Below, piece by piece: positions 1 to 32,231 of a DNA stretch of 32,231 bases. This stretch comes from a virus. Location of the stretch: positions 1 through 32,231 of the IMG/VR virus record IMGVR_UViG_3300021961_000365. One strand, written 5' to 3'. A program made the position numbers and the translations under genes. The number at the start of each line of letters is the position of its first letter. The first letter of the stretch is position 1. The notes beneath the pieces were generated by a model. That model was not told the origin of the DNA. It saw nothing but the letters and a program-made list of their open reading frames with translations, and ran no database searches.

Positions 1-26
1 GCTTCTTGTTTGTCGGTATTATCCAT
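1..26 (-). CDS. Start of a further late gene, cut by the window edge
   Basis: An ATG at 26 to 24 on the minus strand opens a frame reading MDNTDKQE up to the left edge. It overlaps the stop codon of the preceding small gene (TAA at 21 to 19) by a few bases, the same tight packing seen in the rest of this operon. Only eight codons are visible, so no function can be given; in a packaging operon the next gene is often the portal or another small protein, but that is inference. Confidence 0.4.
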
Positions 27-225
27 TTAATTGGCGGGTTCTAATGTCGGAAAGAATTGTGTGGGAATATCCTTTATACACCCCAATTTTATCAGCCAGA
101 CTACCGGGCGGGATAGGACGAGGGTCAGCAGTGAGGAGTTTACAAAGCATTTCAAAGCCAAGGAGTCTATCTACTTGCTCTGAAATCCAATCGGGATTAT
201 TAGTTATATCCCGTGAGGAGCGCAT
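19..225 (-). CDS. Small hypothetical protein in the packaging operon
   Basis: A 68-residue protein of unknown function reading MRSSRDITNN at its start. The C-terminal half (SLADKIGVYKGYSHTILSDI) looks like a short helix-turn-helix, but this is by eye only. I chose the ATG at 225; an ATG eight codons upstream at 249 is possible but would lengthen the overlap with the gene before it, which ends at 200. No Shine-Dalgarno sequence precedes either start, so translation is probably coupled to the upstream gene. A plus-strand frame covers the same bases, but the operon direction and the overlapping start at 26 favour the minus-strand reading. Confidence 0.5.
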   Translation of the reverse strand: MRSSRDITNNPDWISEQVDRLLGFEMLCKLLTADPRPIPPGSLADKIGVYKGYSHTILSDIRTRQLNG

Positions 226-586
226 GGCGGTAGGTTGTCCCAGTGGCATCAGTGATAGCGTGAATTGGAATACGCTTATTCAACAGTTTACCACGCAAGC
301 GGCGTGGGATGGCTACAGGCTTTTTGCCGCCAATCCCCACAATCTCACAATACACCCAATTAGGATTTTTGGCATTAGATAACACCATGCCTACAAATTG
401 ATTGGGGACAGCCAATGGGATGTCAATGGCTAGACGAATCTTGGCAATGCCAGCCTCGTTAAACCATGTGTTCTTACCAACGCCTTTGTAATCTGAAACA
501 TCGAGCTTAGTGGTTTTAAGCGTCATAAGCTCATTTACAGAAACGTTTAGTTCCTTAGCTAAGTCTGTTATACGAATAGCACTCAT
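200..586 (-). CDS. Small protein with an IF2-N-like N-terminal domain
   Basis: A 128-residue protein immediately downstream of the large terminase gene. Residues 1-25 (IRITDLAKELNVSVNELM) resemble the N-terminal IF2-N / helix-turn-helix module of translation initiation factor IF-2, which also appears in unrelated small proteins. The remainder is a basic, possibly beta-rich segment with no motif I recognise. The start is well supported: an AAAGGAGG ribosome binding site lies in the last codons of the terminase gene, eight bases before the ATG, making it one of the few strong Shine-Dalgarno sites in the operon. A DNA-binding helper of packaging or a regulator are both possible; the function is not established. 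Confidence 0.75.
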   Translation of the reverse strand: MSAIRITDLAKELNVSVNELMTLKTTKLDVSDYKGVGKNTWFNEAGIAKIRLAIDIPLAVPNQFVGMVLSNAKNPNWVYCEIVGIGGKKPVAIPRRLRGKLLNKRIPIHAITDATGTTYRHALLTGYN

Positions 587-2191
587 TTAATAGCCTCCTT
601 TAATTTTTGATACATCATACTTATTTTCCTTAACAAATTGGATTCCATCAATGGCAGCATAACGACATACGTCGATGGGGTCTTTCCACGCTTCGTCGGG
701 GCCGCCTTCGGCTGTGTATTCTTGGAACGCTTGGATAATGTTTTGACAACGGTTGGATACATAAAGGTGTGGGCGATTAACGCCATCTATTGAAATTTTT
801 CTATTGTAGGCCATCTTGCTTTGAATGGCTTGGATGCCATCCTCAATATCCAGTCCGGGCGCAGGAACGAATGTCAGGCCAGCCATAGACAAGTCTTCGA
901 TGATAGAAGAAGCCCCGTCCTGCCCCTGATACTTGGCCGCGCCTAAACGTGGGTCAATCAGCCGTTCAAAAATGTTTTCTTTGCCATCAGACTCTAGCGT
1001 CGTAATTAGATTAACATAATCCTTGATGCCATAGCCTAGCCCCTTAGACCCCTCGCCGCCTATCCATTTGCCGCTATGCCATTTAGCCCAATCTCCTACA
1101 GCAACGTCAGGCCATTCCCGATAGATGTAATACGTCTCTGTTTCGTCCACAGCTATCCAGCACATGAACCAATTCTTGCGGCCAGCAGGGTCTAGCACCA
1201 TGTACCTAGTGACATTTAGGCGAGGAATTTTTTCATGCGCTATGACATTTATATCCGTACTAAAATTAGGGAACTGACAGCTAAAGCTCTTGGTGGGAAT
1301 ACCATACGCACGGCACAGGATTTCTTCCTCTGGCCTATTGGCTAAGTCCTTGGCAATACGGTCATAGCCGCCAAAGGGATTGTCCTTTGTATGGAAGTAA
1401 ATGACGGCGGCATTACGATTCTTAGAATGTTGGATAGTGCTTACCATTCGTCCTCCAAGGAGTTCTGCTGGTTTGCTTTCTATTGTCGTAGCCCCGCCAA
1501 TGTAGTCGCGCACTACTTCCGTGTACCCATCAATAGGGGTAAACGTCACAATCATCTTGGCATTACGGGTAGCCAAACGGAATCTAAGGGTGTTCAGTAG
1601 GTCTGGCCCAATTAAATATTCGTCGCACCATGCCCCAATGTTCATCACCTTAGCATCCCTGCACCCCAACTCCGCACCTTCCAAGATGGTGTCGTTGTTT
1701 AAATACTGGGCATACGTCTTAAAAATTATTTGCGACAAGCTGTTAGGCAGAATCAAACTCCCTTTGCTGAAGCCGTTCTTTCTAGTGTAGCTAACATTCT
1801 CCTCAGCCCCCAGCATTTTCTTTCTATATTCTTCTGGCAGAGCATCATAGATGGCACTCTGCTGTTGACGTATGGATACATCGGCGTTCTGGCTAAAGCA
1901 CATGATGACGCTGCCGTGATTCTCAATAGCTGAATGAACTACAGCCCTAGCCGCATAACTTGTTTTACCAGAACGATTACCGCCGCTAATCAATATCTCT
2001 GTGAACTTGGCAAGCTGTATGTCCGCCTGTTTCCAATGCGGCAGGACAAAGCCATATCGATAGCTGTCCCGCTCGCTATTAGTAATAGACGAATGATATA
2101 TCTCCCACAGCTCCAGCAATTTACTAGGTTCCATCTGCGCCATCTCATCAGGCGTGGGCGGGCAAAGCACTGGGTGTGATTTCCACTTCAT
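587..2191 (-). CDS. terL: Terminase large subunit (packaging ATPase and nuclease)
   Basis: This 534-residue protein is the motor that pumps DNA into the prohead and cuts it. Residues 70-77 (GGNRSGKT) form the Walker A motif, residues 182-192 (VMNIGAWCDEY) fit Walker B with the catalytic acid, and TFTP at 216-219 fits the coupling motif. The C-terminal half has the layout of an RNase H-fold nuclease, with candidate metal-binding aspartates at 334 (VLDPAG) and 413 (LIDPRLG). Its length is normal for the family. The start overlaps the end of the small terminase gene by four bases, which supports both the start and a shared transcript. The packaging type (cos, pac or terminal repeats) cannot be told from this sequence. 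Confidence 0.95.
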   Translation of the reverse strand: MKWKSHPVLCPPTPDEMAQMEPSKLLELWEIYHSSITNSERDSYRYGFVLPHWKQADIQLAKFTEILISGGNRSGKTSYAARAVVHSAIENHGSVIMCFSQNADVSIRQQQSAIYDALPEEYRKKMLGAEENVSYTRKNGFSKGSLILPNSLSQIIFKTYAQYLNNDTILEGAELGCRDAKVMNIGAWCDEYLIGPDLLNTLRFRLATRNAKMIVTFTPIDGYTEVVRDYIGGATTIESKPAELLGGRMVSTIQHSKNRNAAVIYFHTKDNPFGGYDRIAKDLANRPEEEILCRAYGIPTKSFSCQFPNFSTDINVIAHEKIPRLNVTRYMVLDPAGRKNWFMCWIAVDETETYYIYREWPDVAVGDWAKWHSGKWIGGEGSKGLGYGIKDYVNLITTLESDGKENIFERLIDPRLGAAKYQGQDGASSIIEDLSMAGLTFVPAPGLDIEDGIQAIQSKMAYNRKISIDGVNRPHLYVSNRCQNIIQAFQEYTAEGGPDEAWKDPIDVCRYAAIDGIQFVKENKYDVSKIKGGY

Positions 2192-2721
2192 GCGGCGTTA
2201 TCTGGCGGCAACACAAAGCTTTCCACAGGAATAGCATCCTTAACCAAAGAAGCCTTAGCAGCATTGATGGCGGCAACAGCATCCTCTAAGGAAGGCTTCC
2301 CAGACCTATGCTCAATCACAACCTTGGCCTCGCCCAAGCTCTGTAACGCTTTATCCATAGCAATACCATAGGGCAGCACTAGGTCGCGGATGTTCACCTT
2401 CTTCATTGCCTCCTCATCATTTGCTAACATCTCAGCCTTCTGAGCAATTAGTAATCTCATCTTCTCCGCTATCTCAAACCCATCTGCGGCAAGCTGTTGC
2501 CTACGTACATCCATAGCCACTTCATTGCGGGCCTTCAAACTACTAATGGCATTAAACGACAATCCCGTCTCTTTGCGTATCTCCTCAAACGTCCATCCCT
2601 GACATAGCCTCTCTAACGCCAACACAGCCTCTTTAGGGCGTTTTGATTCCGTAAGCGCACCATTACCCCCATGAGATGCCACACTCGCCGCAATGACAGG
2701 TAAAACGTATTCCTTATCCAT
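2188..2721 (-). CDS. terS: Probable terminase small subunit
   Basis: A 177-residue, largely helical protein directly upstream of the large terminase with a four-base overlap, the usual position of the small terminase, which recognises phage DNA for packaging. Residues 43-66 (WTFEEIRKETGLSFNAISSL) look like a helix-turn-helix, as in many small terminases, and are followed by long charged helices suited to ring assembly. The N-terminus is the first ATG of the operon; no other ATG occurs before residue 70. A consensus-like promoter lies only six bases upstream of this ATG, so the message may be leaderless. The call rests on position, size and helix-turn-helix. Confidence 0.8.
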   Translation of the reverse strand: MDKEYVLPVIAASVASHGGNGALTESKRPKEAVLALERLCQGWTFEEIRKETGLSFNAISSLKARNEVAMDVRRQQLAADGFEIAEKMRLLIAQKAEMLANDEEAMKKVNIRDLVLPYGIAMDKALQSLGEAKVVIEHRSGKPSLEDAVAAINAAKASLVKDAIPVESFVLPPDNAA

Positions 2722-2727
2722 CCCAGA

Positions 2728-2756
2728 ATCCTACCCCCCAACAACATCTGTGTCAA
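2728..2756 (-). promoter_or_regulatory. Sigma70-like promoter for the packaging operon
   Basis: On the minus strand TTGACA (2756 to 2751) is a perfect -35 box, followed by a 17-base spacer and TAGGAT (2733 to 2728) as -10 box. Only six bases separate the -10 box from the ATG at 2721, so initiation about seven bases downstream would begin at the A of the start codon and give a leaderless message. The spacer contains a run of six G residues, so slippage there would alter the spacing. Confidence 0.65.
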
Positions 2757-2833
2757 TACTATTCTAATTCCATTGAATTCGGGGGAATTAAATGTCCATT
2801 ATCTCTGACGATATGTCCTGCAGCATTTCTTTA

Positions 2834-3060
2834 CACGTTAAATAAACGTGATAAGAAAAGCCAATTTTTTTGCGGCACCCCCTATAGATAAACAATCATC
2901 TATTATCACTTACGGCCATAAACATCCTTTAACCAATCATATCCTAGCTACTTTGGCGGCACCCATACTACCTATAAGGAGTGTTTTAGCTTTATACCCT
3001 AGAAGTAGTATCATAATACTAGCAGCTAGCAGGCAGGCATCATCACGAAACAGATTTCGT
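2834..3060. repeat. Cluster of four short inverted repeats, operator-like
   Basis: Four perfect 6-bp dyads with short spacers lie within 230 bases: CACGTT/AACGTG (2834-2850, spacer 5), ATAGAT/ATCTAT (2884-2903, spacer 8), TAGTAT/ATACTA (3006-3021, spacer 4) and ACGAAA/TTTCGT (3045-3060, spacer 4, itself flanked by ATCATC and CATCAT). Their sequences differ, so they are not copies of a single operator. Short dyads arise by chance in AT-rich DNA, so the clustering matters more than any single one. Confidence 0.4.
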
Positions 3061-3153
3061 CATCATAGCAGGCCATGTTGCAATTTTTTTTAGGGCGGTG
3101 CTAACCTAATCGTAATTCTCTTGCTGGCCAGCCGCCTGACCCCCGCCCCCCCC

Positions 3154-3179
3154 CTATTGCTGAGATTGCGTCTCAATAG
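3154..3179. repeat. Imperfect hairpin next to a C-run
   Basis: CTATT (3154-3158) pairs with AATAG (3175-3179) and GAGA (3162-3165) with TCTC (3171-3174), leaving a three-base bulge and a five-base loop. No T-tract follows on either strand, so it is not a typical terminator. It directly abuts the C5-G-C9 tract at 3140-3154. Confidence 0.35.
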
Positions 3180-3185
3180 CAGGCA

Positions 3186-3200
3186 TTAGAATGATTCTAA
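3186..3200. promoter_or_regulatory. Perfect 7-1-7 dyad, candidate operator
   Basis: TTAGAAT-G-ATTCTAA is a perfect 15-base palindrome around a single central base. The 7-1-7 geometry and A/T-rich ends resemble operators of the Fur/PerR family, but the match is by eye and any dimeric helix-turn-helix repressor could use such a site. It sits midway between the two divergent operons. Confidence 0.4.
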
Positions 3201-3368
3201 ATAGTGTAAAAAAGTTGTGTAAATTGTTGGTAATCGAAACAGGCCAAAATGAGATATAGGCCAAATGACAGCTAGGTCAGTAGCTAGACAGCCACCGCAA
3301 CAGGAGGCCACCAATTGCAACAGGATTGGCAGCAATCGGCCTTCCAGCAATTGTAAAAAAGCAAGAAT

Positions 3369-3397
3369 TTGAGGCCATTTGTATAGGGTTATATATA
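3369..3397 (+). promoter_or_regulatory. Candidate rightward promoter (distal)
   Basis: TTGAGG (3369-3374) is separated by 17 bases from TATATA (3392-3397) inside a run of alternating T and A. Each box matches the sigma70 consensus at four of six positions. It would give a leader of about 300 bases before the first gene at 3702. Confidence 0.35.
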
Positions 3398-3450
3398 TAC
3401 AGCAGCGCGCAGGCGATGAAAGCGAGGGTGGAGGAAAGGGATTTCCTGCT

Positions 3451-3547
3451 GCCTGTTCCACTGCCTGTCTGCTGCCTGCCTGCCACAAGCCACAGCCTGT
3501 TTTCTGGTGATCGTCGCCTGCTGGCCTCCTGCTCCTTTGTCTGCCTG
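3451..3547 (+). repeat. Clustered GCCTG words in a pyrimidine-rich tract
   Basis: Seven copies of GCCTG, often as CTGCCTG, lie on the plus strand at 3451, 3463, 3474, 3478, 3495, 3516 and 3543. A purine-rich stretch (3415-3441) lies just before them and a GGAAA/TTTCC dyad marks the junction (3433-3446). Spacing is irregular, so they are not classical iterons. They could be binding sites for a replication or control protein, or simple low-complexity drift. Confidence 0.35.
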
Positions 3548-3615
3548 CTGCTGGCTTTTCTTCTCTCGCAGATTTGGTGGCCGCCGAACTTTTTCAGAGC
3601 GCGAAAAATATAGTG

Positions 3616-3643
3616 TTGACTCGGCGACTGGTGGCCCTAGATT
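3616..3643 (+). promoter_or_regulatory. Candidate rightward promoter (proximal) for the MoxR module
   Basis: TTGACT (3616-3621) matches the -35 consensus at five of six positions. A 16-base spacer leads to TAGATT (3638-3643), a weaker -10 box. The start codon of the first gene lies about 58 bases further on. A small TTCGC/GCGAA dyad (3642-3655) overlaps the expected transcription start and could be an operator. Confidence 0.5.
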
Positions 3644-3701
3644 CGCAGCAGCGAAGCGACAACCGCCGAGCAAAGGCCAGAAAACAAACAGAAATAAAAT
3701 C

Positions 3702-4727
3702 ATGATCTCCCTCACAAAGTTAATCTCAGCCAGACTCAAAGTCTTGCTTGTTGGTCAGCCAGCACTTGCGAAAACGGCGCGCATCAAATTGTCAGCAGAG
3801 GAGGCCGATCACAAATTTATCGTGATTCGCCTAAGCCTTGCCGAGCGCGTCGATTTGGCAGGCTGTTTGGTTCCCGATTTCGCTGATGGCATTACTCGCC
3901 AGCTTCCCCTTGCGATGCTCAAATATCTGCAAACCACAACTGACAAAGTGCTAGTGCTTCTCGATGATTTAGGCCAAGCGCCAACAGACGTTCAAGCTGC
4001 TGCCATGTCATTATTCGACGCTGGTTTTTTATCGCCTTCTGTGCTGATCTGGGGAGCAACCAATCGGCCTGCTGACAAGGCTAATTGCGTTGGCCTCTGT
4101 GAGCCATTGCGGAGCAGATTTGACCTCGCTTTTTCTATGGCAACACCTAACGCGGTTCCCTCCACCGTTGGCCCTGTGATGCTGTCCACTTGGCAAGATG
4201 AAGTCGATGGCTGGTGTTTGTGGGCTGCTGGCAAGGAGTATGCGGCCGAGATTGTGGCCTTCCATGCTTCCACCTATGGCAAGTCACTTTATCAGTGGAA
4301 ACCTAACGCCGATCCTGCTGCGAGAATGCCAGACTTCCGCTCATGGGAATCAGTGGCCAAGATGTGGCAAGCTGGCATTCGTGATGTTGACAGCATCGCC
4401 GCCGCCATTGGCAAGCCTGCTGCCATCGAGTTTACCGCATTCGCTGCGATGGTTGACGAGTTGCCAACGCCACAGCAAATCTGGGCTGACCCGCACACTG
4501 CGATGATTCCCACCTCGGCCTCTGCGCGCTTCTTGATTGCGTCGATTCTTGCTCGCGCCGTGGAGGGTAAAACCTCCCGCGCTTTCGTCATCTACTTTAC
4601 TCGCCTAGAAATTCACCTCGCTGCATTCGCTGCACGCGTTGCGTTCAAACGCATTGGCGACAAACTTGCTGGCTCATCAGAGTGGCACGTTTGGTTCTTA
4701 AAAAATTCTGCTTTGTTCCAATCATAA
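3702..4727 (+). CDS. MoxR-type AAA ATPase
   Basis: A 341-residue AAA+ ATPase of the MoxR type, a group of chaperone-like remodelling ATPases usually paired with a VWA-domain partner. Visible motifs: Walker A GQPALAKT at 18-25, Walker B VLLDDL at 85-90, sensor-1 region GATNRP at 118-123 and an arginine-finger-like PLRSRFD at 135-141. The order and spacing are normal for MoxR. The C-terminal 190 residues are helical and unassigned. I use the ATG at 3702, because upstream codons in the same frame read through the promoter region and encode no plausible domain. No Shine-Dalgarno site is present (leader AGAAATAAAATC). It heads a three-gene module ending in a VWA protein at 6674, its likely partner. 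Confidence 0.85.
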   Translation: MISLTKLISARLKVLLVGQPALAKTARIKLSAEEADHKFIVIRLSLAERVDLAGCLVPDFADGITRQLPLAMLKYLQTTTDKVLVLLDDLGQAPTDVQAAAMSLFDAGFLSPSVLIWGATNRPADKANCVGLCEPLRSRFDLAFSMATPNAVPSTVGPVMLSTWQDEVDGWCLWAAGKEYAAEIVAFHASTYGKSLYQWKPNADPAARMPDFRSWESVAKMWQAGIRDVDSIAAAIGKPAAIEFTAFAAMVDELPTPQQIWADPHTAMIPTSASARFLIASILARAVEGKTSRAFVIYFTRLEIHLAAFAARVAFKRIGDKLAGSSEWHVWFLKNSALFQS

Positions 4728-4729
4728 AC

Positions 4730-4751
4730 CGTCTACACAACGTCTACACAA
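4730..4751 (+). repeat. Tandem 11-base repeat before the second module gene
   Basis: CGTCTACACAA occurs twice in direct tandem (4730-4740 and 4741-4751), filling most of the gap between the MoxR stop codon and the next ATG at 4760. It takes the place where a ribosome binding site would be expected; no Shine-Dalgarno sequence is present. Confidence 0.6.
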
Positions 4752-4759
4752 AAAATAAA

Positions 4760-5557
4760 ATGCCATCCTCCAATAATCAGTTAGCTTCCCGCGCCGTCAT
4801 CGCGCTTTTCAAAACTGGCGCTTGGCGCGCAGTCAAGACTCATGTTTCGGAGTCACAGCAAGAGAATCAACGTCATGGCCTCACAGATGAGGCCAAGGTT
4901 CAAGTGAGAATCTGCTCTCATCCTGCTCTTGCTGAAATCACTAAACTCCATGCGGAGGCTCGCGCTGCCCATTATCGCTTGTCGCTGCCAGCCACTGACG
5001 ATGGCTTGCGCTTGCTGGCTGGCGCTCGCCAGCTAGAGCATTCGGCTGTCATGGCTGGCTTTGCTTCGCGTCATCTGGCGCTAGTGGCCAATTTCTGCGC
5101 TGCTTATGAGGCCGAGCGCGCATCTGCTCCTGTTCGTCTTAATGGCCTCTACATTGCGGCGCAATGGCCTTCCGTCAGCGAGGTGGAGGCGCGGTTCAGC
5201 TTCTCATCGCGTTACCTTCCGGTTCCGGTGCTTGGCCAATGGGAACAGTGGCTCGCTGAGAGCGCCGAAAAAGCAGAAGCCGAGCTGAAAGATCGGCTTG
5301 CTGATGCTGTGACGAAATTAGCTCACAAGCTGGCTGATAGTAAGGCCATCTTTCGTGACAGTCTGCTTGGTAATCTCGCTGACATTTGCGCGCTGGCTGG
5401 TGACTTAAACCTTCGCGCAGACCCAACCATTGCAGCGCTTGCCAGCCAAGCTGCCAGCCTCTGTGATGTTCCCGCCGAGAAGTTACGCGATAGCGCCACA
5501 CTGCGCGCTTCCACTGCTTCCCGCGCTGCTTCGATTTGTTCCATGTTCAAACTGTAA
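4760..5557 (+). CDS. Helical protein of unknown function between MoxR and VWA genes
   Basis: A 265-residue, alanine-rich and probably all-helical protein that I do not recognise. It starts at the ATG at 4760, right after a tandem 11-base repeat; in-frame upstream codons would overlap the MoxR gene and look unlikely. It shares the module's frequent GCT/GCC/GGC codons. Charged helical segments near residues 60-120 and 170-230 could form coiled coils. It has no signal peptide or membrane segment. It ends four bases before the VWA gene start, so the three genes are surely one transcript. Its constant place between an ATPase and a VWA protein suggests an adaptor or substrate-binding subunit, which is inference. 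Confidence 0.75.
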   Translation: MPSSNNQLASRAVIALFKTGAWRAVKTHVSESQQENQRHGLTDEAKVQVRICSHPALAEITKLHAEARAAHYRLSLPATDDGLRLLAGARQLEHSAVMAGFASRHLALVANFCAAYEAERASAPVRLNGLYIAAQWPSVSEVEARFSFSSRYLPVPVLGQWEQWLAESAEKAEAELKDRLADAVTKLAHKLADSKAIFRDSLLGNLADICALAGDLNLRADPTIAALASQAASLCDVPAEKLRDSATLRASTASRAASICSMFKL

Positions 5558-5561
5558 TTCT

Positions 5562-6674
5562 ATGAATCTCCCTATCTCATTATTCCGCGCTCGCGACTGG
5601 GCGCTTCGCACTCCTTCCACTGTGTTTTACGGTGTTCTTGCCTCCAATCTGCTTGATGTTCTTGATGACAGCATCGACACAGCCTGCACTGATGGCAAAG
5701 TGATTAAATGGAACCCAAAGTTTTTGGCTTCGCTGACTGAAGAAGAAGTCCGCTTTGTGCTGCTTCACGAAACCTTGCACTGTTCTAACCAGCATTTCTG
5801 GCGCTTGCCATTAAATCGCCGTGGGAACATCGCTGGCGATTATGTCATCAACGCCATTCTATCGAAGATTGCTGGCCTAAAAATGCCCAAGGGTGGCCTT
5901 TTAGATGCCAAATATTCCAACATGGCAGAAGAACAGGTGTTGGCGCTTCTGCCCAAAGATGAGGATGACGAGCAGGAAGGTGACGGTGGTGGCTGTGGTG
6001 GCTTTGGCGAACCAGCGCCAGACGCTCCAGAGGCCAGCCAGACGCTTTCGCAAGAATGGACAGGCGCTATCTTGCAAGCTGACAACGCGCAGCGCAGTGC
6101 AGGCGCTGGCAGCGCGCCTGCTGATATGCAGCGCATGATTGACGCAATCAAGGTCAGCTCGCCAGATTGGAAGCAGGAAATGGCTGACTTTGTAAAGTCT
6201 GCTGTCAGCCAGCGAAACGATTGGTCGCGCTCATCTCGCCGCATGGCTTCTGCTCCTTGCATCTATCCGCGCAAGCGCGCCGAGCAGATTGGGCAAATTG
6301 TTTTTGTGCGCGACACGTCTGGCAGTGTAGACGGCGCGATTTTGAATGCGTTTAACGCGCTCATACAATCAGCAATGGCAGACACAAACTGTTCCGCAAT
6401 CTTGCTTGATGCTGACGCTAGTGTCCGTGCTGAATATCGGCTGTCTGCTGGTGATGCTGTGCCAGCCACTGCCAAAGGCGGCGGCGGGACATCCTTCCAG
6501 CCTGCATTTGATCGCATTGCAGCGATCATTGCAGACGGTGAGGCTGTGGCTGGTGTTGTCTATCTCACCGACTTAGAAGGCCCACAGGCTGACGCTTTCG
6601 ACCTGCCTGTGCTTTGGCTTTGCACGACCGATCTAGTGGCCGCCTTTGGCCGAACCGTGAAGGTGAACCTCTAG
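5562..6674 (+). CDS. Metallopeptidase-like (HExxH) protein with C-terminal VWA domain
   Basis: A 370-residue protein with two recognisable parts. The N-terminal part has a zinc-metallopeptidase signature HETLH at 69-73, with a further histidine at 78, set in LLHETLHCSNQH as in DUF2201-type putative metallopeptidases. After an acidic, glycine-rich linker (133-165) comes a VWA-like domain from about 245. It carries all three pieces of a metal-dependent adhesion site: DTSGS at 251-255, T310 in GGGGTSF, and D337 in YLTDLEG. VWA proteins of this kind are the usual partners of MoxR ATPases. Whether the peptidase is active cannot be seen. The start at 5562 follows the previous gene by four bases. 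Two strong hairpins lie just downstream. Confidence 0.85.
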   Translation: MNLPISLFRARDWALRTPSTVFYGVLASNLLDVLDDSIDTACTDGKVIKWNPKFLASLTEEEVRFVLLHETLHCSNQHFWRLPLNRRGNIAGDYVINAILSKIAGLKMPKGGLLDAKYSNMAEEQVLALLPKDEDDEQEGDGGGCGGFGEPAPDAPEASQTLSQEWTGAILQADNAQRSAGAGSAPADMQRMIDAIKVSSPDWKQEMADFVKSAVSQRNDWSRSSRRMASAPCIYPRKRAEQIGQIVFVRDTSGSVDGAILNAFNALIQSAMADTNCSAILLDADASVRAEYRLSAGDAVPATAKGGGGTSFQPAFDRIAAIIADGEAVAGVVYLTDLEGPQADAFDLPVLWLCTTDLVAAFGRTVKVNL

Positions 6675-6690
6675 CCATCTAGCAGACATG

Positions 6691-6754
6691 GCAGGCCAGC
6701 GCCTCTGCTGGCCTGCTCCTTTGGGCCTTCTTATCAGAAGGCCCAGAGGAGCAG
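6691..6754 (+). promoter_or_regulatory. Overlapping strong hairpins, possible attenuator or processing site
   Basis: GCAGGCCAG (6691-6699) pairs perfectly with CTGGCCTGC (6708-6716). Overlapping it by four bases, 6713-6731 pairs with 6736-6754 to give a 19-bp stem with one G-U pair and a TATC loop. The two cannot both form completely. No U-tract follows, so it is not a standard terminator. The right arm contains AGGAG (6747-6751), the only ribosome-binding-like sequence for the next gene, so the stem could also mask translation. Confidence 0.65.
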
Positions 6755-6767
6755 CTTGCTCCATCTT

Positions 6768-6980
6768 ATGAAAAAATACATACACGATCCGCTCGTGCGC
6801 GCTACATTGCGCGCACAGGCCAAGACATCAGTGGGGAGGCTCGCCTCCTTGCTTGCCACAGAAGCGCGCTGGAGCCGTAAGGCCACCATCGCACGCAATC
6901 AACTCGCCAAGGCGCGCAAATCCATTGCACGCATGGCTCAAGACATGGCAGCCAAGCTGCTCAAGGAGGAATTAGCATGA
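6768..6980 (+). CDS. Small basic helical protein
   Basis: A 70-residue protein rich in arginine, lysine and alanine (for example RATLRAQAKTSVGRL and QLAKARKSIARMAQ), probably one long amphipathic helix or coiled coil. Its function is unknown; nucleic-acid binding is plausible from the charge. I use the ATG at 6768; a TTG at 6756 in the same frame is closer to the AGGAG at 6747-6751 and could be the true start. That ribosome site is buried in the preceding hairpin. The stop codon overlaps the start of the next gene in an ATGA. Confidence 0.6.
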   Translation: MKKYIHDPLVRATLRAQAKTSVGRLASLLATEARWSRKATIARNQLAKARKSIARMAQDMAAKLLKEELA

Positions 6981-7603
6981 TATACAACAAAGAACTTTTC
7001 GACGAACTGGAGAAACTAGGCTGGCCTGCTTCGCCTGTCTTGGTTAATGGCAACACCAAAGACTATCGCTTCTATCACCCTACGCATCAGATATGTGTGC
7101 AGCCAATTGAGCGCAAGGGGCCAAATTCTTTTAACCGCGATCCCAACATCACGCGAACAGGCGATGGCACGCGCTGCACGATGGCCTGCACGCACAAGGA
7201 TGCCACAGGCGACCATAAGATAAAGCCTATACGCATCGACATGGACAAGAAACATTGGCGCAAACATCTAATAGCAGCATATACGGTGATGGTGATGAGC
7301 ATACAGGGCGTTAATGATATTCACGCCGAGCGTGATGAGCGCATCAGATTCATGCAGCAACTTAAGAAGGATGAGATTACGGCGTTCTGCGCGCCTGTAG
7401 GAGTGGAGGCCAGTGAGTTTGCCAAAGTGTTCAAAACCTCGTTCAAAGACAGCGGGTGGAGTCAACACGAACAATGTTCGATCACCTCTCATATCGGCTA
7501 CAACTTATCGCACTCTAGAGAAAAATCAGCATTGCTTTTTAAGCATCTAAAGGAGAATGGTTGGCTACGACACACTGACTTCACAAGCTCCACAACTTAT
7601 TAA
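6977..7603 (+). CDS. Hypothetical protein, 208 residues
   Basis: A soluble 208-residue protein I do not recognise. It begins at an ATGA overlap with the previous gene and has a good ribosome binding site (AAGGAGG, seven bases before the ATG), one of few in this operon. The N-terminal half is rich in aromatic residues and histidine (for example DYRFYHPTHQICVQP), with two cysteines in RCTMACTHKD at about 67-76. The C-terminal third is helical and could be a winged-helix-like segment. No signal peptide, membrane segment or catalytic motif is visible. Confidence 0.7.
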   Translation: MIYNKELFDELEKLGWPASPVLVNGNTKDYRFYHPTHQICVQPIERKGPNSFNRDPNITRTGDGTRCTMACTHKDATGDHKIKPIRIDMDKKHWRKHLIAAYTVMVMSIQGVNDIHAERDERIRFMQQLKKDEITAFCAPVGVEASEFAKVFKTSFKDSGWSQHEQCSITSHIGYNLSHSREKSALLFKHLKENGWLRHTDFTSSTTY

Positions 7604-7604
7604 A

Positions 7605-7709
7605 ATGACAACACTCTACAACATAACTATAGGAATTGCTGCGCTTGCGTGGCTTATCTTCTGCATTGGCATTGTGCCAGAAATGTTCAAGCGCGATGAC
7701 GATGAATAA
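7605..7709 (+). CDS. Tiny single-span membrane protein
   Basis: A 34-residue frame starting one base after the previous stop codon. Residues 6-26 (ITIGIAALAWLIFCIGIVPEM) form one hydrophobic span, followed by a charged tail KRDDDE. The length, span and position in a packed operon support a real small membrane protein, but very short genes are uncertain. It overlaps the next gene's start by a few bases. The function is unknown; small phage membrane peptides often act on host envelope proteins or in lysis control, and nothing here tells which. Confidence 0.55.
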   Translation: MTTLYNITIGIAALAWLIFCIGIVPEMFKRDDDE

Positions 7710-7932
7710 CCCAAACAGATCGGGGCCAAAGGTGGGGCCAGAGGGTGCGCGCATGAAGATGAAATCGCGGCCCTATCTGGAGCCATCCACACAACGTATA
7801 TTAAGTTTATGGAAAGACCTATACGGTGTTTCTCACGGCAAAGCCATTGATTCTGCGGTTGCTTTCGCTGGTGCTAACGTGCAATTTAAGCTGCCAATTA
7901 AAGCACAACCAACAACAGACAACAACGAATAA
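7702..7932 (+). CDS. Ribbon-helix-helix-like small protein
   Basis: A 76-residue protein whose central part (about 20-55, including LEPSTQRILSLWKDLYG and SHGKAIDSAVAFA) resembles a ribbon-helix-helix DNA-binding fold: a short strand followed by two helices with a G-x-S-x-G turn. Such proteins act as dimeric repressors. The basic, proline- and glycine-rich N-terminus would be flexible. Starts at 7696 and 7702 are both possible and both overlap the membrane peptide gene. As the only likely small transcription factor here besides zinc-finger proteins, it is a candidate reader of the dyads at 2834-3200 and 9755. This is inference. Confidence 0.6.
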   Translation: MNNPNRSGPKVGPEGARMKMKSRPYLEPSTQRILSLWKDLYGVSHGKAIDSAVAFAGANVQFKLPIKAQPTTDNNE

Positions 7933-7933
7933 C

Positions 7934-8155
7934 ATGGCAAACATACACGACATGATCGAGGACTACCTCGGTCGTGCTTCCATTGCTACTACCACTCAAA
8001 CGGCAGTATCTTGGGGCATTAAGAACGGGCTTGTGAAGCAAGCGCCACCGTCCAAGGGGACGGACTACAACTGGCAATTGAGCCGCCGCATTAAGCGGAA
8101 CGAAGCAGACAGACAACGCACAATCAAAAAACTACAACGTTTATTAGGACAATGA
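7934..8155 (+). CDS. Hypothetical protein, 73 residues
   Basis: A small, basic protein of unknown function. It starts at an ATG one base after the previous stop codon and ends in an ATGA overlap with the next gene, so its place in the operon is firm. The sequence (IHDMIEDYLGRASI, then TQTAVSWGIKNGLV) suggests an N-terminal helical, possibly winged-helix segment. It is followed by a strongly basic helix (RRIKRNEADRQRTIKKLQR) that could bind nucleic acid. Confidence 0.6.
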   Translation: MANIHDMIEDYLGRASIATTTQTAVSWGIKNGLVKQAPPSKGTDYNWQLSRRIKRNEADRQRTIKKLQRLLGQ

Positions 8156-8397
8156 GAAAAATAATCATGCTAAAGAACGGAGGGGCCGTAATAGATATTT
8201 CCCCTCTAGAGGACGTAGATTTCGCCATCATCTACCATAATCGGGAATGCCTGATTCTAGAGAATACGCTTGACGGAGAATGTGATGTTTATTACAATCC
8301 AAACATAGACAAGCAGCCAACAGCCAGCAGGGAAATTAAAACAAACAGCAAGAAACCATCCAAGCGCCTTAAGGCAAAAACCGTTCGCACCAAATGA
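8152..8397 (+). CDS. Hypothetical protein, 81 residues
   Basis: A small unrecognised protein joined to its neighbours by ATGA overlaps at both ends. The first 55 residues alternate hydrophobic strands and acidic turns (IIMLKNGGAVIDI, VDFAIIYHNREC). The last 25 are lysine-rich and probably disordered (SKKPSKRLKAKTVRTK), suggesting contact with nucleic acid or a negatively charged partner. There is no membrane span or catalytic motif. Confidence 0.55.
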   Translation: MRKIIMLKNGGAVIDISPLEDVDFAIIYHNRECLILENTLDGECDVYYNPNIDKQPTASREIKTNSKKPSKRLKAKTVRTK

Positions 8398-8594
8398 AAA
8401 CAAAAATACAATACATCATACAGGAGGCTTGTAAGTCTCCGCATGGAATTAATTATTATGATTGCCCCGATCTTGCAATCTTTACCAACGAGCAACAGGC
8501 TTTAAGGACATTATTATCTTTAGAAAAAGCCGAGAGTTCTTTTCGGTATAGGCTAGTCAAGAGGGTTGAAACAGTTGAAAAGGAGGCCGTATGA
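8394..8594 (+). CDS. Hypothetical protein, 66 residues
   Basis: A 66-residue unknown protein in the run of small early genes, with ATGA overlaps to both neighbours. It has a mixed alpha/beta look, with FTNEQQALRTLLSLEKAESS as a likely helix. Early phage genes of this size often encode proteins that modify host enzymes, but no feature here points to a target. Confidence 0.55.
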   Translation: MKTKIQYIIQEACKSPHGINYYDCPDLAIFTNEQQALRTLLSLEKAESSFRYRLVKRVETVEKEAV

Positions 8595-8818
8595 GAATCT
8601 ACGCATGGAAACAAAAAACAGAAAAAGACGGAACATTGGGGCTTCGTGGCGCGTGCATAGCAGATGATATGCAAGAGTTGTTTTGGGCAATTGATGCACA
8701 AACTGACCCATACACGGTTGAAATTGCAGAAATTGGGGATTTTAATTTATATCCCTATGATGATGCATTTGGCGGTGTTGTTAAATGGAAAAAACCAAAG
8801 TTTCAACCGAAGTATTAA
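8591..8818 (+). CDS. Hypothetical protein, 75 residues
   Basis: A small acidic protein of unknown function, rich in aromatic residues near the C-terminus (FNLYPYDDAFGG, VVKWKKPKF). The start overlaps the previous stop codon in an ATGA and is preceded by AAGGAGG at 8580-8586, although only a few bases away. It ends three bases before the nuclease-like gene at 8822. Nothing in the sequence identifies a role. Confidence 0.55.
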   Translation: MRIYAWKQKTEKDGTLGLRGACIADDMQELFWAIDAQTDPYTVEIAEIGDFNLYPYDDAFGGVVKWKKPKFQPKY

Positions 8819-8821
8819 GCC

Positions 8822-9289
8822 ATGCAACTAGACTGCAACACGCCTAATGGTAGGATATACATAAACCACGCCTACGATGTAATGGATAGGGTGGCGCAAA
8901 AGTTTAGAGCCAAGGCTGTCTTTACTGATGATGATGGCATTGCCGACATAGACGCTTTGTTTACACGCGATAACAAGCTGGTGGCTATTGCCGAAATCAA
9001 GAGCAGGAATCTTACCAAGGAGCAACTGGAGAAATTTGGTTCTTATCTGATCACACAAGATAAGATCGAAAGAGGGATTGCGCTCTCAGTGGCATTACAA
9101 GTTCCATATTTTGTCATGGTAAAACTGATTACCAGCGACATGATTGCGATGTGGAAAATCACTGACCATCATGGGATGGTTGAGTGCAAAAGTTATTGCG
9201 AAGTTACAACAACCAAAGCCACCTGTAATGGTGGGGAGGCAAATAGATTAAACGCTTTTCTCTCTATAGAAAACTGCATTTATATATGA
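8822..9289 (+). CDS. PD-(D/E)XK nuclease-fold protein
   Basis: A 155-residue protein with the core of the restriction-endonuclease-like fold. Acidic residues at 42-44 (ADID) are followed on the next strand by AEIKSR with E58 and K60, the (D/E)-x-K signature, then by a helix with LTKEQLEKFGSYL. The C-terminal half keeps strand/helix alternation, and NGGEANRLNAF near 140 looks like a conserved motif of this phage family as I know it. It may be a small repair or Holliday-junction-type nuclease or a DNA end-processing enzyme; the substrate is unknown. An ATGA overlap links it to the next gene. Confidence 0.65.
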   Translation: MQLDCNTPNGRIYINHAYDVMDRVAQKFRAKAVFTDDDGIADIDALFTRDNKLVAIAEIKSRNLTKEQLEKFGSYLITQDKIERGIALSVALQVPYFVMVKLITSDMIAMWKITDHHGMVECKSYCEVTTTKATCNGGEANRLNAFLSIENCIYI

Positions 9290-9765
9290 ACATAACATTA
9301 GAAAATACCCGCCATCTCGGAGTTGGCGACACCATAAATTCGACGGACTATATTGCAATGCAAGATGACGAGGGCCAATACGACTTCATTATTACTGGCG
9401 GCGAATACCATGGTCATATCATAGATGGCACAGAGGAGTATGAATTTCGCAGGCTAAATGTGCAAGACCCTGTAGACCTGTTGTGCATTGAATACGATAT
9501 TCAAACAGACATGGGCCGAGCAGCATTGGTTATATCTATAGAAAACGTAGCCACATTAGATCGCAAACAACGCGACTACGGCTCTCGCAACATCTCCGAA
9601 TTTGGTGAGATGGGGATTCTGATGCGCGTCTGGGATAAGATTTGCCGTTTGAAAAACCTAATGGGAAAAGAAAATCCTAAAAATGAATCCATAGATGATT
9701 CATGGCTTGACATGGCGAATTACGCCATCATCGCTATTTTAGTTCGCAGGGGAATTTGGAAATAA
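9286..9765 (+). CDS. Protein with C-terminal Nmad1 (DUF1599)-like domain
   Basis: A 159-residue protein. The C-terminal part (about 75-159) has the pattern of the DUF1599 / nucleotide modification associated domain 1 family: KQRDYGSRNISEFG at 94-107, MRVWDKICRL at 113-122 and DDSWLDMANYAII at 137-149. This all-helical domain recurs in phages, often near nucleotide metabolism or DNA-modification genes; its chemistry is unclear. The first 70 residues are a separate acidic beta-rich segment I cannot assign. No base-modifying enzyme such as a hydroxymethylase or glycosyltransferase is visible in this window, so a link to modified DNA is only suggestive. It starts in an ATGA overlap. Confidence 0.65.
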   Translation: MNITLENTRHLGVGDTINSTDYIAMQDDEGQYDFIITGGEYHGHIIDGTEEYEFRRLNVQDPVDLLCIEYDIQTDMGRAALVISIENVATLDRKQRDYGSRNISEFGEMGILMRVWDKICRLKNLMGKENPKNESIDDSWLDMANYAIIAILVRRGIWK

Positions 9766-9784
9766 CTCCAAACCCTGTTATAAG
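9755..9784 (+). promoter_or_regulatory. Promoter with overlapping dyad before the SSB gene
   Basis: TTGGAA (9756-9761) lies 17 bases before TATAAG (9779-9784), a near-consensus -10 box. The perfect dyad TTTGGA/TCCAAA (9755-9760 and 9767-9772) covers the -35 box and part of the spacer, the classic place for a repressor. The ATG at 9806 is about 15 bases after the expected transcription start. Confidence 0.5.
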
Positions 9785-9805
9785 TTAGTCAAAAACATAA
9801 CAAGT

Positions 9806-10411
9806 ATGAGCCTAGAAAATGCAATCAATACTCCCGCAGGGGAATATATCAAGGGTGGTTTTTCTGCTACGGTGCAGATGCCACAAACAAAACAATCGAA
9901 GGCTGGTAAAGCCTTCTATGTCGCCACTGTAGCTGACGGCGCTTTTCGTGCTGACGTAATTTCCTTCTCGCAGGACTTTGCGAAATGGGACGGTCATCGT
10001 ATCAATGTTTCTGGCATGGGCCTTAAACGTGGTGATGATTACCAAGGAAAGGCCAAGATCACCATTGGAGATAAGGCTGTCATCAAGAGCTTAGGTGCTG
10101 GTGATGAGGCCGCCGAGTCTCATTCGGTGATTACACAGGCGTTCCCGACCAACAAGACATACACCTCTAACACGCCATCTGTTTATCTGAACAGCCCTGT
10201 TCGCGTTGAGGGTGCTGCTGTTGGCAATGCGCTGACAAACGCAACAAGTCTTGCCATCGCTGGCAAAATCCAATCGGAAGCCTTAGAGAGTTTCCTGTTC
10301 CACACCGCATCAAAGTATCTTCGCACAGCTAATAAGCTGTTGTCAGGTGAATTGTCGGCTTCTAACATTCTAGAAGCCAAAGAAGTAGGCACAGAAGAAG
10401 TGCCGTTCTAA
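9806..10411 (+). CDS. Putative single-stranded DNA-binding protein
   Basis: A 201-residue protein that I read as a phage SSB. Residues 15-95 alternate strands as in an OB fold (GGFSATVQMPQTKQSKAGKA, then RADVISFSQDFAKWDGHRIN and KAKITIGDKAV). The protein ends in acidic-to-hydrophobic EEVPF, close to the DDDIPF tip by which bacterial SSBs recruit partners. The middle 80 residues are longer than in typical SSBs. Its place just before a recombination exonuclease and the replicative helicase supports the call. It has its own candidate promoter and a hairpin after its stop codon, so it may be expressed at a different level from its neighbours. Confidence 0.65.
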   Translation: MSLENAINTPAGEYIKGGFSATVQMPQTKQSKAGKAFYVATVADGAFRADVISFSQDFAKWDGHRINVSGMGLKRGDDYQGKAKITIGDKAVIKSLGAGDEAAESHSVITQAFPTNKTYTSNTPSVYLNSPVRVEGAAVGNALTNATSLAIAGKIQSEALESFLFHTASKYLRTANKLLSGELSASNILEAKEVGTEEVPF

Positions 10412-10415
10412 TATC

Positions 10416-10455
10416 AAGCAGGGGTCGGCTTTGCCTTCTCCTGCTTCCCTTTCTT
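10416..10455 (+). terminator. Hairpin after the SSB gene, possible weak terminator
   Basis: AAGCAGG (10416-10422) pairs with CCTGCTT (10440-10446); a further GGC/GCC pair around TTT extends the stem past a small internal loop. The trailing CCCTTTCTT is only partly T-rich, so termination would be incomplete. It could reduce readthrough into the exonuclease gene or protect the SSB message. Confidence 0.5.
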
Positions 10456-10468
10456 AAATATAAATATA

Positions 10469-11308
10469 ATGAGTAACGAATCTGGAGGACATTGGTATAC
10501 GTTGGACGGCAAGGCCGCTCATACGCAACCGACGAAAACGAAGGGCGCAAAGCCTATTCGATCAACCACGCTTGCAGACGCTAAACGACTGGGGCTGCTT
10601 CCGAGCGTCTCTGCCTATACTAGAATGTTGGCCGCCCCATATTTGGAGCGGTATAAGATGCTGGAGGTTGCGAAGGCGTGTTACGCCTGCCCTCCTTCTG
10701 GCGGCGAGAGCTATGACGACTACGCTAAACATATCTTAGAAAAGAGCGGGAAGGACGGGAGCGGTGCGGCTCAAGTGGGAACACAGGTTCACGCTGCCAT
10801 TGACTTATACTTTACTGACCCAGAACACTATATGGCCTGTCCCGACATTGTTTGTCAAGACGGCAGCGAAGTGACAGCAGATTCTTTTGTATTACCAGCA
10901 ATAGCTAAGATTCAAGCTCTTGGTTTAACGGTGAATAGCACGGAAACGGTGTTAGTAAATCCTGCTTACGGATACGCGGGAACTACGGATATGCTGTTCA
11001 CGCATAAAAATTTATGCGGGGTGTTGGACTTTAAGACCAAGCGCACGCACGAAGGAGAGCCTGTCATCTCTGGTGATACGCATTGTATGCAGATCGCCGC
11101 CTATCATGCGGCTCATTGGGGTGCGGCAGATGGTGAGCCTATTGGACTTAATTCGGTTGGATATAATGTTTACATCTCGACAACAGAGATTGGCCGCGTA
11201 GAGGTAGTGGAGTATTCACAGCAGGAGCTTGTCGAAGGCTGGCAAGCATTCAAATCCTGTCTCAACTTATATAGATACATTAAAGGGTTTGACCCACGCA
11301 AAAAATGA
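10469..11308 (+). CDS. RecB/Cas4-like PD-(D/E)XK exonuclease
   Basis: A 279-residue nuclease of the RecB/Cas4-like branch of the PD-(D/E)XK superfamily. The order of motifs is typical: GTQVH at 104-108, an acidic residue near E159, AGTTDML at 170-176 with the metal-binding aspartate at 174, the core DFKTK at 187-191 and a QIAAY motif at 208-212. No iron-sulphur cysteine cluster is evident, unlike Cas4. In phages such enzymes resect double-stranded ends for recombination and replication. The gene starts after an A/T-only leader with no Shine-Dalgarno sequence. It overlaps the helicase gene by four bases, so the two are co-translated. Confidence 0.85.
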   Translation: MSNESGGHWYTLDGKAAHTQPTKTKGAKPIRSTTLADAKRLGLLPSVSAYTRMLAAPYLERYKMLEVAKACYACPPSGGESYDDYAKHILEKSGKDGSGAAQVGTQVHAAIDLYFTDPEHYMACPDIVCQDGSEVTADSFVLPAIAKIQALGLTVNSTETVLVNPAYGYAGTTDMLFTHKNLCGVLDFKTKRTHEGEPVISGDTHCMQIAAYHAAHWGAADGEPIGLNSVGYNVYISTTEIGRVEVVEYSQQELVEGWQAFKSCLNLYRYIKGFDPRKK

Positions 11309-12558
11309 ATTACGAACAAACTTTCCTTGGTTCCTGTTTACAGGATGGGGGAAACATAGATTTGGCAATCCAAGATGGCCTTGTGCCGTCCTGTTTCACC
11401 ACAGATGATCGGAGGGATATTTGGGGTGCATTATTAGGCAATAGGACAGAAGGGCGGCAGACGGATACGACAGGTATTTTTATGCAGATGGGGACTAAAT
11501 GCCCTTCGGAGGAGTTGTTTGCTTGTGAGGCGGCGGCTCCCACCACGGTTTATGCAAAGAGGTGTCTAAAACAGATAATAGAGGCTTACGGCATAAGCCT
11601 TATAAAACCAGCCTTGAAGGGGGTTTTAGAGAAAATTGACAAGGGATTAGAGTATGACGCAATCAAATCGTCTGTAGACGCGCTAGAATCGATTTTAAGG
11701 CCATCCGTGAGCCAAGACGTATCCATGCCACAGGTAGTGGACGAAGCCTCTCTATGGGCTACACAGCAATGTAGCGGCGAGGTTCCAGTGGAAACCGTTG
11801 TGACTCTGGGCCTTAGGGCGTTTGACGCTCTAGCCACACCCATACAGGAGCATGAATACGTTGTTGTAGGTGCGCGAACCAGCACAGGCAAAAGCAGTTT
11901 CATGGCACAGGTGGCAGGCCACAACTTACGTCGCGGCCTCAAGGTGGCTTATTTCACCCTAGAAACCAGCAGCAAGAGCCTTGTCTTGCAGATCGCGGCA
12001 CAAAGGGCAGGCGTTAATCTACGCAACTTGCGGGATGAGTTTGAACCACAGCAAATTAAGTTTCAGCAAGAGTTGGCTTATCTGAGAACGCAACCGTTGT
12101 TGGTGTTTGATCGTGACCTTACGTTAGATAAGATTGAGGCGCGTTGCCGCCTGCTGGCTACGTCATTCAAACCCAACCTTGTCATCATAGACTATCTGGG
12201 GCTTATCAAAGTGAAGGCTGATGGTGCGTATGAGCGGATGAGTGCGTTGTCTAAGGCTATGATTCCCCTCAAGAAGTCGTTAGGCTGTGCGCTGATGGTG
12301 GCGGCACAACTCAATCGCGGCAACGAAAGAGAGGATAGACCACCCAACAGAACAGACTTCCGCGACACAGGAAGTATTGAGGAAGATGCACACAGGGTGC
12401 TTGCAATTCACCGTCCCTCGAAAGATGATAGCGGAGAGATACAAGGGCTTGAACGCTCTAGTTTTCAGACAGAACTTTACCAACTTAAACTCAGAGATGG
12501 CCCACTTGCACAATCACGCTGTAGGTTTGAGGCTAAATATACACGATTTGTAGAATAA
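11305..12558 (+). CDS. dnaB: DnaB-type replicative helicase
   Basis: A 417-residue helicase of the DnaB family that should unwind phage DNA at the fork. The N-terminal 110 residues look like the DnaB N-domain (YEQTFLGSCLQDGGNIDLAI). The RecA-like core has Walker A GARTSTGKSS at 189-198, FTLETS after the next strand, Walker B LVIIDY at 292-297, AAQLNRG at 333-339 and the DFRDTGSIEEDAH motif at 351-363. It is somewhat shorter than bacterial DnaB. No primase or polymerase is in this window, so host enzymes or genes outside it must supply them. The stop codon is only seven bases before a tRNA gene. Confidence 0.93.
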   Translation: MNYEQTFLGSCLQDGGNIDLAIQDGLVPSCFTTDDRRDIWGALLGNRTEGRQTDTTGIFMQMGTKCPSEELFACEAAAPTTVYAKRCLKQIIEAYGISLIKPALKGVLEKIDKGLEYDAIKSSVDALESILRPSVSQDVSMPQVVDEASLWATQQCSGEVPVETVVTLGLRAFDALATPIQEHEYVVVGARTSTGKSSFMAQVAGHNLRRGLKVAYFTLETSSKSLVLQIAAQRAGVNLRNLRDEFEPQQIKFQQELAYLRTQPLLVFDRDLTLDKIEARCRLLATSFKPNLVIIDYLGLIKVKADGAYERMSALSKAMIPLKKSLGCALMVAAQLNRGNEREDRPPNRTDFRDTGSIEEDAHRVLAIHRPSKDDSGEIQGLERSSFQTELYQLKLRDGPLAQSRCRFEAKYTRFVE

Positions 12559-12565
12559 ATAATTT

Positions 12566-12640
12566 GCCTGCGTAGCTTAATGGTGAAGCGCCTCATTTGT
12601 AATGAGGATATTGCGGGTTCGATTCCTGCCGCAGGCTCCA
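12566..12640 (+). tRNA. tRNA-Thr (anticodon UGU)
   Basis: A full cloverleaf can be drawn. The acceptor stem GCCTGCG pairs perfectly with CGCAGGC. The D stem is GCTT/AAGC. The anticodon stem CCTCA/TGAGG carries loop TTTGTAA, giving anticodon TGT for threonine. The T arm is GCGGG-TTCGATT-CCTGC, and the 3' CCA is encoded. It lies inside the early operon on the coding strand, so it must be cut out of a polycistronic transcript. It would read ACA and probably other ACN codons, which are common in the threonine-rich fibre genes. Confidence 0.95.
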
Positions 12641-12653
12641 ACTTAATAATAAA

Positions 12654-12842
12654 ATGAATGACATATATCCATTAATAGAGAAAGGCAAAATCAACTACGC
12701 CAGAGCATACGGCGTATTGTCTGGCTTGTTCATTGCGTTAGAACAAGGTTCGTATTCTAAAGAACAGGCCATTGAAGAATATAATAGAATTTGGCATATA
12801 ATTAATAACCAAGAAAACCGTGACGACATTTCTAGGAATTAA
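12654..12842 (+). CDS. Hypothetical protein, 62 residues
   Basis: A small helical protein of unknown function starting 13 bases after the tRNA. The sequence (YARAYGVLSGLFIALEQGSY, then KEQAIEEYNRIWHIIN) suggests two amphipathic helices and no membrane anchor. The leader is A-rich without a Shine-Dalgarno site. Its end overlaps a further small frame that starts at a GTG. Confidence 0.55.
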   Translation: MNDIYPLIEKGKINYARAYGVLSGLFIALEQGSYSKEQAIEEYNRIWHIINNQENRDDISRN

Positions 12843-12954
12843 CGGCCACATCAATTTATCGCTCCACTCAAACCCAATCCAATTCATGTTGGATGCTCGG
12901 AATCTTGTGGGGAAAGTGCAGGGCGATTCTATTTTACAGGAGGCACAACAATGA
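12820..12954 (+). CDS. Probable small protein with GTG start
   Basis: A 44-residue frame from a GTG at 12820 to a TGA that overlaps the next ATG in an ATGA. It reads VTTFLGINGHINLSLHSNPI and then MLDARNLVGKVQGDSILQEA, which looks like a genuine folded or helical segment. It fills what would otherwise be the only gap of about 110 bases in this part of the operon. A shorter version from the ATG at 12886 (22 residues) is possible. Function unknown. Confidence 0.5.
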   Translation: MTTFLGINGHINLSLHSNPIQFMLDARNLVGKVQGDSILQEAQQ

Positions 12955-13238
12955 GCGACACGCCTAGAACACATGAACAGATAAATGGCAAACCATGCAC
13001 TCAGTTTGGGCTGCTTGCTGGGATGTCATTGCGTAATGCTTTAGTGCCATCAGAGTTTGCACGCCAACTAGAGCGCGAACTTGCCGCCGCGAACGCCGAG
13101 ATTGCGCGGTTGCGAGAAGCTGCAAACGCTGTTGTGGAAAGATGGGAAACGCCGCTGTGGAAGGATGTTGAGCCAACGGCGCACGTTATTTATGCGCTAA
13201 GAGACGAACTTGCGGCACAACAGCAGGCCAGCAAATGA
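12951..13238 (+). CDS. Small coiled-coil protein
   Basis: A 95-residue protein with a strong ribosome binding site (AGGAGG, eight bases upstream). Residues 35-65 (SEFARQLERELAAANAEIAR) form a clear coiled coil, and a second helix (AHVIYALRDELAAQQ) closes the protein. The opening MSDTPRTHEQ and the coiled coil are a recurrent pattern in uncharacterised phage proteins known to me. It could be a structural scaffold or dimeric regulator. It overlaps the frameshifted HNH gene by four bases. Confidence 0.65.
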   Translation: MSDTPRTHEQINGKPCTQFGLLAGMSLRNALVPSEFARQLERELAAANAEIARLREAANAVVERWETPLWKDVEPTAHVIYALRDELAAQQQASK

Positions 13239-13505
13239 AACGAACACCACTCAGACGAATCTCTAAAAAAAGACAAAATGCCCTCACCATTTATCGGCGG
13301 CTTAAAAAAGAATATATTTCTGAACACGACACTTGTGAGGTGCGTGGATGCTCTCACCCTGCTTGTGATATTCACCATCGTCTTTCCCTTGGTCGGCGGT
13401 AGTTTTCTTGAGCCAAGTAATTTTATGGCTATATGCCGTTTACACCACATCCAGATACATAACAATCCTCGTTGGGCGGAAGCTGAACATTATCTATTAA
13501 AATAA
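13235..13505 (+). pseudogene. HNH endonuclease gene broken by a frameshift
   Basis: The frame from the ATG at 13235 reads MKRTPLRRISKKRQ, then a zinc-type CEVRGCSHPACDIHH segment, and stops at TAG (13400-13402) after 55 residues. The +1 frame continues with SFLEPSNFMAICRLHHIQIH and NPRWAEAEHYLLK to 13505, which is the missing second half of an HNH fold. Removing one G from CGGCGG at 13394-13399 would give GRGSFLEP and join the halves. The gene is therefore an inactivated HNH nuclease, a sequencing or assembly error, or an unusual programmed frameshift. Its start overlaps the previous stop codon in an ATGA. Confidence 0.75.
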
Positions 13506-13509
13506 TCCT

Positions 13510-13710
13510 ATGACAAACAACACAGACATCACCACAATCGTAAATTCATACGTTGATATGCTCAAAGATGGGCAAATCGACTTGCAAGACGCCTATGAGA
13601 ACGGCGACCATAAGACGTATTTCTCTGCTATTGAGCGGCACTTGAAGCTCACAGAGGCTATCGACACAGGCTTAATGGCCACCCAGAAAATCAAAGCTCT
13701 TAGCGAATGA
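13510..13710 (+). CDS. Hypothetical helical protein, 66 residues
   Basis: A small acidic helical protein of unknown function (VNSYVDMLKDGQIDLQDA, then YFSAIERHLKLTEAIDTGL). It starts four bases after the end of the broken HNH gene, with an A/T-rich leader, and overlaps the zinc-finger gene by an ATGA. Confidence 0.6.
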   Translation: MTNNTDITTIVNSYVDMLKDGQIDLQDAYENGDHKTYFSAIERHLKLTEAIDTGLMATQKIKALSE

Positions 13711-13985
13711 AGGTTGAGTTCACAGGAGACAAAGGCTGCTATTTCGTTGATAGCACTGATAGCACTACTAGGCACAAGGTAGATATTCTAGCCCTGCGCG
13801 GCAAGGATATGCGCTGCAACGGCCAATGCTCCTGTAGAGACTTTGAGACACGTTGTTCTCCAGAGTGGGCTAAAAGCGGCACTATTGTAGAACGTGATGA
13901 GCCAAACTACACACGATGTAAGCACATCACCGCTGTCATCTACGCCATTGGGAATAGATACGCCGACCACATGAGCATCCAATGA
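13707..13985 (+). CDS. SWIM-type zinc-finger protein
   Basis: A 92-residue protein with a C-x-C...C-x-H arrangement: CSC at 41-43 in GQCSCRDFETRC, and CKH at 71-73. This is the SWIM zinc-finger pattern, found in DNA-binding and recombination-related proteins. Extra cysteines at 37 and 50 may also contribute. The N-terminal 35 residues are strand-rich. The gene is locked between two ATGA overlaps, next to an HNH nuclease, so a role in DNA recognition for processing or recombination is likely but not shown. Confidence 0.7.
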   Translation: MKVEFTGDKGCYFVDSTDSTTRHKVDILALRGKDMRCNGQCSCRDFETRCSPEWAKSGTIVERDEPNYTRCKHITAVIYAIGNRYADHMSIQ

Positions 13986-14341
13986 AGCCCCCTAAAACTC
14001 ATTGCAACGGCACTTGGACAACAGCAAGATTCTTTGGATTTATACGCTCCGCTCTCCGCAGGACATGGACACGCTGGCCTGAGCAATACAGGGCTAGGAA
14101 CATGGCTCGCCGCCCCTACAAGGGAAAGAATAAGCTCCAGAAGTGGGAGTTCCTGTGCGCTGAGTGCAATGAGTGGTTCATGGCTAAGAACACGCAAGTG
14201 CATCATAAGATCGAGTGCGGCCAACTAAAGACATTCAAGGACATAGCTGGATTTACGGAACGCCTATTATGCCCCGCCGAAAATTTAATGGTGCTTTGCA
14301 AGAAGTGCCATAAGCAGAAACATCACCCAAAAGTTAAATGA
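13982..14341 (+). CDS. HNH endonuclease
   Basis: A 119-residue intact HNH nuclease. Zinc ligands are C59 and C62 (CAECNEW) and C106 and C109 (CKKCH). The catalytic histidine region is VHHK at 73-76, and N101 with H110 and H114 completes the motif. The basic N-terminus (ARFFGFIRSALRRTWTRWP) is typical of a common phage HNH family as I know it. It may be a homing-type nuclease or a nuclease serving recombination or packaging; it lies in the early operon, not next to terminase. It overlaps both neighbours by four bases, so it looks like a settled operon member rather than a recent intruder. Confidence 0.8.
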   Translation: MKPPKTHCNGTWTTARFFGFIRSALRRTWTRWPEQYRARNMARRPYKGKNKLQKWEFLCAECNEWFMAKNTQVHHKIECGQLKTFKDIAGFTERLLCPAENLMVLCKKCHKQKHHPKVK

Positions 14342-15111
14342 CACATACACTCAAACGCTTATTCTGGGACATAGAAACTTCGCCCAACGTCGTCCTATCA
14401 TGGCGCGTAGGTTACGACTTAAACATTGCACAGGACAACATCATCAAGGAGCGAGCCATCATCTGCATTGGCTACAAATGGGAGCATGAAAACAAATCTT
14501 ATATCTTAACATGGGATAAGAACCAATGCGACAAGGCTATGCTCAAGAAGTTTTTGGAAGTTGCCGCCGAAGCCGACGAAATGGTGGCCCACAACGGAGA
14601 CAAGTTTGACATCAAATGGTTCAAGACCCGCTGCATATTCCACGGTTTAGTATTCCAGCCTTACAAAACAGTGGACACGCTCAAGTGGGCGAGGAGCCAG
14701 TTCTTGTTTAACTCTAATAAGATGGATTACTTGGCGCGTTATCTAGGCCTAGGGGCCAAGATCAAGACAGAGTTTGGGCTATGGAAAGACATTTGTCTAC
14801 ACAACAGTCCCAAGGCCATGAAGCTAATGACGGACTACTGTAAGCATGACGTAGTGATACTAGAGAAGGTGTGGAAGCGTCTGTCTGACCTTATGGACGC
14901 CAAAACCCACGCTGGCGTGCTTCTAGGGCATGAGAAATGGACTTGCCCCCACGATGGAAGCCGTAATGTCCAAACCTACCACACCTTAGTGTCAGCTAAG
15001 GGAGTCAAGAGCTATCAGATGAAGTGCATGGATTGCGGCCACTACTACACCATCACGGAGAGCGTGCATAGCGAGTATGTAGCTTACAAAGCGGAGGCCA
15101 AAAAGAAATGA
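14338..15111 (+). CDS. DnaQ/RNase H-fold 3'-5' exonuclease with zinc-binding tail
   Basis: A 257-residue exonuclease-like protein. Motif I is WDIETSP with D11 and E13, motif II is HNGDKFD at 85-91 and motif III is YCKHD at 167-171, the DEDD arrangement of DnaQ-like and YprB-like nucleases. A C-terminal segment (about 200-240) contains TCPHDGS and KCMDCGHYY, a likely zinc ribbon. Proofreading, RNA primer removal or nucleotide scavenging are possible; as no polymerase gene is seen here, a stand-alone proofreading role is open. The start overlaps the HNH gene and the end overlaps the next small gene, both in ATGA. Confidence 0.85.
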   Translation: MTHTLKRLFWDIETSPNVVLSWRVGYDLNIAQDNIIKERAIICIGYKWEHENKSYILTWDKNQCDKAMLKKFLEVAAEADEMVAHNGDKFDIKWFKTRCIFHGLVFQPYKTVDTLKWARSQFLFNSNKMDYLARYLGLGAKIKTEFGLWKDICLHNSPKAMKLMTDYCKHDVVILEKVWKRLSDLMDAKTHAGVLLGHEKWTCPHDGSRNVQTYHTLVSAKGVKSYQMKCMDCGHYYTITESVHSEYVAYKAEAKKK

Positions 15112-15263
15112 GCGGCAAAGGAGATAGGCCAAGACCCGTAGATTGGGAGAAATATGCAGCCAATTATAATACCATTTTTAGAAAACCAACACTTAAACCA
15201 GAAAAAGTAAATAGCTATTTCAATCCTCGGAGATTCTATTCGCTTTTTAAGAAAATCAAATGA
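15108..15263 (+). CDS. Small basic phage protein, 51 residues
   Basis: A 51-residue protein reading MSGKGDRPRPVDWEKYAANY and then a basic tail (RRFYSLFKKIK). The opening MSGKGD-P-RPVD is a recurrent signature of small phage proteins of unknown function as I recall them. It starts in an ATGA overlap with the exonuclease gene. Confidence 0.7.
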   Translation: MSGKGDRPRPVDWEKYAANYNTIFRKPTLKPEKVNSYFNPRRFYSLFKKIK

Positions 15264-15279
15264 CAATGGAGGAAACAAT

Positions 15280-15840
15280 ATGAGCGACTTAAACCTACAC
15301 AACTTCTACGAGACGAGCAACGACATCGTAGAGAAACGCAAAATGATGGGGTTCCCTGTAATCCACCCTTGGTGGTCTGACACAGTGAAGATAACATCTG
15401 GATGCCGCAACTTCACGCTAACAGCAGAGGACATCTACGGCGGCCTAGAGGACTGCGTAGATGTTAATAACAAAGCGGGCATCATTAGCGTGTACGCCGA
15501 TAGTTGGCATCCCCAAGGCAAGTATCTTGCCACCATTAAGGGCGGCTCACGGTCTGTAGCCCTACACGGAGACGTATGCTTGCACGGCACTGAGGTGGAC
15601 ATCGACATTGGCAACTGGAGCGACCAGAGCAACGAACCCACTAGGGAAACTGTTTTGGGCCTCTATAGCAAAACAGGGAAGCCCATCCTAGTGCGCGTAT
15701 TAAACGGCACAGCCCCATACATGATTGATGGCACAGGCCCATACATCTATGCGTTCCCCAAGCCCGACACTTGGTATCACAAGTATTGCGTGTGGATATT
15801 CCTAACGAGCCTTGGACTGTGGAAGAAAATAGCTAAATAA
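15280..15840 (+). CDS. Hypothetical protein at the end of the early operon
   Basis: A 186-residue protein with a good ribosome binding site (TGGAGG before the ATG). Residues 25-125 are rich in short strands with regularly spaced small and polar residues (VKITSGCRNFTLTAEDIYGG, then CVDVNNKAGIISVYAD and TIKGGSRSVALHG). This suggests a small beta-helix or beta-sandwich. The C-terminus ends in an amphipathic or membrane-touching segment (YCVWIFLTSLGLWKKIAK). Function unknown. Its stop codon lies three bases from the stop codon of the convergent late operon. Confidence 0.65.
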   Translation: MSDLNLHNFYETSNDIVEKRKMMGFPVIHPWWSDTVKITSGCRNFTLTAEDIYGGLEDCVDVNNKAGIISVYADSWHPQGKYLATIKGGSRSVALHGDVCLHGTEVDIDIGNWSDQSNEPTRETVLGLYSKTGKPILVRVLNGTAPYMIDGTGPYIYAFPKPDTWYHKYCVWIFLTSLGLWKKIAK

Positions 15841-15851
15841 CTATTATTTAG
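15833..15851. repeat. Palindrome joining the convergent stop codons
   Basis: CTAAATAA (15833-15840) and TTATTTAG (15844-15851) form a perfect 8-bp dyad around CTA. It contains the TAA stop codons of both converging genes. The stem is pure A/T except for its ends and lacks a T-tract, so it is a poor terminator. No stronger terminator is seen between the two operons. Confidence 0.6.
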
Positions 15852-18657
15852 GGCCTAAGATAAACGAATCAATAGCGTCTCTCTGATCGTCCGTGTAATT
15901 AGACATCAACCCCAAATAATCTTCAAACTTGGCATTACTATATGCCCTGTTGATGATCGTTGTAGCAGCCGCAGTCTTTATTGGATTACGCTGAAGGATA
16001 CGGCTCTCGGCAAACAATGCCGCAGACTGTGGACTAAGCCCAGTAAGGACGCGCTTGCCAGCAGCAGTTTGAATAACTTCTGAACCAAAACGAGCCATGA
16101 GCAGTTTGGTATACGGCAATACGCTTGCAACCCTGCCAACTGTTGTGGCATAGGCCGCTGAACGAGCGCGCTCACGTTCGCGTTGGAGCGTAAATGTAAC
16201 CCACTCTTTAGCAGTGTCATACCGCTCTTTACCAATCATATTCTGCAATGCCAGACGTTGCTGAGGACTGCCAAGAATAACATTAGCCACTTGGCTAGGG
16301 TCATACACTCTGCCGCGAGACGAATTAACTAAACTCAAAGCAGTGTCAGTCGCTCTCTCAAACACGCGTTGGAACGCAGCCCTAGACACTTGATCGCGGG
16401 TTTGTGAAGGCAGTTTATTCAGCGCGCTGCTCACTAGCGCAGGGGAGAATCGTCCAGACATCAGGCCATCCATTAATGCTACAGGATCTTTAGCTGCCGC
16501 AACAGTACTTCCACTAGCCACTTGAGACACTAAGCTATTCTGCACGCTATCAATACGCTTGGTTTGGATAGCAATAGCGCGACCAAGCGCTTTATTAGCA
16601 GCCGCAAATCCTTGAGTCTTAATATCATACGCCACTTGTTGTATTGCGTCTGCATCCACTGCACCAGCATTAGAAAATACGCCTTGTTTAGCGGCAATGT
16701 ATTCCTGTTCTTTGCCAATCTGTTGAATACCTTTCCACACTGCGCTGCTGCCAAAAATCTCGTCTTTTACTTCTGGAAGAAAATTTCTGTTGGACAGAAG
16801 TTTACCAATTCCAATAACATCCTTATAGGGCGCTCCGTTTATCATTACGTCTTCGCCAGTGAGAAGCGTATTAACCACGGCTCGTTTAGCTAACGCATAG
16901 GTGTTAGGAGGAAGAACGCTCTTTAGAGCAGCCCAATCGTTTAATCCACCCTTTCCTAACGCGCCAATAACATCTGCCGTGTCGACAACTTTGCCGTTTG
17001 CTATTTTATTTAACAAAGGGTTGGCCTCTACTGCCATGATTGTTGCTTTGTAATGAGCATCAGCCATTCTTAATGTCTTACCACCCTGTCCACCAATTGT
17101 GGCAATACCAGTGCTTAAGTCATCAGACAAAGCTCCCCACACGCGAGATGCCGCCGCTGCTGGTAAACCCGGAAATAGGGTGTCTTCTCCGTTCATTGCT
17201 GCGCCCATCTTTGTTCTAAGAGTACGGGTCGCTTCTACTGTCTGTTTTGTGGCAGTAGCCCTTAACGTCTCTTTCAACGTCTTAATCATCTCTGGGCCAA
17301 TGTTGATAGCTTTATTATTTTTATCCACCATGCGTTTAGCTAACATATCCTTAATTACTTCATCTGTCTTTTTTAGAGTAATAACACCAACATTCTTGCC
17401 ACCAGAAGCGGCATTAATCTCATCAAAGGCTTGTTTATAAAGTGCATTAGACGTAGCGCTTTGAGTAACAAAATGGCTTTTTACACCACCAGTAATAGCT
17501 AACCCTGCCTGTGTCTGGTTTTCAGCAATAGCTGGAGCGGCAGAATCTAATAAGGCAGCAGATCGCTGTTCAACGCTCTTAGCAGCAGCACCAAGCTCTC
17601 TGCTAGCAGCGTTATTGGCACGTTGGTCAAACTCTGTAAGGACACGGGCCACTGTCTCTCCTGCTTCTGCGGCAGTGAGGCTGGAAGCATTTTTTTCTAA
17701 AATTGCTGGAGCAAGTTCGGCCTCGGAAGTAACATAATAGCCACGGCCTTTTAACATTTGTTTAGCTTCTTGGCCTTCTTCTCTAAATGCTCGCCAAGTT
17801 TTCTTCAAAAGATTATTAGCTTCATTTAGACCACCAATTTTCTGAACTCCTTTCATAAACGCAGAGTTAAGTCCCGTTCCCACAGCAAGATTAACAGCTC
17901 TACGTTTAACAATTTCTGTTGCATTAATTGGCTTTCCCAATGTTCCTCGAAAAGCTGCATCTGTTAGAGCGCCAATAATTTCACCAGCTACAACAGGGAC
18001 AGCAGCAGCCATAAGAAATTTTGGATTGCTTGCACCTACGGCTGGAATCTTAGAAGCCTGAGCTACAAAACTAGCAATATACTCCGGAACCTTGGGAATA
18101 AACTCTGCAACATCACCCATATCAAGACCTTGTGGATCATTAACAACCCACTTCTTCTTGCCTGTATCGCCATCATCTATCTTGACTAAGAATTTGCCAT
18201 TGGGGAGGTGCGACCAATTGCCTGCCCCATATTCTGTATCCAGATACATCGCCTTTTCTTCTTGAGTAGGGGCCGCACGCAACATCATGCGGCCAGCCAT
18301 ATCAAGCCCATCCGTAGGGTCAACGCGATCTGTAAGCCCCATCTGTCCTTGAAAATTACGCGCCGTTGCAGCAGATCGTTGTTCGTTGGTTCCTGCAACT
18401 ATTTCGGGAGTAAAACGATTTGATGCTGGCATCCCTTGTCCTTGCCCCATCTGAACACCCTGCATCTGTTGTTGCTCTTGTGGCGTTTGGGGCTGCATCT
18501 GGCCTTCTTGGGGCTGTTGCTGTTGGAGCTGTCGTGCTTTCGCACTTCTTTGAATACCTGTAGCTCTAGCAATAAATTCCTGTATTACATTGTCTGGTTC
18601 ACCACGATCCCTAAGTTGTTGAACACCATTTGCAATCTGTTGTTGTGTAATAGCCAT
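15844..18657 (-). CDS. Large internal virion / DNA-ejection-type protein
   Basis: A 937-residue protein, the last gene of the late operon. A short helical head is followed by a glutamine-rich, disordered stretch (about 40-75), then a domain with YLDTEYGAGNWSHL (about 138-151) and KKKWVVNDPQGLDMGDVAEF (about 168-187), a pattern I know from internal or ejection proteins of podoviruses. A hydrophobic, alanine/glycine-rich stretch (about 205-260) could insert into a membrane. The remaining 650 residues are mostly helical. No lysozyme motif is visible. Ejected proteins of this size usually help DNA cross the envelope. There is no Shine-Dalgarno site before the ATG. Confidence 0.65.
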   Translation of the reverse strand: MAITQQQIANGVQQLRDRGEPDNVIQEFIARATGIQRSAKARQLQQQQPQEGQMQPQTPQEQQQMQGVQMGQGQGMPASNRFTPEIVAGTNEQRSAATARNFQGQMGLTDRVDPTDGLDMAGRMMLRAAPTQEEKAMYLDTEYGAGNWSHLPNGKFLVKIDDGDTGKKKWVVNDPQGLDMGDVAEFIPKVPEYIASFVAQASKIPAVGASNPKFLMAAAVPVVAGEIIGALTDAAFRGTLGKPINATEIVKRRAVNLAVGTGLNSAFMKGVQKIGGLNEANNLLKKTWRAFREEGQEAKQMLKGRGYYVTSEAELAPAILEKNASSLTAAEAGETVARVLTEFDQRANNAASRELGAAAKSVEQRSAALLDSAAPAIAENQTQAGLAITGGVKSHFVTQSATSNALYKQAFDEINAASGGKNVGVITLKKTDEVIKDMLAKRMVDKNNKAINIGPEMIKTLKETLRATATKQTVEATRTLRTKMGAAMNGEDTLFPGLPAAAASRVWGALSDDLSTGIATIGGQGGKTLRMADAHYKATIMAVEANPLLNKIANGKVVDTADVIGALGKGGLNDWAALKSVLPPNTYALAKRAVVNTLLTGEDVMINGAPYKDVIGIGKLLSNRNFLPEVKDEIFGSSAVWKGIQQIGKEQEYIAAKQGVFSNAGAVDADAIQQVAYDIKTQGFAAANKALGRAIAIQTKRIDSVQNSLVSQVASGSTVAAAKDPVALMDGLMSGRFSPALVSSALNKLPSQTRDQVSRAAFQRVFERATDTALSLVNSSRGRVYDPSQVANVILGSPQQRLALQNMIGKERYDTAKEWVTFTLQRERERARSAAYATTVGRVASVLPYTKLLMARFGSEVIQTAAGKRVLTGLSPQSAALFAESRILQRNPIKTAAATTIINRAYSNAKFEDYLGLMSNYTDDQRDAIDSFILGPK

Positions 18658-18664
18658 GAATGTT

Positions 18665-20005
18665 TTATTTGCGTAAATTAAAATTTACGTTGTAAATGTT
18701 TCCTAATTCCACTGCGTCGTCTTCAGCTTGCATTCTACGTTCTTCAGCCTCTAATGGAAAAAGCAAGGATTTTTGCGCTCTTTCTATCATGTCTTTAAGG
18801 GTCTTTGCTTGCATACTAGGATTGCTGCTAGTTTTCAAACTACCACCAGAATCTTGAAGCAACTTGCCTTCAGCGTCAGATTGACTGCCAGCAAAAATAT
18901 TTCCACTATTAGGAGAATTTAGCCTAAAACCTTTTACCAACTCTAAAACCTGTTGACCTTTAATTTTGTCATATAATAGCTCAAGGTCTGCACTAGAAGA
19001 AAAAAAGTTTCCTGCGGCAGGGCCAAATAGTCCAGCAACACCACCAGCTAAATTACCTACAATTTTCATTGGATATGTTCCAGCAATCTGTCCACCAGCA
19101 CCATCAGTAGTAACGCGAGTATAAGCGTCTTTCAATGTTGCTATATAATTTTCTACATTTTCTTTTGTTGTTTTAACATTAACGCCCTCCTTATAACGAG
19201 CATTGGCTTTATTCTCTGCTTTAGTTACAGCAGCTTCTCTTTTATCAAAAAGAGCTTGTTCTGCCGCAACAGTTTGATTAACTAATGTAGCTTCTTCTCT
19301 TGCGGCTTTGTTGTTTTCTCTAGCCGCCGAACTATCAGGATTCAAGGGATCACGGTCACCACCGGGAATAGGTTCTTGATTTCCGCTACCATCTAGTGCA
19401 TACCTAAATCCCGGCATTGGAGGAGGTAATACAGGCGCACCTTCCGCTTTGGCTTTGGCACGATTTAATTCCGTAGTAGCTCGTGTGCTGTCTAAATTAG
19501 CCTGAGCAAGCTGGTCAGTCATAAATTGATTCCTGCCTAATATACGCGCTTTATCGCTATACGTTGTTCCATCTTCGGGAGAAATTTCAGTAGTGCCTTG
19601 CGAGCTATACATGGCTGCAAGTGCTTGGCCTCCTCGTTCATCTATGCCAGCATTGATAGCGGTTGCCATTTGCATTACTTGAGTTGGCCCACCCGCAGTC
19701 TTTATTAATGCTTTCCAAGCTCCCCTATCATTTGGGTCTTGAATAAGATTTGCAAAAAGCTCTGGACTTTTGGTGTTAAGGTTTTGGAGGGTATTAATCC
19801 CATCATCCATCAACTTATTTTCTTCTTTCTTTTTGTAATATATTTGCATCCCTTTGCCAACCTCCTGCCCAAGATTAGCCAACCCCTGCCCAATCATGCT
19901 ACCACCCTGAGCAGCCATCTTTGCTCCAGCTACCGACCCCTGTAGGATGGGGCTATAGTCGATTGCGCCGAGCTGTGGGTTAATGCCTTGTCCAAAAGTT
20001 GCCAT
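18665..20005 (-). CDS. Internal virion-type protein, 446 residues
   Basis: A mostly helical structural protein. The start (MATFGQGINPQLGAIDYSPI) and the following glycine/alanine-rich helix fit the N-terminus of internal or ejection proteins. Residues 230-290 are charged coiled coil. A later segment (about 345-420, with LVKGFRLNSPNSGNIFAGSQ) matches the layout of a helical domain common in phage virion proteins, where a serine-proline-glycine turn joins two helices. It lies seven bases before the 937-residue protein, so the two probably act together in the particle. The exact location in the virion is inference. Confidence 0.6.
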   Translation of the reverse strand: MATFGQGINPQLGAIDYSPILQGSVAGAKMAAQGGSMIGQGLANLGQEVGKGMQIYYKKKEENKLMDDGINTLQNLNTKSPELFANLIQDPNDRGAWKALIKTAGGPTQVMQMATAINAGIDERGGQALAAMYSSQGTTEISPEDGTTYSDKARILGRNQFMTDQLAQANLDSTRATTELNRAKAKAEGAPVLPPPMPGFRYALDGSGNQEPIPGGDRDPLNPDSSAARENNKAAREEATLVNQTVAAEQALFDKREAAVTKAENKANARYKEGVNVKTTKENVENYIATLKDAYTRVTTDGAGGQIAGTYPMKIVGNLAGGVAGLFGPAAGNFFSSSADLELLYDKIKGQQVLELVKGFRLNSPNSGNIFAGSQSDAEGKLLQDSGGSLKTSSNPSMQAKTLKDMIERAQKSLLFPLEAEERRMQAEDDAVELGNIYNVNFNLRK

Positions 20006-20041
20006 GTTATGTTAGATTAAGTTGGTTTTAGGTGCGGCAAA

Positions 20042-20950
20042 TTATTTGCCGAACAATCCCGCAATACCCTTGCCGCCGATAGCACTACCAAGACCACCGA
20101 GCGCACCACCAATCATAGCACCACGGGCCTGTGCCTGCGCTCCAGCAAAGCCAGCTTGTGAGCCATAAATGTTGGCGTTGTAATTGGCTAAGTTAGCGTT
20201 CTGGCCCAAAGCCAAGTTGATACCTGCATTAGGGTCAAATAGCTGCGGCCCTTGCTGACCAGCCATACCTTGAGCAAATTGTGTCTGTGCCATGCCTAAT
20301 TGTGCCGCATTTGACGGCCTGCCAAGGATAGCTTGGAAAGGGTCAGCCGAGGTCATACGATTGGCGTTAAAGGCCATTTGCGCGGCATTTACGGCCTCTT
20401 GACGACGTTGCCCCATAGCAGCCTCACGATTCATTATCTCAGCCGCTATTGTGGACGTATCGCCTACGCGCCCACGCGCCTGCCCGTACAGGCGAGCCTG
20501 CTGTTCAGCATTGCGTTGAGCTTCTGGGGATAGACGGCCAGCCGCCCCAGCACTCTGTAGGGCATATTGATTCATGCCTTGCAGCAGGGCTTTCTGATAG
20601 GGGTCAGCGTTACGGAGGGCTTCTGTGGCTCTGCCGCCGTATTGTTCTACGTCTGCAATGTCGCGCATCCTCTGCTGAGAGAGAGCGTCCATCTGCATCT
20701 GATTGGCTTGCTGGGTAGCTTGGGCATTAAGGTCTAGCACCCCACGTTGGCCGCCGCCGCCCATTAAATATGTATTTAGGTCAGCTAGGTTAAGTGCCGC
20801 ATATTGAGGACGATACATCTGCTCGCTCTGCAATATCTGATTCTGCAAGGCTGGGTCAGCCATGCTCCGCATATAATCGAGCGCAGACTTGCCGGGGTCG
20901 ATAGGAGTGGGGGCTGCTGGAGCCTGTGGCATTGAAATCTTAGAACCCAT
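20042..20950 (-). CDS. Internal virion-type protein, 302 residues
   Basis: A protein rich in alanine, glutamine, asparagine and glycine. Residues 20-65 (GKSALDYMRSMADPALQNQI, then YRPQYAALNLADLNTYLMG) and the repeated AQ/NA helices are typical of podoviral internal or ejection proteins as I recognise them. The last 35 residues are glycine-rich and hydrophobic (RGAMIGGALGGLGSAIGG), a possible membrane-active tail. It shares the opening MGS with the next-upstream gene. There is no Shine-Dalgarno site. Confidence 0.6.
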   Translation of the reverse strand: MGSKISMPQAPAAPTPIDPGKSALDYMRSMADPALQNQILQSEQMYRPQYAALNLADLNTYLMGGGGQRGVLDLNAQATQQANQMQMDALSQQRMRDIADVEQYGGRATEALRNADPYQKALLQGMNQYALQSAGAAGRLSPEAQRNAEQQARLYGQARGRVGDTSTIAAEIMNREAAMGQRRQEAVNAAQMAFNANRMTSADPFQAILGRPSNAAQLGMAQTQFAQGMAGQQGPQLFDPNAGINLALGQNANLANYNANIYGSQAGFAGAQAQARGAMIGGALGGLGSAIGGKGIAGLFGK

Positions 20951-20968
20951 GATAGATAGTATTAAATG

Positions 20969-21346
20969 TTAATAGAGACGCTGTGGCCCTTGGCGGGAAC
21001 TCTGCTGTTGATTGACGTATGGATTCTGCTGCATGGGCTGCTGTGCATAGCCACCATACCCAGCTACTGCTTGTTGTTGAACTTGAGGAACTTGATAATT
21101 TGGCACAGCTTGCTCAACCATTGGAGCTTGGGGAGCTTGATTGACCATCGGAGCTTGTAGAGCATTGGGAGTGTAGTTAGGCACAAATTGGCCGCCACCA
21201 TATCCCTGCATACCATTAGAAGGAGCCATTGAGCCATATTGCGGCGAATACATCCCAGCAAAGCCCGTCTGCTGGTCTTGCTGCTGCATCATAGGTTGCG
21301 GCATCTGACCCATAGATTGTTGCTGTGGAAATGTATTAGAACCCAT
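20969..21346 (-). CDS. Gln/Pro-rich disordered virion-region protein
   Basis: A 125-residue low-complexity protein dominated by glutamine, proline, glycine, tyrosine and methionine (for example MGQMPQPMMQQQDQQ and QVPQVQQQAVAGYGGY). It is almost certainly unfolded and sticky. It contains short near-repeats such as QAPMV and QAVPNYQ. It lies between structural genes in the late operon and has an AGGA eight bases before the ATG. It may be an internal filler or linker protein. No enzymatic role is suggested. Confidence 0.6.
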   Translation of the reverse strand: MGSNTFPQQQSMGQMPQPMMQQQDQQTGFAGMYSPQYGSMAPSNGMQGYGGGQFVPNYTPNALQAPMVNQAPQAPMVEQAVPNYQVPQVQQQAVAGYGGYAQQPMQQNPYVNQQQSSRQGPQRLY

Positions 21347-21671
21347 GATTTATCCTATGTTGGAGTTTGTAAAAGTCGTAGAAGCGAGGAATTGGCCTGT
21401 TCTTGAAATCTCTGCGCCAACCAATTTTGGCAAAAGGGAAGGGTATCTTGCTGTACATAATGCTAAGGGCGTTAGGGCCAACACATAGCTCAATCCACCA
21501 AGCATCCGCATCTTGCGGTTCCACCCATTCCTCGTATCTTTCCACCAAGCACGGCCTTGCAAGAGCAAGCATTGTAGGCTCAGAATAACAGAAGCCTCGC
21601 TCCAAATACATCCCATGAAGCCGAGGAAAGTCAGGGCCGTATAGAGCAATTGCATCTTGGATGGCTCCCAT
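21336..21671 (-). CDS. Hypothetical protein, 111 residues
   Basis: A compact, aromatic-rich protein I cannot name. Segments such as WWIELCVGPNALSIMYSKI and FAKIGWRRDFKNRPIPRFYD suggest an alpha/beta fold resembling small acetyltransferase-like or virion-associated proteins, but no catalytic motif is certain. Its ATG shares one base with the stop codon of the 215-residue protein (a TAATG junction). Its end overlaps the next gene by 11 bases, so it is a tightly coupled member of the late operon. Confidence 0.6.
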   Translation of the reverse strand: MGAIQDAIALYGPDFPRLHGMYLERGFCYSEPTMLALARPCLVERYEEWVEPQDADAWWIELCVGPNALSIMYSKIPFPFAKIGWRRDFKNRPIPRFYDFYKLQHRINHGF

Positions 21672-22318
21672 TAGGTAGCAATTATCCCGTGAGTGCGTAG
21701 CTTGGCAAGTAGACTATTGATGGTGGTTTGTAGTCCTGTATAATCTGAGGCGTAAGTTCCCGTAAGAGAAACATTAGCTTCAGCCGCAGCTTGCGTTGTA
21801 AGAAGTTGCACACCATTAACATCTTTATAGAATTTAGCTGTAACAGACCCAGAAGCATTGGTGGCCTTAAAATACCCTGCTGTTAATTCTTGGCTGCTAG
21901 AGAAAGTGATGTCTCCACCAGCGGCAACAAACCCTGTAGATTTTTGGAAGGTTTTGCCCGTTGTATCCGTGTTATCCATGATAACAAAGAAATCTTGGGT
22001 AGGAGATGCGCCTAATGTTGCCGCCGATACAGTGATAGCCCCAGAAGCATTGGTGACAGCAATGCCTGCTCCAGCGGTAAGAGTGGTGTTGGTAAATCCT
22101 GTGCCATTGCCAATAAACAAGGCTCCATTAACGCCTGTAGCTAGTTTAGCTGCGGTGATGCCGCCGTCTTTTACAATAATTGCACCAGACGATATAGCGG
22201 TGCTAACAGTATCCACTGCGCCAGCCGCAAATGTAGAGCTATTAACTGCGGCATTAAGAGTGGTCGCCGTTACTTGATTGCCGTCAGCAAATGTGTTTCC
22301 TGTCGTCAGAATAGCCAT
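21671..22318 (-). CDS. Tail-fibre-associated structural protein
   Basis: A 215-residue protein rich in threonine, alanine and glycine. Its start (TGNTFADGNQVTATTLNAAV) and following short strands (DGGITAAKLATGV, LTAGAGIAVTNASGAITVSA) resemble shaft or adaptor segments near phage tail fibres. A C-terminal helix (about 190-212, with TTINSLLAKLRTHGI) could trimerise. It lies directly downstream of the tailspike gene. It is probably a minor fibre or assembly protein; receptor contact is not demonstrable here. Confidence 0.6.
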   Translation of the reverse strand: MAILTTGNTFADGNQVTATTLNAAVNSSTFAAGAVDTVSTAISSGAIIVKDGGITAAKLATGVNGALFIGNGTGFTNTTLTAGAGIAVTNASGAITVSAATLGASPTQDFFVIMDNTDTTGKTFQKSTGFVAAGGDITFSSSQELTAGYFKATNASGSVTAKFYKDVNGVQLLTTQAAAEANVSLTGTYASDYTGLQTTINSLLAKLRTHGIIAT

Positions 22319-22347
22319 AGGGGTAGTATATCAGTTGTTATTAAAGG

Positions 22348-24429
22348 TTAGGCTGCACCAAGCGTTGTAACGGTTCCAGACGTACCCAAGTATTTTAATG
22401 CGCCAGCATCGTAATATATGGATGACACAGAATATGAATCACTCCCAGCATTATAAGTTAGGGTTCCACTAGCCATATCATACCCATAATTAGACGATAC
22501 ATTGACATAGGCTACATCGCTGGTTTTAACGGCATACCCACTAGACGGAAGATTCACGCAAAGGTTATTTCCAATATTTATTCTGTGTGCGTGATTGGCA
22601 TATATCCCGTGTCTATCTGTATAACCAGTGCCGTTTTTGGTTAAAGTAGCAATGTTATTGATATGATTGCCCACAACATTTACTCGTAGCACTCCATGAT
22701 ACATTGAAAAACTATATGAGCCAGTGGCATTAGCTGCTTGATTCATGGTGATAGTAGCACCATTTACCGCAGTAATAATCACTGGGAAACTAAGTCCTGT
22801 TCCCCAAATGTAAGCCCCCACCCACGGCGTTCCCGCTGTAACCGTTGCCGAAACACTTGAATTAACTAAGGTTAAAGTTAAAGAAACTGAAGTGCTATCA
22901 TCTCCAATTAATATGCCATGAGACGCTGTGCCATTAATAATATTACCAATAACATTAGTGTCATAGCATCCAGCGACAAGAATGCCGCGCCAACGAGAAT
23001 CAGTGATGATGTTGTTAGCAATGAGGGTATTCATTGACACTCTTGCATCCTTGCTATCATTAAAACACGCAATAGCGTCATCTTCTTCTGTATTGCGGAC
23101 AATATTATTAGTTATTTTTGTGCCAATATACCCTTGATTAAGATGTATCCCGTCTGCAAAAGTGTTATTAATATCGCAACCATTTACTGTGCAGCCAGCG
23201 TAATAACGCGCTTCAGTAGTTGTGTCAGCAGAAAGTTGGATAGCAAAATTCGGCCACTTACTTACAGAGCATTTATTTAGTTGAATATTATCCCCAGCTA
23301 ACAATATACCTACGCCATAACCTCCATTTCTGTCTGTAGCATCTCCCCATAAATACAGCCCCTCTATGTTGACGTTATGACAATGCCCTTGAACCCATAA
23401 TCCCGGATTGCCATTGGTTGTAGCTCGATATAAATAAGCACCATTTGCAATAATGTTTACGTTGTGCAGCCCATCAATAGCAATGCCTGCATCGGCTTGA
23501 TAACGACCCGGAGGAAAAATTACTGTATTGCCGCGACCAACGAGAGCATAGGCAGATGCTCCACTACCGCCACCACCCGTAAATGTTACCTCGGTGTTGT
23601 AGGCATACCCGCTGCCGCCACCTGTTACCGTAACGCTTTGCACCATCCCGTCTTTGACAACTGCCGTAAATGTGCCGCTGCTGCCTACGCTAACACTAAC
23701 TGTTGGGGTAGAGGTATATCCAGAACCACCAAATACTACAACTATTTCTTTTACATAAGTCCCTGTGGTAGCTGATGGTCGGGCCGCTTCTAATGCGGCA
23801 ATAATTAGACTTCTTTCGTCAGATGTAGCGTTGTTGCTAACACCATAGTCTAATACATTAATAACCTGTGCAGAACGACTTTCTAAAGAAATAGCTGTTG
23901 AACCACCTGTAGCCGTATAGGTTCCCGCTCCAAGTGATGCCTGTCCTGTGCCGCCATTAACTTGCGGCAATGGTGTTCCAGAATACGTCATGGCTAATGT
24001 GCCAGACGTTGTAATAGGACTGCCAGAAATAGAAAATACGCTAGGAACTGTTGCTGCAACACTAGTTACAGTGCCGCCACTACCATTAGCTGCCGAGGTG
24101 AGGCGGCCTTGGGCATCCACCGTAATATTGGAGTTGGTATAAGCCCCTGCACTTACGGCGGTGTTGGCTAGTGTCACAGTGCCACTTGTAGTGATAGGGC
24201 CGCCTGTAAGTCCCGTGCCTGTGGCTACACTAGTAACAGTGCCTGTTCCCGGCGCACTAGACGCAATCGTTACCCCACTGCTGCTTCTAGTAACGGTGAC
24301 GTTAGACCCCGCCAGAATGTTCATCTGGGTGTCTTCCATCATCCTATTCAAACGAATAGCTGTGGCTTCATCGCTTTCCCAATTAGCCTTGTCGTCAGAC
24401 CAAGTGTACCCTGTTTGCAGGTCAGACAT
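22348..24429 (-). CDS. Tailspike with parallel beta-helix
   Basis: A 693-residue receptor-binding protein. Residues 1-40 may anchor it to the tail. Residues 45-165 hold beta-rich shaft repeats (SVATGTGLTGGPITTSGTV and similar). At about 190, VINVLDYGVSNNATSDERS matches the start of pectate-lyase-like tailspikes. A long region with repeated I/V-x-G/N-N-x-I strands (about 320-640, for example ITNNIVRNT, IANNIITDS, VIGNIINGT) is a right-handed parallel beta-helix. Such spikes often cut surface polysaccharide, but active-site residues cannot be assigned by eye. An inserted GGSGY repeat lies at about 235-295. The start shares a TAATG junction with the upstream gene. Confidence 0.8.
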   Translation of the reverse strand: MSDLQTGYTWSDDKANWESDEATAIRLNRMMEDTQMNILAGSNVTVTRSSSGVTIASSAPGTGTVTSVATGTGLTGGPITTSGTVTLANTAVSAGAYTNSNITVDAQGRLTSAANGSGGTVTSVAATVPSVFSISGSPITTSGTLAMTYSGTPLPQVNGGTGQASLGAGTYTATGGSTAISLESRSAQVINVLDYGVSNNATSDERSLIIAALEAARPSATTGTYVKEIVVVFGGSGYTSTPTVSVSVGSSGTFTAVVKDGMVQSVTVTGGGSGYAYNTEVTFTGGGGSGASAYALVGRGNTVIFPPGRYQADAGIAIDGLHNVNIIANGAYLYRATTNGNPGLWVQGHCHNVNIEGLYLWGDATDRNGGYGVGILLAGDNIQLNKCSVSKWPNFAIQLSADTTTEARYYAGCTVNGCDINNTFADGIHLNQGYIGTKITNNIVRNTEEDDAIACFNDSKDARVSMNTLIANNIITDSRWRGILVAGCYDTNVIGNIINGTASHGILIGDDSTSVSLTLTLVNSSVSATVTAGTPWVGAYIWGTGLSFPVIITAVNGATITMNQAANATGSYSFSMYHGVLRVNVVGNHINNIATLTKNGTGYTDRHGIYANHAHRINIGNNLCVNLPSSGYAVKTSDVAYVNVSSNYGYDMASGTLTYNAGSDSYSVSSIYYDAGALKYLGTSGTVTTLGAA

Positions 24430-26606
24430 TATATTTTAGAATTAATGCCTTGGTCAGTAAATTCAGCGGCTACTTTAACGGTGCGAATCTTAGGGCGGCC
24501 AATTGTAGGTTGAAACACAAACTGCCCACCATAGCCACGAATATTTCCAATGCGGCCCCTAGCTGAAGCGTCTTCTGATACAGGCAGTGTTTCCTCTAAC
24601 ATATCTGATAATGATTGTAAGTATTGGCTGCTATCTGGATTCTGGGTAATAAACGCAATAGCAATATCAGAAACATTGCTGTCAGAACTTTGGGCTTGTA
24701 GCTCAAAAGAATTAAAGCGTTTTCTATCCATTGTGCCGCCTGTATATTGGCGCGTTTTTAATTCAGAATTAATGGGATAACCAGCGGCAGTACCACCAAT
24801 CGAAAGATTAAGATAATCAGCATCATCCTCTCTGTAATTAAGGATATGGATGCCGCCGTTCTTATTAATAGCGTACAAATCATTTAATCCACCAGCACCC
24901 GCTCGGATAAAATTACTAACATTCCATCCGTTCTGCTCAATAATGTCTAATGACTCCCACCCTTGATTAAGGAAGTTATAGATAAGGATAGCGTTATTTT
25001 CTGTGGCTGCATCTAGCGGCACAGCAATGTAATAGCGATTGTCGTGATAGGTGGCAACGCAATTTGCAATATAGTCTGGGTTAATGCGTTGAATAAGCGG
25101 CAGGATGGATTCGCTCATGGGGATAGATGCGCCCCGCAAATTATATAAGTCTTCAAAGTTGACAGAATATACGCCGTTGTCGGACAAGAAAAAGATTTGA
25201 TTGCCCACTTGCACCACTGTTTTGCGAGCAATACAACCCACTTCACGGGTTACCTCTTGCACCGATACGTCCTTCAAAGGTTGGCTTACGCCGCGAATAA
25301 GATGGATAGTGTTGCGATTGAACACGACAACATTATCTTCGGCAAACGGCTGTATAGCAACAACGTAGTCGGCTCCGCCAGAAGCAATGCGGAAGTTATT
25401 CTCAATCTGGTCGTAAGTGTTTTGGTCAAGAATGTCGGACGCAATAATCTCATCCGTAATACTCCTGCTGGTGATGGTGGGGCTGCCGCTGCTGCCAGCC
25501 ATTGTATAGTAATACGGCATCCAGAGCCGTCTCTGATGATAGATAGCCCACGGAGGGGCTGGCATATGCGTAAATCCATTGCCTACGCTTTGCGGCGAAC
25601 CCAACACCACTGTAGCCCCTGTAATATTATCGGCTGTGGCAAAGAACGTAAAGACGTTAGCACTTGCCACGGTTGTAACAAAATACTCTGACAGGTTATT
25701 TAGATTGGTTGTGCCACGGTCAATAATCCTAACAGTGTTACCTACCACCAGCCCATGCGCTGTTTCACTAATAGTGACAACGCCGTTGGCAATAGCACAA
25801 TTAGCTGAAGCCGTTAATGTTAAAGGCTGGGTGTATGCGCCATTAGATACTAATGTAAAGGCTGGGCTGCCAACAAGTGTTCCTGTAAATTGTAAAGTTG
25901 TTAAACCATCACGGAACAAGAAAAGATAATTGAACGCCTGTAATAGATTAACGTCTGTATCTATGGTGATGCCGCCGGGATAGGTGATGGTGTTGGTAGT
26001 GGCTCCCGTGCTTACATTCACTGCCTTTACACCTGTATTGGTGGCAAGCATGATGTATTCATCATTATCAGAAGTAGGGTCTGAGAATAGACATGAACCA
26101 AATACAGCATTAACAATCGTGTCTTCCAATCTTGGTGCGCCAACTACGGCAGTGCCTGTGGCCGTCCCAGAGATGCCTGCAATCGTAATGCTAACAGAGG
26201 TGCTATTCACCACTGTAATGATATAATTCTGCGCTACAAAAGATGGGCTAATTCCTGTTATGCCAGAAACATACGCTAGTGTAGCCGTGGTAAAAGAATG
26301 AGCGGTGGCAAACCCAATAGTAATAGTGGTAGACACTCTTGTTACACTATTGCCCGTTTTATTGGCGTAAGTGTAGAACGGCAACGTCAATGCTGTGGCG
26401 TTAGTAGAAAGAGCCGCTCCAAAGTTTTGCACGCCCATGCGCGTTTGCCATGCGCCATCTAAGTCCATACGCCCGTTAGTGGACAGAGCTACTTCTCCCG
26501 CCTTTAATTGGTCAGGACGCAAGCGAGCGTTCATGCGAGCAAATCCCGTATCCCCTTCTTCCATAAGAGGTGTGTCTAAGGGGCCATAATTATTAAAACG
26601 CGCCAT
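24429..26606 (-). CDS. Large tail protein with propeller-like repeats
   Basis: A 725-residue virion protein. The N-terminus (TPLMEEGDTGFARMNARLRP, then STNGRMDLDGAWQTRMG) is a pattern I know from tail proteins of podoviruses. Residues 95-150 and 270-325 hold small inserted beta domains (for example GNTVRIIDRG and YFVTTVASANVFTF). The segment at about 410-560 alternates strands as in a propeller-like tail tube or nozzle protein (FFLSDNGVYSVNFEDL, YYIAVPLDAATENNAILIYN). It probably belongs to the tail tube or nozzle, like tail tubular protein B, but this is inference from pattern and position. Confidence 0.65.
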   Translation of the reverse strand: MARFNNYGPLDTPLMEEGDTGFARMNARLRPDQLKAGEVALSTNGRMDLDGAWQTRMGVQNFGAALSTNATALTLPFYTYANKTGNSVTRVSTTITIGFATAHSFTTATLAYVSGITGISPSFVAQNYIITVVNSTSVSITIAGISGTATGTAVVGAPRLEDTIVNAVFGSCLFSDPTSDNDEYIMLATNTGVKAVNVSTGATTNTITYPGGITIDTDVNLLQAFNYLFLFRDGLTTLQFTGTLVGSPAFTLVSNGAYTQPLTLTASANCAIANGVVTISETAHGLVVGNTVRIIDRGTTNLNNLSEYFVTTVASANVFTFFATADNITGATVVLGSPQSVGNGFTHMPAPPWAIYHQRRLWMPYYYTMAGSSGSPTITSRSITDEIIASDILDQNTYDQIENNFRIASGGADYVVAIQPFAEDNVVVFNRNTIHLIRGVSQPLKDVSVQEVTREVGCIARKTVVQVGNQIFFLSDNGVYSVNFEDLYNLRGASIPMSESILPLIQRINPDYIANCVATYHDNRYYIAVPLDAATENNAILIYNFLNQGWESLDIIEQNGWNVSNFIRAGAGGLNDLYAINKNGGIHILNYREDDADYLNLSIGGTAAGYPINSELKTRQYTGGTMDRKRFNSFELQAQSSDSNVSDIAIAFITQNPDSSQYLQSLSDMLEETLPVSEDASARGRIGNIRGYGGQFVFQPTIGRPKIRTVKVAAEFTDQGINSKI

Positions 26607-26620
26607 AGACGTATATTACC

Positions 26621-26863
26621 TTAACAATCCCAAGCTCTACGGCTCCAATAGTTGGCAGATAATTTGTTAGATGTTCCCTTGATGCCGCCAGACCTAGCGC
26701 AATAACTTTTCTTGCGTGCGGGGGAGGACTTCTTAATTGTCATATTAGCGTCTCCAAAACGCACAATACGCTCTTGTCCATTCTGGCATCCTTTGACGAC
26801 AGATTTTTTGCCGCCACTAATATCTCGTCTAGGACTGTTACAGGGTAGGTCGCGGGGATTCAT
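26621..26863 (-). CDS. Small basic cysteine-containing protein (cluster member 4)
   Basis: An 80-residue basic protein with cysteines at 8, 26, 55 and 80 and the segments VRFGDANMTIKKSSPARKKS and NYWSRRAWDC. This pattern occurs in small uncharacterised proteins of aquatic phages and large DNA viruses as I recall them. I use the ATG at 26863, one base after the previous stop codon, rather than a TTG ten codons upstream that would overlap the previous gene. It could be a zinc-binding, DNA-associated virion protein; that is inference. Confidence 0.65.
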   Translation of the reverse strand: MNPRDLPCNSPRRDISGGKKSVVKGCQNGQERIVRFGDANMTIKKSSPARKKSYCARSGGIKGTSNKLSANYWSRRAWDC

Positions 26864-26864
26864 G

Positions 26865-27098
26865 TTAGCGATAGGCTGCCGTTTTTTTGGCAATGTTCTT
26901 GGGTTGTTTTACAAATTGCTTCCCTGCTTTCATGCCTTGGCGTTTAGCTCTATTGGTGGCCGCTTTTTCCCCAGAACTTAGGGCTTTTTGGGCAGCGTCA
27001 GGTAGGTAGCGTTCACCTGTCTCTAGGCTAGGCTTACCAGAGGATGTGCGCCATTTCTGGCGCGTCCAATCTACAAGGCTGCGCTGTTGGGGCTTCAA
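26865..27098 (-). CDS. DUF5872-like small basic protein (cluster member 3)
   Basis: A 77-residue, strongly basic protein. VDWTRQKWRTSSGKPSLETG, then ERYLPDAAQKAL and GKQFVKQPKNIAKKTAAYR, match the DUF5872 pattern as I remember it, a family of unknown function in phages and large DNA viruses. The start appears to be a TTG at 27098, two bases after the previous stop codon; no ATG exists in a suitable position. The charge suggests nucleic-acid or ribosome binding. Confidence 0.65.
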   Translation of the reverse strand: MKPQQRSLVDWTRQKWRTSSGKPSLETGERYLPDAAQKALSSGEKAATNRAKRQGMKAGKQFVKQPKNIAKKTAAYR

Positions 27099-27100
27099 GG

Positions 27101-27283
27101 CTACTTGGAGGTTTTGTAACCGCCGCCAGCCCTCTTATAGCTGAAGGCTAACAGTTGGGCTTTGCGTGCGCTCCATTGGCCGGGGTTGCCGCCCTTGCTT
27201 CCAGCCTTAATGCTCTGGAACAAGCGTTTACGCATTGTAGGTTTCGTATATACGCCAGCCGAGTTTACGGTGGACGCAGCCAT
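27101..27283 (-). CDS. Small basic protein with GSKGG-GQWSARKAQ motif (cluster member 2)
   Basis: A 60-residue basic protein with the core IKAGSKGGNPGQWSARKAQL and a C-terminal YKRAGGGYKTSK. The core is recognisable from small proteins of aquatic viruses that travel together with DUF5872-like proteins. Function unknown. The ATG follows the upstream stop codon by one base, in line with coupled translation of all four small basic genes. Confidence 0.65.
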   Translation of the reverse strand: MAASTVNSAGVYTKPTMRKRLFQSIKAGSKGGNPGQWSARKAQLLAFSYKRAGGGYKTSK

Positions 27284-27284
27284 G

Positions 27285-27443
27285 TTAGTAAGCCTTGCGG
27301 GAGGTGGAATAGCTCATACGGCCACCATTAGCCGTGCCAGCCTCCATAACGCGCTTCTTGGCGGCATTCTTGTTCTGATGCGCCATCATTTCTTTCTTGC
27401 TCATGTTCTTATGGCTCTTGGTCTTCATTGTAGGGGATTTCAT
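27285..27443 (-). CDS. Small lysine-rich protein (cluster member 1)
   Basis: A 52-residue basic protein (KTKSHKNMSKKEMMAHQNKN, then AAKKRVMEAGTANGG) that heads the run of four small basic genes. Almost a third of its residues are lysine, arginine or histidine. It is probably helical and disordered at the N-terminus. The ATG at 27443 sits downstream of a structured 100-base leader, with no Shine-Dalgarno site. A DNA-condensing or virion-packaged peptide is plausible, but the function is unknown. Confidence 0.6.
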   Translation of the reverse strand: MKSPTMKTKSHKNMSKKEMMAHQNKNAAKKRVMEAGTANGGRMSYSTSRKAY

Positions 27444-27475
27444 AGGATTGTGGGTAAGAAGTGGCCTTAAAGCGT

Positions 27476-27519
27476 CAAATCGCCTTAAAACGCACGGAAA
27501 GGGTGCTACAAGCGATTTG
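27476..27519 (-). promoter_or_regulatory. Nested stem in the leader of the small basic gene cluster
   Basis: CAAATCGC (27476-27483) pairs perfectly with GCGATTTG (27512-27519), and inside it GCAC (27492-27495) pairs with GTGC (27503-27506). It lies in the 104-base gap between the holin gene and the four small basic genes, the largest gap in the late operon. No convincing promoter or terminator tract accompanies it, so a leader or processing structure is the best guess. Confidence 0.4.
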
Positions 27520-27547
27520 TATGGGCTGTTAGTGTTCTAGGGCAGCG

Positions 27548-27988
27548 TTATTTGGCAGTTCTAGCTAAAGGACGGCTACCAAACCACCACATAACGGCTG
27601 TTGACGTAGTGAATACAAAGTCTGAGATAACGGCTTCTGTGGCAGTTATACCTAGTTTATCGCCAAATATAACACAACTTAGCGTAATAATCATGGCCCA
27701 AGTGAGGCCGGGACGGGTGAACGCCCGAAAAGCGTCCACTAACACACGGATGGCTGACACCCAGACAGGGGTGTTCTCTGGGATGTCAATGTCCTCATTA
27801 GCCTGTTGGGAGGTGGTGAAGGCCGCCAGCTCACCTTCCGTCACCTTGAGCCGCGCCATGCTGTCCATCTTGCGTATCTCAATGTCAGCCTCCATCCCCT
27901 TGGCTTTAACATCAGCCCACTTCTGGAAGAGGCTTAGGATGCCGCCGAGTAAGCTGCCCCCTAATGCGCTGCTGATGAAGCTAAACAT
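27548..27988 (-). CDS. Holin-like membrane protein (GTA holin 3TM type)
   Basis: A 146-residue protein with an N-terminal glycine-rich hydrophobic segment (ISSALGGSLLGGILSLF), a charged central helix, and two C-terminal hydrophobic spans (TWAMIITLSCVIFG and ISDFVFTTSTAVMWWFG). The size, the RP-containing loop before the spans and the lysis-type neighbourhood resemble the three-span holins described for gene transfer agents and many phages. It would make pores in the inner membrane at lysis. No endolysin gene is recognised beside it. The start is one base after the stop codon of the upstream small gene. Confidence 0.7.
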   Translation of the reverse strand: MFSFISSALGGSLLGGILSLFQKWADVKAKGMEADIEIRKMDSMARLKVTEGELAAFTTSQQANEDIDIPENTPVWVSAIRVLVDAFRAFTRPGLTWAMIITLSCVIFGDKLGITATEAVISDFVFTTSTAVMWWFGSRPLARTAK

Positions 27989-27989
27989 A

Positions 27990-28136
27990 TTAGTCTTGGG
28001 CGGCTGGCTCAGGCTTAGGCTTTAAGGCTTCAGCAAGCTGTTCAGCGCATTTGCGGATAAGCTCATGCTGCTCCGCATTTAGCGGGGCAAGACGGGCGGC
28101 GTTATAGAGATTGTTGAGGGCTTGTTCTGTGGTCAT
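27990..28136 (-). CDS. Small helical protein in the lysis region
   Basis: A 48-residue protein (MTTEQALNNLYNAARLAPLN, then AEQHELIRKCAEQLAEALKP) with two helices and a proline-rich tail. Such small proteins are common in phage lysis/tail regions, without known function. It sits one and two bases from its neighbours, so it is certainly co-translated with them. Confidence 0.65.
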   Translation of the reverse strand: MTTEQALNNLYNAARLAPLNAEQHELIRKCAEQLAEALKPKPEPAAQD

Positions 28137-28138
28137 AC

Positions 28139-28360
28139 TCATCCATTACGTTTAATAAACCAAGCAGTCAAGGCCGAAATCACAGCCGCCAAGACAGCCA
28201 CCTTCCCTTTAAGCTCGTTCTTGAAAACCTCAAGCATCGTCACTCGCCCGTTTGTTTTGATGCACTGAGTAAGAATAATCTCTAGCTTGGCATCCTGCGC
28301 GTCCATGCGCGTGAGGATGGTGCTGAGTTGCGAGTCGATGCTGAGAGGGTCGTAGCTCAT
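28139..28360 (-). CDS. Single-span membrane protein, lysis-region
   Basis: A 73-residue protein with a soluble coiled-coil N-terminus (STILTRMDAQDAKLEIILTQ), a TNGRVTMLE segment and one C-terminal span (VAVLAAVISALTAWFIKRNG). This layout is frequent among phage holin-like or holin-regulating proteins with the charged end at the C-terminus. It overlaps the tail fibre gene by four bases. It is either a second holin or an accessory lysis protein; an i-spanin role is less likely because the span is at the C-terminus. Confidence 0.65.
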   Translation of the reverse strand: MSYDPLSIDSQLSTILTRMDAQDAKLEIILTQCIKTNGRVTMLEVFKNELKGKVAVLAAVISALTAWFIKRNG

Positions 28361-31089
28361 TTGGATTCTAGGGCGGCGAGGCGTTTGCGGAGGGACTGCA
28401 GCTCGGCTACGAGGATAGGAATGAGAGCCGCATCACTACGCTGCCACTGCTTTGTAATGGTGGTGGGGTCGTCATCGCCCACACTCACCGCGCCGATATG
28501 GGCGAAGATGGGGTCTGCGGCGTGTTCCTCTTGAGCAACAAATCCAATAACATCCTTGCCGTCGCCATTGGTGTCTCCCTTCCAGTCAAACACGCGAGGT
28601 TTTAGCGCATCAATCAATCGGCCCGAATCCGTGAAGTCGCGGAGGTTTTCTTTGAGGCGAGCGTCAGATGTCGTGTTGTAAACAACGGCGTTGGTCGTAC
28701 CGACGCGAGAAATGGAGCCAATTTGACCGCCAGAACTACGCATAGCGTAAAAGATGGAACCACTAGTATCATCACTGTTGAGAGAAGTGATTCCGCCTCC
28801 TGCTCCAGTGTATGTAGCAGAGATGCTGCCCGTGACCGCGAGGCCAGCCGTAGTTATTTCCGCTTGAGTCACAGTACTTCCAGCAGTTGAACCTGTTGAA
28901 ACCCCCAATCTTAACGGTATAGAATTTTGAGTATTTAGATAAACAGCAGTAGTGCTGCTATTTCTAATTGAAAACATTTGAGTGGTGGAATTACCAACCC
29001 AAGCCGAATTAAAATCTCCACCATTTGTAACAGTTGTATTCTGAGCAACCCCAGATGTTATTGTAGAACTAATGTTTCCCGTGGCCGACAAAGTCCCTGT
29101 GATTGCCGCGCCTCCAGAGGAAAACTGAACAACTTGTGCGCCAGCATTATTATAGAATGTGGTGGTTGGGCTTGTTGTGCCACCCGTGATTACGATTGGG
29201 TTTACCGAACGAGTCACGTTGGTTACCCCCCAATCCCCCGCGTTTATAATACCTGCACCAAATTGCCAACGGTCTCCACTTGACCCAGCCGCCGAAATTA
29301 GTGCAGAGGCGGCACTACTTGTGCCGTAAATTAATGTGTTAGGAAAACCCGCTTGTGTAATAGTTCCAGTAGTCGATACCGTCGTGAAGCTCCCCGCCGC
29401 AGCCGTGGTCTGTCCGATGGCCGTGGAGTTTAGGCCGGTGGTTGTCAACTGCCCCACCTGTGTTTGGTTTACGCGCAATGACACTGGATGATTCGTGTAA
29501 GAGCCAATTACAGCAACCCCTGTGTCGTATGTTAGGGTGGTGCGAATAGTGCCGGAATTGACTTGGACGGTGTCGATTGCGGTTACATTGCCTCCCGTTG
29601 ACATGGTCACGGCACTTGAACCAACTGCAACATTTCCGCTAAACGTAGCCGTGCTAGATGTAGTTAGCGTCGTCGCCGCCACCGTGCTAGGCGTGGTGGC
29701 TCCGATAGCCGTGGAGTTTAGGCCAGTGGAGGTGAAGGTGGCAGCTATTACACCACTTGCACCAAGTTGCAGAACAGTTGAACCGCTGCTGAGAATACCG
29801 GCATACGCTGTTGATGAACCCAATAATGCACCACCTGCGCTGCTTTCAACACCCACAGTCAATGTGCTGCCATTGTTACCTAAGCGCATCTGTTTGTAAC
29901 CTGTGCCATAAGGTGCGGTAGACTCTAATGTGGTGCTGCCAGACGCAACTGTTGAGGTAATGGTTCCACTCGCGGCCACCGTCGTTCCGCTAATCGCCCC
30001 GCCTGAGATAGCATCCGCGCCCACATCAATCGACCCAAATCCGCTAGTGATGCTGCCGCTGTTAAGTGCGCCGACGGTGACGAGCGCAGAAGTGCCAACG
30101 TAGCCGGTGCAGCTTGCAAGGTTGCCGCTGGCTGGGGTGCCTAGCACCGCTCCGTTGCCAAGCGTGGCTACACCTGTGACACCGAGCGTGCTAGAGAATG
30201 TGCCTGTGGTGGCTGCAACGGATGACGGGGTGGTGGCACCCAGCGTGCCGTTCAACGCCGCCGCCAGCGAAGTTCCTGTGGCAATGCCGATGTTTGGCGT
30301 GACTAGCGTAGGGCTGGTATCAACCACAAACTTTGTGCCTGTGCCAGTCTGTGAGGCAATAGACGTGGCGTTACCAGATGACGTAATTACGCCAGTGAGG
30401 TTTGCGTTGGTGCCATCATTCCCGTTCAACTTCTGAATCGCCTGTAAAATAGAATCTGTCGCGGCCACTGTGCCAGCACCGCTAGTGTAGCCAGTGAGAA
30501 CCTTGGCAATGACGGGAGCGTTAGTCAGAGTCGTGGCGTTGCCTGAGCTGGTTACGTCGCCCGTAAGGTTGGCGTTCGTTACCACCGTAGCCGCAAACGA
30601 CCCTGTGCCACTACCCGTAACCCCACCCGTCAGCGTGATTGTCTGGTCGCCTGTATTTGTGCCGCTGAGATTTGAACCCGTCACTGCACCTGTTGCCGCA
30701 ACCGTGCTAGTTGCAGTAATGGTAGTCGCCGCCACCGTAGAAGGATTGCTTGCGCCAAGCGCAGTGTTTGTAATGCCGACAGAACTATAATCCGTGCTTA
30801 CGCCCACCACCGCGCCCGTGCGCCCGAATACGCTAGAAACAGCGTCTGTGTTGTCCACCTTCTCCCAAGCCGAGCCATTGCTAATAATCCAATCGCCAAT
30901 GTTAAACACCAAGCTAAACTGCGTGCCACCCGCGCTCACTACATAATAATGTCCATTAGTAATTGCAGCTGGCGGATTTGCTAGCGTAGGCGTATTAGTT
31001 GCCGCACTCCATGTCCCCTTATATGTCACTGTACCCGTAAGCAAGCTGGGCGGAGCGTAGTTGATTACTTGGTCAAAGATTCCAGACAT
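28357..31089 (-). CDS. Tail fibre with C-terminal S74 self-cleaving chaperone
   Basis: A 910-residue receptor-binding fibre. After a short head (about 1-95, with YYVVSAGGTQFSLVFNIGDW), the shaft is threonine/alanine/glycine-rich with repeated units such as GASNPSTVAATT (about 112), GATTPSSVAATT (284), GATTPSTVAATT (463) and GQTTAAAGSFTT (559). The last 103 residues, starting SDARLKENLRDF, are an S74 intramolecular chaperone. The serine and lysine of SDARLK are the expected self-cleavage pair, and IGFVAQE fits the family. I use the ATG at 31089, one base after the upstream stop codon, instead of 31143. The final coiled coil (LVAELQSLRKRLAAL) trimerises the chaperone. Confidence 0.85.
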   Translation of the reverse strand: MSGIFDQVINYAPPSLLTGTVTYKGTWSAATNTPTLANPPAAITNGHYYVVSAGGTQFSLVFNIGDWIISNGSAWEKVDNTDAVSSVFGRTGAVVGVSTDYSSVGITNTALGASNPSTVAATTITATSTVAATGAVTGSNLSGTNTGDQTITLTGGVTGSGTGSFAATVVTNANLTGDVTSSGNATTLTNAPVIAKVLTGYTSGAGTVAATDSILQAIQKLNGNDGTNANLTGVITSSGNATSIASQTGTGTKFVVDTSPTLVTPNIGIATGTSLAAALNGTLGATTPSSVAATTGTFSSTLGVTGVATLGNGAVLGTPASGNLASCTGYVGTSALVTVGALNSGSITSGFGSIDVGADAISGGAISGTTVAASGTITSTVASGSTTLESTAPYGTGYKQMRLGNNGSTLTVGVESSAGGALLGSSTAYAGILSSGSTVLQLGASGVIAATFTSTGLNSTAIGATTPSTVAATTLTTSSTATFSGNVAVGSSAVTMSTGGNVTAIDTVQVNSGTIRTTLTYDTGVAVIGSYTNHPVSLRVNQTQVGQLTTTGLNSTAIGQTTAAAGSFTTVSTTGTITQAGFPNTLIYGTSSAASALISAAGSSGDRWQFGAGIINAGDWGVTNVTRSVNPIVITGGTTSPTTTFYNNAGAQVVQFSSGGAAITGTLSATGNISSTITSGVAQNTTVTNGGDFNSAWVGNSTTQMFSIRNSSTTAVYLNTQNSIPLRLGVSTGSTAGSTVTQAEITTAGLAVTGSISATYTGAGGGITSLNSDDTSGSIFYAMRSSGGQIGSISRVGTTNAVVYNTTSDARLKENLRDFTDSGRLIDALKPRVFDWKGDTNGDGKDVIGFVAQEEHAADPIFAHIGAVSVGDDDPTTITKQWQRSDAALIPILVAELQSLRKRLAALESK

Positions 31090-31090
31090 A

Positions 31091-31411
31091 TTAGGCGTAG
31101 TTGAGTTCGCTGATTGTAATTGTGCCGCTGCCAGATACTGCAATCACCTTAGCAGCAATAGCCCATGAACGGCTCCAGATGCCAGAGTTGCCATCCTTAA
31201 AGATGTGACCAGCCCCAGCCGTTGGCGCACCGCCATCAATCGTGACGCGCATATCGCACCCATCTAAGCTCCAATAGACATGGCTTGTGTCAGCATCAAG
31301 TGCCGCCACAATAAAGTCGGAAGCTGTCCCTGTAACAGCTAATGTTCTATCACCCACGCCCGGCGCGGGTAACACTTGCATTGGGCCATTAACGATTCTT
31401 GAGTTAGCCAT
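31091..31411 (-). CDS. Small virion protein, paralogue of its upstream neighbour
   Basis: A 106-residue beta-rich protein from the ATG at 31411. It shares with the preceding 103-residue protein a VT-x-DG-x-x-P...GH-x-F core (here MRVTIDGGAPTAGAGHIFKD) and the same order of strands before and after, so the two arose by duplication. It lies between a connector-like protein and the S74 fibre. It is probably a minor tail or decoration protein; the exact role is unknown. Confidence 0.65.
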   Translation of the reverse strand: MANSRIVNGPMQVLPAPGVGDRTLAVTGTASDFIVAALDADTSHVYWSLDGCDMRVTIDGGAPTAGAGHIFKDGNSGIWSRSWAIAAKVIAVSGSGTITISELNYA

Positions 31412-31415
31412 AAAA

Positions 31416-31727
31416 TTAGCAAGTAAAAGGTGAGCCGTAGACCGTGGCATCCACTGTTGCACGGATGAATTTAGCCGCATCTGCTCTGTTAGCACTCCAG
31501 AACTCGCGGGTGTTTGCGGCAAATAAATGCCCATTGGTTGAGCTAGGTGTGCTGCCATCATACGTTACATACACACCACCAACTTGCACTTCAAATAACA
31601 CAAACTTTGTTTTCCCATTATAAAATGCGGAGGTAAATGGGATAGCAGTGGTACTCACTGTAATCTTCTGGAGCGTGGCACCCGGAGCGGGAAGCGGATA
31701 TAAATTGACTGAGAATGTATTAGCCAT
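31416..31727 (-). CDS. Small virion protein, first of a tandem paralogous pair
   Basis: A 103-residue beta-rich protein (MANTFSVNLYPLPAPGATLQ, then VYVTYDGSTPSSTNGHLFAA). The DG-STP...GHLF core aligns with the DG-GAP...GHIF core of the next gene, and both end in a strand after an alanine/lysine segment. The likely fold is a small beta-sandwich as used in tail or capsid accessory proteins. There is no Shine-Dalgarno sequence before the ATG, which lies two bases after the previous stop codon. Confidence 0.65.
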   Translation of the reverse strand: MANTFSVNLYPLPAPGATLQKITVSTTAIPFTSAFYNGKTKFVLFEVQVGGVYVTYDGSTPSSTNGHLFAANTREFWSANRADAAKFIRATVDATVYGSPFTC

Positions 31728-31729
31728 GA

Positions 31730-32231
31730 TTAGCGGGATTGACGGGAATTATAGGTTGAGATTCTGCGTTGTAAGGTGTTTACGTTACGTTGGTTTTCTG
31801 CTTTGTCTACTTCTATCATAAGATACTGCTGGGCATTGTTTTCTTCGGCCATAGCCTTGTCAATCTGCCCATCAAAGCGCAGATAGTCAGCATAGGTGGC
31901 ATGGACAGCAAAACGATAGAACTCTAAGGGAATATCTGTAGAGGCCGCCGTGTATGGCCCACTCCACTCCTTGTAATAATTAACCCAAAACGAACTATTG
32001 TTGGAGAAATTATTGATAACGTGCGCCCCATCAACATCTACATAGAACTCATACTCTACTGAGCTATTAAGATTGAGAGGATTGTCGCGGAAAATGCGAT
32101 TGAAGCTATCCACCGTTGAAATGCCAGCATAGACGGCTGTGCCGCTGCCAGTATAGGTTTCTGTGCCAGTGCCAGTGGTTAAATCATAGGTGAACACAGA
32201 AGCACTCACTTCTGTAATCTCATAGTCGCCA
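31730..32231 (-). CDS. Tail/connector-type virion protein (5' end outside the window)
   Basis: The frame is open to the right edge (GDYEITEV continues upstream of a possible GTG at 32209), so the true start is probably outside. The visible part is 166 residues. A beta-rich first half (ETYTGSGTAVYAGISTVDSF) precedes a helical C-terminus (FYRFAVHATYADYLRFDGQI, then AQQYLMIEVDKAENQ). Long final helices with NNAQQYL...AENQR resemble tail adaptor or head-tail connector proteins. The gene order, upstream of fibre genes, fits this. The precise role is inference. Confidence 0.55.
   Translation of the reverse strand, partial: GDYEITEVSASVFTYDLTTGTGTETYTGSGTAVYAGISTVDSFNRIFRDNPLNLNSSVEYEFYVDVDGAHVINNFSNNSSFWVNYYKEWSGPYTAASTDIPLEFYRFAVHATYADYLRFDGQIDKAMAEENNAQQYLMIEVDKAENQRNVNTLQRRISTYNSRQSR

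Follow-up and report, generated by a model that had tools for sequence, protein, structure and literature searches.

The window considered here, a stretch of viral DNA of 32,231 nucleotides, carries three open genes side by side on the plus strand. An initial annotation made from the letters had named them as a MoxR ATPase, an unknown and a peptidase-VWA protein standing first among the rightward replication genes, apart from the structural genes; coordinates, adjacency, strand and position in the block all held up. The features are as follows:

587 to 2191, minus strand: large terminase (context), divergent from the module and on the opposite strand
3146 to 3197, no strand assigned: 52 bases identical in the relative L008, in divergent intergenic DNA that has otherwise diverged
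3616 to 3643, plus strand: candidate sigma-70-like promoter, TTGACT-16-TAGATT, 5' of the module; a consensus match only, its sequence kept in L008
3702 to 4727, plus strand: P0001, MoxR-clade AAA+ ATPase, 341 aa (PHROG 1297, family profile, residues)
4760 to 5557, plus strand: P0002, DUF3150-related protein, 265 aa (profile, bridging relatives, predicted structure)
5562 to 6674, plus strand: P0003, DUF2201 peptidase-VWA protein, 370 aa (Pfam domains, residues, structure comparison)
10469 to 15111, plus strand: replication genes (context), 3' of the module and on its strand, including DnaB helicase (11305 to 12558), a 3'-5' exonuclease (14338 to 15111), and PD-(D/E)XK exonuclease and HNH genes

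The module is genuine, not a chance reading of the sequence: comparison with L008 gives dN/dS of 0.16 for the MoxR gene, 0.075 for the middle gene and 0.15 for the VWA gene, that is, purifying selection on all three. The conserved 52-base block contains an inverted repeat, CTATTGCTGAGATTGCGTCTCAATAG, at 3154 to 3179, and is a candidate cis element shared by the packaging block, which reads leftward, and the early block, which reads rightward; promoter-like sites are more frequent in the region than expected (eight found, 2.9 expected).

The three proteins

P0001 matches PHROG 1297 (‘ATPase’) at 4e-40, and the best PDB match of its family profile is Midasin, a MoxR-clade ATPase, at 2e-36. An AAA+ core, Walker A and B motifs, sensor 1, an arginine finger and nearest relatives within the clade place it there. 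Its Walker and sensor motifs had been called intact. This stands for the key residues: K24, T25, D88, sensor-1 N121, arginine finger R139 and R213 are all in place. For the Walker motifs it is slightly too strong: Walker A is GQPALAKT, a GxPxxAKT variant, where the local family mostly has GxPGxGKS and the residue before the lysine is glycine in 97 members and alanine in 4. Walker B reads LLDD, ending in DD rather than DE; the local family has D there in 71 cases and E in 30.

P0003 joins two domains. The N-terminal one is a zincin-like metallopeptidase domain (HETLH at 69 to 73, with H78, R81, D93 and N97) and matches Pfam DUF2201_N, a putative metallopeptidase family, at 2.5e-26; the C-terminal one is a VWA domain with a complete MIDAS (D251, S253, S255, T310, D337) and matches DUF2201, VWA-like, at 9.9e-15. 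With PF13203 and PF09967 the scores are 93.3 and 55.2 bits, both above the gathering cut-offs (23.2 and 26.4). H69, E70, H73 and the five MIDAS residues are present, in line with the zinc-peptidase signature and metal-site residues first read from the sequence, and are invariant or nearly so among relatives. Both folds had been proposed as well: both families are detected, and the VWA fold is recovered in structure comparison of a monomer AlphaFold model (Z about 12.9), while structural matches of the peptidase domain are weak (selecase); a NorQD structure is also among the protein's weak matches. The protein terminates with the VWA domain and has no variable C-terminal effector domain. The DUF2201 protein is widespread among sequenced phages, with 445 records, and a PMC full-text search finds it in four papers, one of which describes a phage genome; deep branches of the VWA tree lack resolution.

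The HExxH motif has been lost in at least five lineages of the P0003 family while the MIDAS was retained; the motif is dispensable, which argues against proteolysis being an obligatory function. Substrate capture driven by ATP therefore looks like the core function, with proteolysis optional. In this phage the peptidase is probably active.

The middle protein, P0002, is not an orphan but a member of a DUF3150-related family, found at 7e-37 by a profile made without the window's own clade. Against Pfam DUF3150 (PF11348) it scores 15.2 bits, below the gathering cut-off of 24.9, and other middle proteins scanned likewise fall short; two relatives found with the triad family alignment, L079 and L088, exceed the cut-off and form a bridge to P0002. 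A monomer AlphaFold model (pLDDT 94, pTM 0.86) has as its best viral structure match a phage DUF3150 protein (E 8.6e-15, TM 0.85). The label ‘DUF3150-related’ is used because homology, at superfamily level, runs through intermediates and the fold is shared, yet the Pfam gathering score is missed. The N-terminal part of the model is mixed alpha/beta; long helices and a C-terminal helical bundle make up the rest. Foldseek returned no solved structure at E up to 0.001, an NCBIfam search gave no name, and DUF3150 went unmentioned in a PMC full-text search. VIA-align rows covered mainly the helical bundle; Z values up to 10.2 are ordinary for bundles, so no structural family is claimed. The family has no invariant catalytic constellation, and P0002 is the most conserved of the trio (90% identity; dN/dS 0.075 against L008). 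We propose that it is an adaptor or scaffold; it may be the specificity subunit.

Linkage of the trio and its known relatives

That the middle protein is a third component is borne out by its neighbors elsewhere. Loci were fetched with the middle protein alone, then scored for MoxR and VWA: all three genes occur in 55 of 58 bacterial loci (44/45 where at least 5 kb flanks both sides) and in 30 of 36 viral loci (19/22 with such flanks), co-oriented in every such locus. The order is MoxR-DUF-VWA in most, with viral exceptions (DUF-MoxR-VWA in four loci, MoxR-VWA-DUF in three). Evolutionary distances correlate among the three families (Spearman 0.55-0.63; none of 2000 permutations as high), although part of the correlation comes from whole elements having descended together. 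Among cultured phages, those of the Planktothrix phage Pag-Yong1 / MinM2 type carry the trio. Bacterial trio loci are mainly from Burkholderiales, and T4SS genes lie 3' of the trio in 40 of 52. Eighteen distant Pfam DUF3150 loci had no MoxR or VWA gene by profile search, and so the link is a trait of one DUF3150 subfamily; neighbors in those examined included SWIM, PD-(D/E)XK, UvrD and DUF6094 proteins. Two candidate triads were rejected: Mycobacterium phage Dylan gp94 has a weak fold match and a classical AAA neighbor, not MoxR; a 383-aa protein of halovirus HVTV-1 (probably gp25, by length) lies apart from its AAA and VWA genes.

RavA-ViaA, NorQ-NorD and CbbQ-CbbO combine a MoxR ring with a VWA adaptor, as the module does; to our knowledge these cellular pairs have neither a DUF2201 peptidase nor a DUF3150-related protein. 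The closest kin are in phages. The ATPase and DUF2201 peptidase-VWA families of N4 gp24/gp25, the Schitoviridae core pair, are those of the module (gp25: DUF2201_N 3e-87, DUF2201 1e-46); the two genes adjoin each other 5' of the replication genes, as here, and are expressed as middle genes (PMC4193335). They are a pair, however, with no DUF3150-related gene beside them, and profile search of the N4-type loci of At2, Pastis, phage G, Phosso and phiFa found none either. Group 2.2 jumbo phages have a MoxR and metallopeptidase-vWA pair that was proposed to act in virion assembly (PMC7824862); the two-gene plan is the same, with the peptidase domain fused N-terminal to vWA, but what is described is a pair, whereas the module is a trio, which plasmids carry too and which occupies non-structural blocks. 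The p618/p892 pair of Acidianus two-tailed virus is a viral MoxR-VWA pair with a chaperone role in tail development; it lacks a peptidase domain (PMC7824862), and it is not known to include a third protein. The system had been put forward as a candidate for an undescribed one. Earlier publications cover the ATPase/peptidase-VWA pair (N4, jumbo phages, and the MoxR pair of phage 0305phi8-36); the trio we have not found described.

The trio as a proposed machine, and its possible targets

Position was examined in the relatives too. Of 19 phage contigs with a terminase match (calls for L098, L102, L116 and L127 being weak, best E between 2e-7 and 1e-4), 18 have the trio on the strand opposite the terminase; with contigs grouped at 60% identity, this applies to 14 of the 15 groups; the module is thus not found in structural operons there. 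Six trio-carrying plasmids have no terminase match. Opposite-strand placement and carriage by such plasmids speak for a non-structural, host-side role over virion assembly.

One way to understand these features is that the three genes specify a single ATP-driven remodeling machine that takes no part in virion morphogenesis and most likely has a host-side target. We favor this reading, with some confidence. MoxR subunits would form a hexameric ring on which the DUF2201 protein docks; its VWA domain, with Mg bound at the MIDAS face, would grip a substrate or partner by a peptide or an acidic side chain, much as MoxR-vWA pairs have been viewed as capturing a substrate peptide and then remodeling it (PMC7159879). 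The DUF3150-related protein would be an obligate adaptor or scaffold, placing the substrate or coupling the arm to the ring, and ATP hydrolysis would draw the captured protein into a changed conformation. Where HExxH is intact, as it is in this phage, the tethered peptidase may also cut it. The proposed target is a host protein, or a host/element nucleoprotein complex, in the establishment phase, with early expression presumed; a host-side target is suggested because plasmids carry the trio and a variety of phages have it among non-structural genes, though its roles in phages and plasmids may differ. More specifically, and with much less confidence, the adaptor of this unfoldase or protease of phages and conjugative plasmids would pick a host protein for capture by the MIDAS, remodeling and optional cleavage, and so disarm a host barrier that both encounter at entry.

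A related perspective, raised in the initial annotation beside host takeover and proteolysis of a host factor, supposes counter-defense: the machine would unfold or cleave an immune protein that blocks phages and incoming plasmids alike. Phages and the conjugative or mobilizable plasmids that share the trio face the same barriers, its location is of early type, and its architecture suits substrate capture. Yet no family matched PADLOC-DB models at E up to 1, no anti-defense gene was identified in the neighborhood, and the middle protein evolves slowly (90% identity), which is unusual for a component of an arms race; this account is possible but doubtful.

Somewhat less probable is a role in remodeling the nucleoprotein complexes by which the element itself replicates or is transferred. 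The module leads a rightward block with DnaB and exonuclease genes, DnaB is on the trio's strand in L099 and L110, T4SS genes follow the trio in most bacterial loci, and DUF3150 relatives adjoin nuclease and helicase genes. Against this, many phages and plasmids do without the trio; moreover, partner genes differ, the phages having no T4SS, so no single shared element-encoded client is evident.

A virion-assembly machine, in which a MoxR-VWA chaperone with peptidase helps to fold and process structural proteins, as put forward for jumbo phages and for the tails of Acidianus two-tailed virus, is unlikely. The jumbo-phage proposal (PMC7824862) and the N4-like phage RPP1, which encodes some virion proteins near its gp24/gp25 homologues (PMC4193335), favor it. 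However, no listed RPP1 or RLP1 virion protein with an N4 counterpart corresponds to gp24 or gp25, which are middle genes in N4, and strand placement and plasmid carriage count against it as well. Opposite strand rules out the terminase transcript; an assembly chaperone made early would be compatible with it.

Equally improbable is element-borne conflict or exclusion, with the trio a switch against competing phages or plasmids. It is carried by mobile elements, and its plan of MoxR, vWA and a third conserved protein is that of the ternary conflict systems, whose third component is VMAP, iSTAND, FtsH or a beta-propeller (PMC7159879). Here there is no VMAP, iSTAND or FtsH partner and no vWA-fused beta-propeller; the third protein is DUF3150-related, the VWA domain is fused to an N-terminal DUF2201_N peptidase rather than to variable C-terminal effectors, and diversification of the trio is low.

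Finally, CobS/CobT, BchI/BchD and CoxD/CoxE are MoxR-VWA relatives, but we know of no chelatase-type system with a HExxH domain or a DUF3150-related partner, which counts against such a reading. That kinship (PMC7159879) is what favors metal or cofactor insertion; with no cofactor enzyme near the module, it is highly improbable.

Implications

In N4-like phages the DUF2201 protein and its ATPase are encoded by paired core genes, and the trio supplies a named, DUF3150-related partner for them. Natural variants without HExxH provide ready-made controls, and tractable systems are at hand, the pair being accessible in E. coli through N4 and the trio through plasmids of Cupriavidus and Paraburkholderia. 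Recurrence of the trio in unrelated phages and on bacterial plasmids makes a target within the host cell probable, rather than one in the virion. Carriage of this machine, fixed third partner included, by both kinds of element also narrows the search: the target should be something that phages and plasmids alike encounter.

Linkage of the three genes

In the window, a viral record of 32,231 bases, the module proposed in the initial annotation is present as three adjacent genes on one strand, separated by 32 and then 4 bases:

3702-4727, + strand, MoxR-like ATPase gene (P0001)
4760-5557, + strand, middle gene (P0002)
5562-6674, + strand, peptidase-VWA gene (P0003)

Between the window and its close relative L008, dN/dS is 0.16 for the ATPase gene, 0.075 for the middle gene and 0.15 for the peptidase-VWA gene (DnaB, as a yardstick, gives 0.044); the middle gene is the most conserved of the three (90% identity).

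A scan with the middle family alone, which is related to DUF3150, yielded 76 bacterial and 36 viral loci, in which MoxR and VWA partners were then sought with independent profiles. Near-subfamily bacterial loci carried both partners in 55 of 58 cases, or 44/45 once loci with less than 5 kb on either side are set aside; the same flank limit takes the viral count from 30/36 to 19/22. In the 18 distant DUF3150 loci, the profiles found neither partner. All trio loci are co-oriented. Most (78 loci) are arranged MoxR-DUF-VWA, but 4 read DUF-MoxR-VWA and 3 MoxR-VWA-DUF; a linkage kept through such reshuffling argues for joint function more strongly than an operon of fixed order would. When the families are compared two at a time, their pairwise distances correlate as well (Spearman 0.55-0.63, a level reached in 0 of 2000 permutations), in part because whole elements share descent. 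The VWA protein of one ‘bacterial’ locus, L074, has zero branch length to that of viral contig L096 in the VWA tree; L074 is therefore probably phage DNA that ended up in a genome bin.

How much of this is new? Relatives of P0003 occur in 445 phage records, phage G and N4-like phages among them. In N4 itself, gp24/gp25 form the same ATPase and peptidase-VWA pair as in the window (gp25 against DUF2201_N, 3e-87; against DUF2201, 1e-46); both are core, middle genes of N4-like phages, where gp24 is entered as unknown and gp25 under ‘vWFA domain’ (PMC4193335). The MoxR pair of phage 0305phi8-36 was noted in 2007 (PMC2147016); a MoxR and metallopeptidase-vWA pair was described in group 2.2 jumbo phages in 2021, with virion assembly and peptide processing proposed (PMC7824862); haloviruses carry AAA/vWA pairs within a replication/accessory module (PMC7911831). 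Published MoxR-vWA ternary systems (PMC7159879) differ in having other third components. The open-access literature searched yielded no account of a trio with a DUF3150-related partner, of its plasmid and phage carriage or of its systematic non-structural placement, and no full-text mention of ‘DUF3150’. The suspicion of an undescribed system holds in part: the pair is known, and the trio with the DUF3150-related partner is the apparently new part.

The three proteins

P0001 matches PHROG 1297 ‘ATPase’ (4e-40), and the best solved structure for its family profile is the MoxR-clade ATPase Midasin (2e-36). The Walker motifs had been called intact: K24, T25 and D88 are indeed retained, as are N121, R139 and R213, but Walker A reads GQPALAKT where the local family mostly has GxPGxGKS. 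Walker B ends in DD, D being the majority form locally (71 D versus 30 E). Canonical MoxR proteins commonly end Walker A in ‘AKT’; P0001 is therefore expected to be an active ATPase.

P0002 by itself matches Pfam DUF3150 at only 0.014. Its assignment as DUF3150-related comes through intermediates: it matched three cyanophage records, in one of which, when examined, the ‘DUF3150’ gene is flanked by MoxR and VWA genes; that cyanophage protein matched 42 plasmids (P0003 matched 56), and all three trio genes are present in 6/6 plasmid regions examined. A profile from plasmids and cyanophage, leaving out the window's clade, recovers P0002 at 7e-37, and L079 and L088, loci reached via the plasmid family, exceed the Pfam DUF3150 cut-off (2e-12 and 1e-9). 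The AlphaFold model is confident (pLDDT 94.0, pTM 0.86); among viral structures, the protein that matches it best is a DUF3150 protein from a phage (E 8.6e-15, TM 0.85), and solved structures gave no match at E up to 0.001. The near-invariant residues (K49, R68, Y116, L127, D135, Y136, P137, F146, N217 and D221) suggest no catalytic site; an adaptor or scaffold is therefore the natural reading.

In L079 and L088 the DUF3150 genes adjoin genes for a DUF6094 methyltransferase, SWIM, PD-(D/E)XK and a UvrD/ResIII helicase; this setting of the superfamily is uncharacterised and differs from that of the trio. Mycobacterium phage Dylan gp94 (L134:7933-8760; 275 aa) is probably the protein behind a weak fold match to P0002 and adjoins a classical AAA ATPase gene (gp95), a possible distant analogue in a mycobacteriophage used in the laboratory. 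In one of the six plasmid regions, the MoxR gene (L013:5853-6871) is split across two frames and omitted from annotation. Cyanophage records OQ594354, OL906435 and PP438419, each of 65,014 bases and with differing stated hosts, encode an identical DUF3150 protein; they are probably a single phage, or a contaminant common to all three.

P0003 bears out the predicted zinc-peptidase signature and complete VWA metal site: it exceeds the Pfam cut-offs for DUF2201_N (putative metallopeptidase; 2.5e-26) and DUF2201 (VWA-like; 9.9e-15), and the peptidase residues (H69, E70, H73, H78, R81, D93, N97) and MIDAS residues (D251, S253, S255, T310, D337) are all present and invariant or nearly so among relatives. 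Structure comparison recovers the VWA fold (best Z 12.9, rmsd 3.0 over 153 residues). D93, 20 residues past HExxH on the next predicted helix, is a candidate third zinc ligand. Of 104 sequences, 10 have a degenerate HExxH; these represent at least five lineages (the L016/L049/L050/L055 group, where D93 is lost as well, with its sister L053; L059; L071; L110; L122/L123); MIDAS is intact in every one. PHROG 1314 and RefSeq phage records (N4 gp25, for example) label such proteins ‘HNH endonuclease’, for which domain searches gave no support.

Genomic setting

In the window, terminase genes head the leftward block and the trio heads the rightward one, where exonuclease, DnaB, HNH and 3'-5' exonuclease genes follow; a tRNA-Thr (TGT; 12566-12640) lies directly after DnaB. 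The following site lies upstream of the trio:

3616-3643, promoter-like site, conserved in L008, a consensus match only

We infer early expression of the trio. Farther upstream, 52 bases (3146-3197) with a C-run and inverted repeat, CTATTGCTGAGATTGCGTCTCAATAG, are identical in L008 amid otherwise diverged intergenic DNA; this is a candidate origin, operator or divergent-promoter element.

Placement opposite terminase is general rather than confined to the window. The comparison covered 19 other phage contigs in which terminase was matched, four of those calls being weak (L098, L102, L116, L127): the trio lies on the opposite strand in 18 of them and is divergent from terminase in 17; grouped at 60% identity, the count is 14/15. 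Six triad plasmids gave no terminase match, and in 40 of the 52 bacterial loci whose downstream flank reaches at least 4.5 kb, that flank holds T4SS genes. A dedicated virion-assembly role therefore fits the trio poorly. In Burkholderiales trio loci (e.g. L017:3255-4775) an uncharacterised protein of ~440-510 aa is encoded upstream; 43/45 bacterial loci whose flank is long enough have it, whereas no viral locus does.

Proposed mechanism and client

The feature that published MoxR-vWA systems share is that the vWA captures a substrate peptide at its MIDAS face, after which the MoxR ring relays an ATP-driven change (PMC7159879). By analogy, a substrate peptide would be gripped at the MIDAS face of P0003 and then remodelled by the ATP-driven MoxR ring. 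Because HExxH was lost in at least five lineages while MIDAS was kept, the conserved core seems to be capture and remodelling, with cleavage as an optional step; in the window phage, where the HExxH site is intact, the predicted cleavage is probably active.

As the trio is common to phages and plasmids, a host-side client is favoured. Counter-defence would be the most interesting version of the host-side reading, though PADLOC returned no match in its support.
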